From Opitutaceae bacterium TAV5 (GTDB taxonomy: Bacteria; Verrucomicrobiota; Verrucomicrobiia; Opitutales; Opitutaceae): 64,000 bases of DNA. Of this stretch, positions 1 through 64,000 are shown piece by piece. Every line of letters begins with the position of its first letter. The stretch's first letter is position 1. The DNA is taken from the NCBI GenBank assembly GCA_000242935.3, contig CP007053.1, positions 2,279,001-2,343,000 on the forward strand. The letters run 5' to 3'. The position numbers and the translations under genes are program-made. Under the pieces are notes generated by a model. It was not told the DNA's origin and made no database searches. It worked only from the letters and a program-made list of their open reading frames with translations.

Positions 1-554
1 TCTCGCGCGGTATCGGTCTTCTCTATACGAAGGGGTATCCGTTCTCCGGCCTGCCCGAGTCGTTCGCCTTCTGGGGCCGCGGCTCCATCGCCGGCATTCC
101 CGTGCCCGTCCTCATCATGCTCGGCGTCTTCGCCGTCGCCTGGATCATCCTCACGTATTTCCCGATCGGCCGCTACATCTACGGCATCGGCGGCAACGAG
201 GATGCCGTGCGCCTCTCCGGGGTGCCCGTGCGGCGTTACAAGTTCCTCGTCTACGCCTTCAGCGGACTCACCGCCGGCATCGCCGCCGTCGTGCTCTCCT
301 CGCGCCTCATGTCCGGCCAGCCCAATGCCGGCATCGGTTTCGAGCTCGACGCCATCGCCGCCGTCGTCCTCGGCGGCACCAGCATCGCCGGCGGCCGCGG
401 CCACATCGTGGGCACGCTCATCGGCGCGCTCACCCTCGGCGTCCTCAACAACGGCCTCAACCTCATGGGCGTGTCGCCCTACACGCAAAAAGTCCTCAAG
501 GGCGCCATCATCCTCCTGGCCGTCTACGCCAGCAACATGAAGAAGGAAAAGTAA
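1..554 (+). CDS. Sugar ABC transporter permease, RbsC-like (5' end outside window)
   Basis: This is the C-terminal part of an inner-membrane permease of the ribose/xylose/AraH class (BPD_transp_2). The reading frame is open from base 3 and the start lies upstream of the window. Recognisable family motifs are GRYIYGIGGNEDA, ELDAIAAVVLGGTS and GTLIGALTLGVLNNGLNL, with hydrophobic segments between them. The same motifs recur in the second permease at 1889, so the operon carries two related permeases. The ATPase subunit is not in the window and probably lies just upstream. The substrate is inferred from the operon to be a C4 sugar alcohol; the permease sequence itself does not show it. Confidence 0.9.
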   Translation, partial: SRGIGLLYTKGYPFSGLPESFAFWGRGSIAGIPVPVLIMLGVFAVAWIILTYFPIGRYIYGIGGNEDAVRLSGVPVRRYKFLVYAFSGLTAGIAAVVLSSRLMSGQPNAGIGFELDAIAAVVLGGTSIAGGRGHIVGTLIGALTLGVLNNGLNLMGVSPYTQKVLKGAIILLAVYASNMKKEK

Positions 555-630
555 CCCCGTCACCTGCCGCCGCCCCCCCCTTTTCCCTGTCCGTTCCAAA
601 ATCTCAAACACTCAACACCACCTCATCATC

Positions 631-1731
631 ATGAGCCAAACATACGAAGGACCCGCCCTCCCGAAAACGATGAAGGCCGTCGTCGCCTATGCGCCCGGCG
701 ACTACCGTCTCGAAGAACGCCCCGTGCCGGTTCCCGGCCCCGGAGAAGTTGTCATCCGCGTGAAAAGCACCGGCATCTGCGCCAGCGACATCAAGTGCTA
801 CGGCGGCGCCGCGCACTTCTGGGGCGACGAGACCCGCCCCGCCTGGGTGCAGGCGCCGGTCATCCCCGGCCACGAATTCGTCGGTGAAGTCGTCGCCCTC
901 GGCGAGGGCGCCGGCGAGCAGTACAAGCTCGCCATCGGCGACCACGCCACCAGCGAGCAGATCGTCCCCTCCGGCGGCTGCAAGTACAGCCGCGAAGGCC
1001 ACTACTGGATGGACGTCGAGCACAACATCTACGGCTTCCGGAAAAAGACGCAGGGCTCCTGGGCTGAGTACTGTCTCTTCCCGAAAGGCGCGCTCAACTT
1101 CAAGGTGCCGCCGCAGATTCCGTGGCACCACGCCGTCTTCGCCGAGCCGCTCGCCTGCTCGCTGCATGCCGTCGAACGCGGCGATATCAAGTTCCGCGAC
1201 ACCGTCGTCGTCGCCGGCTGCGGTCCGCTCGGCCTCGGCATGGTCATCGGCGCGAAACAGAAGGGCGCCGGCTGTGTCGTCGCCCTCGACCTGAAGGACG
1301 ACCGCCTCGCCGTCGCCAAAAAAACCGGCGCCGATGTGGTCATCAACATCAGCAAGGAAGACGCCGTACAAAAAGTCCGCGACCTCACCGACGGCTACGG
1401 TTGCGACGTCTACATCGAGGCCACCGGCCATCCTTCCGCTGTCGAGCAGGGTCTCCAGATGATCCGCAAGCTCGGCACGTTTGTCGAATTCAGCGTGATG
1501 CGCGAAAAAGTCACCGTGGACTGGACCATCATCGGCGATGGCAAGGAGCTCAACATCCACGGCGCGCACCTCAGTCCCTACACCTACCCGAAGGCGATCG
1601 AGATCATCGGCGCGGGTCTGCTGCCCATGGACGAGATCGTCACGCACCGGCTTCCCCTGGCTGATTACCAAAAGGGGATAGACATGGTCATCAACGGGCT
1701 CACCTCGGTCAAAGTGACTCTGGAACCCTGA
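631..1731 (+). CDS. Zinc-dependent alcohol dehydrogenase, erythritol/L-threitol dehydrogenase-like
   Basis: A 366-residue medium-chain dehydrogenase. The catalytic zinc ligands are visible as Cys50 in GICASD and His81-Glu82 in PGHEFVG, and the Rossmann motif GCGPLGLG lies near residue 197. The segment around residues 55-66 (KCYGGAAHFWGDE) resembles enzymes known as erythritol/L-threitol dehydrogenase (EltD), which oxidise erythritol to D-erythrulose. Erythrulose-type kinase and isomerase genes downstream support this. Sorbitol, xylitol or L-threonine dehydrogenase activity cannot be excluded from sequence alone. It sits between the two permease genes on the same strand, so it belongs to the transport operon. 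The ATG at 631 gives a normal family N-terminus. Confidence 0.85.
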   Translation: MSQTYEGPALPKTMKAVVAYAPGDYRLEERPVPVPGPGEVVIRVKSTGICASDIKCYGGAAHFWGDETRPAWVQAPVIPGHEFVGEVVALGEGAGEQYKLAIGDHATSEQIVPSGGCKYSREGHYWMDVEHNIYGFRKKTQGSWAEYCLFPKGALNFKVPPQIPWHHAVFAEPLACSLHAVERGDIKFRDTVVVAGCGPLGLGMVIGAKQKGAGCVVALDLKDDRLAVAKKTGADVVINISKEDAVQKVRDLTDGYGCDVYIEATGHPSAVEQGLQMIRKLGTFVEFSVMREKVTVDWTIIGDGKELNIHGAHLSPYTYPKAIEIIGAGLLPMDEIVTHRLPLADYQKGIDMVINGLTSVKVTLEP

Positions 1732-1888
1732 AGATGTCCATGTGACTGGCGGCGGGGGGGACGTTAAGGGGAGCCTCTCCGCCGCTCCGGTCACACCACA
1801 AATCCCGCACCTGATCCGCTCTTCCGTCTCCCCCTTCGTCTGCGCCCTCTCCGCGCTCTCCGCCCGTCCACCGATATCCGTTCTCCCC

Positions 1889-2905
1889 ATGAATTCCACC
1901 ACCACTGCCTCGACCGCCGCCTCCCCCTCGTCCGCCTCCGCCAGCGCCAGCCCGGGGTCGAAGCGCCGCATGCTCGCGTCCTTCCTCCAGCAATACGGCA
2001 TCATCATCGCGTTCTTTCTCCTCTGCATCATCCTCACGTTCACGAGCGAGTATTTCCTGACGACCAAGAACATCCTCAACGTTCTCCGGCAGACCTCCAT
2101 CAACGGCATCCTCGCCATGGGCATGACGCTCGTCGTGCTCACCAAGGGCATCGACCTCTCCGTCGGCTCCGTGCTCGCCCTCGCCGGCATCGTCGCCGCC
2201 AGCCTCTCCACCGGCGACAACCCGCAGCCCGCGCTCGTCGCCGTCAGCGCCGGCATCGGCGTCGGCCTCGCCTGCGGACTCGTCAACGGCCTCGTCGTCG
2301 CGCGCCTCGCCGTGCCTCCCTTCGTCGCCACGCTCGGCATGCTCAGCGTCGCCCGCGGCCTCACCTACATCTACAGCGACGGCATGCCCATCGGCAACCT
2401 GTCCAGCCCCTTCCTCGCGCTCGGCCAGGAACGCATCTTCGGCGTCCCCGTCCCTGTCTACATCTTCGCCCTCGTCTTCGTCTGCCTCTGGGTGCTGCTC
2501 AACAAGACCACCTTCGGCCGCTACATCTACGCCGTCGGCGGCAACGAGAAGAGCGCCCGCACCGCCGGCATCGGCACCCGCAAGATCATTGTCTCCGTCT
2601 ACGCGCTCGCCGGCCTCCTCGCCGGCCTCAGCGGCCTCGTCCTCACCGCCCGCACCACCGCCGGCCTCCCGCAGGCGGGCATGTCCTACGAACTCGACGC
2701 TATCGCCGCCGTCGTCATCGGCGGCACCAGCCTCAACGGCGGCGTCGGCACCGTGCGTGGCACGCTCTTCGGCGCGCTCATCATCGGCGTCATCAACAAC
2801 GGCCTCGATCTCATGGGCGTCTCCTCCTTCTACCAGCAGGTCGTCAAGGGCTGCATCATCGTCTGCGCCGTCCTCCTCGATCCCGCCCGCCGCACCCGCG
2901 ACTGA
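1889..2905 (+). CDS. Sugar ABC transporter permease, RbsC-like
   Basis: A 338-residue inner-membrane permease of the RbsC family. The frame is open from 1742, but the ATG at 1889 (MNSTTTAS) is preferred because the upstream codons encode low-complexity sequence unlike any permease N-terminus. After a Ser/Ala-rich leader, the first membrane segment begins near residue 36 (YGIIIAFFLLCIILTF). Family signatures are MGMTLVVLTKGIDLSVGS, GRYIYAVGGNEKSA and ELDAIAAVVIGGTSLNGG. The C-terminal half is closely similar to the truncated permease at the window start, so the two may form a heterodimer or serve different substrates. A binding-protein gene follows after 52 bases. Confidence 0.92.
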   Translation: MNSTTTASTAASPSSASASASPGSKRRMLASFLQQYGIIIAFFLLCIILTFTSEYFLTTKNILNVLRQTSINGILAMGMTLVVLTKGIDLSVGSVLALAGIVAASLSTGDNPQPALVAVSAGIGVGLACGLVNGLVVARLAVPPFVATLGMLSVARGLTYIYSDGMPIGNLSSPFLALGQERIFGVPVPVYIFALVFVCLWVLLNKTTFGRYIYAVGGNEKSARTAGIGTRKIIVSVYALAGLLAGLSGLVLTARTTAGLPQAGMSYELDAIAAVVIGGTSLNGGVGTVRGTLFGALIIGVINNGLDLMGVSSFYQQVVKGCIIVCAVLLDPARRTRD

Positions 2906-2957
2906 TCCGCCTCCCGATTTCCGGCTACCCGTATCCAAACAAAAACCACAAAAATCA

Positions 2958-3974
2958 ATGAAAACGCTTCGATACCTCCTCGCAGGTCTCTGTATCGCCG
3001 GCCTCTCCCTCCTCGCTGTCTCGCCCGCCCTCGCCGCCCCCAAAAGACCGCTCAAGATCGGCCTCGCCGTCTACGGACTCCGCGGCGAGTTCATGAAAAT
3101 GCTGACCAACTGGGTGCAGGATCACCCGGCCGTGAAAAACGGCGACGTCCGGATCACCGTCTTCGACGGCCGCTACGACCCCAACGTCCAGAACGACCAG
3201 TTCGATTCCATGATCGTCCAGCAGTTCGACGGCATCATCTTCGTGCCCATCGACTATGAGGCCGGCTCCCGCTCCGTCGAAAAAGCCGTCGCCGAAGGCA
3301 TTCCCGTCGTCGGCTCCAACACCCGCATCAGCAAGATCGACCTGCTCGCCGCCTACGTCGGCAACAACGACGTCAGGGCCGGCGAGATGGAGGCACAGTC
3401 CGTCGTCGACCGCATCGGCGGCAAGGGCAACGTCGTCATCATCGAAGGCCCCATCGGCCAGTCCGCCCAGATCGAACGGCGCAAGGGCAACCTCAACGTC
3501 CTGCAAAAATATCCCGACATCAAGGTCCTCGACATGAAGCCCGGCAACTGGGACCGCGCCCTCGCCCTCTCGCTCATGGAAAACTGGCTCACCGCCTACC
3601 CGGGCAAGATCAACGGCGTCATCGGCCAGAACGACGACCTCGGCCTCGGCGCCATCCAGGCCATCAAGGCCGCCGGCCTCAAGGTCTCCGACTTCGCCGT
3701 CGTCGGCGTGGACGGCATCAAGGACGCCTTCGCCGCCGCCAGGGCCGGCGAAATTGTCAGCGTGCTCCAGGACTCCAAGGCCCAGGGCCAGGGCGCGCTC
3801 GACGTCCTCCTCCGCCACATCATCGGCCCCGAGTACAAACCGCAGTCCGACATCTGGGAATTCTACGGCGACCGGATGCCCTGGAACGGCGGCAACGAAA
3901 AACACTACGACATTCCCTGGACGCTCATCACCGCCCAAAACGCCGATTCACTCGCCAGGCAGGTCCTCAAGTAA
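2958..3974 (+). CDS. Periplasmic sugar-binding protein of the ABC transporter (copy 1)
   Basis: A 338-residue solute-binding protein of the Peripla_BP_4 (ribose-binding-like) class. The ATG at 2958 gives a clear signal peptide (about residues 1-26, ending LAVSPALAA), and the mature protein opens with KRPLKIGLAVYGLRGEF. Binding-fold landmarks are DGRYDPNVQNDQFD, GIPVVGSNTR, EGPIGQSAQIERRKG and GVIGQNDDLGLGA. It captures the substrate for the permeases encoded just upstream. A close paralogue follows at 4144. The longer frame starting at 2589 overlaps the permease gene and is rejected as the start. Confidence 0.93.
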   Translation: MKTLRYLLAGLCIAGLSLLAVSPALAAPKRPLKIGLAVYGLRGEFMKMLTNWVQDHPAVKNGDVRITVFDGRYDPNVQNDQFDSMIVQQFDGIIFVPIDYEAGSRSVEKAVAEGIPVVGSNTRISKIDLLAAYVGNNDVRAGEMEAQSVVDRIGGKGNVVIIEGPIGQSAQIERRKGNLNVLQKYPDIKVLDMKPGNWDRALALSLMENWLTAYPGKINGVIGQNDDLGLGAIQAIKAAGLKVSDFAVVGVDGIKDAFAAARAGEIVSVLQDSKAQGQGALDVLLRHIIGPEYKPQSDIWEFYGDRMPWNGGNEKHYDIPWTLITAQNADSLARQVLK

Positions 3975-4143
3975 CCGTAAAACAACTACACACGAACGCC
4001 TGCCGACACTTGTGAGGGCGGGGGCCGCGCACCCACTCCGGGCTGCCGGCCGGGGGAGATGGAAGTTTCAGGGTAGCCTCTGCCTCTCCCGTCCACCCCC
4101 GCCCTCATTCCCTTTCTTCGCCCGTCTTCTCTTTCCGCACGCC

Positions 4144-5169
4144 ATGAAAACCATCCGCCACCTCCTTCTTCTCGGGCTCGCCGCCCTTCTCCCCGCCGCC
4201 TTTTCCCCGACGACCCTCCTGGCCGCCAAGCCCGACAAACCCGTAAAAATCGGCGCCGCCGTCTACGGTCTCAAGGGTGAGTTCATGAAAGTCTGGACGC
4301 TCTGGCTCCAGCAGCACCCGGCCGTGAAAAGCGGCGAGGTCAAACTCACCATCTTCGACGGCCGCTACGATCTCAACGTCCAGAACGACCAGTTCGACAC
4401 CATGATCGTCCAGCAATTCGACGCCATCCTCTTTGTCCCCATCGACCTCCAGGGCGGAGCCGGCGCCGTCGCCAAGGCCCATGCCGCCGGTATCCCCGTC
4501 ATCGGCTCCAACGGCCGCGTCGAGTCGCCACTCCTCACCAGCTACGTCGGCAGCGACGACATCATCGGCGGCGAGATGGAAGCCGTCTCCGTCTTCGAAC
4601 GCATGGGCGGCAAGGGCAACATCGTCGTCCTCGAAGGCCCCATCGGCCAGTCCGGCCAGGTCGAGCGCCGCAAGGGTATCGAAAAAGCCCTTGCAAAATA
4701 TCCCGACATCAAGGTCCTCGACTGGAAGACCGCCAACTGGTCGCGCGCCGAGGCCATTTCCCTGATGGAAAACTGGCTCACCGCCTACCCGGGCAAGATT
4801 CACGGCGTCGTCGGCGAGAACGACGAGATGGCCCTCGGCGCCATCCAGGCGATCAAGATCGCCGGCCTCGACATCGCCGACTTCCCCACTGCCGGCATCG
4901 ACGGCGTGGCCGACGCCATCACCGCCGCCGAACGCGGCGAGATGGTCAGCATCCTCCAGGACGCCAAGACCCAGGCCCAGGGCGCGCTCGATGTCGCCCT
5001 CCGCGCCGTCAAGGGCCCGTCCTACAAGCCGCAGTCCGACATCTGGGCCTTCTACGGCGACAAGATGCCCTGGAACAACGGCACCGACAAATACTACAAC
5101 GTCCCCTGGACCGTGATCAGCAAGGAAAACGCCGCCGAACTCCGCCGCCGCACCACCATCAGCAAATAA
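4144..5169 (+). CDS. Periplasmic sugar-binding protein of the ABC transporter (copy 2)
   Basis: A 341-residue Peripla_BP_4-type binding protein, a tandem paralogue of the gene ending at 3974. The ATG at 4144 starts a signal peptide ending near TTLLAAKPDK. Shared landmarks include GRYDLNVQNDQFDTMIVQQF, EGPIGQSGQVERRKG and GVVGENDEMALGAIQAIK. The copies differ in short stretches likely to touch the ligand: SNGRVESPLLTSYVG here against SNTRISKIDLLAAYVG in copy 1, and GENDEM against GQNDDL. That suggests related but distinct ligands, such as two tetritol isomers. The 169-base gap between the copies shows no gene. Confidence 0.93.
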   Translation: MKTIRHLLLLGLAALLPAAFSPTTLLAAKPDKPVKIGAAVYGLKGEFMKVWTLWLQQHPAVKSGEVKLTIFDGRYDLNVQNDQFDTMIVQQFDAILFVPIDLQGGAGAVAKAHAAGIPVIGSNGRVESPLLTSYVGSDDIIGGEMEAVSVFERMGGKGNIVVLEGPIGQSGQVERRKGIEKALAKYPDIKVLDWKTANWSRAEAISLMENWLTAYPGKIHGVVGENDEMALGAIQAIKIAGLDIADFPTAGIDGVADAITAAERGEMVSILQDAKTQAQGALDVALRAVKGPSYKPQSDIWAFYGDKMPWNNGTDKYYNVPWTVISKENAAELRRRTTISK

Positions 5170-5228
5170 CCGCCGGGAACGCCGGTCTCCCGGCCGGCAC
5201 CCGCCTCCCCCTCTTCCGCCCTTTCGCC

Positions 5229-5999
5229 ATGGACTTCAAACCTTACGACAAAAACTTCTCTCTCCAGGATCGCGTCGCGTTCATCACCGGCGCCGCTGCC
5301 GGCATCGGCCGCGCCATCGCCGAGCTCTATTACGAGAAGGGCGCCACGCTCGTCCTTTTCGACCTCAACAAGGACGTATCCGCCCTCGCGCCACAAATCG
5401 CGCCCGATGCCTCCCGCGTCCTCGCCATCAGCGGTGATGTCACCGACACCGCCACGCGCAACGCCGCCGTGGCCGCCGCCATCGGGCGCTTCGGTCGCAT
5501 CGACATCCTCGTCAACTGCGCCGGCGTCGGCCTCCTCGATCCCGCCATCGACGTCACCGAGGAGCGCTGGGATCTCACGCTCGATCTCAACCTCAAGGCC
5601 CTCTTTTTCCTCAGCCAGGCCGTGGCCCGCCACATGATCCGGCAGGGCGGCGGCCGCATCATCAACCTCGCCTCCCAGGCCGGCATCGTCGCGCTCGACC
5701 GCCACGTCGCCTACATGGCCAGCAAGGCGGCCATCATCGGCGTCACCAAGGTCCTCGCCCTCGAATGGACTCCGCACAATATCCAGAGCAACGCCATCTC
5801 GCCCACCGTCGTCCTCACCGATCTCGGGCGCAAGGCCTGGGCCGGCGAAGTCGGCGAGGCGTTCAGGAAAAAACTTCCCGCCGGCCGTTTCGCGTATCCC
5901 GAAGAGATCGCCGCCTGCGCCCTTTTTCTCGCCAGCGATGCCGCCGCCATGATCACCGGCGCCAACCTCGTCATCGACGGCGGCTATACCATTCAGTAA
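5229..5999 (+). CDS. SDR-family oxidoreductase, threitol dehydrogenase-like
   Basis: A 256-residue classical short-chain dehydrogenase of usual length. The cofactor motif TGAAAGIGRAIA spans residues 20-31, the NNAG-type motif reads NCAG (96-99), and the catalytic triad is Ser149 (NLAS), Tyr162 and Lys166 (YMASK). The C-terminal end SDAAAMITGANLVIDGGYTI is typical of NAD(P)-dependent polyol and sugar dehydrogenases. In this operon it most plausibly oxidises a second tetritol, as D-threitol dehydrogenase does in Mycobacterium smegmatis (D-threitol to D-erythrulose). The specificity is inference. The next gene starts one base after its stop. Confidence 0.88.
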   Translation: MDFKPYDKNFSLQDRVAFITGAAAGIGRAIAELYYEKGATLVLFDLNKDVSALAPQIAPDASRVLAISGDVTDTATRNAAVAAAIGRFGRIDILVNCAGVGLLDPAIDVTEERWDLTLDLNLKALFFLSQAVARHMIRQGGGRIINLASQAGIVALDRHVAYMASKAAIIGVTKVLALEWTPHNIQSNAISPTVVLTDLGRKAWAGEVGEAFRKKLPAGRFAYPEEIAACALFLASDAAAMITGANLVIDGGYTIQ

Positions 6000-6000
6000 C

Positions 6001-6486
6001 ATGAGCACTCCTGCCATCAGCACTCCCTCCCGCAAGTCCATCGCGCTCGGGGCCGACGAAGCCGGCTTCGACCTCAAGGCCGTCATCGGCAAGCACCTCG
6101 CCGCGCGAGGCTACGAGACAAAAGACTACGGCGTCTTCAACAAGGACCCGAGCCTCTATCCCGACATCGCGCTCGTCGTCGCGCAGGCCGTCGCCGAGGG
6201 CAAACACGACCGCGGCATCCTCATCTGCGGCACCGGTATCGGCGTCTGCATTACGGCGAACAAGGTGCCCGGCATCCGCGCCGCCGTCTGTCACGACGCC
6301 TACTCCGCCGAACGCGCCCGCAAGAGCAACGACTGCCAGATCATGACGCTCGGCTCCCGCGTCGTCGGCGAGGAGCTCGCCAAGAGCCTCGTCGACATCT
6401 GGCTCGGCTCCGAATTCGAAAGCGCCCGCTCCGGCCCCAAGGTTGACCGCATCTCCGCCATCGAACGCCAGCTCCACGCCTGCTGA
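6001..6486 (+). CDS. RpiB/LacAB-family sugar-phosphate isomerase, D-erythrulose-4-phosphate isomerase-like
   Basis: A 161-residue RpiB-type isomerase. The catalytic cysteine is Cys76 in LICGTGIGVCITANK, and the proton-shuttling loop is followed by GIRAAVCHDAYSAERARKSND. The family isomerises ribose-5-phosphate, allose-6-phosphate or, in erythritol and threitol pathways, D-erythrulose-4-phosphate to D-erythrose-4-phosphate (EryI/DerI). The neighbouring dehydrogenases and DhaK/DhaL-like kinase favour the tetrose role over a housekeeping RpiB. Its start lies one base after the SDR stop, so translation is probably coupled. Confidence 0.88.
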   Translation: MSTPAISTPSRKSIALGADEAGFDLKAVIGKHLAARGYETKDYGVFNKDPSLYPDIALVVAQAVAEGKHDRGILICGTGIGVCITANKVPGIRAAVCHDAYSAERARKSNDCQIMTLGSRVVGEELAKSLVDIWLGSEFESARSGPKVDRISAIERQLHAC

Positions 6487-6510
6487 GCGCCTGCCCCCCT
6501 GTGCCGCGCT

Positions 6511-6555
6511 CAACTCCAGACGCCAAACTCCAAACTCCGAAACTCCAAACCTGAA
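6511..6555 (+). repeat. Tandem CTCCAAA-type degenerate repeat upstream of dhaK
   Basis: Four tandem, slightly diverged units of the form AACTCCAAACTCCGA fill most of the gap between the isomerase and DhaK genes. A similar array (units such as AACTCCAAACTCTGAACC) fills the gap in front of the DhaL gene at 7617-7655. The function is unknown; the period of roughly 7-14 bases suggests slippage-prone simple sequence. Confidence 0.6.
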
Positions 6556-6562
6556 GCCACCC

Positions 6563-7561
6563 ATGCAACGCATCATCAACGATCCCTCTCTCGTCGTCGA
6601 GGACGCCGTCTCCGGTTACCTCAAGGCGTACCCGCAGTACTTCGCCACCACGGAAAACCCGCGTGCCCTCCGCCGCCCCGCCGCGCCCGTCGCCGGCAAG
6701 GTCGGCGTCGTCACCGGCGGCGGTTCGGGACACGAACCTGCCTTCCTCGGCTACGTCGGCCGCAACCTCCTCGACGCTGTCGCCATCGGCGAACTTTTCT
6801 CGTCACCCACCGCGAAAGCGTTCTTCGACGCCTTCAAGGCCGCCGACTCCGGCCAGGGTGTCGCGTGCCTCTACGGCAACTACGCCGGCGACAACATGAA
6901 CGTCAGGATGGCCCGCCAGCTCGCCGAGCTCGAAGGCATCACCGTCAAGACCGTGGTCGCCAACGACGACGTCGCCTCAGCGCCGAAAGACCAGCCCGGC
7001 AAACGCCGCGGCGTCGCCGGCGAAGTCCTCATGTGGAAGGTCGGATGCGCCCGCGCCGCGCTCGGTGGCACGCTCGACGAAGTCGTCGCCGCCGCGCAAA
7101 AAGCCATCGACAATACCCGCAGCGTCGGCGTCGGCCTCAGCTCCTGTGTCCTCCCGGCGGTCGGCAAGGAGAACTTCACCATTGCCGACGGCAAGATGGA
7201 GGTCGGCATCGGCCACCACGGCGAACCCGGCGTCGAGGTCCGCGACCTCGGCACCGCCGACGAGATCGCGCAACTCGCGCTCGACCTCATCCTGCCCGAC
7301 AAACCCTTCGTGAAGGGCGACAAGGTCGTCGTCCTCATCTCCGGCCTCGGCGCCACGCCCGTGATGGAGCTGGCCATCGCCCACAACAAGGTTGCCGACC
7401 TCCTCGCCGCCGCCGGCATCACCGTGCACCGCGCGTACCTCGGCAACTATTTCACGTCGCTCGAAATGCGCGGCATCACCTTCACCCTCATGAAACTCGA
7501 CGGGGAACTCGAAAAGCTGATCGACCTCGACTGCGACAGCCTCGGCCTCACCCAACACTGA
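6563..7561 (+). CDS. DhaK-type kinase subunit, probable erythrulose kinase
   Basis: A 332-residue protein of the dihydroxyacetone kinase K-domain family, the usual length for a free-standing DhaK. The substrate-binding loop GGGSGHEPAFLGYVG lies at residues 52-66, followed by GNYAGDNMNVRMA and the covalent substrate histidine His219 in GIGHHGEPG. The ATG at 6563 is chosen because the frame upstream (from 6443) overlaps the isomerase gene. The partner DhaL domain is encoded next. No DhaM or PTS protein is present here, so phosphate probably comes from ATP. DhaK-like kinases are known to act on D- or L-erythrulose in tetritol pathways; that substrate is inferred here. Confidence 0.92.
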   Translation: MQRIINDPSLVVEDAVSGYLKAYPQYFATTENPRALRRPAAPVAGKVGVVTGGGSGHEPAFLGYVGRNLLDAVAIGELFSSPTAKAFFDAFKAADSGQGVACLYGNYAGDNMNVRMARQLAELEGITVKTVVANDDVASAPKDQPGKRRGVAGEVLMWKVGCARAALGGTLDEVVAAAQKAIDNTRSVGVGLSSCVLPAVGKENFTIADGKMEVGIGHHGEPGVEVRDLGTADEIAQLALDLILPDKPFVKGDKVVVLISGLGATPVMELAIAHNKVADLLAAAGITVHRAYLGNYFTSLEMRGITFTLMKLDGELEKLIDLDCDSLGLTQH

Positions 7562-7566
7562 AAAGG

Positions 7567-7612
7567 AGCGGCGGCTTTCCAGCCGCTGCCGACGAGGCGC
7601 GGAAGCGCCTCG
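7567..7612. repeat. Two adjacent short palindromes with TTCC and GGAA loops
   Basis: The first hairpin has arms GCGGCT/AGCCGC around TTCC (7571-7586); the second has 8-base perfect arms CGAGGCGC/GCGCCTCG around GGAA (7593-7612). They lie between the DhaK and DhaL genes and belong to the dispersed palindrome family described in the findings. Confidence 0.7.
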
Positions 7613-7616
7613 CCCC

Positions 7617-7655
7617 GACTCCAAACCCTGAACTCCAAACTCTGAACCCTGAACT
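7617..7655 (+). repeat. Tandem CTCCAAA-type degenerate repeat upstream of dhaL
   Basis: Short tandem units (ACTCCAAACCCTGA, ACTCCAAACTCTGA, ACCCTGAACT) run up to the DhaL start codon at 7659. This is the same type of sequence as at 6511-6555, so two genes of one operon are preceded by it. Confidence 0.55.
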
Positions 7656-7658
7656 GAC

Positions 7659-8300
7659 ATGACCACCACCCTGACCCTTCCCGCCGGCCGCGACCTGATT
7701 CTCGCGCTCGTCGACACCATCGAAACCAACAAGGCCTACCTCAGCGAAGTCGACGGCGCCATCGGCGACGGCGACCACGGCGTCAACATGGCCAAAGGTT
7801 TCCAGCTCGTAAAAACCCGCCTCGGCGACCGCGAGCCCACCGTGCCCGAAGCCCTCGCCCTCATCGGCAAGACGCTCCTTACCGACATCGGCGGCTCCAT
7901 GGGTCCGATCTACGGCACCTTCTTCATCCAGATGAGCCTCGCCTCGCGCGACAAGGACCTCGCCGATCCGCAGACCCTCGCCGCCATGCTCGCCGGCGCC
8001 ATGACCGGCGTCTCCGGACTCGGTGACGCCAAGGTCGGCGACAAGACCATCATCGACACCCTCGCTCCCGCCGAAGCCGCGTACCGCGAGGCCATCGCCG
8101 CCGGCGCCACGATCCCCGACGCTCTCGCCCGCATGACCGAAGCCGCCGACCGCGGACGCGATTCGACAAAAGACCTCGTCGCCAAACTCGGCCGCGCCGC
8201 CCGCCTCGGCGAACGCTCCCGCGGCGTTCTCGACGCCGGCGCCACCTCCTGCGCCCTCATTCTCAAAACCCTCGCCCGGGCCTTCGGCGCCAACCCGTAG
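7659..8300 (+). CDS. DhaL-type kinase subunit, ADP/ATP-binding
   Basis: A 213-residue Dak2-domain protein that supplies the nucleotide-binding half of a two-subunit dihydroxyacetone-kinase-like enzyme with the DhaK-type protein just upstream. The Mg-nucleotide motif reads EVDGAIGDGDHGVNMAKGF (about residues 29-47), followed by GGSMGPIYGTFF and the C-terminal DAGATSCALILKTLA. The length is normal for DhaL. The gene pair probably phosphorylates erythrulose rather than dihydroxyacetone in this operon, which is inference. The gene is separated from dhaK by hairpins and simple repeats. Confidence 0.92.
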   Translation: MTTTLTLPAGRDLILALVDTIETNKAYLSEVDGAIGDGDHGVNMAKGFQLVKTRLGDREPTVPEALALIGKTLLTDIGGSMGPIYGTFFIQMSLASRDKDLADPQTLAAMLAGAMTGVSGLGDAKVGDKTIIDTLAPAEAAYREAIAAGATIPDALARMTEAADRGRDSTKDLVAKLGRAARLGERSRGVLDAGATSCALILKTLARAFGANP

Positions 8301-8346
8301 GGGCGTCGCTTGCCGCACCGCAACCCATCCACCCTCGCCACCCGCC

Positions 8347-8601
8347 ATGACCGCCATCCGCAGCCTCCCGCCCACCCGCGAACTCGCCGACGCCCTCCGG
8401 AGCCGGCGCCCCGTTGCCGGAGATGCCCCGTCTTCCCCGACCCCGGCTGCCGGCCACCGTCCGCCGCCTCCGGCCTCGCTCACGCCCGCCGAAGAAGCGT
8501 ACTACGAATCGCTCGCCCCGGGCCTTTCGTCACGCGAAGTCGTCGGTTGCCTCGTGGCCGCCGCCGAACTCTCCCGCAAAACCCCGCGCCGCGCCCCCTG
8601 A
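8347..8601 (+). CDS. Small hypothetical protein
   Basis: An 84-residue frame between the DhaL and regulator genes. The ATG at 8347 lies 46 bases after the DhaL stop. Codon third positions are strongly G/C, as in the neighbours. The product has a Pro/Ala-rich middle and a possible helix LTPAEEAYYESLAPGLSSRE near the C-terminus. No family is recognised and no signal peptide or membrane segment is seen. It could be a spurious open frame in high-GC DNA. Confidence 0.4.
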   Translation: MTAIRSLPPTRELADALRSRRPVAGDAPSSPTPAAGHRPPPPASLTPAEEAYYESLAPGLSSREVVGCLVAAAELSRKTPRRAP

Positions 8602-8681
8602 CCCGCCGACGGCTTTCCTGCGCAACCTTCCATCCATCAACGGCCTGCCATAGCCACCCCTCCAATGATCGACGCAACTCA

Positions 8682-8687
8682 TATAAT
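8682..8687 (+). promoter_or_regulatory. Possible -10 box of the regulator gene
   Basis: A perfect TATAAT stands in an otherwise GC-rich intergenic stretch, 52 bases before the ATG at 8740. No good -35 match is seen 16-18 bases upstream, so this is tentative. If it is real, transcription starts near 8694 and the ATG at 8665 could not be used. Confidence 0.35.
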
Positions 8688-8739
8688 GCCGGAACTTCAG
8701 CATTCCCCCCCGGCCCCCGCGCGTGCATTGGATTTGGTT

Positions 8740-9762
8740 ATGGCCCAATCTCCAGCAATCACCGGCTCCGGCGACGACACGCGATCCTTCGGCACCGATA
8801 TCGATGCCACGATCACCGCGGCCTGGCTGTATTACCACCACAACCTCACCCAGGCCGAGATCGCCGCCCAGTTCGACATCTCCCGCCCCGCCGTGGCCAA
8901 TCTCCTCTCCCGTGCCCGCGACGAAGGCCTCGTCACCATCTCGCTGCGCCCCGATCTCCTCAGCCGTCTCACCCTGGCCGACGAAATCCGCCAGCACTTC
9001 TCGCTCACCAACGCCTACATCGTCCCCACCCCGCCCAACGCCACCAACGTCGAGATCCGGCAAGCCATCGGCAAGGCCACCGCCCTCCTGCTCGAAAGCA
9101 CCATGCAGCCCGGCGAAGTCCTCGCCACCGCCTGGGGCGCCACCGCGCTCGAAGTCGCCAACGCCCTTTCCGGCAAAAAAATCGAGGGCGCCGTCCTCGC
9201 CCAGGCCATCGGCTGCCTCAACAGCGGCGAGTCCATCAACCCCATCCGCCTCGCCAGCGTCATGGGCGAGAAACTCGGGGCCCGCGTCTACCACCTGCCC
9301 CTCCCCGCCATCGTCAGCTCCATCCAGGTGAAGGAAATCCTCCTCGCCGACCGCAGCATCCGCGCCTGCCTCGACATGGCCCGCTCCGCCTCCCGCGCCA
9401 TGATCGGCATCGGCCGCGTCGCGCACGACGCCACCGCCGTCTCCGCCGGCTTCTTCGATCCCATCATGATCGACGAACTCCGCGCCAAGGGCGCCGTCGG
9501 CGACATCTCCTGCCGCTACTTCGACATCAACGGCAAGCCCGTCGAGACCGAATTCGACCGCCGCATCGTCAGCCTCACCTTCGACGACATGCGCAACATC
9601 AACCCCGTCATCGCGCCCGCCGGCGGCACCGACAAGGTCGCCGCCATCCTCGGCGCCCTCCGCACCGGCTGTATCGACATCCTCATTACCGACGAACAGA
9701 CCGCCCGCAAGGTACTCGTCCTCGACAAGGCCACCCGCTCCGCCGCAGCCGCCCCGCACTGA
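8740..9762 (+). CDS. SorC/DeoR-type sugar-binding transcriptional regulator
   Basis: A 340-residue regulator of the SorC family. The N-terminal helix-turn-helix reads NLTQAEIAAQFDISRPAVAN, and the rest is the sugar-phosphate-isomerase-like sensor domain, with GEVLATAWGATALEVA, GIGRVAHDATAVSAGFFD and the C-terminal VAPAGG-like segment VIAPAGGTDKVAAILGALRT. The known erythritol regulator EryD belongs to this family, which fits the operon. It closes the operon on the same strand and probably controls it in response to a tetritol or its phosphate. The ATG at 8665 would add 25 residues; 8740 is preferred because a TATAAT at 8682 lies between the two. Confidence 0.87.
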   Translation: MAQSPAITGSGDDTRSFGTDIDATITAAWLYYHHNLTQAEIAAQFDISRPAVANLLSRARDEGLVTISLRPDLLSRLTLADEIRQHFSLTNAYIVPTPPNATNVEIRQAIGKATALLLESTMQPGEVLATAWGATALEVANALSGKKIEGAVLAQAIGCLNSGESINPIRLASVMGEKLGARVYHLPLPAIVSSIQVKEILLADRSIRACLDMARSASRAMIGIGRVAHDATAVSAGFFDPIMIDELRAKGAVGDISCRYFDINGKPVETEFDRRIVSLTFDDMRNINPVIAPAGGTDKVAAILGALRTGCIDILITDEQTARKVLVLDKATRSAAAAPH

Positions 9763-9860
9763 TTTTCCTTTTTCGTTTCCACTTGACCTCTGACCTCCGT
9801 CCGGCGCCCCGCGCGAAACCCTGAACGCCCGCCGCGCCGCCTCCGCCACCCGTGTCCGCA

Positions 9861-9884
9861 CGGGCAAGGCTGCTGCCTTGCCCG
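9861..9884. repeat. Perfect hairpin with TGCT loop
   Basis: Ten-base perfect arms (CGGGCAAGGC and its complement) flank TGCT in the 206-base gap before the porin gene. It resembles the TCC-loop palindromes in form but has a different loop. It may be a terminator for the upstream operon or another dispersed palindrome. Confidence 0.6.
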
Positions 9885-9968
9885 AATCCTGCCTCGCTCC
9901 GCCCTCCCTTCCATTTCCCCGGCACCCGACGCTGCACTCCGGATTTCCTCTCTACCCTGACAACCCGA

Positions 9969-11573
9969 ATGCAAACCACCATGCACCTATCAAGAAATCA
10001 CCACCCCGGGCGCACCCTCCTCATGGCTGCGCTCGTTGCCGTGGGCACGAGCATCGGCTCGACGCCCGCGTTTGCCCAGTCGGCGGAGGACCTCGAAGCC
10101 CTCCGCTCCGAAATCAGGGCTTCGCGAGAAGCCCAGGAAGCCGCCGCGAAGGCCGCCCTCCAGGCGCAGCAGGCAGCCGAGGCCCGCATCGCCGAGCTGG
10201 AAAAGAAGCTGGCCACGCTCGGCGCGCAGACCGCCGCCCTCGAGCAGGGCCAGCAGGCCACCAGCCAGTCCCTCGAGGAAGTCCGCTCGCCTTCGTTCTA
10301 CGAAAAACTCCTGTCCGAGGACCTGTCCATCACCCGGAATCTCTCCATCAACGGCTACCTGCGCGCCGGCGGCGGCATCAACGAGCACGGCGGCAGCCAG
10401 GGCAAGATCTCCGCCGGCGACGGCATCGGCGGCTCCCGCCTCGGCCGCCTCGGCAACGAGGACGACACCTACCTGGACCTGTTTTTCCACTACACGCTGC
10501 CCCAGGCCACCGAGGACTCGATCAAGTGGGGCATGCACGCCACCATGTCCGCCTGGTTCACCGCCTATGACGTCGACGGCGCCGACGACAATGCCGACAT
10601 CTACCTGAGCGAGCTTTACGTCACCGCCAGCAATGTCTTCCGGACCAGTCCCGAAATCCAGCTGTGGGCCGGCAAGCGCTGGTACGACCGCCGCGACGTC
10701 CACATGTTCGACTACAAGTACCTGAACACCCTCGGCCACGGCGGCGGCATCGAGAACATCCCCCTGAAGGTCGGCAAACTGCATGTGGCCTACTATATCG
10801 GCGACAAGGAGGACGACCGCCTGCTGGTGGACAACCGCTACTACGTGACCAAGCACACCCTGGACATCCGCTGGAGCGACCTGCCCGTCTTCGGCGGCTC
10901 GGGCATGCTCTGGGTCTCGCCCCAAGCCGTCAAGGGCACCGACGGAATCTCGGATGCCTGGGCGCCCGAGTCCACCCCCGGCCTGGCTTTCGGCTGGGTG
11001 CAGAAGAACGAATTCGCCAAGGGAGCCAACACGGCCTCGCTGCAATACGGGTTCGGCGGAGCCTACGGGCTGACCGCGGCAGTGCCGATCATCAACGACG
11101 GCACGCCGCCGGCGAAGGACTGGATGGAGGACGCGCAGACGCTGCTGTTCACCAACGACCTCGTGTGGCAGGTTTCGGACCGGTTCTCGTTCAACTGGGC
11201 GGTGATGGCGCAGTGGGACGATCTCGGCTACACGCCGGCCGGGGGCTCCTCGGCCGACCGGGTGTTCGTGACCACGGCTATCCGGCCGGTGTACATGTTC
11301 ACGTCGAAACTGGGCCTTGCCGGGGAGTTCGCCGTGGACTGGGCCACCGATGACCGGTACACGGCGAAAGACACCGACACGGCGATGGCCAAATTCCTGA
11401 TCTCCGGGGTGGTCAAGCCGGGAGGCGGCGGCGTCATGTCGCGGCCGGAATTGCGCGCCTATGCCGGCTACTACTACTGGGGCGGCAACGACCACACCGA
11501 GTACATGAACGGCTCCAAGGCCGGGGCCAACGGCACCTGGGTCTTCGGCGTCCAGGCCGAATCCTGGTGGTAG
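9969..11573 (+). CDS. Carbohydrate porin, LamB/ScrY-like
   Basis: A 534-residue outer-membrane porin of the maltoporin family. A signal peptide ends at TPAFAQS. It is followed by a predicted coiled coil (roughly residues 37-90, Ala/Glu-rich heptads such as AEARIAELEKKLATL), as in ScrY, then the barrel, which opens with LSINGYLRAGGGINEHG. The maltoporin hallmark is WAGKRWYDRRDVHMFDYKYL, followed by GGGIENIPL, and the barrel ends in aromatic VFGVQAESWW, the usual terminal signal for outer-membrane insertion. Starts at 9969 or 9981 both give the signal peptide. Its place after the tetritol operon suggests it admits that substrate, which is inference. Confidence 0.88.
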   Translation: MQTTMHLSRNHHPGRTLLMAALVAVGTSIGSTPAFAQSAEDLEALRSEIRASREAQEAAAKAALQAQQAAEARIAELEKKLATLGAQTAALEQGQQATSQSLEEVRSPSFYEKLLSEDLSITRNLSINGYLRAGGGINEHGGSQGKISAGDGIGGSRLGRLGNEDDTYLDLFFHYTLPQATEDSIKWGMHATMSAWFTAYDVDGADDNADIYLSELYVTASNVFRTSPEIQLWAGKRWYDRRDVHMFDYKYLNTLGHGGGIENIPLKVGKLHVAYYIGDKEDDRLLVDNRYYVTKHTLDIRWSDLPVFGGSGMLWVSPQAVKGTDGISDAWAPESTPGLAFGWVQKNEFAKGANTASLQYGFGGAYGLTAAVPIINDGTPPAKDWMEDAQTLLFTNDLVWQVSDRFSFNWAVMAQWDDLGYTPAGGSSADRVFVTTAIRPVYMFTSKLGLAGEFAVDWATDDRYTAKDTDTAMAKFLISGVVKPGGGGVMSRPELRAYAGYYYWGGNDHTEYMNGSKAGANGTWVFGVQAESWW

Positions 11574-11593
11574 GCCGCCATCGACCGACGTGG

Positions 11594-11639
11594 CATGGGC
11601 ATCCTGCCCATGAAGCAGCACGGGCTTCCAGCCCGTGCT
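11594..11639. repeat. Two adjacent TCC-loop palindromes
   Basis: The first (11594-11612) has arms CATGGGCA/TGCCCATG around TCC. The second (11617-11639) has arms AGCACGGGCT/AGCCCGTGCT around TCC. Both are perfect, with different stems and the same loop. The first is identical in sequence to a palindrome at 16908-16926. Confidence 0.8.
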
Positions 11640-11747
11640 GTGCTCCCCGCGCCACCCGTCATTTTTCTTCGTTACATCCAACCCGGACGGGGTCACCCCG
11701 CCGGGACCTTTTCCGGTCGTATCCATGACGGTATGACCGGTGCCCGG

Positions 11748-11786
11748 GCCGGGCGGCCATCTCGTGGAGCCGCCCGGCTTTCTTTC
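11748..11786 (+). terminator. Rho-independent terminator-like hairpin
   Basis: A 10-base GC-rich stem (GCCGGGCGGC/GCCGCCCGGC, 11748-11757 with 11769-11778) with an 11-base loop is followed by TTTCTTTC. It lies about 175 bases after the porin stop and overlaps the end of the convergent AraC-type gene. Confidence 0.5.
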
Positions 11787-12684
11787 AGCCCCCGCCTCCT
11801 GCCTTCCTGGTATCCTCTTGCCCCCGCGCCGGTCCGGACAACCCGCGCATCGACGAAGGCGGCTGCCCCAGCACGCGGCTGAACGCGCGGCTGAAGGTGT
11901 GCATGTCGGGATAACCCGCCCGGCTCGCCGCCTCCTTCACGCTCATCCCCCCTTCGCCGATCCAGACCGCCGCCTGCCGCAGCCGCGCCTCGCGCAGATA
12001 GCGCCCCAGGCTGATGCCCACCTCGCGCCGGAAACGCGCGCGCAGATGGCTCTCGCTCAACCCCACGCGCCGCGCGAGTGCGACCAGCGTTCCTCCCGGA
12101 TCGGCGGCGGCTCCCGCCTGGATCGCGGCGATCAACCCCTCCGGTTCGGAGCCCTTCGTCTCCGTTTCCGTATTCGGAAACAGGCTACGCAGCAGCGCGA
12201 GCAGATGGGCTGCGGCCACGAGACCGTCCGCTTCCGGGCCGCGCCAGGCCGTGAACAACGCTCCCAGCCGGCGCGACGCCGCTCCGGAAAGGCGCCGCGG
12301 CCCGCCGCGCCATGCTTCCGAAAGCGCGGTGTGCCCCGGCCACTCGAACGTCACGTAAAGCCAGAGCAGTTGCGGATCGACGTTTTCGTAGGCGTGCAGA
12401 TGCAGCGGCGGCACCAGCAGCACATGGCCGGGCGTGAGACGATGCGGCTGCTGGTCGAGCACGATGGTGCCCCCGCCGGTCATGGCCACGACCAGCACCC
12501 AGCGCTGGTGAAACGTCGAGGTGATGTCCGCCGGCCGGTGCAGGTCGGCGATCAAGCGGCGGGCGAAGAGCAACACGTTGTCGGGCAACTCCTCCGGCAA
12601 CCGCCGCAAGCCGATAAAATAATCGTCCGGCTCCGGCAGCCCGCGCACGAGGCGTTTTGAAAGGATGGTTTCCCGATTTTTCAT
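11785..12684 (-). CDS. AraC-family transcriptional regulator
   Basis: About 299 residues. The N-terminal cupin-like sensor domain contains MTGGGTIVLDQQPHRLTPGH and VLLVPPLHLHAYENV. The C-terminal double helix-turn-helix has VALARRVGLSESHLRARFRR and the second-helix segment VKEAASRAGYPDMHTFSRAF. An in-frame ATG at 12714 would add ten residues; 12684 (MKNRETIL) is taken as the start. It converges on the porin gene. Its effector and target are not shown by the sequence; AraC members with this layout usually activate sugar-use genes. Confidence 0.87.
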   Translation of the reverse strand: MKNRETILSKRLVRGLPEPDDYFIGLRRLPEELPDNVLLFARRLIADLHRPADITSTFHQRWVLVVAMTGGGTIVLDQQPHRLTPGHVLLVPPLHLHAYENVDPQLLWLYVTFEWPGHTALSEAWRGGPRRLSGAASRRLGALFTAWRGPEADGLVAAAHLLALLRSLFPNTETETKGSEPEGLIAAIQAGAAADPGGTLVALARRVGLSESHLRARFRREVGISLGRYLREARLRQAAVWIGEGGMSVKEAASRAGYPDMHTFSRAFSRVLGQPPSSMRGLSGPARGQEDTRKAGGGG

Positions 12685-12837
12685 TGAGTCGGAAAGGGCC
12701 GAAGCCAGCCGCATGCCGGTTGCATCAAAACGCCCACGCCAGCACGCCGGCTAATGCGCCGCATGACCGGTTTCAGCCAGCCGGGTGTCTTCCCTGGCAG
12801 CCCGCACCCGGGATAGACGCCGGCGGCCGGGAAGGTT

Positions 12838-13257
12838 ATGAGTGTCGGCATGCGCGACCTGCCTTCCGGCAAAATCCGAAAAATCCATCCGCATGCGTGG
12901 CTCTGGGAGCCGCTCGAGGCGGACCCGACGTTTCTGCTGCGCCCCATGTTCGGCGGACGCGCCGCGTACCTCGACGGCAAGCTGATGCTCTACTTCACCA
13001 CGAGCACCGACGAGGACTGGCGCGGCGTCTGTGTGGCCACCTCGCACGAGCACCACGCCGCGCTCATGGCCGAGTTTCCCGAACTCGCCCCGCACCCCGT
13101 CCTGCCCAAGTGGCTCTACCTGCGGGAATCGGACAACCGTTTCGAATCCGTCGCCGAACGCCTCGTCAGCCTCGTCCGCCGCCGCGACCCGCGGATCGGC
13201 GTCGTGCCGCAGAAAAAGAAGAGACGCAAAACCGCACGCCCCGGCGGGCGCCCCTGA
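12838..13257 (+). CDS. Conserved hypothetical protein, TfoX N-terminal-like
   Basis: A 139-residue protein from the ATG at 12838. The core PMFGGRAAYLDGKLMLYFT resembles the start of the TfoX N-terminal domain (MFGG-x-LDG), and the length suits that single-domain family. The C-terminal tail is basic (PQKKKRRKTARPGGRP), which may bind nucleic acid or be disordered. No operon partner is apparent: it lies between two minus-strand genes. TfoX-N proteins are often linked to competence, but no such role can be read here. Confidence 0.6.
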   Translation: MSVGMRDLPSGKIRKIHPHAWLWEPLEADPTFLLRPMFGGRAAYLDGKLMLYFTTSTDEDWRGVCVATSHEHHAALMAEFPELAPHPVLPKWLYLRESDNRFESVAERLVSLVRRRDPRIGVVPQKKKRRKTARPGGRP

Positions 13258-13289
13258 GCAAAGCCTGAATGCGGATGCTCCCCGTCTAT

Positions 13290-13997
13290 TTACCCGGCCT
13301 GCAACAAACGCGGCATCTGGTGCTGATACGCACGCCGGATCGGCTCGATGGGACAATCCGCCAGTTCCGGCGGCATGAGACTGGCCGGAGAAATTCCCTC
13401 GGCAAGCAACACCCTGGCGGTTTTCGAATCCTGCAAGACGGCAAACGCGCGGCTGATAGTGACCTTGGCATTTCGCACATCTTCCTGATCTCCACCCACA
13501 GCACCTGCCACCATGTCACGCAAGTAGAGCGGAAAACATCGCGCAACCAGCCGAAGATGTTCGCGATCATGACGCGGCGGATCGTCGTCCTGCCGGAGCG
13601 TACGCACATTGGCGGCCTTGGCCTTGAGCAAGGCAATCGGGTCCAACAGTTGATAAACGACCCCTGCATGCTCAACGGTTGCACATTCGATATCGGTCTT
13701 TTCCAGACCGTTCACTTTTGTCAAAACTTCGACCAGCAGACGCCGCCCATCGGGAGACCTTCCATGGACTTGTCCTCTCCTGAGCGAGAGACTCCATATC
13801 GGGGTCTTCTCATACTGCCAGCCCGGAAGATTGCGTAGCATTTCGATCACCCTGTTTTCCTGAAGCACATCCATATCACCGCTCCCGTATTTGGTCGCAG
13901 CGATCAACGGATCCCCATCTTCCAGATAAGCGATTGCCCAAAGGTTGACCGCCTGACCGCCAACGACGATCGGCTTCACCTCATGCTCAAAAAGCAT
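13290..13997 (-). CDS. Nucleotidyltransferase-fold protein, AbiEii-like candidate
   Basis: A 235-residue protein. The N-terminal VVGGQAVNLWA followed by YGSGDMDVL matches the GG...DxD pattern of the nucleotidyltransferase superfamily that includes AbiEii-type toxins, and LLDPIALLKAKAANVRTL is the kind of helix seen after the core. The ATG at 13997 (MLFEHEV) is preferred: the frame continues to a TTG at 14057 but would then overlap the upstream gene. Base composition is less GC-rich than in the neighbours, hinting at acquisition. It follows a 76-residue gene by 22 bases, so the two may form a toxin-antitoxin or defence pair; this is inference. Confidence 0.62.
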   Translation of the reverse strand: MLFEHEVKPIVVGGQAVNLWAIAYLEDGDPLIAATKYGSGDMDVLQENRVIEMLRNLPGWQYEKTPIWSLSLRRGQVHGRSPDGRRLLVEVLTKVNGLEKTDIECATVEHAGVVYQLLDPIALLKAKAANVRTLRQDDDPPRHDREHLRLVARCFPLYLRDMVAGAVGGDQEDVRNAKVTISRAFAVLQDSKTARVLLAEGISPASLMPPELADCPIEPIRRAYQHQMPRLLQAG

Positions 13998-14019
13998 GCG
14001 GTAGTCATGCGGGTACGTT

Positions 14020-14250
14020 CTATCTTCCCGCAAACCGCTTCCCCCTGATCCCGACAAGCCGGGGCCGTTCCTTGCTTGCGATATCGATGCCCATCAGACT
14101 CAGGTTTTCGGCGAGCGCCTTGCGAGCCTCGCCGTTGGCGGCATGACGGGCCACCGATTCGCGAAACTCACGCTTGATCGCATCCGCCTCGGCATTGGGA
14201 CGCCACCTGCGAAAAGGATTCAGGATTCGGTCTGTAATTCGGTCGAGCAT
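14020..14250 (-). CDS. Small hypothetical protein upstream of the nucleotidyltransferase
   Basis: A 76-residue basic protein starting at the ATG at 14250. It is rich in charged helices (NAEADAIKREFRESVARHAA, EARKALAENLSLMGIDI) and ends in basic RLVGIRGKRFAGR. No family is recognised. It is the first gene of a two-gene unit with the nucleotidyltransferase-like gene 22 bases downstream, so a partner or antitoxin role is possible but not shown. Confidence 0.5.
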   Translation of the reverse strand: MLDRITDRILNPFRRWRPNAEADAIKREFRESVARHAANGEARKALAENLSLMGIDIASKERPRLVGIRGKRFAGR

Positions 14251-14415
14251 GGGCGGTGGTATGGGACAAAATCCAATCCTGAACCGGACTTATGTCAAAC
14301 CTCCGCCTTGGGGCAAATCATCCGGACCGGTTTGATGTCCCGCCGGATTTCGGTCAACGCCCTCGCTTCGCCCGGTTGACTGGCGCCGATGCTCTACCTG
14401 TGATGGGGCCTTTTC

Positions 14416-15399
14416 GTGAGCACTCCCGCCACATCCGCATCCGGGACAGCGTCGGTCGCCAGTCCTCCTTTTTCCTCCGCACCGGTTTCCGCCGGCCCCT
14501 CGTCCGCCACCCGCGGCGCGCTCGCGGCCGGCGGTTGTTTCGTGCTGTGGGGGCTGTTTCCGGTTTTCTGGAAACAGATGCAGGGCATCCCGGCGACGGA
14601 GCTCATCTGCCACCGGATCGTGTGGTCACTGCTTTTCCTGTTCGCCGTGCTGGCCTGGCAGGGAACGCTGCGCGGGACGTTTGCCGTATTCGCCAACACA
14701 CGACTCGTCGCGCTCAACGCCCTGAGCAGCGTGCTGCTCGCCTGCAACTGGCTGATCTTCGTGTGGGGCGTAAACAACAATCACGTCGTCGAGTGCAGCC
14801 TCGGCTATTTCCTGACCCCGTTGTGCAACGTGGCGCTCGGCTGCGCCTTCCTGCGCGAGCGCCTGAGCCGCCTGCAATGGAGCGCCATCGTTCTTGCCGG
14901 CATCGGCGTGGCGATCCTGCTGCTGCGGCTCGGGCACATCCCGTGGATCGCCTTCGGGCTGGCGGGCTCGTGGTCGCTTTACGGCATCCTCAAAAAACAG
15001 TCCGCACTCGGCGCGCTCGCCAGCCTTACGGTGGAAACGCTGCTCCTGTTTCCGCTCGCCGCCGGCTGGCTTGTCTGGCTGGCGCTGCGAGGCGACGGCG
15101 CACTCGGCCACGTCAACCTCGCGCAACACGGCTGGCTTCTCAGCGTCGGTCTGGTGACGGCCGTGCCGCTGCTCCTCTTCGGCTGGGGAGCCCGGCGCCT
15201 GCGCCTGACCACGATGGGCCTGCTGCTCTATATCAACCCCACCCTGCAATTCCTGATCGGCCTCTTCGTCTATCACGAGACGCTGGAGACGCCGCAACTG
15301 TGGGCCTTCGCCTGCATCTGGGCCGGCCTGATCGTCTACACGGCCGACAGTTTTCTCGCCTCACGACAGGTATCCGGATCTCCACACCGGGCCCGCTGA
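14416..15399 (+). CDS. rarD: RarD-type EamA-family permease
   Basis: A 327-residue inner-membrane protein of the drug/metabolite transporter superfamily, RarD branch. The GTG at 14416 is used; the first 33 residues are Ser/Ala-rich and precede the first membrane segment (GALAAGGCFVLWGLFPVFWK). RarD landmarks are PATELICHRIVWSL, NWLIFVWGVNNNHVVECSLG and FGWGARRLRLTTMGLLLYIN, with about ten membrane segments in all. Substrates of RarD proteins are not well established. A damaged second copy of part of this gene lies at 28936-29264. Confidence 0.88.
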   Translation: MSTPATSASGTASVASPPFSSAPVSAGPSSATRGALAAGGCFVLWGLFPVFWKQMQGIPATELICHRIVWSLLFLFAVLAWQGTLRGTFAVFANTRLVALNALSSVLLACNWLIFVWGVNNNHVVECSLGYFLTPLCNVALGCAFLRERLSRLQWSAIVLAGIGVAILLLRLGHIPWIAFGLAGSWSLYGILKKQSALGALASLTVETLLLFPLAAGWLVWLALRGDGALGHVNLAQHGWLLSVGLVTAVPLLLFGWGARRLRLTTMGLLLYINPTLQFLIGLFVYHETLETPQLWAFACIWAGLIVYTADSFLASRQVSGSPHRAR

Positions 15400-15412
15400 T
15401 CGCGCCCCTTGC

Positions 15413-15469
15413 CCGGATACGACAGGATCGATGATGATGCCAACGCGTACGCCTGTCCCGCGTATCCGG
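15413..15469. terminator. Interrupted hairpin between convergent genes
   Basis: Arms CCGGATACG (15413-15421) and CGTATCCGG (15461-15469) are extended by ACAGG/CCTGT inside, in the short gap between rarD and the convergent FAD oxidoreductase gene. There is no T-run, so a terminator role for both genes is only plausible. Confidence 0.35.
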
Positions 15470-15471
15470 TT

Positions 15472-16812
15472 TCAGGCCACGGCCAGCGCAGGTGAGGACA
15501 AGGTCGTATTTTCCAGCGCTTCATCCAGCCGCGCCCGCACGGCTCGCGCGCTTACGTCCCCCAACAGGCAGTCATGACGAACCGCCAGCGCGACCGCCGC
15601 GCCTGCCGCCTCGCCCAGCGCCATGCAAGTGGGCATGACACGGAAGCTGCCCGCCGCTTCATGGGTGGCGCTGATACAGCGGCCGGCCGCAGCGATGTTT
15701 TCCAAACCGGCAGGCAACAGGCAACCATACGGGACACCGTAAAGAAATTCCCGCGATACACGGTCGAAGCTGGTGGTGGCGCTGTCGGGGGCGTGGATGT
15801 CGATGGGATACGCGCAGCGCACCACCAGATCTTCCGGCTCGCGGCAGGCGAGGATGTCGGCCTCCTCCAGCGTGGAGCGCCCCACGATCCGGCGTGATTC
15901 GCGCACGCCGACCTGGGGGCCGGTTTGCAGAAGATAGCTGTGTCCGAAACCGGGAATGTACTTTCGGAAAAACCGCGCCAGCTCCTGCGCCTGCCTGCGC
16001 CCTTCGATCTCGGCAGCCGTTACGTCGAACGGATTGCAGGCATTGTAACCGAGCAGACGCGTGCCGTTGACGCCAACGCGCGCAGGATCGTCCGGCATCG
16101 ACCACCACATGGCAATGTTCTCGCGCGGGATTGACCATTCGCCCGCGGCCCTGGCTCGCGCCACTTCGCTGGCAAAACAGTCGCCTCCTGCGGCATAGCG
16201 GTTGCGCAGGAGACGTCCACCCGTTTGCGAGGCCCAGGCGCGAGGGTCGAAGCCGCCGAGTTGCACGATCATCGACATGGGCTGGGCCTTGCCGTCGCTG
16301 CGGCGTCCGTGGGTCATCGTCGCCCCGGCCAGCGCGCAGGTGTCCGCGTCGCCGGTGGCGTCGATCACGAAGCGGGCGCGCACGGCCACCGTGGCGCCCT
16401 TGCAGGCAAACTCCAGCCGCCAGTCGTTGCCGGCGCGTGCGACATTGCGCAGAAGGGCGTGGTAGAGGACCCGTCCGCCGTGCCGGAGCAGGGTTTGCTC
16501 CATGAGGTGCTTGCACGCCTCGACTTCAAAAATATCCACGTGGCCGCCATCACCCGGATACCCGTGACCGGCTTCGAACAGGACGTATTTAAGTTCCCGG
16601 TACATCGACTCGGAGAGGTCCCGCTCCTGATGGCGGTAGTTGATCCAGGAACCGAGTCCGGCGGCGGTGCCCATGCCGCCGAGGTAACCGTGACGCTCCA
16701 CGAGGAGCACATCGCAGCCATCGCGCGCCGCGGCCATCGCCGCTCCGTAACCGGCCGAACCGCCGCCCACCACCACACATGTCGCGCGTATTTCCCGGGT
16801 TTCGAAATTCAT
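15472..16812 (-). CDS. FAD-dependent oxidoreductase
   Basis: A 446-residue flavoprotein of the FAD_oxidored type. The dinucleotide motif VVVGGGSAGYGAAMAAARDG lies at residues 13-32, followed by VERHGYLGGMGT, with VIDATGDADTCALAGA in the middle and the C-terminal FAD contact ISATHEAAGSFRVMPTCMAL. The ATG at 16812 (MNFETREIR) is chosen: the frame is open to 17079, but that extension runs through a dispersed palindrome and the divergent IclR start. The substrate is not evident; secreted and cytosolic members of this family are common near glycan loci. The divergent IclR gene may regulate it. Confidence 0.85.
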   Translation of the reverse strand: MNFETREIRATCVVVGGGSAGYGAAMAAARDGCDVLLVERHGYLGGMGTAAGLGSWINYRHQERDLSESMYRELKYVLFEAGHGYPGDGGHVDIFEVEACKHLMEQTLLRHGGRVLYHALLRNVARAGNDWRLEFACKGATVAVRARFVIDATGDADTCALAGATMTHGRRSDGKAQPMSMIVQLGGFDPRAWASQTGGRLLRNRYAAGGDCFASEVARARAAGEWSIPRENIAMWWSMPDDPARVGVNGTRLLGYNACNPFDVTAAEIEGRRQAQELARFFRKYIPGFGHSYLLQTGPQVGVRESRRIVGRSTLEEADILACREPEDLVVRCAYPIDIHAPDSATTSFDRVSREFLYGVPYGCLLPAGLENIAAAGRCISATHEAAGSFRVMPTCMALGEAAGAAVALAVRHDCLLGDVSARAVRARLDEALENTTLSSPALAVA

Positions 16813-16877
16813 CCCGCCAGTGTTGCGGCGGCCCGGCCCGGAAAGTGCAGCGCAAAGCGCGGTCCGGGAGAGACCCG

Positions 16878-16893
16878 GTTCAGCGGAGTGAAC
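16878..16893. promoter_or_regulatory. GTTCAG-type 16-base palindromic motif
   Basis: GTTCAGCGGAGTGAAC lies 65 bases before the FAD oxidoreductase start. Its outer five bases are perfectly inverted. It is one of six similar 16-mers found upstream of genes in this window. Confidence 0.4.
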
Positions 16894-16907
16894 TGCCGTG
16901 AACGTGG

Positions 16908-16972
16908 CATGGGCATCCTGCCCATGGGCGTTGCCCCTCCGCGTGGCGCGGGCTTCAGGCAGCCCGCGCCAC
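16908..16972. repeat. Two dispersed palindromes between divergent genes
   Basis: 16908-16926 has arms CATGGGCA/TGCCCATG around TCC, identical to the copy at 11594. 16943-16972 has 12-base perfect arms (GTGGCGCGGGCT and complement) around TCAGGC. They occupy the FAD oxidoreductase/IclR intergenic space. Confidence 0.75.
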
Positions 16973-17033
16973 TTTTCAGGATTGCGACATCTCTCCCTCG
17001 CCTGTCCGTTTGCCATGCCCTCCCGATCACCCG

Positions 17034-17822
17034 ATGCCCATGCCCGCCGACCGCTCCTCCGAACCCGACCAGAAAACAACCCTGAGCCAGGGCCTCGACG
17101 TTGTGCGCGTGCTCGTGCGCAGCGGCACGCCGCTCGGCGTGACCCAGGTGGGGCAGGCGCTCGGCATCTACAAATCGTCCGCGCACCGTCTCCTGCAGAT
17201 CCTCGGCAAGCTCGGTTTCGTGCAACAAAATCCCGCCACGTTGCGCTATTCGCTGCATCCGGGGATCTTCGGATTCATTCATGAATTCGCCTCGCAGTTT
17301 GGTCCCAATACACGCGTCGATCCGCTGCTCCGCGCCGCCGCCTCACGTCTCCGGTGCAGCGTTTACCTGAGCATGCTGGGCGGCCGCGACACCTACGTCG
17401 TTTGCGCCGCCGGAGACGAAGGCAACACCACCCAGCTCGGCACGCACGGGCCGGTGTATGCGAGCTCGGCCGGGAAAATCCTCGTCGCCCGGCGTCCCGA
17501 ATCCGAGTGGCCCGACTACGCGCCGCATCCCGGCGATCCGACGATCACCGAACACACGAGTCTGGACCCGGAGCGTTTTTACAAGGAGCTGCGCGCCGCC
17601 CGCGAGAACGGCGTGGCGTGGAACATGCGCGAGACAACCGTCTATCACGCTTCCGTTGCCGCTCCGGTCAACGAGCTGCTGCTCCCGTATCCGCGCATGG
17701 CGGTGGCCCTCCTCGTGCGTTACCAGGAGTTGCCGGTACATGACCGCGAAACGCTGGCCGGCGAGGTCATGGCGCTGGCCCGGCAGGTCTCCGGGGCGAT
17801 CGCAACAACCGCCAGGAACTGA
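17034..17822 (+). CDS. IclR-family transcriptional regulator
   Basis: About 262 residues. The N-terminal winged helix reads SQGLDVVRVLVRSGTPLGVT then VGQALGIYKSSAHRLLQILG, followed by an IclR effector domain with LGTHGPVYASSAGKILVARR and ENGVAWNMRETTVYHASVAA. ATG codons at 17034 and 17040 are both possible; the frame continues to a TTG at 17010. It is divergent from the FAD oxidoreductase gene, so it may control that gene. IclR proteins commonly sense aromatic or sugar-acid metabolites, but the effector here is unknown. Confidence 0.87.
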   Translation: MPMPADRSSEPDQKTTLSQGLDVVRVLVRSGTPLGVTQVGQALGIYKSSAHRLLQILGKLGFVQQNPATLRYSLHPGIFGFIHEFASQFGPNTRVDPLLRAAASRLRCSVYLSMLGGRDTYVVCAAGDEGNTTQLGTHGPVYASSAGKILVARRPESEWPDYAPHPGDPTITEHTSLDPERFYKELRAARENGVAWNMRETTVYHASVAAPVNELLLPYPRMAVALLVRYQELPVHDRETLAGEVMALARQVSGAIATTARN

Positions 17823-17845
17823 CTCATTTCCGCAGGGCCGCCGGC

Positions 17846-18511
17846 TCAGTCCTCCGTGGTCACCGTGAAGCTCTCGAAGACCACCACGCTGCCCTTGGGC
17901 ATCGCGCGCATTCCGGCCGGACCATTGATGTAAGCCGCATCGCTGGCACTGATCGTCGCAATCCGGTTCCCGCTGCGATCCGTCAGGACGGCCTGCTGCG
18001 TGGAACCCTTGACCGTGAGCGCAAGGGTCATGACGACTCCGGTACGGATGTCGAATTCGTCCTTGCCGAGCAGGAGAGTGCCGGGGCCGCCGACCCGGTA
18101 GAGTTGCAACTCCGCCTTGCCATCCTTGAGCGTGTAAATGCGGGCATGATAAAAGGATCCGTCATTTCTCAACCGGGCAACCACGCCGCCCCAGATATCG
18201 TTTCCGCTCCCGAAACGAAGCCGTGTTGTCACCGTGTAATCCGCTGCCGCGGCCAGCGAGGGCTCCTCGGAAACGGCCAGCAGGTGTCTGGACGATTTCG
18301 TGAAGCGTACTTCCCCCTTGGATACGCCCATTTCGGCATCCCCGCCATTGACCAGCCGGAATCCGGGCGGCCGCTTGCCCTCCTCCGCGCTCTTGAAGTC
18401 GGCGGAGAACAGCGTCCCGGCGACGGCCGATGCCGCCAGCAGACAGGCTGACAGCAATGCGGCGGACGTCAGACGAAGGAGGGAGGACAGGGAAGTGGAA
18501 TGCGGGTTCAT
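17846..18511 (-). CDS. Secreted beta-sandwich-like protein, soluble paralogue of the next gene
   Basis: A 221-residue exported protein. The ATG at 18511 (MNPHSTSL) gives a signal peptide ending near AASAVAGTLF. The mature part (GTLFSADFKSAEEGKRPPGF ... DYTVTTRLRFGSGNDIWGGV) looks like a LamG/DUF1080-type carbohydrate-binding sandwich. It is clearly paralogous to the product of 18564-19304: both share the LFxxDF start, the WGGVVARL/YAGLVARF strand and the closing VVVFESFTV/AVVYEDFAI. This copy ends at TTED and lacks the PEP-CTERM tail, so it should be released rather than anchored. It is the last gene of a three-gene run. Confidence 0.75.
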   Translation of the reverse strand: MNPHSTSLSSLLRLTSAALLSACLLAASAVAGTLFSADFKSAEEGKRPPGFRLVNGGDAEMGVSKGEVRFTKSSRHLLAVSEEPSLAAAADYTVTTRLRFGSGNDIWGGVVARLRNDGSFYHARIYTLKDGKAELQLYRVGGPGTLLLGKDEFDIRTGVVMTLALTVKGSTQQAVLTDRSGNRIATISASDAAYINGPAGMRAMPKGSVVVFESFTVTTED

Positions 18512-18563
18512 GGAGGAAATCGGGGATTTCTTTAACGAAGGTGGAGGAGTGAGCTCGCTGCGC

Positions 18564-19304
18564 TTACGCACGTCCCGCTGCCTGGCGACGACGAAGCGCG
18601 AATGCCGCGACAAGCCCCAGCGCGCCGATGGCGACCGCAACGCTGGCAGGTTCGGGAATGGCGGCTGTCGTGATAGCAAAATCTTCGTAGACCACCGCGC
18701 TGCCACTCGGGGGAGTGGTGCGCACGCCGGCCGTGCCCTGCGTCAAGGACGTGTCCGTCGCGAGAAGAGACGTCACGACAGAGTCCGACTGATTGTGGAG
18801 AGTGGCGGAAAGCGAGTCTCCATCCACCGTGAAAACCAGCTCCCATGTCGTAGCCTTGTCATAGACGAAGGAGCCGGATTCCGCGAGAAGCGTGGTTGCC
18901 CCGCCGACTGTCTTGTAGATCTGGAGCGTCGAGTTCCCGCTCGTATCGCTGATGAAGAGCCGCGCCTGATAAAAATTGACGGTGCTCGTGAAGCGGGCGA
19001 CCAGTCCGGCATAGGCACCGGCTCTGTAGTCTCCGATACGGAAGTGGGCGCTGACCGTGTAATCGGTCAGCTCATAGGCGCCGGCGTCCGGTTCGTAGAC
19101 GGAAAGCAAATTGGCTGTTCCGGATACAGCCCGATATTCGTTGTTTTGAATAAACAGGTTCGCGACGGTCCCGTTCTTCAGGACGAAACTCGCTGGCGTG
19201 GTGCCGTTTTCGCCGGTGAAGTCGGTCTGGAAGAGAGTGGTCTGTGCCCGGGCAGCCAAAACCGGAAGGAAACAGGCAATCAGGAGGGGAAGGAGTCTTT
19301 TCAT
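18564..19304 (-). CDS. PEP-CTERM domain protein, LamG-like
   Basis: A 246-residue exported protein. The signal peptide (MKRLLPLLIACFLPVLAARA) is followed by a beta-rich domain and a C-terminal sorting signal: IPEPAS, a hydrophobic stretch, then basic ALRRRQ. PEP-CTERM proteins are cut and anchored by an exosortase, which is not in this window. The body is paralogous to the protein encoded next, which lacks the tail. By resemblance to LamG/DUF1080 sandwiches it may bind glycans; that is inference. The gene follows a pseudopilin gene on the same strand. Confidence 0.85.
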   Translation of the reverse strand: MKRLLPLLIACFLPVLAARAQTTLFQTDFTGENGTTPASFVLKNGTVANLFIQNNEYRAVSGTANLLSVYEPDAGAYELTDYTVSAHFRIGDYRAGAYAGLVARFTSTVNFYQARLFISDTSGNSTLQIYKTVGGATTLLAESGSFVYDKATTWELVFTVDGDSLSATLHNQSDSVVTSLLATDTSLTQGTAGVRTTPPSGSAVVYEDFAITTAAIPEPASVAVAIGALGLVAAFALRRRQAAGRA

Positions 19305-19422
19305 GGTGTTTTTGACAGGTTGGGAAGGTTGGCGGACAACAAACGTGTTCTCCGTGCAGCAGGATTAAACGGCTGTGCCGGCCGTATCCGGCAACCGGTA
19401 TACGATCTCGCCGGCCAGTCCG

Positions 19423-19438
19423 GTTCAGCCCGCTGGAC
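19423..19438. promoter_or_regulatory. GTTCAG-type 16-base palindromic motif
   Basis: GTTCAGCCCGCTGGAC lies 118 bases upstream of the PEP-CTERM gene start at 19304. An identical 16-mer occurs at 20351-20366. Arms GTTCAG/CTGGAC are inverted with one T/G mismatch. Confidence 0.45.
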
Positions 19439-19546
19439 GCGTTGGGCAACCGATCCGCGCCCAACCTCCGGCGCTCCCGGGACACTTCAAGGAAAGTCGG
19501 TGATCACGGGTAGCAACTATCCTGGGAAATCGCAGGGAATATCCGG

Positions 19547-20293
19547 CTACTTGTTGACCAGCCACAGGTCAGGCCGGCTCGAGTCGGATGGGATTTCCCC
19601 CTGAAATGTTTGCAGGGAACCATCCATTCTGGCGTAGTTGTATTTTCCGTTGTGACGCCTTTCGAAGGCATCTTTCTCCGTGCTGTCCGGGATATTAATC
19701 AGATGGTTATTGCCACTTCCAGTCGGAGCAATGGCGTCAAAAAGGGAAACGGGATTATTGATCAACGTGTTGATGTTCGTGATGGCATTGGCATTCATGC
19801 CGGGAGCCAGCTTGTGATTGACGCCGTAACTCATTCCACCTCGTGAGTCGGGAGGGCTCACCTTGTTGGGATATGGCCTCGTATCCGACGGACACAGATA
19901 AACACCGGGAATCGGCAGACTGGTGTACCAGTCCACGGGTGAGGGTCCACTCACGTAGGGCGAAATCTTCCGCTGCCAATGAATGTTGGAACTGACTGCC
20001 ATCCCGGGAATCGCACTGTCCCCGTAGGGGTAGTTTCCCTTGTTGTCGTTGGCATAAAGAATGACTCCCTGCTGCAACGTCCGCAGGTTGGACTTGCATT
20101 GCGCCAGACGCGCGGTCTCCCGCACCTTGCCGACGGTCGGGATGATGATCGCCGAGAGGATGCCGATGATGGCGATGACGGTAAGCAGTTCGATGAGCGT
20201 GAAGCCGCCAGACGTTGCGGACGCCGGACGGCGGACAATGCAGGATGCGGTCATCGGAGAGGTGACGAGAGGCTCGGGGTGCATGATCCCCAT
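19547..20293 (-). CDS. H-X9-DG type pseudopilin (type II secretion-like prepilin)
   Basis: About 248 residues from the ATG at 20293; ATGs at 20284 and 20254 are also possible, and no ribosome site decides between them. The prepilin motif [20 protein letters not shown] is a standard N-methylation and peptidase site followed by one membrane helix. The C-terminal half contains the family hallmark H-x9-DG as [12 protein letters not shown]. Such proteins are expanded in Planctomycetes, Lentisphaerae and Verrucomicrobia, and their function is not settled. It is the first gene of a run with the PEP-CTERM and soluble sandwich genes and is divergent from a beta-helix lyase gene. Confidence 0.88.
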
Positions 20294-20642
20294 GCTGGAC
20301 TGACCCCGTCCCGGAAAACAAGGTAGCAAAACCACATGACCGCCCGGCCGGTTCAGCCCGCTGGACGGCCCCGCAACGTGGCCTCCTCCATCCACCTGCC
20401 GGGGATGAGCACGGTCTGGCGCACGACGGGGATGCCGCGGTCATTGCGATTGAGTTTGTCGATCACCCTGCGTGCGGCAGTAGGCGGCCGAGGCCGCGCT
20501 TTTCGCCGAGGCCCCGGGCCGCCGCTTGCCGGCTGTCCAGTGGGCTGAACCCGTCCGGAACCTTCCCCGGCATGGCGGTTGACCCCGGGAGGAATCGTGC
20601 GCGGTTTCCATTTCTGCCCACACCCGCAACCCTCCTCCTGAA
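20294..20642. promoter_or_regulatory. Divergent intergenic region with two inverted copies of the 16-base motif
   Basis: This 349-base gap separates the pseudopilin gene (left, minus) from the beta-helix gene (right, plus). It holds GTTCAGCCCGCTGGAC at 20351-20366 and, in the opposite orientation, GTCCAGTGGGCTGAAC at 20535-20550. Each faces one of the divergent genes, 58 and 93 bases from the respective start codon. No coding sequence is evident. A shared operator pair is the simplest reading. Confidence 0.45.
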
Positions 20643-22676
20643 ATGATAACACGCCCGCCGCTCCCTTTGCTCCCGATCCTCGCCATTTGCTCCATTCTCC
20701 TCGCCGGTCCCGCCTTTCCGGCGCAGGCGACGGCAGACGCGGGAAGCCTTCGGGCACAAATCGCCTCGCTCGGCAACGATGCCGCCGGCTTCACGGACAG
20801 CGCCCCCGCCTTCGCCAGGTGGATCACGTATCAACAGGAAATTCTCACCCGCTCGCTCGACGACCGTCTCGCCTCCGCCAGCACGATCGCCGAAACCGAC
20901 GCGGCCGAGATCTCCCGCGAAGAACAAAACCTGCTCCGCAGCGTCCGCGAGGCCATCGCCCTCCGGCGCGAGCACATCGCCACCCTCCAGGCCCATCCGC
21001 AAAAGACCTTCGACGTCCGCGACTATGGCGCGGCCGGCGACGGCGTTGCCAACGATGCCCCGGCCGTCCGCAAGGCCATCGCCGATGCCGTCGCGTATCC
21101 GAATTCCCGTGTCCATCTTTCCGCCGGAGTTTACCGGCTCGCCGATCTCGACCACGCCATCCGCAATGTCCCGAGTCCGTATTTCGACGGCTGCGAACGC
21201 GCTCCCGGTGTCACCCCCGCCGATCTTGGCTCGATCAACGGTTCGCCGCATCTGTTTATCAGCCGGGCGGCCAACCTCGTCATTTCCGGCGACGGTCCCG
21301 ACAAGACGCTCCTCCTGATCGGCACCGCGTGGGAAACCGGCATCGACATCCAGAACTCCCGAAACGTCACCCTCCGCGACCTCGCCCTCGATTATGAAAA
21401 ACTCCCCTTCACTCAAGGAAAAGTCGTCAACGTCATCGACAACAAAACCTGTGATGTGACCGTCGATGACGGTTATCCCTCGCCGCTCGATCCCCATATC
21501 CGCAATGCCCGCTTCGGCATGGTGACGCGGAATTTCGTCAAGACCGCGGAAGGCATCGTTCCGCTTCCCGCTCCCTCCGCGCCCAGCTACTTCACGCTTT
21601 CAGACATCCAAAAGCTCCCCGGCGACGAAAGGCCCGCGACATATCGCTTCACCATCGGCTCCAGCGGCGTGCACGCCAGCAGCGCCGCCCGCGCCGACGA
21701 ACTGCCCGGCAACGCCCTCTTCGTCCTCTACGGCCGCGTGAGCAACGAGCGCCCGCTCATCAAGTTCGACGCCGTCCAAAACTGCGCCCTCGCCAACGTC
21801 AGCATCCATTCGTCCTTCTCCGCCGGCGTGCTCGTCAAGCGGAGCGGGCTCGTCGAACTCGACGCCTGCAAGATCATCCCCAAACCCGGCACCACGCGCA
21901 TCTGTTCCACCAACGCCGACGGCGTTTTCGGCCAGAGCAATTACCTCAGCCCGTATATTCACGACACCCTCATGACCCTCAACGGCGACGATTTCATCAA
22001 CACGCATGCCAACGCGATGACGATCGACGACTACGCCGGCCGCACCTTCATCGCCCGCGTCAACGGACACTCCCACTTCCTGCCCGGCCAGCGTCTCATT
22101 GTCGTTGAGACCGCAAGCTGGCAGCGCAAATACGCGAGTATCATCCGGAAAACTACCGTCCGGAAAACAAACGGTGTGCTCATGATGGAAGTCGAGATGG
22201 AAGACCCGATTCCCGGCGCCATCCGCAGCCGCAAATCCCTCGCCGCCGCTGGCGACAAAGGCCGTCCCGACCGCCTCCTCAACCTCGACGTCACCGGCCC
22301 CGGCGCGGTCGTGACGGATAACGAACTCGTTTACGGTTACCGCCTCATCCTCCGCTCCGCCAACGCGCTCGTCGCGGGCAACCACTTTCTCAACCGCCAT
22401 AATCCCGGCAACTTTATCATCCTCGGCACTCACTCGCTGGAAGCCTGGAAAGCCAACAACATCACGATCCGCAACAACACCATCGACAGCCTCGGCAACA
22501 TCCTGTTCGCGCCGCAGGCCCCCGTCCCCAACCGCAACCTGCTCATTGCGGACAACGTCATCGTGAATCCCGAAATCCGTTCAGATGCACAGGTTTTTCC
22601 TGCCAGGATTTTCGACTCCGGGCTCAACCATGCCGTCACCCTTCGTGACAATGTTTACCGTGCCCCGGCCGACTGA
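20643..22676 (+). CDS. Secreted right-handed beta-helix protein, pectate lyase-like
   Basis: A 677-residue exported protein. The signal peptide ends near PAFPAQA. After a helical stretch (about residues 35-115), the pectate-lyase superfamily entry motif FDVRDYGAAGDGVANDAPAV begins near residue 122 and is followed by parallel beta-helix rungs (ISGDGPDKTLLLIG, NVTLRDLALDYEKL, ITIRNNTIDSLGN, LLIADNVIVNP). This is the Pectate_lyase_3 layout found in polygalacturonases, rhamnogalacturonan-active enzymes and some galactosidases. Catalytic residues cannot be assigned by eye. It is divergent from the pseudopilin gene and shares its regulatory gap. Confidence 0.82.
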   Translation: MITRPPLPLLPILAICSILLAGPAFPAQATADAGSLRAQIASLGNDAAGFTDSAPAFARWITYQQEILTRSLDDRLASASTIAETDAAEISREEQNLLRSVREAIALRREHIATLQAHPQKTFDVRDYGAAGDGVANDAPAVRKAIADAVAYPNSRVHLSAGVYRLADLDHAIRNVPSPYFDGCERAPGVTPADLGSINGSPHLFISRAANLVISGDGPDKTLLLIGTAWETGIDIQNSRNVTLRDLALDYEKLPFTQGKVVNVIDNKTCDVTVDDGYPSPLDPHIRNARFGMVTRNFVKTAEGIVPLPAPSAPSYFTLSDIQKLPGDERPATYRFTIGSSGVHASSAARADELPGNALFVLYGRVSNERPLIKFDAVQNCALANVSIHSSFSAGVLVKRSGLVELDACKIIPKPGTTRICSTNADGVFGQSNYLSPYIHDTLMTLNGDDFINTHANAMTIDDYAGRTFIARVNGHSHFLPGQRLIVVETASWQRKYASIIRKTTVRKTNGVLMMEVEMEDPIPGAIRSRKSLAAAGDKGRPDRLLNLDVTGPGAVVTDNELVYGYRLILRSANALVAGNHFLNRHNPGNFIILGTHSLEAWKANNITIRNNTIDSLGNILFAPQAPVPNRNLLIADNVIVNPEIRSDAQVFPARIFDSGLNHAVTLRDNVYRAPAD

Positions 22677-22755
22677 TTTCACCGGGATGAGCGCATCCCG
22701 CCAACGAAGGAGCGCGCCACCCTCCGCCTTGCATGGATCTGCGGAATAGAGCCCC

Positions 22756-24534
22756 CTACCCTGCCTGCCGATGCGCCAGCCAGTGGGTCGCCCACGCCTC
22801 CAGCTCCATGCGCGGCAACACCCGGGGAGGAAACATCGCGTCCGGCAACAGGTCGCGTGACAACGGTTTTCCGGCTGCCGCCATGCGCAACCGGTAAGCC
22901 GAGGCAGCCCGCATGAAATCCAGCCAGCGCACGAACCGCCGCCCGCCTTCGTAATGCGGCAGCACGACCCGCAACCGGTCGCCGGACAGGCTTTCCACCC
23001 GGGCCGGCGGCGCCGGATCGGGGGCGGTTTCGTGATGGGTCAGTTCGATCTCGAATACAACCGCCGCCAGCTCCACCCGCAGCACGCTGCCGACAGCGAG
23101 GGGAACGCTTCCTTCCTCCCGCCGCAACGGTTCACCATCCAGAAAGGCCCGCACGGTCTCGCCGGCGGCATCCACGTCCAGAACCGCACCGAGAAAGCTC
23201 GTCACGACACCCTCGACCGGAGTCATCACGTGATCGTCGGCAAACGCTCCCAGGAACGCCCCCGCCGCCACTTCGCCCCGCCGTTGCATGGCGGAAAAAT
23301 AGCCGCTGCAACACGGCCGTCCGTCACGCAGGTAACGGTGGCGCAAATACGCCGTTGCTCCCGCCGCTGCCCGCCAGTAGGCGATCAGGTTGTGGTGCTG
23401 TTCCCAGCCATCCTGAAACGCGACCGTCCCGAGGCAAAACGCCGGCTCCGCCCATGTCGTCAGCACCCGCGCCGCCTCACCCGGCCAAGGCGTGGTCGCG
23501 GCGGTGACCTGACGCGGCGCAACGGTCTCCGTCAGCAACGCATCCACCGCTTCCTGCGGCGCGTTTATCTCCAGCACCAGCGGCCAGATGGAGTCGAACA
23601 GATTGGCGTCGTCGGTTTCGTAGTGAAATTTTTCCGACGTCACGTGCCCGATCAGCGGACCCAGCCAGCCGGGCAGCCGGCTCAGGCTCGCGCTGTAGGC
23701 GCGGGCGTGCGGTCCCGCAAGTTCGCCTGTCGGCGAATGGAACCGGTCGGCGACTTCGAGCCACAGGCGTCGCAACAGGGCGGCCGCGTCGTCGCGCGCC
23801 GCCGGATGACGCACGATGGACTCCATCGCATGCAGCCCGACGAGGTTCACGCCCGCATAGGCGGGGCTGTTGTATTCGGTCAATACCTGCTGCCCCTCGA
23901 TCAGGGCGCGCAACCGCGAGAGCCGGTCGCACGCATAGGCCAGCAGGCCGGTGTCACCGGTCAGCTCGGCCGCGGCCAGGGTCACGAATGTGCCCTTGAT
24001 TGCGATGTTGGTGTAGTTGAGATCGACGTTGCGCCGGCGAATGGCCCTCGCCGCCCGGGCGATCGCCTGTCTCACGGCGTCGGCCACGGAACGCGACAGC
24101 ACGTGTCCGAAACGGGCCTGTGCCACGCACAGGCCCATGCCGATAAAGTCGGCCCAGTTGATGTCGATGGTACGCAGCGCGGAGACAGGCTCCTCGGTAA
24201 AGTAAGCCCACTGCCCGTGACGCGGAGAGGCGGGATCGGATTGCTCCTGCGCGGCGATGATCCTGAGCAGGATTTTCCCGGCGCGTTCGATGTTCGGGGG
24301 ATCGCCACTGGCGAGGAGAATCAGCGCGTAGTAAAGCGATTCGCGAACGGGATGGCGGAGCGCGTCCTTGGGCAGATGTTCGACGTGTTTGTTGCGGTAA
24401 GGCGTGATGGGGAGCAGCAAAAGACCTCCGGACGACGGATCGTGATCGTAGTGATCCTCCCCGTACCGGAGCAGGCGCGCGAGAAGCTGTGCGCGCCGGG
24501 TGGAGACTGCGCCGGATGGCGTGCGCGCGCTCAT
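22756..24534 (-). CDS. Unknown helical-barrel-like protein coupled to the glycosidase
   Basis: A 592-residue protein with no recognised family. The ATG at 24534 overlaps the upstream glycosidase stop as ATGA, so translation is coupled. The first two thirds are alpha-helical with repeated pairs (VRESLYYALILLASGDPP, VNLVGLHAMESIVRHPA) of the kind seen in (alpha/alpha) toroids such as glycan lyases and glycosidases. A beta-rich C-terminal part follows (FLGAVLDVDAAGETVRAF). No signal peptide is seen. A shorter relative is encoded at 35183-36097, sharing VRESL-YYAL. By partner and fold it may act on the product of the secreted enzyme; that is inference. Confidence 0.8.
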   Translation of the reverse strand: MSARTPSGAVSTRRAQLLARLLRYGEDHYDHDPSSGGLLLLPITPYRNKHVEHLPKDALRHPVRESLYYALILLASGDPPNIERAGKILLRIIAAQEQSDPASPRHGQWAYFTEEPVSALRTIDINWADFIGMGLCVAQARFGHVLSRSVADAVRQAIARAARAIRRRNVDLNYTNIAIKGTFVTLAAAELTGDTGLLAYACDRLSRLRALIEGQQVLTEYNSPAYAGVNLVGLHAMESIVRHPAARDDAAALLRRLWLEVADRFHSPTGELAGPHARAYSASLSRLPGWLGPLIGHVTSEKFHYETDDANLFDSIWPLVLEINAPQEAVDALLTETVAPRQVTAATTPWPGEAARVLTTWAEPAFCLGTVAFQDGWEQHHNLIAYWRAAAGATAYLRHRYLRDGRPCCSGYFSAMQRRGEVAAGAFLGAFADDHVMTPVEGVVTSFLGAVLDVDAAGETVRAFLDGEPLRREEGSVPLAVGSVLRVELAAVVFEIELTHHETAPDPAPPARVESLSGDRLRVVLPHYEGGRRFVRWLDFMRAASAYRLRMAAAGKPLSRDLLPDAMFPPRVLPRMELEAWATHWLAHRQAG

Positions 24535-27011
24535 CGTCCGAGGAGGTAAAAATCGGATACCTCGATGGCGTTGTCGTCGGCGAGGCTGTTGAGGCCAAGC
24601 GACAGGTCGCTGATCTGGCGTCCGAGAGGCGCGTCGCCGTCGGCCGCAGGCTTGAGCCAGGAGGAGAGCGGTACGTAAACGACATGCCATTGGCCGTTGT
24701 CCGGGACCACGGCGGAGGAGGTGACGCTCATGTTGTTGTCGGCGTCCCACGACATGAGGCGAACGGTGGCGGGCCTGGCGCAACGCGCGCGCAGCAGGAC
24801 TCCCGTGAGGCGATCGAGCGCGACTTCCTGCGGGAGCGTAAAACGCGGATACGCCCAGCGATCTCCTTTCCCGAAGGTGACGCGAAATCCCCAGATGGCG
24901 CCCGGCGAGTCATGCGCGAAAGTGAGTTTTCCGTTGGCATTGGAGCGCCAGCGCTGAGGCTCGTTGACCGGCAGCGCGAACTGCCAGGGATATTCGGCGA
25001 GGTATTCCTCGAGCCCGAGCGAGGGAATAAAAACGAGCGAAGCCGGCGCAATGCGCAGATCGGGTGCACTGGCGGAGAATGTGAGGGAAAAGGTTCCGTC
25101 GTCGTTGCGCGGAAGCGCACTGGCCGGGATGTCGAAACGGAGCTCGGCGAACGCGCCCGGAGCGACTTCGGCGGATTGCGGCGCGGAAGAGGCGGCATCC
25201 TGAGTGGTGTAAGTGACGGAGACGGTGCGCGGCTGGCCGGAGAGATTGTTGATACGCAGTTTCAGCGGGATGCGCACATCGTCGCCGGCAGGGAGATGAT
25301 AGCCGCGTGTGACGGCTGTGATGCCCGTCGCTTTCAGATCGATCAACGGTTGCAAGATGACAGGTGAAGCCGGGGGGAGAGGGGGCGGCTCCTGACGGGC
25401 GATGCGACTCAGGCGCATGGCTTCGGTCGCGGTCTGGATGAAGGGAGTGACGGCCGCGCGGCTGGCCACAACATAAGCCACGCCATCGGGCACCGGCACA
25501 ATCGTGGAGGATGCGGTGGATGTCGTGGCGAGCGCACGTCCGTCGACGCCGCATGCCGACTCGACAAGGAAAGGGAGAACCATCGTGGTGTCGGCAGGAT
25601 CCTCGTCCGTGCAGATGACCACGAGCTTCTTTTCCGGATCCTGCGTATCAAATATCCGGATGCGTCCGGCCGGATCGGGAGATGATGTGCCGGAGGGAAG
25701 AGCGAGATCGCCGGCGTACGTGGAGCCCGAGAGGGCGCGTGTGACCTGGGCGATGGCGGCAAGCGGGCGAAGCGGAAGTCCATGGCTGTCGGTAAAGCCG
25801 AAATTGCTGAGTTCGCGCTCGTTGTAGGGAGGATAGACAAAAGGAAACCAGGCCGAGATGCCACAGGCTCTGGCTTCGATGGCCTGCATGGCGACGTAGC
25901 GGGCGACTTCACGCTGCTGGGCCAGCGTGGGAATTGTTTTCGGATCACCGCGCCAGCGTCGGCCGATTTCCGTGATCCAGATCGGTTTTGATTCGCGGTC
26001 ATTGGCACGAAGCCAGGCGCGCATGTCGCCGATGTGTTTTTCGAGGCGCCGGGGATCGCTGTAATAGTGGAAACTGATGAAGTCCGATTCGTCGAGCAGG
26101 CCGTTACGGGCGGCGAGTGAAAGGTAGTCGGGGTTCAGATAGGCAAAGACGCCGCCGCCGATCGGAGTGTCCACGCCGGCGGAGCGAAGCGTGTGCCGGA
26201 TGGTTTTGACGATGGGGAGGTACTGGTCGGCAGGTTGATTGCCGCCGAAGCCGATGTTGGGCTCATTCCAGACTTCGAGGGCTCCCCAATAGCTCTGCCA
26301 GCGGAGAGCGATATCGGTGAAGGAACGGGCGGAGCCGGAAAGATCGAGCGGAAACTTGCCGCCTTGTGCCTTGCCCAGCCAGGCGGGGGAGTCGTGAAAC
26401 ATTTCCAGGATTTTTATGCCGTTCGCCGCATAGTCGCGCCGGGTGGTTTCGTATTGGCGGACAGTTTCCCAATCGCGGTGATCCGGCGCAGGGTGAATGG
26501 CGTTCCACGAAAGGCGTTCGCGGGCAAGACCGGCGGTGCCGATGACCTGCGGGAGTTGTGCAATGCGCTCGGCGCGGACCTCCGGCGGGAGAAGCCAGGA
26601 GAGGGCGGTGTCGAAAGAAAAGAACGGATCGGCGCCGGCAAAACTGGTGACGGGCGGAAGGCGGAGGAAGGGGAGAGTGGCCGCAACGCCGGAGGCATCC
26701 GCAGGAGCGACGAGAAGGAGCTCGTAATAGCCGGATGGCAATGCGGCAGGAACCGCGAGGCGCCCGTCCGGACCGGCGGTGATCCGGCCACGAGCGACAA
26801 CGGTTCCCGAGTAGTCATTTATCTGGTACGAGACAGAGGCCGATGGCCGGACGCCCTGAAGCGGAAGCGCCTTGTTTTCAGCCGCGTGTACGCTGATAAT
26901 GGCGGATTCAGGATAGAACGGGGCCAAGGCGACCGGCGTCGGGGCGCCGATGGTGACTGTAGCGGTGCAGAGTGCAGGAAACGCGAAGAAAAGGCGACAG
27001 CGGGGAAACAT
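24531..27011 (-). CDS. Secreted clan GH-A-like glycoside hydrolase, multidomain
   Basis: An 826-residue exported enzyme from the ATG at 27011. An N-terminal beta domain (about 30-120) precedes a TIM-barrel region where the acid/base Glu250 lies in LEVWNEPN and the nucleophile Glu348 in PIWITEIG, the classic clan GH-A (GH39/GH5-like) arrangement. The C-terminal 300 residues are beta-rich (INNLSGQPRTVSVTYTTQD; VSDFYLLG). It is paralogous over its full length to the enzyme at 40686-43262. The substrate is not evident. Its stop overlaps the start of the next gene. Confidence 0.87.
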   Translation of the reverse strand: MFPRCRLFFAFPALCTATVTIGAPTPVALAPFYPESAIISVHAAENKALPLQGVRPSASVSYQINDYSGTVVARGRITAGPDGRLAVPAALPSGYYELLLVAPADASGVAATLPFLRLPPVTSFAGADPFFSFDTALSWLLPPEVRAERIAQLPQVIGTAGLARERLSWNAIHPAPDHRDWETVRQYETTRRDYAANGIKILEMFHDSPAWLGKAQGGKFPLDLSGSARSFTDIALRWQSYWGALEVWNEPNIGFGGNQPADQYLPIVKTIRHTLRSAGVDTPIGGGVFAYLNPDYLSLAARNGLLDESDFISFHYYSDPRRLEKHIGDMRAWLRANDRESKPIWITEIGRRWRGDPKTIPTLAQQREVARYVAMQAIEARACGISAWFPFVYPPYNERELSNFGFTDSHGLPLRPLAAIAQVTRALSGSTYAGDLALPSGTSSPDPAGRIRIFDTQDPEKKLVVICTDEDPADTTMVLPFLVESACGVDGRALATTSTASSTIVPVPDGVAYVVASRAAVTPFIQTATEAMRLSRIARQEPPPLPPASPVILQPLIDLKATGITAVTRGYHLPAGDDVRIPLKLRINNLSGQPRTVSVTYTTQDAASSAPQSAEVAPGAFAELRFDIPASALPRNDDGTFSLTFSASAPDLRIAPASLVFIPSLGLEEYLAEYPWQFALPVNEPQRWRSNANGKLTFAHDSPGAIWGFRVTFGKGDRWAYPRFTLPQEVALDRLTGVLLRARCARPATVRLMSWDADNNMSVTSSAVVPDNGQWHVVYVPLSSWLKPAADGDAPLGRQISDLSLGLNSLADDNAIEVSDFYLLGR

Positions 27012-27077
27012 GATGCCCGCATTCGAACGCACCGTTTTCCGGGAAACAATGTTTGGCCGGAGCGAATCGAGCGGGCA

Positions 27078-27093
27078 GTTCAGCCCTCTGAAC
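27078..27093. promoter_or_regulatory. GTTCAG-type perfect 16-base palindrome
   Basis: GTTCAGCCCTCTGAAC has perfect six-base arms around CCCT and lies 66 bases upstream of the glycosidase start at 27011. It is the most symmetrical member of the six-copy motif set. Confidence 0.5.
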
Positions 27094-27110
27094 GCAGGAA
27101 GGGGAGCATG

Positions 27111-27374
27111 TCAGCCCTGCTTGCCGAACAGCTTTCCGAACAACGCCTCCGATCGTTTCGCGCCTTCATCGGTAAGCACCACCGACTTCGCCTTGCCCAC
27201 GGGATCGCCAATATAGCCGGCGGCATGAAGCCGCTCCATCGCCCCCCAGTCATGCCCCTTCCAGGCGCGGTAACAGGGGTTCCCGTCAAAATCCTTGCCC
27301 CCGGAAAACCTCGTCAGCCACAACAACGCCAGCACGGCCTCGTCCACTTTCTCCGTATCGTAGTCGGGTTCCAT
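27111..27374 (-). CDS. DUF6429-like small protein (copy 1)
   Basis: An 87-residue protein starting at the ATG at 27374. It resembles DUF6429 proteins: an acidic start (MEPDYDTEKVDEAVLALLWL), then YRAWKGHDWGAMERLHAAGY and the closing KAKSVVLTDEGAKRSEALFG. The family is often found near transposases, and its function is unknown. A nearly identical copy lies at 29474-29737, so this stretch was duplicated. Confidence 0.75.
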   Translation of the reverse strand: MEPDYDTEKVDEAVLALLWLTRFSGGKDFDGNPCYRAWKGHDWGAMERLHAAGYIGDPVGKAKSVVLTDEGAKRSEALFGKLFGKQG

Positions 27375-27638
27375 GAGAGAGAGGATGGATCATCAGGATG
27401 CAGGAGCACAAGCGAAGCGTGAATGCCCCGGAGTCCGCTGTTTCGACCGTTCAGCCGGTTAATTGCATCTGCTCACTACGCATTGCCAGCTGCACCAACG
27501 CCCGGTTGAAGTTTTCCGAGTGAGTGGCGCCTGAATCACCCTGCACGCACTGCTGGAACGTCAGCAACCTGAAGACTTGCCCACCGCTGCCGTCCGCGAA
27601 GCGGGCATCCGGCAATTCGCCTGTCGGCACCCCTCGCG
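27375..27638. other. Gap with no clear gene
   Basis: This stretch between the DUF6429-like and DUF1016 genes has an open minus-strand frame (to 27451) ending in FNRALVQLAMRSEQMQLTG that overlaps the DUF1016 C-terminus. It has no clear start or family and may be a decayed remnant. A partial match to the GTTCAG motif is at 27449. Confidence 0.3.
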
Positions 27639-28742
27639 TCACATGCCCTTTCCTCCCTCCCCCAGGCGGGCGCGGGCATGGCGGATGGCCTTGAGGAAAC
27701 GCCGTTCGAGAGCGCGCTTGGGCAGCAGTCTGGTCAGGTAACTGGCGACGTGGATTCCACTCTTTTCCAGTTCGAGAAGCTCGATGTGCTGGCTGCGTTT
27801 GCCGGCGCACAGGATGATGCCGATGGGAGTGTCTTCACCCGGCTGTTGTTCGTGGCGGCGAAGCCAGTTGAGGTAGATTTCCATCTGCGCTTTGTCGGCG
27901 GTCTCGAACTGGCCGATTTTGAGATCGATGGCGACAAGCCGGCGCAGTCCTCTATGATAAAAGAGGAGATCGAGGTAATAATCGCGGTCGTCCACCTGCA
28001 TCCGTTTCTGCCGGGCGATGAATGCAAACCCGGAGCCGAGTTCCAGAATGAAGGACTCCATTTCCCGAAGAATCGCGGCCTCCATGTCTTTTTCGGACCA
28101 GGTGTCTTTCAAGCCCAGAAAATCGAGGACGTAGGGATCGCGCAGCACGAGGTCGGGAGTAAGCTGGTCCTCCTTGCGGAGGGCCTTGAGTTCCTTCGCC
28201 GCGAGTGTGGCCGGCTTGCGCGAAATGGCGGTCCGCTCGAAAAGCATCGACTGGATTTTCTTTTGAAGCGTGCGCGTGCTCCAGTTTTCGATACGGCACA
28301 TCTCCGCGTAAAAATCGCGCTGGAGCGGATCGTCGAGGTAGATGATCTGCCGAAAATGCGTCCAACCCAATTTTGCACTCAGTGCGTGCAAAATGTCTGG
28401 ATCGGGAAACACCTCGGCAAAGCGTGTCATGTTTGCGAGGTTGCGTTCGGTAAATCCGCTTCCGAACTCCGCGACCAATTTTCTACTCAGTGCGTAGAAA
28501 ATCTTCTTCCCGTAGTCGGCCCGCTTCTCCCGGAGCACGTCTTTGTGAATACGCTGCCCGATCTGCCAGTAGAGCAGGACGAGGCCGGCGTTGACGACAC
28601 GGGCGGTTTGCGTGCGCGCCAGCTGGATGAGTTCGCGCACATCCTTGAGCAAGGACCGCGAGGTCGGAACAGGGGAAAGAAGAGCAGCGGGAGCCGGCTG
28701 CGGTTTTGCCTTGGTGGATCGCCTGGAAATGAGTTTGGGCAT
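27639..28742 (-). CDS. DUF1016/PDDEXK nuclease domain protein, YhcG-like
   Basis: A 367-residue protein from the ATG at 28742. The N-terminal DUF1016 domain shows LVLLYWQIGQRIHKDVL and AEFGSGFTERNLANMTRFAE. The C-terminal half is a PDDEXK-type nuclease domain with FAFIARQKRMQVDDRDYYLD, LLFYHRGLRRLVAIDLKIG and PIGIILCAGK, giving the likely catalytic set E...D...DLK. The family is linked to DNA recombination and defence. A damaged fragment of a second DUF1016 gene lies at 30668-30865. Confidence 0.9.
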   Translation of the reverse strand: MPKLISRRSTKAKPQPAPAALLSPVPTSRSLLKDVRELIQLARTQTARVVNAGLVLLYWQIGQRIHKDVLREKRADYGKKIFYALSRKLVAEFGSGFTERNLANMTRFAEVFPDPDILHALSAKLGWTHFRQIIYLDDPLQRDFYAEMCRIENWSTRTLQKKIQSMLFERTAISRKPATLAAKELKALRKEDQLTPDLVLRDPYVLDFLGLKDTWSEKDMEAAILREMESFILELGSGFAFIARQKRMQVDDRDYYLDLLFYHRGLRRLVAIDLKIGQFETADKAQMEIYLNWLRRHEQQPGEDTPIGIILCAGKRSQHIELLELEKSGIHVASYLTRLLPKRALERRFLKAIRHARARLGEGGKGM

Positions 28743-28813
28743 GCGCGAGAAAGATCGCCGCACCATTTGCCGAATCTATCCGCAGGGGCAATCCCGGTTT
28801 CTCCGCGACGTTT

Positions 28814-28920
28814 CCGGTCCTGATGTGAGACAGCGTTAACCTGCCCCTGTCTGATTCCCGATAGAGACGAACTGCCCACAGCCGCGTCGGGGGAATATCA
28901 AAAGTAAAGAAGCGATCCCA
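28814..28920. repeat. Dispersed element, copy A
   Basis: It begins CCGGTCCTGATGTGAGACAG, contains GCGTTAAC, and ends ATATCAAAAGTAAAG then a GATCCC-like sequence. It matches copies B (30508-30660) and C (38641-38787) in order and orientation. It contains no gene and abuts the rarD remnant. Confidence 0.6.
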
Positions 28921-28935
28921 TCGCTCGGCCTCCGT

Positions 28936-29264
28936 CGTCGAGTGCAGCCTCGGCTATTTCCTGACCCCGTTGTGCAACGTGGCGCTCGGCTGCGCCTTCC
29001 TGCGCGAGCGTCTGCGCCGCCTGCAATGGAGCGCCATTGTCCTCGCCGACATCGGTGTGGCGATCCTGCGGCGGCGGCTCGGGCACATCCCGTGGATCGC
29101 CTTCGGACTGGCACGAGACGCTGGAGCCCGTCCGATTGTGGGCCTTCGCCTGCATCTGGGCCGGCCTGGTCCTCTACACGGCCGACAGTTTTCTCGCCTC
29201 GCGCCAAGCCCCGGCGTTTCCCGTCCCGCCGCCAGCCACCCGCGCGCTGCAGAGTCCCCGGTAA
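28936..29264 (+). pseudogene. rarD remnant with internal deletion
   Basis: From GTCGTCGAGTGCAGCCTCGG onward this copies rarD (from about 14786) through AFGL near 14962, then jumps directly to the segment around 15275 ([15 protein letters not shown], ending [10 protein letters not shown]). About 310 bases of the central membrane domain are missing, and the junction changes the reading frame. The 5' third is absent, and copy A of the dispersed element lies just upstream. Substitutions such as RRRLG for LLRLG show it has diverged and is not under coding constraint. Confidence 0.85.
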
Positions 29265-29271
29265 GCGCCTG

Positions 29272-29442
29272 TCACTTACGATCGCCGCCTTTTCCGAACG
29301 GCACCGAAATCGAAGCCGCACCCGAATATCCACCGCCGCTGTTGCCGGTGCCGGAAGCCTGGAACGAACGGCAACCGCCCGTCGCCAGCACGCATGTCGA
29401 CATTGCGGCGATCGCCAGAATGAGAATCATCGCCCTGTGCAT
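29272..29442 (-). CDS. Putative small lipoprotein
   Basis: A 56-residue frame from the ATG at 29442. It has a basic start, a hydrophobic core ([19 protein letters not shown]) and a lipobox-like LATGGC, then a Gly/Ser-rich tail ([15 protein letters not shown]). This is what a small outer-membrane lipoprotein looks like, but the gene is short, has no recognised family, and lies in a rearranged patch between a rarD remnant and a duplicated DUF6429-like gene. Confidence 0.45.
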
Positions 29443-29473
29443 ATCCTGAAAATCCGGGGATTCCCGCGCAGTG

Positions 29474-29737
29474 TCAGCCCTGTTTGCCGAACAGCTTTCC
29501 GAACAACGCCTCCGATCGTTTCGCGCCTTCATCGGTAAGCACCATTGACTTCGCCTTGCCCACGGGATCGCCAATATAGCCGGCGGCATGAAGCCGCTCC
29601 ATCGCCCCCCAGTCATGCCCCTTCCAGGCGCGGTAACAGGGGTTCCCGTCAAAATCCTTGCCCTCGGAAAACCTCGTCAGCCACAACAACGCCAGCACGG
29701 CCTCGTCCACTTTCTCCGTATCGTAGTCGGGTTCCAT
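29474..29737 (-). CDS. DUF6429-like small protein (copy 2)
   Basis: An 87-residue near-identical copy of the 27111-27374 gene, with only a few substitutions (FSEGKDFDG for FSGGKDFDG; KAKSMVLTDEG for KAKSVVLTDEG). The ATG at 29737 matches the copy-1 start. The conservation between copies implies recent duplication. Its function is unknown. Confidence 0.72.
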   Translation of the reverse strand: MEPDYDTEKVDEAVLALLWLTRFSEGKDFDGNPCYRAWKGHDWGAMERLHAAGYIGDPVGKAKSMVLTDEGAKRSEALFGKLFGKQG

Positions 29738-29826
29738 GACGGAGAGCATGGATTATCGTAACAGGAACAGGCAAGCAAAGCGCGTCTTCGGTGCCCCATT
29801 CCTTTCACGCCCTTGACCAGGCTTTC

Positions 29827-29849
29827 ATGTCTGACATCATGTCAGACAT
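29827..29849. promoter_or_regulatory. Perfect inverted repeat at the antitoxin start, probable autoregulatory operator
   Basis: Arms ATGTCTGACAT (29827-29837) and ATGTCAGACAT (29839-29849) are exact complements around one C. The right arm ends inside the antitoxin start codon at 29848. Phd/YefM antitoxins are known to bind palindromes at their own promoters, so this is a strong operator candidate. Confidence 0.65.
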
Positions 29850-30063
29850 GAAGGTCACAACCCGATCACTGGTCCGCGAATTTCCAAAAATCAAGGCAGC
29901 CGCCCGCAAGGGGCAAACCATCGAAATCCGTGATAGCAAGACGGGTGAAACCTTCCTCTTGACCGCAAGACCCGCGCAAACTTTTGGCGAATTGGCCGCT
30001 TCCGCCAAAGGGGTTTATTCCGGCCCGCAGGATCTCTCGTCCCGCGAAGGTTTCGGCAACTGA
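29848..30063 (+). CDS. Phd/YefM-family antitoxin
   Basis: A 71-residue antitoxin. The start MKVTTRSLVREFPKIKAAAR is the typical Phd/YefM DNA-binding entry, followed by GQTIEIRDSKTGETFLLTAR. ATGs at 29827 and 29839 are in frame, but 29848 fits the family best; the earlier ones lie inside the inverted repeat. The PIN-domain toxin gene follows after 23 bases. It should neutralise that toxin and repress the pair. Confidence 0.85.
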   Translation: MKVTTRSLVREFPKIKAAARKGQTIEIRDSKTGETFLLTARPAQTFGELAASAKGVYSGPQDLSSREGFGN

Positions 30064-30086
30064 TCCGGCCCCCCCCACGCACCGCC

Positions 30087-30506
30087 ATGCCTGGCTATAT
30101 CGCTGACACCGGCCCGCTCGTCGGCTGGATCAATCGCCGCGACCAGTGGCATTCGTGGAGCGTGGCGGTCATGCAACTGCTGGAACCCCCGTTAATCACC
30201 TGTGAAGCCGTTATCGCCGAAGCCGTCTGGCAACTCGGCAATTCGCAGGAGGCTGTCGATCAGCTTTACGGCATGGTTGAAGCAGGGGCTCTCAGGATCG
30301 TGCCGCTTTTCCCCGAGCACATTGCCCATATCCGGGCACTCTCGGCCAAATATCCTCAAATGAATTTTTGCGACGCTGCCGTTGTCCGGCTTTCGGAGAT
30401 GTTTCCGCACGCCAAGGTGCTCACCACAGATACTGCGCATTTCACCATTTATCGCCGTCTTCGCAACAAACCTGTCCCGATTCTTCATCCCGGGGATTCT
30501 CCGTAA
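30087..30506 (+). CDS. PIN-domain toxin, VapC-like ribonuclease
   Basis: A 139-residue PIN-domain protein. The acidic active-site residues are visible: Asp7 in YIADTGPLVGWI, a Glu in ITCEAVIAEAVW, an Asp in MNFCDAAVVRLS and an Asp in VLTTDTAHF. The length and motif order fit VapC-like endoribonucleases. It pairs with the Phd/YefM-type gene just upstream; the mixed Phd-PIN pairing is well known. Confidence 0.87.
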   Translation: MPGYIADTGPLVGWINRRDQWHSWSVAVMQLLEPPLITCEAVIAEAVWQLGNSQEAVDQLYGMVEAGALRIVPLFPEHIAHIRALSAKYPQMNFCDAAVVRLSEMFPHAKVLTTDTAHFTIYRRLRNKPVPILHPGDSP

Positions 30507-30507
30507 T

Positions 30508-30660
30508 CTTGTGCCGCCACCGGTTTCGGCATTCACGCCGGTCCTGAAAATGAGACCGTGTTAACTTGTTCGCCATCGGGTTCCTGATGGCGGCAGCCTG
30601 TTTGCAGACGCGTTGACGGGGGGAGGATTATCAAAAGTAAAGGCACGACCCCGTCGGATC
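30508..30660. repeat. Dispersed element, copy B
   Basis: It matches copy C (38641-38787) over its length: TTTCGGCATTCACGCCGG, CCTGAAAATGAGACCGTG, GTTAACTTGTTCGCCATC, then ATTATCAAAAGTAAAG and CGACCCCGTCGGATC. Its right end joins the truncated end of the DUF1016 fragment at 30668. Confidence 0.65.
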
Positions 30661-30667
30661 GCACTCC

Positions 30668-30865
30668 AAGGCACGGATGCCACTAATTCTCTCACAGCGT
30701 ATGAGAGAAATTCTTTCGACGTGCAGGCGAGGTAGAACTGTTTCATACGCCATACATTCTGGTTGGAGAATCCCGACATTTGCGGGAACGCCGCCCGCAG
30801 GTCACGTGCCAGCCGCTCGACCACACGGAATCGCCCCAGCCGGCCTTTGCCTGTTTTTCGACGAT
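30668..30865 (-). pseudogene. DUF1016 gene fragment
   Basis: The minus strand encodes IVEKQAKAGWGDSV, then after a two-base frameshift near 30824 VVERLARDLRAAFPQMSGFS and NQNVWRMKQFYLAC, the recognisable N-terminal DUF1016 core. The rest of the gene, including the nuclease half, is missing, and the fragment ends at element copy B. It is not derived from the intact DUF1016 gene at 27639, whose corresponding sequence differs. Confidence 0.7.
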
Positions 30866-30871
30866 CCTGCT

Positions 30872-31576
30872 CTATTTCTGCTTCTTGAAATAATAATTGT
30901 CGGTGCGCATCAGGTCGGAGGACTGTTTCATGGAGGAGACATGGCCATCAACCCATAGCACATTGGCTGCGTCGGAGTGGCGAAAATGGACGGTGCTGCG
31001 TTTGTTGCTGTCGGATGGTTTGCGCAGAATGCCCTTCCATGAGGTCGGGTTGCCGGGATCGTAGCTATCAGCCATGAACACGGTTTTGCTGGGGATCTCC
31101 ACTTGTTCGTAGGTAACCCATTGGTTGATGCTCTGATTCGCCTGAATCCATGAGAGTTCGCTGTAGTTGTGGCTGTAGCCAAACATGCCCTCGTTTTCAG
31201 GACACTGATAGACAGGCATCACGTTAAAGGACTCCCACTTTTGACCGGGCGAGTTGTCACCTTTCCAACCCATGTAAGGAGCGAGAATGCCAGTCCAGTG
31301 TCGGAGATCGTCGGCATCGCCATCTCCAGGATAAAAGCAGGGAACAATGCGGCCTTTGTTTTCCGCCGAATATGCCGCGGCGGCGATGCCGATCTGGCGA
31401 AGGTTGGAGGTGCATTTGATGGCGCGAGCCTTGCGGCGCACCTGGCCGACACTGACCAGAACGAGCGACGCGAGGATGCCGATGATGGCGATGACGGTCA
31501 GTAACTCGATCAGGGTGAAACCGTGACCGGGACAGCGTAGTTGCAACTGGTATTCCGGTTGTTGACGAATGTTCAT
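30872..31576 (-). CDS. H-X9-DG type pseudopilin
   Basis: A 234-residue pseudopilin from the ATG at 31576. The prepilin site [20 protein letters not shown] begins near residue 18, followed by one membrane helix and a globular domain with paired Cys residues. The hallmark H-x9-DG is HSDAANVLWVDG near the C-terminus. It follows the large glycosidase gene by 24 bases and is the last gene of a five-gene minus-strand run (37045 to 30872), so it was likely co-transcribed with the enzyme. Confidence 0.9.
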   Translation of the reverse strand: MNIRQQPEYQLQLRCPGHGFTLIELLTVIAIIGILASLVLVSVGQVRRKARAIKCTSNLRQIGIAAAAYSAENKGRIVPCFYPGDGDADDLRHWTGILAPYMGWKGDNSPGQKWESFNVMPVYQCPENEGMFGYSHNYSELSWIQANQSINQWVTYEQVEIPSKTVFMADSYDPGNPTSWKGILRKPSDSNKRSTVHFRHSDAANVLWVDGHVSSMKQSSDLMRTDNYYFKKQK

Positions 31577-31600
31577 TTTGGGGAGGACTGAGTGGGTTGT

Positions 31601-34531
31601 TTATCGTGTGCGCACATTTTCCCAACCGGCTTTTGTGCCGCGGAAAAACAGGTAACTGCGTCCGGCTTCCACCTCAATGGTGTGCGTGGCCGCGGCCGGG
31701 TGCTCCGTCTGATCGAAAACCTCGAACAGAGGCGATGGCGTCGGGAGAGTGAGCGCAATGCGGCCGGTGTCTTTGGCATGCAGACCGACGAAGGAACGGT
31801 TCACATAGAGCGCATCCTCGGTGGTGGTCCAGGAATGGACTCCGGCCTCTTTTGCCGCGTAGCGCAGAAGCGCCGGCGACAGGATGGGAGAGGCGGTATA
31901 GAGGGAGGTCCAGTCACCCTGTTTCCTGATGGCGGCGCCGACGTCCTTGCTGTTTGAATACGTGGCGAGGGGAGTTGCCAGCGGATCCGTAACCGTGAAA
32001 GAGGGGGTGTAAGTCCAGTCGGCCGCCGTGGTTTCTCCGGGAGCGGTGCGGGTGAGCACGCCGAGGGGAAAATCGTCCGATACGGTGACCTTCCCGGCAA
32101 GCGCGGGAGCGGGGGACATCCTCCAGGCGCGGCTGGCGTCGGAAGCGGTGATTTTCATGCCGGTGACTTGTGACATCCAGGCGGCGTCATGGCCGCGCGC
32201 AGTCGAGTAGCCATCGGCCCAGGTGAAGAGCGCCACGCGGTTATCCCGCTGCACGGTCTCACGGATGATATCCGCCTGTTCCGGCGTGATGCCGAAGGTG
32301 TTGAAAAATACGTAGAGCTTGTAGGGGCGCGCAGCGGGAAGCTGGTCGATAAAAATCGTGTCAACGGGAACGCCGGCGCGGTTCCAGGTCCACTTGGCCA
32401 GATCCATGAAAGCGATCATACGGGTGGGCCGGTCCTGGAGGTCGTCGAGGCCGAGGTACTTTTGCCAACCGCGATCAAACACGAAGGCCACCTCGGCCTC
32501 GGAGTGACGGGGCAGCCGGACTGCCCGGTCCATCACCGCCTGTTGCTGGCGAAATTCCTTCAGAAGGTAACGATGGGCAAACTGGTAGTGACCCATTTCC
32601 CACTGGTAAGGGATGGAGCCGCTGACGAGGCAGTTGATGAAAACGCGTCGCTTGATGCCGGTCAGGTAACGTTCGTCGTTGCGAAGCGTCCTCGGGGAAA
32701 CTTCGTGGGGCACGTCGTCCTGGATGACGAGGAGCTTGCCGTCGGCGGCGAGTCCCTGGATGGCGGATACAGGAAAACCGGTGCCCTGAAAACCGAGGTT
32801 GTGGCGGCCGACGTAGGGCTCCTGCACGTCGAAAAAGTCGAAGTCGGGGCTCTTGCTGAGCAGGTCGATGGGGTTGTTGCGATTCTCGCGCATTTCCTGT
32901 TTTTCTCCCCAGGACCAGAGATGCCCCATGAAGTTGCCGGTGCGGGCGCCGACGAGGGCGCGGCCATGAGTGGCCTCCTTGATCCAGCGGCCAAAGTTGA
33001 GGATGATTTCCTGAAAGACGATTTCCCGAAAGCGCTTGCTGTCGAGGTAGGCCTGGCGTCCGGCGAGATCGGGAACAAGCGGAGTCTTGAGCGTGGGCAA
33101 CGGATTGCGTCCGGTGACGAGGTGCTCGGGAACCGCTGTGACGAAGGTCACGTCGGAGCGTCCCCAGGCCTGGCGCAGGGCGGCGTCGGTGCGGTAGTTT
33201 TCGCGCAGCATGGCGCGGAAACGTTCGAGGGCCTTCGGCGTGCTGTCATTGACCTCGAAATTGCAGTCCATGGTGAGCCCTCCGAAAAGTTCATAACCGA
33301 TGACCGCCTGACCCCAGGCGCTGCTCTGGATGTGCGCGACCATCTGGCGGACGGCTTCACGGGCATCGCGCTTCCACTCTTCGGAGAGATAGTCGGGGAT
33401 GCCGGGGTAGGAGTAGCCGGCGGCGGAGTTGCGGTCGCCTTCGGCGACAGCCCCGTATTTTCCCGTGGCGTGGGCGGTGTGGGCGTGGACGCCGGCGGAG
33501 TCGGGATGGAGGTTGGTCCACCAGTCGGCCCCGTCAAAGATGACGGCAAGGACAACCTTGTTGTCAGGCTTGAGGGCGAGCAACTCGCCGAGTTTCTGGT
33601 CAAGCCAGGTAAAATCGTATTGTCGGGGTCCAACCCAGGTGGGTGGATGAAAGCGCAGGTAAACGTCCTCGCCGAGGACGATGCCGAATCGCGTGATGCC
33701 GAAACCGCCCTGGTTGAGCTGCGCATCATAGTTTCCAAACTGCTGCGGCAGCATCGACTCATAGGCCATGAAATTGATCGGCTCGCCGTTGAGCAGGACG
33801 TTCATCACCCCGTTGTGCAGGGCGACGCAGGCTTCGTTCACGGGCGGATTTTCGAGAATCGCGTCGGCGTCGAGGCGATTGTCAACGGGCTGCCGCCAGA
33901 TCGACAGGCCGTGGAGCCTGAGCGTATTCCCGGCGGCGGAGGACGGGGAAAACAGGATGCGCAATTCGTTGAGATAAAATCCGCGCTGGGCTTCGCCGAT
34001 GGAATAGGCAACGGCACGGTAACGTTGTCCGTCGGCCGAACCGGGGACGCCCGTCGGCATGCGCAGCTCCGCGGCGGGAACGGTGACGATGTGGTTTTTC
34101 TTCCAGCCGTGCGGCACGCCTTCGCGGAAAACCAGTTCGAAGCTCAGGTCGCCGGCGGCGAGCCCGGAGTCCTCCACCGTGATTTCAATGCGGTCACCTT
34201 CGTAAATCTTGCGCGGACCGATGATGTAACCGGCCTTCCATGTCTGGCCGGGATCGGGCACTGTGACCGCCACCACGTCCTCACGAAAATCAAGGGCGGC
34301 ATTCGTCGCTGGTTTTTCGATACGCGTGTCCACGCGAAACTCATACCACTTTTCCTGTTTTTCCCATCCCGGCAGCTTGTAGGGCGCGCCGTGGGCAAAG
34401 ACGAAGCGATTGACGAGGAATTCCTTGCCGTCGTTCGCCGGGGAAGAGGCGGCGGCGATGACGGGGAGGAATGCCATTGCCAGCGCGGAGGGCAGGCATG
34501 AGGCAATGCAGCCGGGGATGTGTAAATTCAT
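31601..34531 (-). CDS. Large secreted glycoside hydrolase, beta-galactosidase (GH42)-like
   Basis: A 976-residue exported protein from the ATG at 34531, with a signal peptide ending near VIAAASSPA. An N-terminal beta domain (about 40-220) leads into a TIM-barrel-like region with NFMAYESMLPQQFGNYDAQ, AVIGYELFGGLTMDCNFE and FFDVQEPYVGRHNLGFQG, then a trimerisation-like Rossmann segment (YKLYVFFNTFGITPEQADII). This order resembles GH42-type beta-galactosidases, but the catalytic Glu pair cannot be assigned with confidence. It is the main enzyme of its locus, followed by a pseudopilin gene. Confidence 0.78.
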   Translation of the reverse strand: MNLHIPGCIASCLPSALAMAFLPVIAAASSPANDGKEFLVNRFVFAHGAPYKLPGWEKQEKWYEFRVDTRIEKPATNAALDFREDVVAVTVPDPGQTWKAGYIIGPRKIYEGDRIEITVEDSGLAAGDLSFELVFREGVPHGWKKNHIVTVPAAELRMPTGVPGSADGQRYRAVAYSIGEAQRGFYLNELRILFSPSSAAGNTLRLHGLSIWRQPVDNRLDADAILENPPVNEACVALHNGVMNVLLNGEPINFMAYESMLPQQFGNYDAQLNQGGFGITRFGIVLGEDVYLRFHPPTWVGPRQYDFTWLDQKLGELLALKPDNKVVLAVIFDGADWWTNLHPDSAGVHAHTAHATGKYGAVAEGDRNSAAGYSYPGIPDYLSEEWKRDAREAVRQMVAHIQSSAWGQAVIGYELFGGLTMDCNFEVNDSTPKALERFRAMLRENYRTDAALRQAWGRSDVTFVTAVPEHLVTGRNPLPTLKTPLVPDLAGRQAYLDSKRFREIVFQEIILNFGRWIKEATHGRALVGARTGNFMGHLWSWGEKQEMRENRNNPIDLLSKSPDFDFFDVQEPYVGRHNLGFQGTGFPVSAIQGLAADGKLLVIQDDVPHEVSPRTLRNDERYLTGIKRRVFINCLVSGSIPYQWEMGHYQFAHRYLLKEFRQQQAVMDRAVRLPRHSEAEVAFVFDRGWQKYLGLDDLQDRPTRMIAFMDLAKWTWNRAGVPVDTIFIDQLPAARPYKLYVFFNTFGITPEQADIIRETVQRDNRVALFTWADGYSTARGHDAAWMSQVTGMKITASDASRAWRMSPAPALAGKVTVSDDFPLGVLTRTAPGETTAADWTYTPSFTVTDPLATPLATYSNSKDVGAAIRKQGDWTSLYTASPILSPALLRYAAKEAGVHSWTTTEDALYVNRSFVGLHAKDTGRIALTLPTPSPLFEVFDQTEHPAAATHTIEVEAGRSYLFFRGTKAGWENVRTR

Positions 34532-34561
34532 CGGAGAGGGAAATGGAATGGGCGACAGGTG

Positions 34562-35122
34562 TTATCCGGAAACAGATTCGGTGGTAATGACGACCCTGGT
34601 CACGCGCGAGAACCAGCTTGGCTGCGCGATGGCGGGGGTGGCGCAATGCCAGTTGCGAAGTTCGATGACGCGGATGTTTTCGGAGGCATCGCAAGTCACG
34701 CTGCCGGTTTGCGCCTTGTTACGAACATCTTTTTGGAGCTCCGTCGCGAACAGTTGGAGCGAGGGGGTGTTCGTTCCGCCGAAGAGAGCGAGTTGGGGCG
34801 CGCCGTTCACGCCGTAAACGCCATCAAAGGTAAGGCTGACGCCGACAATGACTTCGCCTTGCGGCGCGCTCCAGGTGGCTCCGGCAAAGGTGGAGACGGG
34901 AACTTTCCAGTTGGCGTTCTTGTTGGAGATGCGAATCTGGTTTGTCTCTGCGGACTGGACGAAAAAGAGCTCGTTGTTGCCGGCTTTTTTCCATTCGGGA
35001 ACACCGTTTGCGGGAGAAAACCAGTTTTCGGTTTGGGCATCGAAAACATACTCTGCGGCCGGCGAAAGACAGGCAGCGCAGAGGGAGAGCAGAAGCGAGG
35101 CGGTGATAGTGAGTTTTGTCAT
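34562..35122 (-). CDS. Secreted hypothetical protein
   Basis: A 186-residue exported protein. The signal peptide MTKLTITASLLLSLCAACLS ends near PAAEYVF; a Cys near residue 18 could also be a lipidation site, but the lipobox is poor. The mature part looks like a single beta-sandwich (FVQSAETNQIRISNKNANWK, VGVSLTFDGVYGVNG, LQLFATELQKDVRN). No PEP-CTERM tail is present. Its gene lies 30 bases before the glycosidase gene on the same strand. A carbohydrate-binding role is possible from context only. Confidence 0.65.
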   Translation of the reverse strand: MTKLTITASLLLSLCAACLSPAAEYVFDAQTENWFSPANGVPEWKKAGNNELFFVQSAETNQIRISNKNANWKVPVSTFAGATWSAPQGEVIVGVSLTFDGVYGVNGAPQLALFGGTNTPSLQLFATELQKDVRNKAQTGSVTCDASENIRVIELRNWHCATPAIAQPSWFSRVTRVVITTESVSG

Positions 35123-35182
35123 GGCGTATATGGGTGAGTGTGCGTAGGGCAGGTCGGACCTTGAGGGACGGACGGGAAGGGG

Positions 35183-36097
35183 CTACCAGGAGGCAAGCGG
35201 CCCCGGCAGGGGCTGGCTGTGAAGCAGAAAGTCCGTGAGGGTATTGCCGGGGTGGAGATGGGCCGTTTCCGCGATCCTTGCCAGGCGGCCGACGATTGCC
35301 GGCGGCGCTTCGATATCGCCGACGAGCGCGAACAGGTATTCGCCAGGGACAGATGCGCCATTGCCGGGGAGCCGGGCCGTTTGCATGCGCCCGCAACTTC
35401 CTTTTTCCAGAAGAAGGGCGATCGTATCCGAAAATCCATCAGGCGATGACCTGTCAGGAGCGTGGGCGTGCTGACCTCGTGCTTCGATCTGATCGACCAG
35501 CCGGGACCAGCAATGGCGGGCCAGCCTGCGCGCCCGCTGCCTGGCTCCGGAATTCCTGACCAGATCGAACATGCAGGAAACAACGATCAGGCTTGGGACA
35601 TCCCCGGGTTGGAATTCCGTGGCCGCAACGAATTCGGGCAGTGTCGCCTGTCCATTTTTCTCCGCCGGATCCATGGTCTCGGCGCAGGCCAGAAAGAGGA
35701 GTTGGCGGAGGAGCTTTTCCGGATCAAGCCGCCGGTTCAGGGGGCCGCCGGTTTCCCGCAGGCGAAGAGTCGCGGTGATCTTCTGGAGCTCGGCCGGGAT
35801 TTTCCGGAGCAAACTCCTGCCCAGACGTCGCCGCTGGCGCGACCATATCCAGAACAGCGCGAAATCCGCCCACACATCCTGGCAGGCAGGCTTGTTGTCT
35901 TCGAGCAGACGGCGGATGATCGCCTCCGCCCTCCCGAGCCGCGAATGTTCGCCCTGTTCGAGCAAGAGCAGCGCGTAAAAGAGCGACTCACGCACCCCGC
36001 ATGACTCCGGGTCGAGCAGACCGGAAACGGGATCGAACGTCTGATCCCGGTTGCCGATGAGTGCGGCCAGGAATTGCTGTTTGCGGGATTCGATCAT
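35183..36097 (-). CDS. Helical protein, short paralogue of the 22756-24534 product
   Basis: A 304-residue protein starting at the ATG at 36097. Its opening (QFLAALIGNRDQTFDPVSGL ... VRESLFYALLLLEQGEHSR, GRAEAIIRRLLEDNK) aligns with the start of the 592-residue protein at 22756-24534 (LLARLLRYGEDHYDHDPSSG ... VRESLYYALILLASGD, ERAGKILLRIIAAQ). The rest is shorter and diverged, and the beta-rich C-terminal part is absent. No signal peptide is seen. Its function is unknown. It sits between a PEP-CTERM gene and a secreted-protein gene on the same strand. Confidence 0.68.
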   Translation of the reverse strand: MIESRKQQFLAALIGNRDQTFDPVSGLLDPESCGVRESLFYALLLLEQGEHSRLGRAEAIIRRLLEDNKPACQDVWADFALFWIWSRQRRRLGRSLLRKIPAELQKITATLRLRETGGPLNRRLDPEKLLRQLLFLACAETMDPAEKNGQATLPEFVAATEFQPGDVPSLIVVSCMFDLVRNSGARQRARRLARHCWSRLVDQIEARGQHAHAPDRSSPDGFSDTIALLLEKGSCGRMQTARLPGNGASVPGEYLFALVGDIEAPPAIVGRLARIAETAHLHPGNTLTDFLLHSQPLPGPLASW

Positions 36098-36142
36098 GAG
36101 TGCGCCACCGTTGGTAAAAACGTCCGGTGAATTCCATGTGAT

Positions 36143-37045
36143 TCAGCGGGCACGAAAACGCAGGCGGCGGAGGATGATGACGGCGAGGGCCAAGGCTCCG
36201 CCGATGATTGCCCAGGTGGAGGGTTCCGGAATGAGACTGGAACCGTAGATGCGCACTTCGTAGATCATGGGGCCCTGGGAAGCTTCGTTGGCGTTTGCCA
36301 GTGTGGATACGTTGACGGAAAGACGCAGATCGACGTACTGGGCCACGATCGAATCTCCGCTGAACTGCAGCAACCCTGTCGCATCGGTATTGGCGGTGGT
36401 GGCCCAGGAAGCGGCATCCAGATCGGAGGTCTGAAGCGAAGAGCCATTGCCAAGGGAGTTTGCGAAGTAAACCTGTTGTGCGCCGGCCATCTTGTCGATC
36501 CGGTGGGATGTTCCGTCCGTGTAGACGACTTCGACCCCGGTGATGGTGTAGCTCGCACCCAGATCGAAAACGATGTCGAACGAGCCGGAAGCGGCGTTGC
36601 CGCTGGTAGCCGTAGTTTCGGTGACTCCGACGAAATACCCCACGTAATTTCCGCCCGTATCCTTGCCGGTATAATTGTACCTGTCGGTCAAGTCACCGCT
36701 GCCGATGCTGAATGCACTGGCGGACTGGAAGAGCGGATCGGTAACCTCCCTCACCGCGTCGACAGGACCCGAATTGCCGTTTTCACGAGCGTTGTCCGAA
36801 GGCGTCCCGGTACCGCTGAAATGCGGTGCTCCCGGATTAAAGGCGATGGTGAACGGTGTCACCGTCTGATAGTTGGCATCCGTAGTGACCCGGCTGTTGC
36901 CTCGGGCATAATAGGTGTAAGTCCCTGTCGAGCGGACTTCATCGAGCCCGAGCAGGTTTACGGAGGTCTGGGCGATGGCAGACGAAGCAAACACCGATGC
37001 CAGCAGGGTGCTGATGACATGGCGGTTCAGGATGGAGGATTTCAT
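36143..37045 (-). CDS. PEP-CTERM domain protein
   Basis: A 300-residue exported protein from the ATG at 37045. The signal peptide ends near SAIAQTS. The body is beta-rich with conserved-looking FDIVFDLGASYTITGVEVVY and VAQYVDLRLSVNVSTL, reminiscent of F5/8-type discoidin domains that bind glycans. The C-terminal sorting tail is IPEPSTWAIIGGALALAVII followed by basic residues. It is the first gene of the five-gene minus-strand run and is divergent from the LacI-type regulator. Confidence 0.87.
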   Translation of the reverse strand: MKSSILNRHVISTLLASVFASSAIAQTSVNLLGLDEVRSTGTYTYYARGNSRVTTDANYQTVTPFTIAFNPGAPHFSGTGTPSDNARENGNSGPVDAVREVTDPLFQSASAFSIGSGDLTDRYNYTGKDTGGNYVGYFVGVTETTATSGNAASGSFDIVFDLGASYTITGVEVVYTDGTSHRIDKMAGAQQVYFANSLGNGSSLQTSDLDAASWATTANTDATGLLQFSGDSIVAQYVDLRLSVNVSTLANANEASQGPMIYEVRIYGSSLIPEPSTWAIIGGALALAVIILRRLRFRAR

Positions 37046-37149
37046 GTTTGGATGGGTTCTACGGGTTGGGTGCGGTCTCCGGGGAGCCGGAGTAACTGGG
37101 TGTCTTTCCCTTCAAGGATAAGTGCAGGATTGCAGCAATGCCGGTGGAT

Positions 37150-37163
37150 CGTTACACGTAACG
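37150..37163. promoter_or_regulatory. Candidate LacI-type operator
   Basis: CGTTACACGTAACG has perfect six-base arms around AC and lies 17 bases before the LacI regulator start and about 105 bases from the divergent PEP-CTERM gene. LacI-family operators are typically short even palindromes, so autoregulation and control of the divergent run are plausible. Confidence 0.5.
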
Positions 37164-37180
37164 AAACCAAAATTCCCCCG

Positions 37181-38254
37181 ATGAAAATCACCTCCTCCTC
37201 CGCCATTCAAAAGCCGGCGATGCCGCCGACCACTCGCGAGCTGGCTGCCGCGCTGGGCGTGAGTCACAACACGGTGGCGCGGGCGCTGCGCAATGATCCG
37301 GAAATCGCGCTCGCCACCAAAAACCGGATACTCAAGGCCGCCGAAGAGGCCGGCTACCGGATGAATCCCCTGGTGAGCGCGCTGATGAACCGGGTTCGCC
37401 GACGCGGAAAACTGGAGTCAAGCGGAGAAGTGATCGGGTTTCTCACCAGCTACACCCGCGAGGACCGGTGGCGGACACATCCGTCATTGAGCGAGCACTA
37501 CAGGGGAGCTCACACACGGGCCGAGGAGCTGGGGTTTCAACTGGAACCGTTCTGGCTGGGAACGGGAGGCGTGGATTCCGCCCGGGTCGGACGGGTGTTG
37601 CGGGCGCGCGGGATTCGGGGTGCGATCATCGGGCCCGTGCTCGCGGACTATCATCCGTTTCGCCTCGACTGGGATCATCTTGCGGTGGTGGCCATCGGCG
37701 CCGGATTCCGGCAGGTGCCGGTTCACCGGATCACGCATCACCAGACCACGGGGATGCAGACGTGTTATGCGCACTTGCGGCAGTTTGGTTATAAAAGAAT
37801 CGGCTTCGTAAGTCACCTGTCCGACGATTCCCGCATCCATCATCTGTGGCGCGCCGGTTATCTGGCGGCACAGCAGGTGCATGGCGGCGACCGCCTGGAG
37901 ATTTTTTTCACGGGGAGTTACGAGGAGTCCGAACCTGTCCGGAGCTGGTTGAAGCGTGAAAAACCGGATGCGGTCATCGGGACGTGGGTTCATCCCATGT
38001 TGCAGGAGTTGCAAGTGAGGATTCCGGAACGGTTGGGGTTTGCCAGCCTCGACATCATGAGAGCGCAACTGGGCCAGCTCGCCGGCATCTGGCAGGACAA
38101 CGAACGCATCGGAGCAGTGGCGATGGATTTGCTGGCAGGGCAGATTTACCGCAACGAAACCTCGCTGCCGAAGACCCCGACCCTGACCCACATGGAGGGG
38201 ACGTGGATGGACGGACCGACCGTGCGACGGCAGCCAGGCAGGCGATCACCATAA
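37181..38254 (+). CDS. LacI-family transcriptional regulator
   Basis: A 357-residue regulator. The helix-turn-helix near the N-terminus is TTRELAAALGVSHNTVARAL with the hinge helix MNPLVSALMNRVRR. The effector domain includes GVDSARVGRVLRARGIRGAI and RQFGYKRIGFVSHLSDDSRI. It resembles the regulator at 54860-55921 in layout. The ATG at 37181 is used because the frame upstream (to 36476) lies inside the divergent PEP-CTERM gene. It probably controls the divergent glycosidase run in response to an oligosaccharide, which is inference. Confidence 0.9.
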   Translation: MKITSSSAIQKPAMPPTTRELAAALGVSHNTVARALRNDPEIALATKNRILKAAEEAGYRMNPLVSALMNRVRRRGKLESSGEVIGFLTSYTREDRWRTHPSLSEHYRGAHTRAEELGFQLEPFWLGTGGVDSARVGRVLRARGIRGAIIGPVLADYHPFRLDWDHLAVVAIGAGFRQVPVHRITHHQTTGMQTCYAHLRQFGYKRIGFVSHLSDDSRIHHLWRAGYLAAQQVHGGDRLEIFFTGSYEESEPVRSWLKREKPDAVIGTWVHPMLQELQVRIPERLGFASLDIMRAQLGQLAGIWQDNERIGAVAMDLLAGQIYRNETSLPKTPTLTHMEGTWMDGPTVRRQPGRRSP

Positions 38255-38264
38255 CGGAAGACGC

Positions 38265-38486
38265 TCACGACGCAGTTACCGGAATCTGTATCACGGGAAG
38301 ATGAGAGCCGGAAGCAAGGCGCCCTGTCCTGATTTCACCGGGCACAAGCGACGCCTCGACCGGCAGCGTGACCAGTTGGCCGCAAAGGCAGATGGGCTCC
38401 ATGGGCATCGTCGAAACATTCTGCAAACGAAGCTCCAGCGTGTTGTTTTCCTGCAACGTGAGCGCGAGGAGGTGCAAGTCCAGCAA
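38265..38486 (-). pseudogene. C-terminal remnant of a GH38-type alpha-mannosidase gene
   Basis: The minus strand encodes LDLHLLALTLQENNTLELRL and LVTLPVEASLVPGEIRTGRL. This matches the end of the alpha-mannosidase at 45018-47810 (ALRLLALTSTDSTTLI ... TLELRLQNTSDLPIP ... GSIAPGEITTRRLV). Only about 70 residues remain, preceded by a stop codon at 38493. It is the tail of a lost paralogue. Confidence 0.65.
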
Positions 38487-38640
38487 AGAGATTTAACCTG
38501 TCCTCTACTGCGCCCCCCCCAAGGCTGTTCAATTTCGAGAACCGTGCTCATGGCAAAAACGATGTGGAGATTCTTCTTTTTTAGCGACAGGGGAAACAGG
38601 ATAGAACTTTGATTTACCTGTCCCTTTTAGTTCCTTTAAT
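38487..38640. other. AT-richer gap with repeated ACCTGTCC motifs
   Basis: The gap contains AGATTTAACCTGTCCTC near 38489 and TGATTTACCTGTCCCTT near 38610, with GACAGGGGAAACAGG between them in the inverted sense. Such motifs often flank REP-associated transposase or related mobile sequences, but no transposase gene is present here. A run of eight C lies at about 38512. Confidence 0.35.
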
Positions 38641-38787
38641 CTCGTGTTGCCATCGATTTCGGCATCCCCGCCGGTCCTGAAAGTGAGACAGCGTTAACTT
38701 GTTTGCCATCAGATCCCCGATGGCAGCAACCTGTTCGCAGGCGCGTGGGAAAAATATCAAAAGTTAACGCGCGACCCCTTCGGATTG
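38641..38787. repeat. Dispersed element, copy C
   Basis: It is homologous to copy B (30508-30660) and copy A (28814-28920). In this copy GCGTTAAC (38691-38698) and GTTAACGC (38764-38771) form perfect 8-base inverted ends of the central part. The right end supplies the last codons and the TAA stop of the glycosidase gene at 38764. Confidence 0.68.
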
Positions 38788-40548
38788 ATCTTTGGTGAGC
38801 AGGGCGGCGTACCAGGCACTCCATGACGCTTCCTGCGTCTGCCTGTCCGGCCATTGGGACAAAAAGGAGGCTTCCACATCTGCCAGAACGCTGGTGACGC
38901 AACCGGCTCCCACTCTATGGCGAAGCACCAAGGGAGATCCTTCGTTATCTGTCATCAGGATTTGGGCGCCACGAGGCTCGATGCGCACACGCATGCCCCG
39001 GAGGAAACATGTAAACTCGTATGGGCCTTCATCTGTTGCGGTGATCGCAGGCGTTGCTGCGCGGTAATCGGCAATCTCTGCGCCGACAAGCCGGCTCATG
39101 GCTTGTGCCCAATTGACCGGATCAGGGGCGTGCCAGAGAAGCTGCCCGCCTTGCTCCACCCAACTATGGAGCTCCTTGATTTCATCCAAACCGGTAAAAA
39201 CTCCCGTAATGATGATACGTTCGACTTCGGATGGAGACGGAAGAGGCTGGTCGCCACGTACAATGCCGACGTGTTCCTCTGCCGATTGCAGGAGATGGTG
39301 GGCCAGGATCAGACGACGTGAGGTCTCGCGCGGCTCATTACCGGGATTTCGGTGGTTATTGCGATGATAGTAATGGCGCGGCCAATACAGATGCACCGTG
39401 GGGGCATCCTCGGCTGAGTGGTCGAGCTGTTCGCATGCGGTGAGGACCTTGAGGGCGCGCTGAGTTTCAGCTCGGGCAAATTCGACAAAGTATTCCAGCC
39501 CTTTCTTCACCCGGCCTTCGATGTCCACGAGTCCGAGCTCACTTTCGAAATTGTTTTTGATGTAGGGATGCAACGGTGCGGGAATGTCCTTGAAACACCA
39601 CCACAAATAACCATTGGCTCCGGCCTCACGGCATGCGGGCAGAATGGCGCGCAGGTACGCATCTGTATGGGGAGCCGCAGCGCGTGACGTGAGAATGGTG
39701 CCAAATTCCTGTAACAGGACCGGACCAAAGGCCCGGGCGCATTTCACATAAAACGGCAGCAATGACCGGGTGAGTGGATCGGCCAGCCCGCTGCCTTGCA
39801 CCGGATGCCAGTTGGGCACCGGGTAGCCGTGCATGGTGAGCACATCAATGCCGGGCTGGGCCGGATTGGGAACCATTCGTGGCGCGGGTGTCCCACCCGC
39901 AGAGTAGCACGGGCTGCTTCCGCCCAAACGCCAGCCCGTATCCGCGATTACCTGCTGGTGATCGCAGCCGGAAAGAATCAACGCTTCGGGCAACACCTCG
40001 CGGATGGCTCCTGTCATGCGCCGGCACCATTCATGCACTTGGGCCGGAGTTGCGGCGGAGCAGTCCGGGAGCGCATCCAGCTCGTTGCCCAGATCGATGC
40101 CGCAAAGATGTGTCGCAAACGGCTTCAGGTGAGTGGTGATGGTGCGTGCATAGGCGGCGCCACGCTCGATCATCACAGGATCAGAGAAAAGATTCTGTGT
40201 ATCCGATTTCCAGGGAGGCCAGAAAATGCCGCCGCTCATCCAGCCGACGAACAGGCTGGGCTGGGGGCGCAGGCCGCGTTCCCCGCATGCGTCCAGGAGG
40301 CGCAGCAAGCGCGAGAGCATGGTGGCATCGTATTCGCCGGGGCGCGGTTCAAAGTCCGGCCAGCGAACAAAGAAACGCACGGTGTTGAAACCGAGTGAGG
40401 CCATGAGATCGAGATCGGAAAAGATCTCATCCTCCGGCCATGCCTGCCACATCTCCACGCCGCAGGAGGCAGGCCAGTAGTTGGCCCCGACGGGGATGAA
40501 ACGGGCGCCTGCGGCGTCACGAAAGTAACCGGAAGAATCGATGGTCAT
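38764..40548 (-). CDS. GH5-like glycoside hydrolase
   Basis: A 594-residue enzyme from the ATG at 40548 (MTIDSSGYF). The opening FIPVGANYWPAS and FNTVRFFVRWPDFEPRPGEY are typical of GH5/mannanase-type TIM barrels. The likely acid/base is Glu156 in DLGNELDALP and the nucleophile Glu281 in VLLQEFGTI. No signal peptide is seen, so it may be cytoplasmic. Residues 211-226 (SSPCYSAGGTPAPRMV) come from dispersed palindromes inserted in frame. The last residues and the stop lie in element copy C, so the native C-terminus may have been replaced. Confidence 0.82.
   Translation of the reverse strand: MTIDSSGYFRDAAGARFIPVGANYWPASCGVEMWQAWPEDEIFSDLDLMASLGFNTVRFFVRWPDFEPRPGEYDATMLSRLLRLLDACGERGLRPQPSLFVGWMSGGIFWPPWKSDTQNLFSDPVMIERGAAYARTITTHLKPFATHLCGIDLGNELDALPDCSAATPAQVHEWCRRMTGAIREVLPEALILSGCDHQQVIADTGWRLGGSSPCYSAGGTPAPRMVPNPAQPGIDVLTMHGYPVPNWHPVQGSGLADPLTRSLLPFYVKCARAFGPVLLQEFGTILTSRAAAPHTDAYLRAILPACREAGANGYLWWCFKDIPAPLHPYIKNNFESELGLVDIEGRVKKGLEYFVEFARAETQRALKVLTACEQLDHSAEDAPTVHLYWPRHYYHRNNHRNPGNEPRETSRRLILAHHLLQSAEEHVGIVRGDQPLPSPSEVERIIITGVFTGLDEIKELHSWVEQGGQLLWHAPDPVNWAQAMSRLVGAEIADYRAATPAITATDEGPYEFTCFLRGMRVRIEPRGAQILMTDNEGSPLVLRHRVGAGCVTSVLADVEASFLSQWPDRQTQEASWSAWYAALLTKDQSEGVAR
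39884..39939. repeat. Palindromes inside the GH5-like coding sequence
   Basis: 39884-39900 has arms GCGGGTG/CACCCGC around TCC. 39909-39939 has arms ACGGGCT/AGCCCGT around a 17-base loop containing TTCC. They lie in frame in the gene and encode a Pro/Gly/Ser-rich insert with no counterpart in the barrel motifs. Confidence 0.7.
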
Positions 40549-40685
40549 GCAAGTGTGCAACCATGGACGTGCAGGCGATGGAGGCGAGAACTGGTATCGC
40601 AGGAGGGATGACAAGCGAAGGGCCCCGAAAGGACGAACAGGGGGCGAAGGGATGATTCCATCGGAGTGATCCGGGTTCCTGCGGT

Positions 40686-43262
40686 CTATTGGCCAATGAG
40701 ATAAAAGTCGCTGACCTCAATGGCGTTTTCGTCGGTTTTGCCGTTCATGCCCAGTGACAGCTTGTGCAACTGGCGACCAAGCGGCGCATTGTCCGCGTCG
40801 GGTTTCAACCACGCGGACAAAGGCACGCAGGCCACATGCCACTTGCCGTCAGCGGGGATGAGTCTGGACGTCGTAAAATTCTGCGCTCCCTCCTGGTCCC
40901 ACGACATCAAACGCACTTCCGCCGCCTGCTCGCACCGGGCGCGCAACAACACGCCCGTCACACGGTCAAGCTCCACCTCCTGCGGAATGGAAAATCTCGG
41001 ATACGCCCAGCGGTCACCCTTCGAGAATTTTACCCTGTATCCCCACTTCGCCTCGGGCGATATTTTACCCCAGATTATCCGCCCGTTGGCGTTGGCCTGC
41101 CAGCGATGAGTTTCCGCAATCGGGAGAGTGAATTGATACGGGTTTTGCGCCAGATACTGTTCGAGACCGAGCGAAGGAATGAAGTCCACCGCGACCGGCG
41201 CGACACGTCCGCCGTCGCCATCATGCGTTGCCTTGACCACAAACGAATGCACGCCATCCGAACGCGCGGGCAGCTTTAGCGGGTCTATGTTGAACACCGC
41301 ATCCTTGAACGAATGCGGCTCGATCACCACCGCCTCGCCCGCGGCGCCATCGTGGAGCGCGTTGTGTGAAAGGGAGACTTCGTGCGGCTTGCCGGACAAA
41401 TTGTTGACGCGCACAGTTACGGGAATTGCCAGGCCCGCGCCTTCTTCCGCCTCCGGCGGCAATATGTAGCCGCGCACAACCGCCGTGATCTTGCTCGCGT
41501 CCAGATCAAGCGAGGGTTGCAACACGATTGGCGAAACATCCGGCAAGGGAGGGGGGGGAGAGTTTGCGATTTTCGTCAAACGCATCGCCTCCGTCCGTGT
41601 ATCCAGATACGGCGCGATGGCGCTTTTTCCGGCGATCACGTAAACAAGTCCATCGGGAACCGGAACCTCCACCTGCCCCCGGCCTGAAGAAACGGGGAGA
41701 AGCGCGCGGCCATCCACGCCCAGGGCAGACTTCACGGCAAAGGGCAGCGTGACTGCCGCACCCTCCGCAACGTCGCCCGTATAAACGATCACAAGCACCT
41801 CGTCCGCAATTGCCGGAGTTTTGTCAAAAACCCGGATTTTGCGGACGTTTTTGTTTCCGGGAATATCAGGAAGGGCGAGGTCGCCCGCATAGGAAGTTTG
41901 CGCGAGGAGGCGCGAGGCCGCCGCTGCCGCCGCGGTGGAACGCAACGGCAAACCCCGTTCGTCCGTCATGCCAAAATTATTATAGCCGTGTTCATTATAG
42001 GCCGGATACACGAACGGGAACCAGCCTGCGACGCCGCAGGCGCGGCTTTCCACACCCTGCATCGCAAACACACAGGCGTTTTCCTGCTGCTGCGAACGCG
42101 CCGCCGCATCACCATTGCTGCCATTCCACGGCTGGCCGATTTCCGTCAGCCACACCGGTTTGCTTTCGTGGCCGTATTCGCGCAGCCAGTCACGCACTTC
42201 CGTGATCTTTTTCTCAATGCCAAGGGCGTCGCCGTAATGGTGAAAGCTGATGAAGTCACTTTCGTCCAGCAGACCGTTGCGGGCGCACTGCGAGAGGTAG
42301 TCGGGAGTCAGATACGCGAATACGCCGCCGCCGATGGGCGTGCTCACATTCGCGGTTCGCAGCGCGTAACGGACGGCCTTGACAAGCGGCGTGTATTGGT
42401 CGCCGGGCTGCAAGTCGCCGAAGGAGAGGTTGGGTTCGTTCCAGATTTCAATCGCGCCCCAATAACGTTCCCAGCGTTTGCCGATGACCGACCACGAGCG
42501 CGCGCTTTCTACAAGGTCTTGCGGGAATTTTTTGTTTTGTCCGCGTCCGAGCCATGCGGGGGCGTCGTGAAACATTTCCAGAATTTTCACGCCCGCCGTC
42601 TCGTAGGCGCGGCGCGTGGTTTCGTAGGCGCGGTCGGTTTCCCAATCAAACCGCCCCGGCGCCGGATGCAGCCCGGCCCACGAAAGGCGTTCGCGGGCGA
42701 GTCCGCCGGGCAGTGCTTGTGCGAGGGTGTTGATGCGCGCGGGGCGATTGTCCTGCCGCGGCACGAGCCACGAAAACGCTGTGTCAGCGGAAAAGAAATA
42801 CGGCGTGTTTTTATCCGTCGCATCCGCCGGTTTCGGCGGCAGGCGCAGAAAGGTGAACGAGTGACTCCGGGGTTTGGTCGATGACGCGTTCCCCTCTGTT
42901 GCGGCGGCGGGAGAGGGGGAGAGGGTTGCGTCCAACTCATAAAAACCCGCGGCAAGGTTTTGGGTGGAGACGGCAAAGCGCCCGTCGTCGCCGGTCTTGA
43001 TTTGTTCGGTGCGGAGTGTCGCGCCGGTGTAGTCCCTTATCGTGCAGGAAACAACCGTGGCGGACGGGGCGTCGTGGAATCGCAGCGGGAGGTCGGCGCC
43101 GGCCTGGGATGATGGGAAAAAATCCGTGAGATCGGAGGGTTGCAGCGCGTTCGCGGCCGGGAGGACGGCAAGCGTCGTGAACGAGGCGACAAGCAAAGCG
43201 GTGACGGGAAGTTTTCTTGAGGTTGTAATGCTTTTTAATGACATCATGGAAGTGTATTTCAT
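40686..43262 (-). CDS. Secreted clan GH-A-like glycoside hydrolase, multidomain
   Basis: An 858-residue exported enzyme paralogous to the 24531-27011 product over its full length. The signal peptide ends near PAANALQ. Glu276 in IEIWNEPNLSFGD is the likely acid/base and Glu374 in PVWLTEIGQPW the nucleophile; the C-terminal part ends in the shared IEVSDFYLIG. The ATG at 43262 overlaps the upstream pseudopilin stop as ATGA, so translation is coupled; ATGs at 43247 and 43244 are alternatives. Codon use is somewhat less GC-rich than in the neighbours. The substrate is unknown. Confidence 0.87.
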   Translation of the reverse strand: MKYTSMMSLKSITTSRKLPVTALLVASFTTLAVLPAANALQPSDLTDFFPSSQAGADLPLRFHDAPSATVVSCTIRDYTGATLRTEQIKTGDDGRFAVSTQNLAAGFYELDATLSPSPAAATEGNASSTKPRSHSFTFLRLPPKPADATDKNTPYFFSADTAFSWLVPRQDNRPARINTLAQALPGGLARERLSWAGLHPAPGRFDWETDRAYETTRRAYETAGVKILEMFHDAPAWLGRGQNKKFPQDLVESARSWSVIGKRWERYWGAIEIWNEPNLSFGDLQPGDQYTPLVKAVRYALRTANVSTPIGGGVFAYLTPDYLSQCARNGLLDESDFISFHHYGDALGIEKKITEVRDWLREYGHESKPVWLTEIGQPWNGSNGDAAARSQQQENACVFAMQGVESRACGVAGWFPFVYPAYNEHGYNNFGMTDERGLPLRSTAAAAAASRLLAQTSYAGDLALPDIPGNKNVRKIRVFDKTPAIADEVLVIVYTGDVAEGAAVTLPFAVKSALGVDGRALLPVSSGRGQVEVPVPDGLVYVIAGKSAIAPYLDTRTEAMRLTKIANSPPPPLPDVSPIVLQPSLDLDASKITAVVRGYILPPEAEEGAGLAIPVTVRVNNLSGKPHEVSLSHNALHDGAAGEAVVIEPHSFKDAVFNIDPLKLPARSDGVHSFVVKATHDGDGGRVAPVAVDFIPSLGLEQYLAQNPYQFTLPIAETHRWQANANGRIIWGKISPEAKWGYRVKFSKGDRWAYPRFSIPQEVELDRVTGVLLRARCEQAAEVRLMSWDQEGAQNFTTSRLIPADGKWHVACVPLSAWLKPDADNAPLGRQLHKLSLGMNGKTDENAIEVSDFYLIGQ

Positions 43263-43960
43263 GGCTGCACTTCGGGGTCGGTCGTTTTTACCAGATAGTA
43301 ATTCAGGCCGTTTTTGGCGACCGCCTCAACGTGTCCGTCAACAAACAGCACGTTGTCTTTGCCCTTATGCCACAGGGCGGGGGAATCCTGGTAAAGGGTG
43401 GTGCTGAAGCGCACCGAAGGGTCGCCCGAACCGCTGTCCATCACGAGCGCGGTGATGCTCGGTTTGTCGAATGCCGACAGCGCGCGGCCGACGGTGTTGC
43501 TGCCAAACGAGTTCATCGTGTAGGAATACGGATTGGCGGACGCGAGGTCGAAATCGGGTTTGCCCGGACACAGGAAAACCCCGAGCGCAACGAGTCGTTT
43601 GTTGGCGTCGGTGTCGCCGCCTTTCCGGTTTTCGAGATAGGGGTTGAGGTAGTATTGCCACATGTTTTTCGGCCACTCCTCACTGGGTTTTGCGGCGGGC
43701 AGCAGGCCCTTGTACTCTTCGGCGTGGAGGCGCATTGCCACGCCGATTTGTCGCAGGTTGCTCACACACGCTGCCGCTCGCGCCGTCTTCCGAACCGCCC
43801 CGACCGTGGGCACGATAATCGCGGCCAGAATGCCGATGATCGCAATGACCGTGAGCAATTCGATCAGGGTGAATCCATCGCGGACGCTGGCACCGGATGT
43901 CGTATGAGGGGGAACGTAAACGGAGCGCTTCGAGGGTTTGGGGAGTGTTATCTTTGTCAT
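43259..43960 (-). CDS. H-X9-DG type pseudopilin, coupled to the glycosidase
   Basis: A 233-residue pseudopilin from the ATG at 43960 (MTKITLPKP). The prepilin site [20 protein letters not shown] is preceded by a long basic leader of about 28 residues. The C-terminal hallmark H-x9-DG is HKGKDNVLFVDG. Its TGA stop overlaps the start of the glycosidase gene at 43262 by four bases, so the two proteins are made together. The family is known; the tie to a specific enzyme is what stands out. Confidence 0.9.
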   Translation of the reverse strand: MTKITLPKPSKRSVYVPPHTTSGASVRDGFTLIELLTVIAIIGILAAIIVPTVGAVRKTARAAACVSNLRQIGVAMRLHAEEYKGLLPAAKPSEEWPKNMWQYYLNPYLENRKGGDTDANKRLVALGVFLCPGKPDFDLASANPYSYTMNSFGSNTVGRALSAFDKPSITALVMDSGSGDPSVRFSTTLYQDSPALWHKGKDNVLFVDGHVEAVAKNGLNYYLVKTTDPEVQP

Positions 43961-44143
43961 TTTGTTTGATGCCTGATTTTCCGGAAGAACAAATGCTGGC
44001 CAGGGGAACAGGGGGGGGCGGCGGGGGCATGGCACGGGCATCATGATTTCGATGCCCGTGCAAACAATGAATGGTCAGCGGGCAGTCGGAAAGTGGAGTG
44101 GAGGCAAGGCGGTTACCCGAGTGGATGCGAAGCGGAGGGAAAA

Positions 44144-44944
44144 CTATTCCCGCAACTGACGGGAACGGATTTTTTGCATAATGATGAACAAGCCGATCAG
44201 TCCTCCCATGGCGACTACAGCGGTGGCGGGTTCGGGAATGGCGGTGGTGATGGACTGAACAATAAAGTTGTCCACGGTCGATGCGCCCACCTCCGTCGAG
44301 GCTTGCGCATTAATTCTGAAGGCGGCCGCGCCGACCGCGGGGTTGGTCAAGGTGAGGGCCACCACCGACGCAACCGGTGCGCCATTGATGTAAACGGTGG
44401 CCGTCCTGGCGATGGTATCGTATTCCAGACCCAGAGTGTAAGAGGCAGTGGCGGAAAAATCTGCGATTGTGCCGTGTGTTATTTCGGTAGGGCCGTTTTG
44501 GCATAGATACCAGGTGCCGTTGCTTCTGAGATAAACCATGACGGGGTTGGTGGGCACAAAGAAGTCATTATCCCCCGTCTGGAAACCAACGCCCACCCAC
44601 TCGGCGGAACCCACAATTACATCGGCCTGCACTCGTATTTTTTCAGTGGGTGCCGCAATGATAATGCGCCCTCCGGAAGAGGTTCCCTGTGAAGGAATCG
44701 TAATGCTTTCAGTATCCGTAAACACGCTGCCGGAAATCCATTGATTCGCGCCGGCGGTGTCGGGGAGGGTGTTGCCGAGAATCGTTCCGCTAGTGCGGCC
44801 GGAGAAGTGGTCTTCTACCACGGTGGTGATGACTGTCTGCGAAACCGCCGGGAACGGAATTAGTGCCAGACTGGACAGAAGGAAAACCGTTTTGAGCGGT
44901 CGCATGCAGAGGGTGATTGAGGACAATTTGCCGGGAATTTTCAT
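44144..44944 (-). CDS. PEP-CTERM domain protein
   Basis: A 266-residue exported protein from the ATG at 44944 (MKIPGKLSS); an ATG 13 codons later is possible. The signal peptide ends near FPAVSQTV. The body is a concanavalin-like sandwich (FSGRTSGTILGNTLPDTAGA, YTLGLEYDTIARTATVYING), consistent with a glycan-binding domain. The sorting tail IPEPATAVVAMGGLIGLFII is followed by basic MQKIRSRQLRE. It lies between the alpha-mannosidase and pseudopilin genes on the same strand. Confidence 0.87.
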   Translation of the reverse strand: MKIPGKLSSITLCMRPLKTVFLLSSLALIPFPAVSQTVITTVVEDHFSGRTSGTILGNTLPDTAGANQWISGSVFTDTESITIPSQGTSSGGRIIIAAPTEKIRVQADVIVGSAEWVGVGFQTGDNDFFVPTNPVMVYLRSNGTWYLCQNGPTEITHGTIADFSATASYTLGLEYDTIARTATVYINGAPVASVVALTLTNPAVGAAAFRINAQASTEVGASTVDNFIVQSITTAIPEPATAVVAMGGLIGLFIIMQKIRSRQLRE

Positions 44945-45017
44945 GACGGATGTGTGTGTTGATTGTTGGGTTGGAGGAAAAGGGGGAGACAGGTTTGAGA
45001 AGATCAGAGGGAAGCCA

Positions 45018-47810
45018 TCACCCTGTTGCGCAGTGGATGGCCTCCCGGCGATCGGTCGCCGGAACGAGGCGCCGAGTGGTGATTTCACCGGGCGCGATGC
45101 TGCCGAGATTGAGAAGCGTCTGCTGATTCAAGAAGCGGACGGTTGCGGTAGGGATCGGCAGATCGGAAGTGTTTTGCAGACGGAGCTCGAGCGTCGGCGC
45201 AACAGAATTGGAGGATGAATGGATGAGTGTGGTGGAGTCGGTCGATGTGAGCGCGAGAAGGCGAAGGGCGGGGTTGTCGATTTCCAGAAAAAAGCCATGA
45301 GATGGAAGTCGAGAACCCTGAACAGGCGAATGCGAGGGGACGGTGAGAATGACGGGCGGTTCTTCCAGTTCGTCGGCGAGGCGGGGGAGCGCGGCGAGGT
45401 CGGGCGTAAGGAGGGCGCGGAAGACGTGCTCGCCGAGGTCGGCGCAGGGTTGCCAGGGGCGTTCGGACGGGGCGCGGTTGACGTCGCTGCCGTAGCGCGA
45501 GGTGCGGGCGATGGTGGCGCGGAGTTCGTCCTGCGTGGTGTCGAAGCCGTAAAGGGCGTTGCTCGCAAAACCGACGGCGGAAGGAGTGCCTTCGACACCG
45601 GCGCGCACCCAGCGGCCTCCGGGAACCTCGCCGCAGGGCGCGCGGCGGACGGTGCCGCCGGGGACGGCAAACTCGGCTTCGCCGTTCGCACCGGTTGCCG
45701 GGATGACAAGCTTCATGCGCACGCCGCGGTCGGCGAGGAAGGCGCGGGCGCGAAGCTCGATGTGTTCGCCGTTGGAAGTCGTATAGAGCGTGAGTTCGAG
45801 GGTGCTGCGATGGTTTTGGCCGGCGAAGCGGACCCAGGTGGCGTGACGCAGGGGACCGGTTTCGAGAACGGCGGTATCGGCAATCGTGAGACGTTCGAGT
45901 TCGTTGGTGAGAAACCAGGAATCGGGCTCTTCGCGCATGCCGCCCCACGCGCCCCAGGTGTCGGCGTAGAGGCGGACCTGCAGGCCGGCGGGGAGCCAGG
46001 GAGTGGCGGTGCCGTCGGGCGCGTTTCGGGTGAAGTGTACGGCAGGAGAGCCGATGGCTGCGGAACAAACAAACACTGAACGCTGAACATTTAACACTGA
46101 ACGCTCAATGGGGCGACGCTGCGCGTCGTCGGCGGGCGGGACGCCCGCGCCACTTCCGAGCGGGTCGAGCCCCATCTGCAGCAGCGTCCAGCCCATGGGC
46201 GGAACCTCGACCGGAACCACGGCGCGGCGACGCCAGAGCAGATCGACCATGCTGTCATTTTCCTCGGGGATGAGCTGGAAGGGCAGCGGCTTCCCGGTAG
46301 CGGCTTCGGTGACGGCGACCGGCGCCTTGTCGTGTGCTCCCGGATACGTCCAGATCGGGCGGTAATCGAGCGACACCTCGACCTCGACATGTTTTTGCAG
46401 AGGCCAAGGATGCGGGTTCCAGATCAGGACCGGTTGCGGCAACGGATGATCGTCCGGCACGGGCCAGGCGCCGGCGCGGGTGTCGATGCGCGAAGCGAGC
46501 GCGGTGAGCGCGGCGGTCTCGGCGCGCTGCGCCCCGGTGAGGACGGAGCCGAGCTGGGCGAGCTGGTCGTCGTAGGCGCGTTCGATGGCGGAGCCGGGGA
46601 GGATGTCGTGAAAGGCGTTGAACAGCAGCGTGTCCCAGGCGGGGGTGAGCGTGGCACAGGCATCCTGCCCGTGGGTTTTCGTGGCATGGCCATCCTGGCC
46701 ATGTTGCCCGGAATCATGGGCTGGAAGCCCATGACACTTCACGGGCAGGAGCCCGTGCCACCTGCCACCTGCCGCCAGCGCCGCCGCCGTGCGCTCGGCG
46801 CGGAGAAGGGCGGCCTCGGCGCGGCGGTACGTGTATTTGAAACGCGCTACGGAGGCGGAGCAGCCGCGCAGGCAGAAATTGAGTTCGCCCTCGTGCGTGT
46901 CGATGAAATCGTCGCCCCGCCAGGCAAGCTCGGCACGGAGGTCGGCAAAGAGAGCGTGCAGGCCGGAATGTTTTACGCAGACCTCGGGGTGAGCGTCGGC
47001 CCAGGCGCGGATCTCGCGGAGGTGGGCGCGGGAGGGACCGCCGCCGTGGTTGCCGAGCCCGTAGAACAGGGCGACGGTTTGCAACCCTTCGGTTTCGGCG
47101 CGGGCCAGGCAGGCGTCGAGACGCTGGCCGAGGTTGGCGCGTTCGCTGGCATACCAGCCGTCATGCGGGCGATAAGCGAGGATGCGGGCGCCGCTGCGAC
47201 CCCGCCACCAGAATGCCTGCTGGCGCAGGGGCAGGATTTTTTGCTGCGGACGCGTGAAGGCGAAGCTCTCCATGCCGGCGGCGGCGAGGATGTCGGGCAG
47301 GCCGGCGGAGTGGCCGAAGGAATCCGCCGCCCAGGCTGCGGTGACCTCGACGCCGAATTTTTCCCGGAAGTAGCGTTTGCCGCGCACGAACTGGCGCAGG
47401 AGGGCTTCGGTGGACGGCAGGTTGGTGTCGGGCTGAATCCAGTTGCCGCCGACAATGTCCCAGCGACCGGCCGCAACGTGCTCGCGGATTTCGGCAAAAA
47501 GGTCAGGTGCGTGGCGCTCGATGGTGTCGTAGATGGCCGCCTCGCCGCGGATGAAACGGAATTCGGGAAACTCGCGCAGCATCGCCGACATGGCGCGGCA
47601 GGTCGCGATGCCTTCGTTCATGCCCTCGCGCCAGTCCCAGAGCCACACGGGGTCGAGGTGCGCGCTGCCGATCAGGTGCAGCGTGGTGGTGACGGTGGCC
47701 GCGGAATTCACTCCGGACGGGACCGGCCGCGCTTTCGCGGCAGGCAACGGGGTGTCGAGCAGGGGGGAGGCACTGGGCATGGCAGGCGATGATGGAGGGT
47801 TTTGTATCAT
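45018..47810 (-). CDS. GH38 alpha-mannosidase with palindrome-derived inserts
   Basis: About 930 residues. Zinc ligands are seen in SAHLDPVWLWDW (His51, Asp53) and FNAFHDILPGS (His401), and the nucleophile is Asp163 in WAADSFGHSAGLPD, all GH38 hallmarks. No signal peptide is seen. The ATG at 47810 is used; 47780 is also possible. Two in-frame inserts have no GH38 counterpart: residues about 350-387 (rich in HGQDGHAT-like sequence) and 552-586 (GAGVPPADDAQRRPIERSVL and following), both derived from dispersed palindromes. The enzyme probably removes alpha-mannose from imported oligosaccharides. Confidence 0.88.
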   Translation of the reverse strand: MIQNPPSSPAMPSASPLLDTPLPAAKARPVPSGVNSAATVTTTLHLIGSAHLDPVWLWDWREGMNEGIATCRAMSAMLREFPEFRFIRGEAAIYDTIERHAPDLFAEIREHVAAGRWDIVGGNWIQPDTNLPSTEALLRQFVRGKRYFREKFGVEVTAAWAADSFGHSAGLPDILAAAGMESFAFTRPQQKILPLRQQAFWWRGRSGARILAYRPHDGWYASERANLGQRLDACLARAETEGLQTVALFYGLGNHGGGPSRAHLREIRAWADAHPEVCVKHSGLHALFADLRAELAWRGDDFIDTHEGELNFCLRGCSASVARFKYTYRRAEAALLRAERTAAALAAGGRWHGLLPVKCHGLPAHDSGQHGQDGHATKTHGQDACATLTPAWDTLLFNAFHDILPGSAIERAYDDQLAQLGSVLTGAQRAETAALTALASRIDTRAGAWPVPDDHPLPQPVLIWNPHPWPLQKHVEVEVSLDYRPIWTYPGAHDKAPVAVTEAATGKPLPFQLIPEENDSMVDLLWRRRAVVPVEVPPMGWTLLQMGLDPLGSGAGVPPADDAQRRPIERSVLNVQRSVFVCSAAIGSPAVHFTRNAPDGTATPWLPAGLQVRLYADTWGAWGGMREEPDSWFLTNELERLTIADTAVLETGPLRHATWVRFAGQNHRSTLELTLYTTSNGEHIELRARAFLADRGVRMKLVIPATGANGEAEFAVPGGTVRRAPCGEVPGGRWVRAGVEGTPSAVGFASNALYGFDTTQDELRATIARTSRYGSDVNRAPSERPWQPCADLGEHVFRALLTPDLAALPRLADELEEPPVILTVPSHSPVQGSRLPSHGFFLEIDNPALRLLALTSTDSTTLIHSSSNSVAPTLELRLQNTSDLPIPTATVRFLNQQTLLNLGSIAPGEITTRRLVPATDRREAIHCATG
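46115..46148. repeat. Palindromes inside the alpha-mannosidase gene (second insert)
   Basis: 46115-46127 has arms GACGC/GCGTC around TGC. 46132-46148 has arms GCGGGCG/CGCCCGC around GGA. The adjoining 46080-46112 carries simple CTGAACATTTAACACTGAACG-like sequence. All of it is translated in frame. Confidence 0.65.
46651..46760. repeat. Cluster of four palindromes inside the alpha-mannosidase gene (first insert)
   Basis: Within 110 bases: CACAGGCA/TGCCCGTG around TCC with one mismatch; CATGGCCA/TGGCCATG around TCC (46685-46703); TCATGGGCT/AGCCCATGA around GGA (46714-46734); CACGGGC/GCCCGTG around AGGA (46740-46757). The reading frame passes through all of them without a stop. Confidence 0.8.
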
Positions 47811-47951
47811 TGTAAATACCAAATTAATTTCCTTTTGAATCACATACTATTTCATTTAACAAAAGGAGGTTATCGAGTCGGTTGATTATGTGGAGGCGAT
47901 TCCGGTTCAGCCTGTGGAACCCGATTTTCGGGCCTTCTTGACCTTTCTGGT
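47811..47951. promoter_or_regulatory. AT-rich divergent promoter region
   Basis: The gap between the alpha-mannosidase (minus) and GntR-LacI regulator (plus) is unusually AT-rich for this window (ACCAAATTAATTTCCTTTTG, TACTATTTCATTTAAC). GTAT...ATAC arms flank the mannosidase start at 47808. A GTTCAG-type 16-mer, GTTCAGCCTGTGGAAC, lies at 47905-47920, 31 bases before the regulator start. No single -35/-10 pair is convincing. Confidence 0.45.
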
Positions 47952-49241
47952 ATGCCCGACAATACAAACAAGGCATACAAAATGTCTTCCATCTCGCCCG
48001 ATCACATCGCCTCCTCTCCTGCCGTCGAAACGCATCTGCCGGCGTATGCCCGGGTGGCTCGCGAGGTGCAGGCCCGGCTGGCCAATATGAAGGTCGGCGA
48101 CCGGTTGCCGCCGGAACGCCAGTTTTGCGAAGAGCTGGGGGTGAGCCGGGTGACTCTGCGCAAGGCGATGGAATCGCTGCATCGCGAGGGTTTTTTGCAG
48201 ACACGGCGTGGCGGCGGCACACGGCTGGCGCGCGCGGTGGCACCGCCCCGCAGGACCGGGCTGACGGTGCATCGGCTGATCGGGCTGGTGGTGCCCACAG
48301 TGGAGAATTCGCTTATCTCGCGCATCGTGCGCGGGGCGGAGGCGCTGGCCGCGGAGCGGGGATTCCATGTGGCGCTGGCGCATGATCACGGCGACATGGA
48401 TTACCAGTTGAAACAATTGCGTCGCATGCTGGAGGGCGGCGTGGGAGGCGTGGCGGTCTTTCCGGATACCGGGAACGTGGTGCGGGCGGAATTTCACGAA
48501 CTGATCCGCCGGTTCAGCGCGCGTTCGATCCCGCTCGTGATGATCGACCGCTACGTGCCGGGCGTGGAGGCGCCGGGCGTGATGTCGGACAACGTGGCGG
48601 GCATGTACGCCGCCACCGAGCACCTGATCCTGAGCGGACACCGCCGGCTGGCGCTGCTCACCTTTGGCGAGGAAGGCGGCGTGACGGATCGCGAACGGCG
48701 CAAAGGATTTTTTCAGGCGCTCCAGGACTACGGCCTGCCTCCGCAACCGGTGCATGAGGCGGCGTTGGGCACGCGCGGCCATGAAGACACCGCCCGCGAA
48801 GCGGTGGCCGCGTGGCTGGCGGCCGACGCCGCACAGGCGCGGCAGGAAACCGGCGGCCTGGCCGCCGACGGGGTTCTCGACGGAAACAGTGCGACAGCCG
48901 GTGCGGCGCGCCCGCGCTTCGACGGCATCGCGTGCATGCAGGACAACATGGCCTACGGCGCGTTTCTCGCCCTGCGCGACGCCGGGCTTTCGGTGCCCGC
49001 GGACGTGTCGCTGGTCGGCTACGACAATCTCGACCGCGAGCTTTTCCAGGCCGCCGGCCTGCGGCTGACGAGCATCGACCAGCCGGCCGAGGACATCGGT
49101 CGCGAAGCGGCCGCGATCCTGATCGACCGGATCGAGGGATTACCCCGCGCGCTCACGCCGGCCACACCCGCAACCGCCGCCGGCAGCGGACGCGCGCAGC
49201 ACGTATTGCTCAAGCCGCGGCTGGTAGTGCGGGAATCGTAA
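47952..49241 (+). CDS. GntR-LacI hybrid transcriptional regulator
   Basis: A 429-residue regulator. The N-terminal GntR-type winged helix contains MKVGDRLPPERQFCEELGVS and RVTLRKAMESLHREGFLQTR. The rest is a LacI-type periplasmic-binding-like sensor (LIGLVVPTVENSLISRIVRG, IPLVMIDRYVPGVEAPGVMS, DVSLVGYDNLDRELF). This hybrid layout is known for AraR-like sugar regulators. The ATG at 47952 or 47982 may be used. It is divergent from the alpha-mannosidase gene and is its likely regulator, with an oligosaccharide or sugar as effector. Confidence 0.88.
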   Translation: MPDNTNKAYKMSSISPDHIASSPAVETHLPAYARVAREVQARLANMKVGDRLPPERQFCEELGVSRVTLRKAMESLHREGFLQTRRGGGTRLARAVAPPRRTGLTVHRLIGLVVPTVENSLISRIVRGAEALAAERGFHVALAHDHGDMDYQLKQLRRMLEGGVGGVAVFPDTGNVVRAEFHELIRRFSARSIPLVMIDRYVPGVEAPGVMSDNVAGMYAATEHLILSGHRRLALLTFGEEGGVTDRERRKGFFQALQDYGLPPQPVHEAALGTRGHEDTAREAVAAWLAADAAQARQETGGLAADGVLDGNSATAGAARPRFDGIACMQDNMAYGAFLALRDAGLSVPADVSLVGYDNLDRELFQAAGLRLTSIDQPAEDIGREAAAILIDRIEGLPRALTPATPATAAGSGRAQHVLLKPRLVVRES

Positions 49242-49263
49242 TAACCCGCGCCGCCGTTCATCA

Positions 49264-50064
49264 TCAACGCCCGGAATCAGCGGCCGGTTGCAGCTTCAGC
49301 CAACCGTACTGCGCCGGGGTATGGGGTTTGGGGACAGGAAGCCGTGAATCCGACCAGAGGGTAAAAATCCCCCACCCTCTTTCCGCGTGATTCCAGCGTC
49401 CGAAATTGGCGCGGACGGACTCCGGTCTCCGGCCAATTTCCCCCGGCATGGCCAACTCCCGACGAAGAAAACGCCACGGTATTTCGACTTCCGCGATCCA
49501 GCCCGCGCCGGTCGCCACCTTGCTCCAGGGACGCAGCGAATCCACCCGCTTCGTCGCAATGCGAACTTTCGGGCCGGCCTCCCAGGTGAAGTCGAGTTTT
49601 TCGGGATTCCACACGCGCAAGTCGGTGAGCACTCCGCGCGCGTTGATTTCAAGACCGATTCCTTCGCCGATATCGTCTTCCGGCCGGGCAAAAAACAGCT
49701 CCACACAATCGTCCGCGTACGTGTCGCCGTCGTGCTGGCGGGTCGGGTCGGCGCGGATGTAGCGGTCTTCACACAAAAACGCCACGACGAGCGACCGGCC
49801 GGTGTCGAGGAGGAGAACTTCGGTCGACTCTGGCGGATGCGACTTCTGGTTCCAGAAATCGCACAACGTCAGCCGCGCCGCGTGCGTCCAGACCGGTTCG
49901 GAAAGGCGGGCGTCGATATGTATCACCTTATCGGGTACGAACAGAACCCGCGCCGTCGGCGGGGCGTCCCGGGCCGATGGCGATCGGCGCCCACAGAGCA
50001 AGCCGCCGGCGAGAGCGATCGCCGCAAACCCGGCAAAGGCGGGAAATGAACGCCATCGAAACAT
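49264..50064 (-). CDS. Secreted CBM9-like protein
   Basis: A 266-residue exported protein from the ATG at 50064 (MFRWRSFP). A hydrophobic leader (FAGFAAIALAGGLLCG) is followed by a domain like family 9 carbohydrate-binding modules: IDARLSEPVWTHAARLTLCD, VLLLDTGRSLVVAFLCEDRY, DDCVELFFARPEDD and AEVEIPWRFLRREL. Such proteins often bind plant glycans. Its start shares one base with the stop of the PEP-CTERM gene upstream (TGATG), so translation is coupled. It is the last gene of locus IV. Confidence 0.75.
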   Translation of the reverse strand: MFRWRSFPAFAGFAAIALAGGLLCGRRSPSARDAPPTARVLFVPDKVIHIDARLSEPVWTHAARLTLCDFWNQKSHPPESTEVLLLDTGRSLVVAFLCEDRYIRADPTRQHDGDTYADDCVELFFARPEDDIGEGIGLEINARGVLTDLRVWNPEKLDFTWEAGPKVRIATKRVDSLRPWSKVATGAGWIAEVEIPWRFLRRELAMPGEIGRRPESVRANFGRWNHAERGWGIFTLWSDSRLPVPKPHTPAQYGWLKLQPAADSGR

Positions 50065-50849
50065 CACCTGCGACAACGCGCGAAACGCATGCCGGCCACA
50101 AGCAGCAACACGCCCAGCCCGCCGAGCATCGCCGTGGTTGCCGGTTCGGGAATGGCCGCCGGGGTGTAGGTGAGGGTAAGGTTATCAAATGTGAAACTCT
50201 GGTTGTTGGGCAGATTGGCCCGGATTACGAAACCTGCCGTCGATCCGATGACGGAGGCACCGCCAGCGGTGGTCGTCGTGTCGTCAATCATAAAGGTGTA
50301 TATCCAGGAGGTTGCACCCACGCCCGGCAACGGGGCGAGGGTGGCGGTAATGCCAGTTGTGATACGATCATTCCACAGGTTTCCGTCTCCCGTCGAGGTC
50401 GCCAGGAGATTGACCCCGATCACAGCGGTGCTGGTCAGCGCGTAGCTGGCAGAAAATGTGCCCACATCGAATGTCACCGTGTAGGTGCCGGATTGCAGGG
50501 TGACACCTTCGAAAAACTTGCCGGTACCACGGTAGGCCGTCGCACCGCTGAGATTGAGGCCGCGAAAGTAATAGTTTCCGGCGGTGACGCTGACGCCCTG
50601 CGTTGTGGCGGAATCAATCCTGTTGTTGTTCGCGTAGGGATCGGTTCCTCCATAGTAGGAGAGATCCCAGCCTTGGCTGCTCTCGACGGCGTCGGTCAGC
50701 GTCCAGCCGCCGTCACCCGAATTGACAAGCGTCCAGCCGGTGGTGACAGGCGTGACGGCGTGGACAACCGTCGCACCGGACAGCGCGGCGAGGATCAGGG
50801 AAGCGGCCCGGAGCAGGCTCTTCGAAGCATGCGTTGATTTCGTATTCAT
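50064..50849 (-). CDS. PEP-CTERM domain protein
   Basis: A 261-residue exported protein from the ATG at 50849. The signal peptide ends near GATVVHAVT. The body is a single beta-sandwich (YYFRGLNLSGATAYRGTGKF, LQSGTYTVTFDVGTFSASYA, SFTFDNLTLTYTP) followed by the sorting tail IPEPATTAMLGGLGVLLLVA and basic RFARCRR. It shares themes (NxxGW start, FFDG/FFEGVT) with the untailed secreted protein at 54115-54738, as a tailed/untailed pair. It is coupled to the CBM9-like gene downstream. Confidence 0.88.
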   Translation of the reverse strand: MNTKSTHASKSLLRAASLILAALSGATVVHAVTPVTTGWTLVNSGDGGWTLTDAVESSQGWDLSYYGGTDPYANNNRIDSATTQGVSVTAGNYYFRGLNLSGATAYRGTGKFFEGVTLQSGTYTVTFDVGTFSASYALTSTAVIGVNLLATSTGDGNLWNDRITTGITATLAPLPGVGATSWIYTFMIDDTTTTAGGASVIGSTAGFVIRANLPNNQSFTFDNLTLTYTPAAIPEPATTAMLGGLGVLLLVAGMRFARCRR

Positions 50850-50989
50850 TTTTATATTACACACCTGATTTTTATGCGGATGCACGGGGATGAAAGATTG
50901 ATGCGGACGGAACCCGGCTGATGACAAAAGCAGGCGGAGACCGTTTCCCGAACGGGAAACGCGCCCCTTCCGAAAACGGATGGAGGTGT

Positions 50990-51670
50990 TTATCTGGAGG
51001 ATATCTCGTCGAGTTTATCCCACTTATAGGAATTGCCGGGAGTGATAACCGCGGAGGTTTTTGCGACAGGCAGCCAGCTGGCGCTGCCGTTGAGACGGAA
51101 GACGTGCAGGCCACTGCCGGCGTGGTTGGGCAGAGGTTCCGTACCGGAGGTCCACGGAGTGGGTGTCCACCATGCGCAGAAGTCCGACACAACCGCCCGC
51201 ATGGGGGTTTCGGCAGCCAGAGCATCGAGCCGGGTGCTGGCATTGATGTCGTCCGGATTCATCCAGTAGGTGCAGAGAACGCCGGCATCACGATTGGCGA
51301 TAAGGTCGCGACGGGAAGGGTCCGTATCGGGACAAATCAGGATATCGGGAGTTTTTTTGAGATTGGCAGGATTGGCCGGCGCATTGACGCCAAGGTAAGG
51401 CAGGAGCAGCCCGAACTGGAGGTACGCCCCCCCTTCCTGGACAAGGGTCATTTTCCTGCCGCTGACCTTGGGACCATACCCCTTGTTGTCATCAGCGTAG
51501 AGGAAGATTGCTGTTCCGATCTGGCGGATATTGCTCAGGCAGGAAGCCCGGCGGGCACTCTGGCGGACCTTGCCGACGACAGGGATGATAATCGCCGCCA
51601 GGATGCCGATGATGGCGATGACGGTCAGCAACTCGATGAGCGTAAACGCCCGGGTGTTTTTTGTTTTCAT
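50990..51670 (-). CDS. Divergent H-X9-DG type pseudopilin
   Basis: A 226-residue pseudopilin from the ATG at 51670 (MKTKNTRAF). The prepilin site reads [20 protein letters not shown], with Ala instead of Gly at the cleavage position. The C-terminal hallmark is altered to HAGSGLHVFRLNG, one residue longer than H-x9-DG and with Asn for Asp. Its start overlaps the GH74-like gene stop by four bases (ATGA), so it is translationally coupled. It may be specialised or partly degraded. Confidence 0.85.
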   Translation of the reverse strand: MKTKNTRAFTLIELLTVIAIIGILAAIIIPVVGKVRQSARRASCLSNIRQIGTAIFLYADDNKGYGPKVSGRKMTLVQEGGAYLQFGLLLPYLGVNAPANPANLKKTPDILICPDTDPSRRDLIANRDAGVLCTYWMNPDDINASTRLDALAAETPMRAVVSDFCAWWTPTPWTSGTEPLPNHAGSGLHVFRLNGSASWLPVAKTSAVITPGNSYKWDKLDEISSR

Positions 51671-54078
51671 GGGGAAGAAAGTGCGGTGGCGGTGGTGACG
51701 ACTGCGGGAGCGACGGACACCTTTTCCGAACGCGTGCCGCGCCACACGCCGGCGCCGAAATTGGTCACATAGATGGTGTGCGGATCGCGTGGATCGAAAG
51801 TCATCGTGAGCGGACGCCAGAAGGGATAATTCCCGATCCGCGTCCACGTGGCTCCGCCGTTGCGGCTGGTGTGGAGTCCGTCGCCGCGGTCTTGCCAGGA
51901 GGAGGCATAGAGGCGTTGCGGATCACGCGGATCGGCGGCCACGGCGTAGGTCGAATGGTCGCGAATGCGCGTCCAGGTCCCGCCGGCATCATCGCTTTTC
52001 CAGGCGCCGCCGCCGGTCGCCGGCTCGTCGAAAACATCCTTCATGTGCAACGCGCTCACATAGAGCGTGTCAGGGCGACCCGCGTCGGGCGGCGTCACTT
52101 GGGTGAGAAACGGGTTGGCAGGATCGGAAAACAGTTTTTGCCAGTGGCGGCCCTGATCGTCGCTGGCATAGAGGGCGCCGGGGAGGACACGACCGCCGCC
52201 GACATGGCGGACGGTGGTGAGCGCGTAGAGGCGCCGGCCGCGGGCGTCGCCGGTGATGCGCAGGACGTTGAGGTTGTCGAAGGCGAACCCGGTGTTGCGC
52301 AATTGCCAGGTTTTGCCGGCATCCTCGCTGACATAAGCGCCGAAGCCGGGCACCGCAGCCCAGAGCCGGCGGGCGGAAGCGGGCGAGGAGGGATCGAGCC
52401 AGATGTCCGTCACGGCCTTGCGCGGGAGTTCGCCCTTCGCCGCGGAGCTGCCGGAGGCCATGCCAGCGACGGGCGCCCAGTTTTCCCCGGCATCGGTGGA
52501 AACCACGACTCCGCCGATATCCTGGCCGAAGCCGGTCTGGTAGCCCCACATGGGGATGTCGTGCGTGACGGAACTGGCGCCCCACACTCGGTCAGGCCGG
52601 TCAGGGTCGAAAGCGAGCGCGTAGGTGTTGTTGTGCCAAGGATTGCCGTCGGGGCGATAACGCCAGGTTGCGCCGCTGTCCGCGCTGCGCCAGCCGCCGA
52701 AATCGGTGAGAGCTACGTAACGACGCTCCGGATACACAGGGTGAAAATAGTAGCGCCAGGCGCTGGTCACCATCATGCCGCCGGCGGGTTGCCGGTTTTT
52801 CTCGCCATCAGGAGCATGGACCTGCCGCCAGGTATTGCCGCCGTCGCGGGTAACGAGGGCGCTGGTGATCGTGGTGGCGAATACATGGTCGGGGTCGCGC
52901 GGATTGACCTCCATGCCGGCGGGGGCGAACGTCCAGCCCCACTGGCCGCGCAGCCAGGAGCTGTTGGCGATGTTGTAGCCAGGCGCATCGGCGTCGTGAC
53001 GCCAGACGCAGCGCCAGTTTTCCCCGGCGTCGTCGCTGCGATAGAGCGCCCGCGGAGCCTCGCCGGGAGATTCGCGATGGCGGGGATCGCCGCCCTCGAT
53101 GGATGCGTAGATGATTTTCGGATACGCCGGGCTGGCGGCGAGCAGGCCGAAGGAAGCGTCGGCGGCGCGGGATCCGGCGAGGAGGCCGTTGCGCGGCGCG
53201 GCGCGCCAGGTGCGGCTGGCGTCGGTGGAAAGCCAGAGCCAGCGGCGTCCGTCTTTTTTGCCGGCACGGGTGGCCGTGGTGTCGGTCGTGGCGACGGCGT
53301 AGAGGAAGGTAGCGTCGTCCTCCCCCGCCCCGCCGGCGAAATCGAGAAGGGCGGGCGCGCCATCCTTGCCCGGCGCAGGCAGGCCGGCGGACGCAGCGGT
53401 CCAGGTGGAGCCGGCGTCGTCACTGCGCCATACGCCGGTCTGTGTGGCGACGACGAGTGCCGGACCGACGGCGGACGGGAGCCAGAGCGCATTGATAACC
53501 GCGCCCGCGGCGGCAGGCAGGGCGGCCGCTTCGCGCCAGGTGCGGCCGGAATCGGCCGAGAGGAAAACCCGGGCGCGCCGGTGCTGCGGGGTCGCATTGA
53601 AAAAAGCCGCGCCGGTGGCGGGCGCGCGCGGATCGAAGGTCGTGACACGGGGACCGCGGTGGAGTGCCGCGCCGTTTGCACCGGTTTCATCCCACGGCCC
53701 GGTTTGCAACGTCCAGGTGCGGCCGGTGTCGTCGCTGCGATAAAAGCCGGCGGCTGCGCCGACGAAGACGAGTTGCGGATCGGCCGGGTGAAAGGTCCAC
53801 AGGTGATGCGGCTGGTAGTGCAGCTTGCGCAACGCCGCCTGCGGAGGCATGTGCCACGATGCGCCGCCATCGGCGCTGCGGTATACGCCGCCCATGTCGC
53901 TCGCGCTGAAGAGCAGTCCGGGATCGTGCGGCGAGAGGCCCGGGCTCATGAAGCGCCCGCCGCCCCCGATGCCGGCGGCCTCCCAGGACCATGTCTCGGC
54001 CGGCACGGCGGCGGACGCGGGAGAAACGGAAATGGCGAGCGCGGCAACCATGGCTGAACTTGTTTTTCGGAGAGTCAT
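51667..54078 (-). CDS. Secreted BNR-repeat protein, GH74/xyloglucanase-like
   Basis: An 803-residue exported protein with a signal peptide ending near SPASAAVPA. The body consists of many BNR/Asp-box repeats, S-x-D-x-G-x-T-W, for example YRSADGGASW, YRSDDTGRTW, WRSDDAGSTW and TSRNGGATW, which form beta-propellers. Two-propeller proteins of this size include GH74 xyloglucanases; sialidases and Vps10-like proteins also have Asp boxes. The catalytic Asp pair cannot be fixed by eye. It is the main enzyme of locus IV, with a coupled pseudopilin gene downstream. Confidence 0.82.
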   Translation of the reverse strand: MTLRKTSSAMVAALAISVSPASAAVPAETWSWEAAGIGGGGRFMSPGLSPHDPGLLFSASDMGGVYRSADGGASWHMPPQAALRKLHYQPHHLWTFHPADPQLVFVGAAAGFYRSDDTGRTWTLQTGPWDETGANGAALHRGPRVTTFDPRAPATGAAFFNATPQHRRARVFLSADSGRTWREAAALPAAAGAVINALWLPSAVGPALVVATQTGVWRSDDAGSTWTAASAGLPAPGKDGAPALLDFAGGAGEDDATFLYAVATTDTTATRAGKKDGRRWLWLSTDASRTWRAAPRNGLLAGSRAADASFGLLAASPAYPKIIYASIEGGDPRHRESPGEAPRALYRSDDAGENWRCVWRHDADAPGYNIANSSWLRGQWGWTFAPAGMEVNPRDPDHVFATTITSALVTRDGGNTWRQVHAPDGEKNRQPAGGMMVTSAWRYYFHPVYPERRYVALTDFGGWRSADSGATWRYRPDGNPWHNNTYALAFDPDRPDRVWGASSVTHDIPMWGYQTGFGQDIGGVVVSTDAGENWAPVAGMASGSSAAKGELPRKAVTDIWLDPSSPASARRLWAAVPGFGAYVSEDAGKTWQLRNTGFAFDNLNVLRITGDARGRRLYALTTVRHVGGGRVLPGALYASDDQGRHWQKLFSDPANPFLTQVTPPDAGRPDTLYVSALHMKDVFDEPATGGGAWKSDDAGGTWTRIRDHSTYAVAADPRDPQRLYASSWQDRGDGLHTSRNGGATWTRIGNYPFWRPLTMTFDPRDPHTIYVTNFGAGVWRGTRSEKVSVAPAVVTTATALSSP

Positions 54079-54114
54079 TGCACGGACGCAGGGAGGGCGG
54101 AAGGCCTTCGGTGT

Positions 54115-54738
54115 TCAGTCGGCGACGCGGCGGATCTCCACGTTGTCGAAAGCGAAGCCGGTGTCTTTTCTGGTGTTGGAGAGAATCAGCAAACCGAGCG
54201 GAGCGCCGATGGCGGGCTTGCCACCGCCGGTCTGCGCGCCGGGTTCGATGCGGAAAACACAAGTCCACCTCGCCCAGCCACCGTCGGGCGGCAGGGGGCG
54301 CTCTTCCTTTTGCGGCGCGCGAGGGATGCGCTGGCTCCACTTGTAAACGCCGGCGCCGTCCGTGTCGGCCAGCAAGGTGACGGAAAGGTTGGTGATGAAA
54401 TCGAGATCGGGAAACTTGCCGACCGAAAGCGTTATTTCCCAGAGGCCGGGCTCGACCGTCACGCCCTTGAAAAACCGGGCCGCGCCGCGGTTGGTCGCCG
54501 GCGGCCTGGTGTCGAGCGTGTTGCGGCCGTCGAAAAACGCCGCGCCTTTTTCCGGCGCGAGGCCGGCGGTCCCGCCGATGAACTTGCCCTGCGTGACGAC
54601 CTCCCACCCGTCGTTCGCCTCGACCGGGTCGGAAACGGACGCGTCCAGCGCCGCGGCGGCGCTCCGCGACAGGCCGCCGGCCAGCGAAAGCGGGATCAGG
54701 GCCACCAGTGGCAGAAGACGATAAGCGGGAGGATTCAT
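54115..54738 (-). CDS. Secreted hypothetical protein, untailed relative of PEP-CTERM proteins
   Basis: A 207-residue exported protein from the ATG at 54738 (MNPPAYRLL). The signal peptide ends near LSRSAAAAL. The mature part is a beta-sandwich (NDGWEVVTQGKFIGGTAGLA, AARFFKGVTVEPGLWEITLS, GFAFDNVEIRRVAD) without a PEP-CTERM tail. It resembles the body of the PEP-CTERM protein at 50064-50849. It is the first gene of the locus IV minus-strand run and is divergent from the LacI regulator. Confidence 0.72.
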   Translation of the reverse strand: MNPPAYRLLPLVALIPLSLAGGLSRSAAAALDASVSDPVEANDGWEVVTQGKFIGGTAGLAPEKGAAFFDGRNTLDTRPPATNRGAARFFKGVTVEPGLWEITLSVGKFPDLDFITNLSVTLLADTDGAGVYKWSQRIPRAPQKEERPLPPDGGWARWTCVFRIEPGAQTGGGKPAIGAPLGLLILSNTRKDTGFAFDNVEIRRVAD

Positions 54739-54773
54739 GGCACGGATAAAAGCAGGGTTCGATTCGGGTGAAT

Positions 54774-54785
54774 GGCAACGTTGCC
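54774..54785. promoter_or_regulatory. Candidate LacI-type operator
   Basis: GGCAACGTTGCC is a perfect 12-base palindrome between the divergent secreted-protein gene (start 54738) and the LacI regulator gene (start 54860). Its place and even symmetry fit a LacI-family operator for both. Confidence 0.5.
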
Positions 54786-54859
54786 GGGACGGCGCGCCAG
54801 CGCGAGATCGACAAGACCGATCCCGTTCGGTAAACAGGCCGGTAAAACTTCGCAAACCG

Positions 54860-55921
54860 ATGGCCCGTCCTGTCACTGTCAAAGAAATCGCCGCCCGGCT
54901 CGGGTTGAGCAAATCCACGGTGTCGGTCGCGCTGCGCGGGCTTCCCGGCACTTCCGGAAAATTGCGCGAGAAGGTCCGGCGCACCGCGGAAAAACTCGGT
55001 TACCGGCAGAATCCGCTTATCGGCATCCACATGGCGCATGTGCGCAACGCCCGCGGACCGCGCTACGAGGCCACGCTCGCGTGGATCGACAACCACCCGA
55101 CGAAGGACGGACTGCGCTCCATCCCCATTTTCAACGAGTATTTTCTGGGCGCGCGCGAGCAGGCCGAAAACAGCGGTTTCAGGCTGGAAGAGTTCTGGCT
55201 GCACGCGCCGGGCATGAGCCCCGATCGGCTGGCCCGCATCCTGCGCGCACGGGGCATCACCGGCCTGCTTCTCGGGCCGCAGCCGACTTCGGGTTGCACA
55301 CTCGACCTGGACTGGCCGCAGTTTTCTGCCGTGACGATCGACTACGCACTCGTTTCCCCGCGACTGCACCTGATCAACAATCATCACTACCGCACCATGC
55401 GCGGCGCGTTGGCAAAACTGCGCGGTTTCGGATACCGCCGCGTCGGCACGGCGATCAATGCGGAAAACAACAGCCGTGTGGATCACGGCTGGTCGGCGAT
55501 CGTGTGGGAAGATTACCACCTGCTGCCGCCGCGCCGCCGGATCCCGCCGCTGGTGTTTCACGAGGTCGACCTGCCGCTGACGGCGGAGATGTTTTGCGAG
55601 TGGTTCACGCGTTACCGTCCGGATGCGATCATCGCCGAGGACTACATCGCGCCGATTCACGCCGGGCTCGCCTCGCTCGGGCTCAAGGCGGGGCGCGACG
55701 TGGCGCTGGCGCTGCGCGGAGTCGCCGCCAGCGACCGGGAACATGCCGGCATGCACCAGAACGAGCGGCTTATCGGAGCGGCGGCGGTGGATTTTCTGGT
55801 GGGCATGCTGCACCGCAACGAACGCGGCATCCCTGCCGTGCCGCAGCGGTTGCTGGTCGAGAGCACCTGGCAACCGGGGCCGAGCGTGGACGAACGCGGA
55901 CCGCGGACGCCTGTCGCATAG
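54860..55921 (+). CDS. LacI-family transcriptional regulator
   Basis: A 353-residue regulator from the ATG at 54860 (MARPVTVKEI). The helix-turn-helix and hinge read VKEIAARLGLSKSTVSVALR then EKLGYRQNPLIGIHMAHVRN. The effector domain (GMSPDRLARILRARGITGLL, AKLRGFGYRRVGTAINAENN) resembles that of the LacI regulator at 37181-38254, including a shared ILRARGI segment. It is divergent from the locus IV run and is followed by an esterase gene on its own strand. It probably represses both sides until a glycan fragment binds. Confidence 0.9.
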   Translation: MARPVTVKEIAARLGLSKSTVSVALRGLPGTSGKLREKVRRTAEKLGYRQNPLIGIHMAHVRNARGPRYEATLAWIDNHPTKDGLRSIPIFNEYFLGAREQAENSGFRLEEFWLHAPGMSPDRLARILRARGITGLLLGPQPTSGCTLDLDWPQFSAVTIDYALVSPRLHLINNHHYRTMRGALAKLRGFGYRRVGTAINAENNSRVDHGWSAIVWEDYHLLPPRRRIPPLVFHEVDLPLTAEMFCEWFTRYRPDAIIAEDYIAPIHAGLASLGLKAGRDVALALRGVAASDREHAGMHQNERLIGAAAVDFLVGMLHRNERGIPAVPQRLLVESTWQPGPSVDERGPRTPVA

Positions 55922-56000
55922 AGGCCACGGCTTCGCGATCCGAACGGGATCGCCTCGCCCGCGCTTTCGTCATGCGGCGCGGCGGACATGGTAATGCAGC

Positions 56001-58205
56001 ATGGCTTCCGCTCCCGTCCGCCACGCTCCCTTGTCTCCGGCGTCCTCCACTGCCGATACCGCGCTCCGGCTTCCCTCCGTGTTCTCCGATCACATGGTGC
56101 TGCAAAAATCCGACCGCGTGCCCGTGTGGGGCCGCGCCCCGGCCGGGCAGCGCGTGGAGGTGACCCTGACGACCTCGTCCGCCCCCGCCCCGGGCTCCGC
56201 GCCTGTCGCCGCCGTATCGGTGACGGTCGCCGCTTCCGCCGTCACCGATAACCAGGGACGCTGGCAGGCGAAGCTCGATCTCGCCGCCGCCGGCATCGGC
56301 CCGGGGCCGTACGAACTCGTCGTCGCCTGCGATGATGGCAACCGGCGCGTGGTTCGCGTCATTCGCGATGTGCTCGTCGGCGAGGTCTGGCTCGCTTCCG
56401 GCCAGTCCAACATGGAGTGGGCGCTGCGCAACACGATCGGCGCCCGCGAGGAGCTTGCCGCCCTCGCGGACAACCCGCCCTTGCGCCAGTTTCGCGTGGA
56501 CAAATCCGCCGCCGGCGCTCCGCGCGACGACTGCGGCGGCGCATGGTTCCCCGCCACGCCGGAGACCGCCGGCAACTTCAGCGCCGTCGCGTATTATTTC
56601 AGCAAGGCCCTGCACAAGGAGCTGCGCGCGCCCGTCGGCATCCTGTTTTCCGCCTGGGGCGGCTCTTCGGCCGAAGCGTGGATGAGCGCGGAGGCGCTCG
56701 CGAGCGACCCTGCGCTGCACGCGACCGCCGCCCCGATGATCGCCTCGATCCGGGGTTACGAAACCGAACGCCGCCGCCATGCCGAAGCCTTCTCCGCGTG
56801 GCTCGCCCGCACCGGCCGCGCCGACCTCGCCACTCCCGGCGAAACCGATCCTCACGCCGCGCCCGATGCCGACACGAGCGGGTGGAAACGTGTGCAACTC
56901 CCCGGTCCGGTCACCGCGCCCGGCCTGCCCGCGCAAGGCGTTTTCTGGCTCCGTCGCGAAGTCACGCTCCCCGACCCTCCCTCGCGCATCGAGTCGCTGC
57001 GCGTCGAACTTGGCGAAATCACCGGCTACGAGACGGTTTACTGGAACGGCCACCGCATCGGCCACGTCACTCCCGACCGCCATCCCGGCGCCGGCTTCAC
57101 CCGCAGTTTCTACCATTACGTGCCGCCGACCTTGCTGCGCCCCGGCAAAAACACCCTCGTCCTGCGCATCTTCGCCCCGGCAGATCCACCGGCCATCAAC
57201 GTAGTGCCGGAAAACTTCACCGCCGCCGCCGAATCGCTGGCCGGCGAGTGGTTGCTCGTCGCCGGATGCGCGCTGCCCGCGCTCGACGGCTATGCGGCGG
57301 CCTCGGTGCCGCGTCCGCCGCAGTGTCCGCCCGCGCTTTCCGTCGCCGCCTCCTGCCTCTACAACGCCATGATTCACCCGCTCCTCCCCTACGCCCTCCG
57401 CGGCGTCATCTGGTACCAGGGAGAAACCAACGCCGGCCGCGCCTGGCAACACCGCACCACCTTTCCGCTGCTCATCCGCGACTGGCGTGCCCGCACGGGA
57501 CGCGCCGACCTGCCATTCTATTTCTGCCAGCTTCCCAATTTCATGCCGAAGCTCGCCGAGCCGGGCGAAAGCGACTGGGCCGAGATGCGCGAATCGCAGT
57601 CCGCCGTGCTCGCGGCGCTGCCCCGCACCGGCCAGGCCGTCCTCATCGACCTCGGCGAGGAAGGCGACGTGCATCCACGCGACAAGCGCGAAGCTGGCGC
57701 CCGCCTCGCCCGCCTGGCTCTCGCCCGCGACTACGGCAAACCGGTTCCCGACTCCGGCCCGGTCTTCAACCGCATGGAGATCGGGGAAACCGGGGACCAC
57801 GCGGACGCAGCCGCCGCGCCGGCACGCATTCGCCTGTACTTCAAGAAACAATACGGCGGCCTCACGGCGCTCCCGTTGCCGGAGCACTACCGGCCGGTGA
57901 GCACCTCGCCCGTCACAGTGCCGCTCGTCCGCAACCGCCCCGGCAGCCAGCTCGAGGGTTTCGCGATCTGCGGCGAAGACCGCAAGTGGAGATGGGCGGA
58001 TGCGCGCATTGAAAAAAGGACTGCGCCGGAAGGCGACGACGGCGACACGGTCATCGTCTGGCGCGACGACATGCCGCGTCCGACGGCCGTCCGGTATGCG
58101 TGGGCGCACAATCCGACGTGCAATCTCGGCAACGCCGCCGGCCTCCCCGCCTCGCCCTTCCGCACCGATGATTTCCCGCTCACGACCGAAGGGCAGCGGT
58201 ATTGA
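56001..58205 (+). CDS. Sialate O-acetylesterase-like carbohydrate esterase
   Basis: A 734-residue SGNH-type esterase. The nucleophile Ser136 lies in VWLASGQSNMEW, the oxyanion Gly/Asn region in LFSAWGGSSAEAW, GVIWYQGETNAGRAW marks the family, and the Asp-His pair is in EEGDVHPRDKREAG. A jelly-roll-like insert (about 280-400; FWLRREVTLPDPP, YWNGHRIGHVTPDRH) splits the two halves, as in 9-O-acetylesterases. No clear signal peptide is present at the 56001 ATG. It follows the LacI gene by 79 bases and probably deacetylates the locus IV glycan. Confidence 0.88.
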   Translation: MASAPVRHAPLSPASSTADTALRLPSVFSDHMVLQKSDRVPVWGRAPAGQRVEVTLTTSSAPAPGSAPVAAVSVTVAASAVTDNQGRWQAKLDLAAAGIGPGPYELVVACDDGNRRVVRVIRDVLVGEVWLASGQSNMEWALRNTIGAREELAALADNPPLRQFRVDKSAAGAPRDDCGGAWFPATPETAGNFSAVAYYFSKALHKELRAPVGILFSAWGGSSAEAWMSAEALASDPALHATAAPMIASIRGYETERRRHAEAFSAWLARTGRADLATPGETDPHAAPDADTSGWKRVQLPGPVTAPGLPAQGVFWLRREVTLPDPPSRIESLRVELGEITGYETVYWNGHRIGHVTPDRHPGAGFTRSFYHYVPPTLLRPGKNTLVLRIFAPADPPAINVVPENFTAAAESLAGEWLLVAGCALPALDGYAAASVPRPPQCPPALSVAASCLYNAMIHPLLPYALRGVIWYQGETNAGRAWQHRTTFPLLIRDWRARTGRADLPFYFCQLPNFMPKLAEPGESDWAEMRESQSAVLAALPRTGQAVLIDLGEEGDVHPRDKREAGARLARLALARDYGKPVPDSGPVFNRMEIGETGDHADAAAAPARIRLYFKKQYGGLTALPLPEHYRPVSTSPVTVPLVRNRPGSQLEGFAICGEDRKWRWADARIEKRTAPEGDDGDTVIVWRDDMPRPTAVRYAWAHNPTCNLGNAAGLPASPFRTDDFPLTTEGQRY

Positions 58206-58252
58206 TGGAACGGCGGCAGGCCGGGCGGCCGCTTCGTCCGGTACGGAGGAGG

Positions 58253-60634
58253 CTATTTCCCGCGCTCCGTCTTCTTCGCCCGCACGAGCAGCAGCGCGCG
58301 GTCGTCGTCGCGGGGGGCGAGCGTGCAGAACTGGCGCAGGTGGCGGTCGATGCGCTTGAGGATTTCGTCGAGCGGCAGCTCCGCGCAGCGGGCGAGAACG
58401 CCGGCAAGGCGCTCGCGGCCGAATTCCTCGCCGGAGACGTTGCAGGCCTCGTTCACGCCATCGGTGTAGAGCGCGACCAGATCGCCCGGTCCCAGGTGCA
58501 CCGACGCCTCGCCCAGCGTCGCGTCAAAAATATCCGCCGGCGCCATGCCGAGCGCGAGGCCGCCTTCCGACAACAGTTCGGGATCCGCATTCTCCTCGCC
58601 CGCATCCGCGCGCAGCAGGAGCGCCGGCTCGTGGCCGGCCCGCGAATAACGCAGCTCCAGCGTATCCAGATCAACGATACCGTAGAAGAGCGTGATGAAC
58701 ATGCGCGGCGGCATGTCGGGCTGGAGCGCGCGGTTGACGCGGCGCAGGACCGCTCCCGGCGACACTTCCCCCTGCGCGCACTGGCGCAGGCTGGCGCGGC
58801 AGGCCGCCATCATGAGCGCGGCCGGCGCGCCCTTGCCGGAAACGTCCGCGATGACGATGCCGCAGTGGCGGTCGTCCACCGCGATCACGTCGTAATAATC
58901 GCCGCCGAGGTGGCGCGAGGGTTGCGAGAGGGCGTTGACCTCGATGCGGGCGAAGGCGGGGAACACGCTGGGCAGCAGGTGCTGCTGCACGTCGCGGGCG
59001 AGCGTGAGCTCGCGTTCGCGGGCGGCGCGCTCGCGGTCCTCGGCGTCCTTGCGCGCGGTGATGTCGGTGATGACACCTTCGTGGTGGGTGACGTTGCCTT
59101 GTGCATCCACGCGGACGATGGTGTGGTCGTCCACCCAGCGGATCGAGCCGTCGCGACACTGGACGCGGTACTCCTGAGTGTATTCGCGGTGGCCGGACGC
59201 GGCGTGGGCTTCCAGCTCGGCGATGACGCGCTCGCGATCATCGTCATGGGTGATGTCGCGGAAGGTCAGCTTGCGGACGGTAAAATCCTCCGGCTCGTAG
59301 CCGAACTGGCGCACGCTCTGCGAAACGAATTCCACCGGCCAGCCCGGGTCGGCCCTCCACAGGACGACGACGGAAGGCGAGCGGTCGATGATCCGCGCCA
59401 TTTCCTCGAGGCGACCGAGCGCGGCGCGCAACTCCTCCTGGGCCTTGCGGCGGATGCTGACGTCGCGCGCGACGCCGAAATAGGCGCGGCGGCCGTCGCG
59501 GTCCGAATAGGCGGAGCCGGTGCTGGCATGCCAGCGCCAGGTGCCATCCTTGTGAATGGCGCGGTACTCGATGGAGCCGTGGCTGGAGCCGTCGCGGATC
59601 GTCTCCCTGAAAAACGCCATGCAGCGCGCGCGGTCATCGGGATGGATGACCTCGGTGAAGCGATGGCCCAGAGCCTCCTCGACCTTGTAGCCGAGTTTGG
59701 ACGTGAGGGCCTGGGAGACGAACTTGACGCGCCCTTCGGGCGTGAGCGCGTAAAGGATCTCGCTGGCTGTCTGCAGATAGGTGCGCCAGCGGGCTTCGGT
59801 ACTGCGAAGTTCCTGTTCGGCGAGGCGCCGGGCCGTGATGTCCTCGAGCATGGCGAAATGGTGGGTGACGCGGCCCTCGGCGGAGCGCAGCACCACCACC
59901 GTGAGAATCGTCCATACGGTGCGCCCGTCAGGATGGAAATACCGTTTTTCGAATGAAAACCGGTCGCGCTTGCCGGCATAGATCTCGTCGGTGAGCTCCA
60001 TCTGCCGGGCCCAGTCGTCGGGGTGGCTGATGCGACGGACGTTGTCGAGATCGAGGGCCTCGCTCTCGCTCAGGCCGATGATTTCGCAGAAACGCCGGTT
60101 GACGTGGTTGAGGCCGGGCGTGCCGTCGGGGTTGAACGAGCGCCAGCTCATGCCCATCGGCGAGTTGCTGAACAGGAGGTGCAGCTCCTGGGTCCTGGCG
60201 GCGAGTTCCTGCTCGGCGCCGACCAGCCGGGTCACATCCGTGCGGAGCGCAAGATAGCCGGCGGGCCGCCCACCCTCGCCCTCGCCCGGCAGGGGCAGGA
60301 TGGTGGACTGCACCCAGTAGAGATGGCCATCCTTCGCGCGGTTGCAGATCGTGCCGCGCCAGATGTCGCCTGCGGTGATGGTCTTCCAGAGCCCGGCGTA
60401 AAACTCGGGCGGGTGCTCTCCCGATTTGACGATGCGGTGGGTCTGCCCGACGAGCTCGGCGCGCGAGTACCCGGAAATCTGGCAAAAGTGATCATTGGCA
60501 TAATGGATGACGCCATCGGCATCGGTCACCGCCATGATGGCGTGCTCGTTGATCGCCTCCCGCAGCCATTGCCACCAGCCTCCCTTGACCCCGGGAAGTG
60601 GCGGTGAATTCGGCGAAAGTGAATGAAATGACAT
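58253..60634 (-). CDS. PAS-domain signalling phosphatase, SpoIIE/RsbU-like
   Basis: A 793-residue soluble protein. Four PAS/PAC units occupy about residues 28-140, 150-270, 280-400 and 410-535 (examples: HYANDHFCQISGYSRAELVG, FSFEKRYFHPDGRTVWTILT, YRAIHKDGTWRWHASTGSAY, YRVQCRDGSIRWVDDHTIVR). The C-terminal PP2C-type SpoIIE domain shows LGGDYYDVIAVDD, IVIADVSGKGAPAALM and LVALYTDGVNEA with its metal-binding Asp residues. Such proteins dephosphorylate anti-sigma antagonists in partner-switching pathways. No membrane segment is seen, and no partner gene is in the window. It converges with the esterase gene. Confidence 0.92.
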   Translation of the reverse strand: MSFHSLSPNSPPLPGVKGGWWQWLREAINEHAIMAVTDADGVIHYANDHFCQISGYSRAELVGQTHRIVKSGEHPPEFYAGLWKTITAGDIWRGTICNRAKDGHLYWVQSTILPLPGEGEGGRPAGYLALRTDVTRLVGAEQELAARTQELHLLFSNSPMGMSWRSFNPDGTPGLNHVNRRFCEIIGLSESEALDLDNVRRISHPDDWARQMELTDEIYAGKRDRFSFEKRYFHPDGRTVWTILTVVVLRSAEGRVTHHFAMLEDITARRLAEQELRSTEARWRTYLQTASEILYALTPEGRVKFVSQALTSKLGYKVEEALGHRFTEVIHPDDRARCMAFFRETIRDGSSHGSIEYRAIHKDGTWRWHASTGSAYSDRDGRRAYFGVARDVSIRRKAQEELRAALGRLEEMARIIDRSPSVVVLWRADPGWPVEFVSQSVRQFGYEPEDFTVRKLTFRDITHDDDRERVIAELEAHAASGHREYTQEYRVQCRDGSIRWVDDHTIVRVDAQGNVTHHEGVITDITARKDAEDRERAARERELTLARDVQQHLLPSVFPAFARIEVNALSQPSRHLGGDYYDVIAVDDRHCGIVIADVSGKGAPAALMMAACRASLRQCAQGEVSPGAVLRRVNRALQPDMPPRMFITLFYGIVDLDTLELRYSRAGHEPALLLRADAGEENADPELLSEGGLALGMAPADIFDATLGEASVHLGPGDLVALYTDGVNEACNVSGEEFGRERLAGVLARCAELPLDEILKRIDRHLRQFCTLAPRDDDRALLLVRAKKTERGK

Positions 60635-60805
60635 GACAGACAGAATGAGGGGACGCAGGCAAAGAGAACCTGAAACGCCGCGGGCTGAAAGCTGAAAACA
60701 GCGCGAGGGAAAACCGCGCCGGCATCAGGGCTTCACCTGACTGCACAGGCCGGCGCCGGTCTGGTACCCTTTCCGTCTTTTGACGCCATCCGCAATCCGC
60801 CACAC

Positions 60806-62131
60806 ATGAACGCCATCGAAACCCTCCCCCGACATCCCCGCAGCAGCCTGCTCCGCACCGTCGGTCCCGCCGCCGGCATTGCCCTGATCTGCGCGCTCGC
60901 CGTGCTGTTCTGGTCTCGCGACGAGGTTTCGGGCAACCATCCCGAACTGGCCGTCGCGCCTCTCACGCCGGAGCCGGCTGAAAACGCATTTGTCCAGATG
61001 CTCAATGCCTCCCGCATGATCCCGGCGGATCTCGTGGATTCGAACCCGAAAAAAATCGAACTCATGGCGCTCGACCTCGTCCGCGACGAGGAGCTGGAGG
61101 CTCGCCTTTCCGCCGCCGGTCGCCCTGCGGCATTGCTGCTGAAGCTCGCGCTGGAGCGCCCCGCCAGCCAGGCGCCGCAGACCATCACGCCCGACACGCT
61201 CGGCGACATCCAGTCGCTGCGTCGTCTCGAAAAAGCGCTCCAGGTGCAGGCGCTCGCCCTCGCCCGCAGCGGCCGCGCCGACCGGGGGCTCGATCTCGCG
61301 CTGCTGCTCGCCGAAGCCGGACGCCGGCTGGAGGAAAGTCGCGGCAACACCGTGTTCTGGTCCACCGGCAACGCCTTCCTCGATGCGGGCACGCGCATCG
61401 TCGATCTCATCGCCTCCCGCCATGCGCCGTCGGACGAGGCGCTCCGCCGCGCGCTCGCCGCCCTCCCCTCGCTGCGCACCGATCCCGCCACGCTCGCCCT
61501 CGCCATGCGCTGCGAATACGCCGCCTTCGCCAGGCACGTCGAAGCCGCCGGCCAAAACCGCGCCGCCCCGGCCAGGGCTTCGCTCTGGCAAAGCATCTCC
61601 GCCGGGGTCAGCAACCTCCCGCTCTTTTTCAAACCCCGGCAGACAGAAAACCTCTTCGTCGCCTACCTCGACCATTCGCTCCGGCTCATCGACGCCCCCG
61701 TTTCCTCGCGCACCGGCGCGCCGATTCATCCGCACCACGATCCCCGGCTCGGACAACGCCATCGCCTCAATCCGGAAAATACCGTGGGCATCGGATTGCT
61801 CGCGGTCGTGACGCCGCCCTGGCCTTCGCTGCTGACCAACCGCCTCTGCGAACAAAGCCAGCTCTCGCTCACGGAGGCGGTGGTGGCCCTCCGCCTCTAC
61901 CACAACCGGCACGGCGCGCTGCCGGCCACGCTCGATGCGCTCGTGCCCGAGTGGCTGCCGGCCGTGCCGCGCGATTATGTTGACGGCGAGCCGCTGCGTT
62001 ATTCGCGCGAATTTTTCAGCGTGTGGTCATCGGGACGCGAGGGGCTCGAGGTGCGCAGCGCTACCGATGACGTCGCGCCCTACGAAATTTTTGCGCGTCT
62101 GGAATTCGCGAAGGCACCCGCCGCGGAATGA
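60806..62131 (+). CDS. Hypothetical membrane-anchored protein
   Basis: A 441-residue protein with one N-terminal membrane segment (GPAAGIALICALAVLFW, residues 20-36) and a long, mainly helical outer domain. A C-terminal segment, SQLSLTEAVVALRLYHNRHG then ALPATLDALVPEWL and PRDYVDGEPLRYS, resembles the ALRLYHLDHGRYPATLDEL pattern seen in general-secretion pseudopilin-like and hypothetical proteins of Planctomycetes and Verrucomicrobia. No enzymatic motif is recognised. It is divergent from the PAS/SpoIIE gene and precedes an AEC transporter gene. Confidence 0.7.
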   Translation: MNAIETLPRHPRSSLLRTVGPAAGIALICALAVLFWSRDEVSGNHPELAVAPLTPEPAENAFVQMLNASRMIPADLVDSNPKKIELMALDLVRDEELEARLSAAGRPAALLLKLALERPASQAPQTITPDTLGDIQSLRRLEKALQVQALALARSGRADRGLDLALLLAEAGRRLEESRGNTVFWSTGNAFLDAGTRIVDLIASRHAPSDEALRRALAALPSLRTDPATLALAMRCEYAAFARHVEAAGQNRAAPARASLWQSISAGVSNLPLFFKPRQTENLFVAYLDHSLRLIDAPVSSRTGAPIHPHHDPRLGQRHRLNPENTVGIGLLAVVTPPWPSLLTNRLCEQSQLSLTEAVVALRLYHNRHGALPATLDALVPEWLPAVPRDYVDGEPLRYSREFFSVWSSGREGLEVRSATDDVAPYEIFARLEFAKAPAAE

Positions 62132-62133
62132 GG

Positions 62134-62250
62134 GAGCGGCGGCATTCCTGCCGCTGCCGTGACTCGGCCGGACTCCCGTGAGCACCCGCGGAATGTCTTC
62201 CGGGACCGGAGCTCCGTCCGGCAAAAGCAGCGGCAGGAATGCCGCCGCTC
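62134..62250. repeat. Inverted pair of identical TTCC-loop palindromes
   Basis: A 24-base unit at 62134-62157 (inner arms GCGGCA/TGCCGC around TTCC) recurs as its exact reverse complement at 62227-62250, 69 bases away, in the gap before the AEC gene. The pair could form one long cruciform or two separate hairpins. Confidence 0.75.
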
Positions 62251-62339
62251 CGGGCACGTCTCTTTCCGCTTTGCGCCGGCAGGGTTCCGGATTCAGGCTC
62301 GGCGTCTTTTGATTCCGGCCCTGTTCCGGTCCACACACC

Positions 62340-63290
62340 ATGAGCACCTACTGGCACCTGCTGCAACTGATCCTGCCCGTCTTCGCGGTGATCGCGATCG
62401 GGGCGGGGCTGCGCCGGGCGGGATGGCTCGGCGCGGAGGCGGACAACAGCCTGCTCAAAATCGTGGTCGGCTACTTCTACCCGTGCCTGATCTTCGACAG
62501 CGTCATGGGCAACGCCGCGCTGCGCGATCCGGCCAACCTCGTGCTCGCCCCGCTGACCGGATTCGTCGCCACGGCCGGGGGCATCGTCATCGCGTTTTAC
62601 GCCGGCAAGGCCATGGGCCTGACCATCGGCGGCGGGCTGCGCACGTTCGCCTTCGCGGCGGGGATCTACAACTACGGCTACATCCCGGTGCCGCTGATGG
62701 AATCGCTGTTCGGCAAGGAAAGCCTCGGGCTGCTGCTGGTGCACAACGCGGGCTGCGAGGCCGCGCTGTGGACGGTGGGCATCCTCATGCTGTCGGGGCT
62801 CTCGCCGCGCGAAGGCTGGCGGAAACTGATCAACCCGCCGGTGTGCGCGCTGGTCGCGGCGTTGCTGATCAACACCCTCCACCTCTCGCATCTCGTGCCG
62901 GGCGTGGTCCGGGAAACCATCCGCATGAGCGCCGCGTGCGCGATCCCGCTCGGCCTGGTCCTGATCGGGGCGACGCTGGTCGAGTTCCTGCAAAAGCCGC
63001 GCGAGCTGTTCGACGTGAAGACGGGGCTCGGCTCGATCCTGTTGCGACTGGGAGCGCTGCCGCTGCTGATGCTCGTCTGCGCGAGGTGGCTGCCGTGCTC
63101 GATCGATCTGAAACGCGTGCTCGTGGTGCAGGCGGCCATGCCGGCGGCGATCCTGCCGATCGTCATTGCCCGGCATTACGGCGGGCGCCCGCTGGTGGCC
63201 GTGCAGGTGGTGTTCGCCACGAGCGCGGTCGGCATTTTCCTGATCCCGCTGTGGATGGGCTTCGGGCTGAAGTGGGTGATCGGGGAATGA
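62340..63290 (+). CDS. AEC-family (auxin efflux carrier-like) transporter
   Basis: A 316-residue inner-membrane protein from the ATG at 62340. About ten hydrophobic segments are seen, starting LLQLILPVFAVIAIGAGLRR. The segments LIFDSVMGNAAL, GIYNYGYIPVPLMESLFG (a characteristic Asn-rich crossover) and QAAMPAAILPIVIARHYGG are typical of the AEC/Mem_trans family. Substrates of bacterial AEC proteins include organic anions such as malonate and malate; the substrate here is unknown. A hairpin-rich gap separates it from the convergent fabH gene. Confidence 0.87.
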   Translation: MSTYWHLLQLILPVFAVIAIGAGLRRAGWLGAEADNSLLKIVVGYFYPCLIFDSVMGNAALRDPANLVLAPLTGFVATAGGIVIAFYAGKAMGLTIGGGLRTFAFAAGIYNYGYIPVPLMESLFGKESLGLLLVHNAGCEAALWTVGILMLSGLSPREGWRKLINPPVCALVAALLINTLHLSHLVPGVVRETIRMSAACAIPLGLVLIGATLVEFLQKPRELFDVKTGLGSILLRLGALPLLMLVCARWLPCSIDLKRVLVVQAAMPAAILPIVIARHYGGRPLVAVQVVFATSAVGIFLIPLWMGFGLKWVIGE

Positions 63291-63297
63291 GGAACCT

Positions 63298-63346
63298 CGG
63301 GGCAAGCCCCGAAGTATTGGAGCGGCGGCGAGGACGCCGCCGCTCC
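63298..63346. repeat. Two hairpins between convergent genes
   Basis: 63298-63311 has arms CGGGGC/GCCCCG around AA. 63319-63346 has 12-base perfect arms (GGAGCGGCGGCG and complement) around AGGA. They lie just after the AEC stop and before the fabH stop and may also end transcription from both sides, though no T-run is present. Confidence 0.65.
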
Positions 63347-63416
63347 GACAAGCCGGCGCAGATGCTCCGGCCCCTCCGGCCCCTCCGGCGATTCCGGTTT
63401 TCCGGGTCTCTGCCGG

Positions 63417-64000
63417 TCACCACACCATCAAGCCGCCCGCGTAGGTGAGGCCGGCGCCGACGGAGCAGAAGATGATCCGGTCGCCGGACTTGAAAATGCC
63501 TTCTTCCGCCGCCCAGCCGAGCGCCATCGACACGCTCGCGCCGGAGGTGTTGCCGTACTTGCCGATCGTCACGACAAAACGCTCGAAGGGGATGCCCACG
63601 CGTTTGCCGACGGCTTTCAGAATGCGCTCGTTGGCCTGGTGCGGCACGATCCATTCGATGTCGGCCGGCGTGAGCCGGTGGCGCGCCAGCGTCTGCTCGA
63701 TCTGGTCGGCAAAGGCGACCACCGCGTTCTTGAACACGGCGGCGCCATCCATCTGGAGGTAAAAATCGTTGCGGTCGCTGCCGGTGGCGTTGGGGACCGG
63801 CCGCGTGGCGCCGCCGCCGGGCCGCTGGATCGCCTCGAAGAGGTTGGCGTTGCCCGAAAGCGCCATGCGGTGCAGGCGATGGCCGCCGCCCGCCGCCGTG
63901 AGGATGGCCGCGCCGGCGCCGTCGCCAAAAAGGAAGGCGGTCTCGTGGTCGTTGGGATTGGTGATGCGCGAGAGCAGCTCGGCAGTGACGACGATGAGGT
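63417..64000 (-). CDS. fabH: 3-oxoacyl-ACP synthase III, FabH-like (5' end outside window)
   Basis: This is the C-terminal part of a thiolase-fold ketoacyl synthase. The frame is open to the window edge, so the N-terminal half with the catalytic Cys is missing. FLFGDGAGAAIL, the catalytic His in EWIVPHQANERI and the Asn in IGKYGNTSGASVSMALG are FabH hallmarks. FabH condenses acetyl-CoA with malonyl-ACP to begin fatty acid synthesis. The end SVGAGLTYAGGLMVW matches the usual C-terminus (F-G-A-G-F-T-W-G). Confidence 0.92.
   Translation of the reverse strand, partial: LIVVTAELLSRITNPNDHETAFLFGDGAGAAILTAAGGGHRLHRMALSGNANLFEAIQRPGGGATRPVPNATGSDRNDFYLQMDGAAVFKNAVVAFADQIEQTLARHRLTPADIEWIVPHQANERILKAVGKRVGIPFERFVVTIGKYGNTSGASVSMALGWAAEEGIFKSGDRIIFCSVGAGLTYAGGLMVW

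Follow-up and report, generated by a model that had tools for sequence, protein, structure and literature searches.

Intragenic REPs, listed together with the amino acids they encode, have been published (PMC3733652, 2013), and according to the available text of that account they are most numerous for the GTAG type in Opitutus terrae, a species placed there in Verrucomicrobia; the majority of its GTAG-20 REPs carry the tag GTGG, and uvrA is among the REP-bearing genes. A second related group is formed by the REPINs and BIMEs, in which inverted REP pairs are accompanied by a REP-flanked HUH tyrosine transposase (RAYT or TnpA_REP; PMC3116915, PMC2817692, PMC8266576, each in its accessible part), and one TnpA_REP cleaves a GTGG-tagged substrate in vitro, at CC (PMC8266576). 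Short palindromes lying in frame within genes are also known from the Rickettsia palindromic elements, the named representatives of which, as far as the accessible text goes, have the tag CGTC and apparently lack a dedicated transposase (PMC3733652).

Here we describe an in-frame array of such palindromes in an alpha-mannosidase gene of Opitutaceae bacterium TAV5 (genome of 7,317,842 + 99,831 bases, according to the available text of PMC4358385), found in a window, i.e. the whole stretch of DNA that was analysed, of 64,000 nucleotides that comprises chromosome bases 2279001-2343000. The TAV5 units resemble the GTAG-20 REPs of O. terrae, as these are described in the accessible text of PMC3733652, in their verrucomicrobial host, in a tag that is mostly GTGG, in their occurrence as dimers and groups, in the presence of intragenic copies and in the use of uvrA as a host gene; they differ in that the TAV5 genome and the GH38 host are new, and the likeness is one of description, not of consensus letters. 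A RAYT inside a host frame goes unmentioned in the available O. terrae account. What links them to the REPIN/BIME systems is the occurrence of inverted REP pairs together with a HUH tyrosine transposase that has REPs on its flanks, but the REPs of these known systems are, in the parts of the sources at hand, described as mostly intergenic, whereas in TAV5 some units, and an entire RAYT as well, are enclosed in the reading frames of host genes. Like the Rickettsia elements some of them lie in frame within genes; assignment to that class is ruled out by the tag (GTGG, not CGTC), and the TAV5 units, unlike the named Rickettsia elements, have a REP-flanked RAYT. Since PMC3733652 describes intragenic REPs, the mannosidase insert belongs, as far as the accessible part of that paper goes, to a known phenomenon, and the array taken alone is an extension of it to a new genome and a new enzyme. 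The in-frame RAYTs described below weigh more. No report of a RAYT in frame inside a host gene was found in the literature searched, which comprised openly accessible main texts, and the available text of PMC12306157 mentions neither Opitutus nor Verrucomicrobia.

The features of the mannosidase locus are as follows.

45018-47843, minus strand: GH38 alpha-mannosidase reading frame hosting the REP array (ORF list, Pfam, PDB fold matches).
46651-46761, minus strand: four REP units of the GTGG type, arrayed in frame over 111 bp (37 codons), approximately residues 361-398 (fold, frame, pattern scan).
46651-46673, plus strand: REP unit 1, GTGGCACAGGCATCCTGCCCGTG, read on the gene strand as HGQDACA (template scan and translation).
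46681-46703, plus strand: REP unit 2, GTGGCATGGCCATCCTGGCCATG, read on the gene strand as HGQDGHA (template scan and translation).
46715-46737, minus strand: REP unit 3, inverted, GTGTCATGGGCTTCCAGCCCATG, read as CHGLPAH (template scan and translation).
46740-46761, minus strand: REP unit 4, inverted, 22 nt (one base short), GTGGCACGGGCTCCTGCCCGTG, read as WHGLLPV.
46131-46153, minus strand: second mannosidase REP, of another subfamily, GTGGCGCGGGCGTCCCGCCCGCC, read as GAGVPPA (template scan and translation).

The host frame is open over 941 codons as listed, a count made from the listed start (a later ATG may be the real one). Its GH38 N-terminal and middle Pfam domains score above their cut-offs (192.8 and 44 bits, respectively) and the C-terminal domain below (21.4 vs 25), while the best 40 PDB fold matches are GH38 enzymes. 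Four residues, H62, D64, D174 and H412, presumably those of the GH38 zinc ligands and the nucleophile, do not vary among the eight aligned sequences (the mannosidase and seven orthologues).

The initial annotation had reported four palindromes translated in frame within the alpha-mannosidase, and at the level of sequence this was borne out, except that the array, placed there at 46651-46760, ends one base further, at 46761. It consists of two direct units followed by two inverted ones, the last of which escaped the template scan (gaps were disallowed). A chance cluster of palindromes is ruled out: folded as single-stranded DNA the region gives z = -6.65, a value equalled by none of 200 shuffles, and the family pattern (up to three mismatches) has six matches in the 64-kb window, three of them within the array, against a shuffle expectation of 0.00 (n = 100). 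The encoded segment, WHGLLPVKCHGLPAHDSGQHGQDGHATKTHGQDACAT, is flanked by RTAAALAAGGR and LTPAWDTLLFNAFHD. In a structure model built from eight sequences (mean pLDDT 72.6; a single-sequence model with a mean of 34.7 was discarded) residues 363-395 form a coil with pLDDT below 50 between helices 333-362 and 400-408, and the stretch 568-587, which follows the second REP, is likewise of low confidence. The array is predicted to be a 37-residue coil in a mannosidase loop whose length varies among homologues.

The annotation had further proposed that the insert was added to an otherwise canonical GH38 enzyme, and had suggested alignment with orthologues and prediction of a surface loop as checks; both came out in favour of an addition. 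We aligned 14 GH38 homologues (seven of the eight loci from one search and seven of 30 from another), 13 of which are known as protein only, and this insert is present in none of them. The closest one, the homologue of Geminisphaera colitermitum TAV2 (82% identity, and the one also available as DNA), carries a different REP pair, of the CG-arm type and also in frame, in the same loop; in the other 13 the linkers at this site differ in length and sequence. At the second mannosidase REP site TAV5 and TAV2 share the start of the REP and diverge after it. The exact empty site is unreadable, because the length of the loop varies among relatives. A shared, well-ordered GH38 segment at the array site, the observation that would have spoken against an insertion, is ruled out by this alignment and by the low-confidence coil model, since the TAV2 loop holds a different REP pair.

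These observations bear on the idea that the His/Gly/Ala-rich peptide was itself selected as a functional addition, perhaps a loop that binds a metal or a partner close to the zinc site. Such a role would fit its composition (six His in 36 residues) and its end about 14 residues before H412, but it accords poorly with the predicted coil of pLDDT below 50, with the other REP peptide in the TAV2 loop and with the variable linkers of the 13 remaining homologues. Further evidence on this point comes from the other members of the family.

A genome search with the array stretch gave 59 matches among 40 scored of 361 candidates. The family was surveyed in a sample of 2,064,000 bases, made up of 99 chromosomal 20-kb tiles at 73-kb steps (one step, inside the window, was skipped), one plasmid tile and the window itself. 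Templates built with GTGG and allowing up to three mismatches detected 183 units in 84 clusters in these 2.06 Mb, and reversed templates none. A unit of about 23 nt starts with GTGG; an arm (e.g. CACGGGC) follows, separated by a short loop from its complement. GTGG opens 164 of the 183 units, and literal GTAG is not the tag here. There are 33 single units and 51 clusters of at least two, with both direct and inverted orders, and the scan also detected inverted REP pairs. A scan for any GTGG hairpin proved too loose (335 hits, or 17 per thousand tags vs 11-15 for eleven other tags) and was set aside. Judged by sequence, the array units are GTAG-superfamily REPs in their GTGG-tagged form: they are short palindromes within the range of 20-40 bp and present in many copies; their tag is the degenerate GTGG form that is accepted in the available text of PMC3733652; they occur as singles, dimers and groups; they are mostly extragenic, 64 of 81 clusters lying outside a single coding frame by codon statistics; and a repeat-flanked RAYT (REPtron) is found at one locus, L018.

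The coding context of the clusters was scored over 150 bases on each side with a self-trained dicodon model, which replaced a first codon model that was too weak, and which ranked the correct frame best in 97% of 150-base windows when tested on its own training genes. Scoring was possible for 81 of the 84 clusters, the three at tile edges being excluded. Both flanks are coding in 17 of the 81 clusters, compared with 1203 of 2000 random placements (P = 2.4e-12), i.e. the family avoids genes. In all 17 the two flanks are in frame with each other and the frame is open, none being shifted or stopped, while the random placements comprised 1078 in-frame, 61 frameshifted and 16 stopped cases. Among the 17 in-frame clusters, L119 and L191 are single matches with three mismatches and possibly look-alike coding sequence. 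No gene broken by a REP was found among the scored clusters of the sample. With a stricter set (at least one unit with no more than one mismatch) 13 of 72 clusters are in frame and none is broken, and 13 of 13 in frame has P = 6e-7 against a chance of one in three per insertion. These counts uphold, at the level of sequence, the earlier suggestion that the palindromes keep the frame open and that the family can enter genes. An excess of clusters beside gene starts is an artefact of requiring 150 stop-free bases. The 17 in-frame clusters lie in 14 frames, and the hosts named by Pfam include UvrA, TRCF (Mfd), a TGT-like protein, an HlyD-like protein, a rhamnosidase and a second GH38 enzyme; one further host frame (L192) has no Pfam name.

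The units themselves are poor in stop codons, 174 of 183 being stop-free in all six frames, compared with 76% of shuffles and 47% of random genomic 23-mers. When the tag GTGG is exchanged for GTAG, none of 164 units is left without a stop in the six frames, since one frame is then closed by TAG. This suggests that the GTGG tag may explain the richness of intragenic copies in the GTGG family. The prediction follows that a change of the third base of the tag from A to G, by dropping the TAG stop of a GTAG REP, would favour spread through coding DNA. When the doubtful clusters are excluded, the 16 CA-arm units in genes make use of all six frames, and this again counts against a selected His/Gly/Ala-rich peptide in the mannosidase. 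The CG-arm units in genes favour the frame that yields GAGVPPA-type peptides (eight of ten; P = 1.9e-5 vs six equal frames), a bias noticed post hoc that hints at some selection at the peptide level and not at pure neutrality, and to that extent lends the idea of a functional addition some credit. On balance we regard a functional addition as very unlikely in the case of the array.

The array could also belong to a pseudogene, or be untranslated, its frame being open by chance, which units free of stops in six frames would make easy. This hardly deserves credence, given that the flanks of the array both receive coding scores, 0.72 and 0.22 against a threshold of 0.1, for one and the same frame (unit 4, having been missed by the template scan, forms part of the scored flank), that the four residues we presume to be catalytic are intact, and that all 17 gene-borne clusters are in frame. 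Scarcely any more probable is a role of the palindromes as RNA or DNA structures (for mRNA stability, as a terminator or as a protein-binding site) with incidental coding, which the strong hairpins of the array and the roles hypothesised for extragenic REPs in the available text of PMC3733652 might suggest, but which leaves the in-frame rule within genes unexplained.

Very probably, then, the array consists of GTGG-tagged REPs placed by a RAYT and tolerated in frame in a disordered loop. Its two direct and two inverted units are built like a REPIN or BIME, and their placement would most likely be due to a RAYT/TnpA_REP single-strand transposase. Insertions into genes would usually be costly and be lost; the survivors would be the ones that sit in disordered loops or linkers and preserve length and frame, aided by the six-frame openness of the 174 stop-free units; the array would be translated with a near-neutral effect on the mannosidase. 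Mobilisation of the array by the RAYT of this genome is what we infer, and no transposition event is seen.

A candidate transposase was found at one of the six Y1_Tnp loci of TAV5, the only one with REP motifs nearby.

L018 703-3051: REP-flanked RAYT in an isochorismate synthase frame (Y1_Tnp above cut-off, NF047646, match to 4er8).

This frame of 782 codons carries the RAYT in frame within isochorismate synthase: its first ~200 residues match the N-terminal part of the isochorismate synthase of relatives and its last ~270 are the chorismate-binding domain. Nine perfect REP hairpins surround the RAYT, on both sides. The transposase domain matches PDB 4er8, a TnpA_REP (E 1.1e-10), and reaches 74.2 bits with NF047646, under the NCBIfam REP-transposase cut-off of 80, while the frame as a whole passes the NCBIfam isochorismate synthase cut-off (315.6 vs 224.75). 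No second isochorismate synthase scores over the cut-off in TAV5, the other two matches being TrpE- and PabB-like. As menD is clear in TAV5 (438.9 bits) and PF02621, the Pfam family of the futalosine route, has no match there, the isochorismate synthase gene is probably required for menaquinone.

The isochorismate synthase alignment took in 14 relatives, and the linker DNA was read in eight: one genome (G052) has three CG-arm REPs in the linker, another (G054) an apparent degenerate REP pair recognised by eye, and none was seen in the remaining six. TAV5 has REPs in the UvrA linker, and a pattern search locates REPs there in two of nine relatives as well; for the TGT-like gene no REP was found by pattern in three full-length orthologues. 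Taken together, these comparisons indicate that for some linkers the REPs vary from lineage to lineage.

When 61 Opitutaceae genomes were searched with the TAV5 RAYT, 26 of them yielded a total of 43 matches; 35 matches were inspected in DNA, and the remaining eight are represented only by their frames (117-291 residues). In eight of the 43 the frame also holds recognisable host sequence, either before and after the RAYT or at one end of it, in which case the missing half was located elsewhere. Since long RAYT-containing frames were selected, out-of-frame insertions would escape this search, and these counts measure embedded copies and not an in-frame bias. Three embedded RAYTs, that of TAV5 and those of two other genera (G000, G074, G107), occupy the same linker of isochorismate synthase. 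Two lie in alaS, complete in G077 (1147 codons, in a genome that is 89% complete) and split over two contig ends in G054; in each genome the embedded copy is the sole alaS found, while G099, of the same genus as G054, has a RAYT-free alaS in one piece. Two more are embedded in a tandem creatininase-like protein (G054 and G099) and one in an adenosine-deaminase-like protein (G086), whose deaminase part, upstream of the RAYT, was recognised by eye. In the G074 and G077 frames the Pfam Y1_Tnp match misses E 1e-6, and the RAYT is called by identity to the TAV5 domain (61% and 37%, respectively). The motifs HxH and Y-x3-NP, presumably the HUH motif and the catalytic tyrosine of RAYT/TnpA_REP, are present by pattern in 26 of 26 domains, including all eight embedded ones. 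A GTGG/GTAG hairpin scan detected REPs at the three isochorismate synthases and in G086. The same scan was negative for the alaS of G077 and for the creatininase frames, in which inspection by eye shows palindromes that carry other tags; for the alaS of G054 it gave a single hit, a stretch of low complexity where the contig ends.

In the RAYT tree those of isochorismate synthase form a moderately supported group (89/88), and the alaS and creatininase pairs are highly supported (100/100 and 100/99). The RAYT of the creatininase pair (dN 0.036, dS 0.31; host parts dN 0.031-0.047, dS 0.17) bears a sign of purifying selection. Its synonymous divergence exceeds that of the host parts, the same trend as in the three isochorismate synthases (RAYT pS 0.77-0.81 vs 0.43-0.54 for the host parts). 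This higher divergence is evidence for recurrent insertion or replacement at a single site at least as much as for one old insertion that was carried along.

It is conceivable, though we put it forward tentatively and would stop short of calling it probable, that REP/RAYT systems of Opitutaceae have a protein-embedded lifestyle. The palindrome-flanked transposase would reside as an in-frame domain of housekeeping enzymes and be translated with the host like an unspliced intein, the need for the host enzyme would protect the RAYT frame, palindromic linkers would serve as landing and exit sites, and solo in-frame arrays such as that of the mannosidase would be a non-autonomous or left-over form. 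If this is true, a RAYT in the only isochorismate synthase or alanyl-tRNA synthetase found in a genome would amount to a selfish element, unsplit and protected by a gene on which the cell depends, and embedded RAYTs would offer a testable answer to the persistence of single-copy RAYTs.

Several other RAYT matches fall outside the embedded set. The long frames of L294, L298 and L239 comprise the transposase domain alone, L296 has an internal stop, no Pfam domain is recognised in L301 (G057), and in L295 (G103) one is recognised to a single side. Antisense frames of more than 480 aa that run across the RAYTs of L240, L244 and L278 have no Pfam match. Separately, an antisense frame of 926 aa extends over the RAYT of L299.

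REP-associated transposases (RAYTs) were found as in-frame domains of several host genes, and in TAV5 one of them, with REPs on its flanks, lies within the gene for isochorismate synthase, of which no second copy was found in this genome. The loci with in-frame RAYTs, given by the coordinates of the host frames, include the following:

L018 703-3051 (TAV5 chromosome, about 4440202-4442550): within isochorismate synthase, REPs on its flanks
L300 1544-4984 (relative G077): within alanyl-tRNA synthetase
L238 147-2336 (relative G054): within alanyl-tRNA synthetase, whose N-terminal half is on contig C19 (L302)
L236 983-3175, L297 1653-3884 and L299 333-3104: within a creatininase-like protein of tandem build, seen in two genomes, and within a protein resembling adenosine deaminase

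The same linker of isochorismate synthase also holds a RAYT in two other Opitutaceae, G074 (L292) and G107 (L293). At L292 the REP pairs to the left and right of the RAYT are almost identical and share a reading frame; recombination between them would therefore delete the RAYT in frame. In both G077 and G054, likewise, no alaS other than the RAYT-bearing one was found, and the alaS of G099, a member of the same genus as G054, is devoid of a RAYT. Palindromes adjoining the creatininase-like and adenosine-deaminase-like RAYTs carry other tags, namely GGGAGC (identified by eye) and GTAG. A DUF1638 protein is also fused in frame to a RAYT, on one side only and close to a contig end (L295 1678-3048, G103).

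Among the UvrA loci compared (including L205, L206 and L209), REPs occupy the linker in TAV5 (L103 1225-4407), G052 and G055, and that of G054 contains a different, repetitive-looking peptide (QTFLSV...QTGMSV).

The REP family of the mannosidase array has further members in the window:

11590-11637: REP family member
16904-16972: REP family member

After the mannosidase's second REP comes a distinct second repeat (about 46075-46130; peptide RSVLNVQRSVF). Residues 565-600 of the mannosidase query also match chromosomal positions 6213169-6213276 of TAV5 (G000:C1), with 67% identity.
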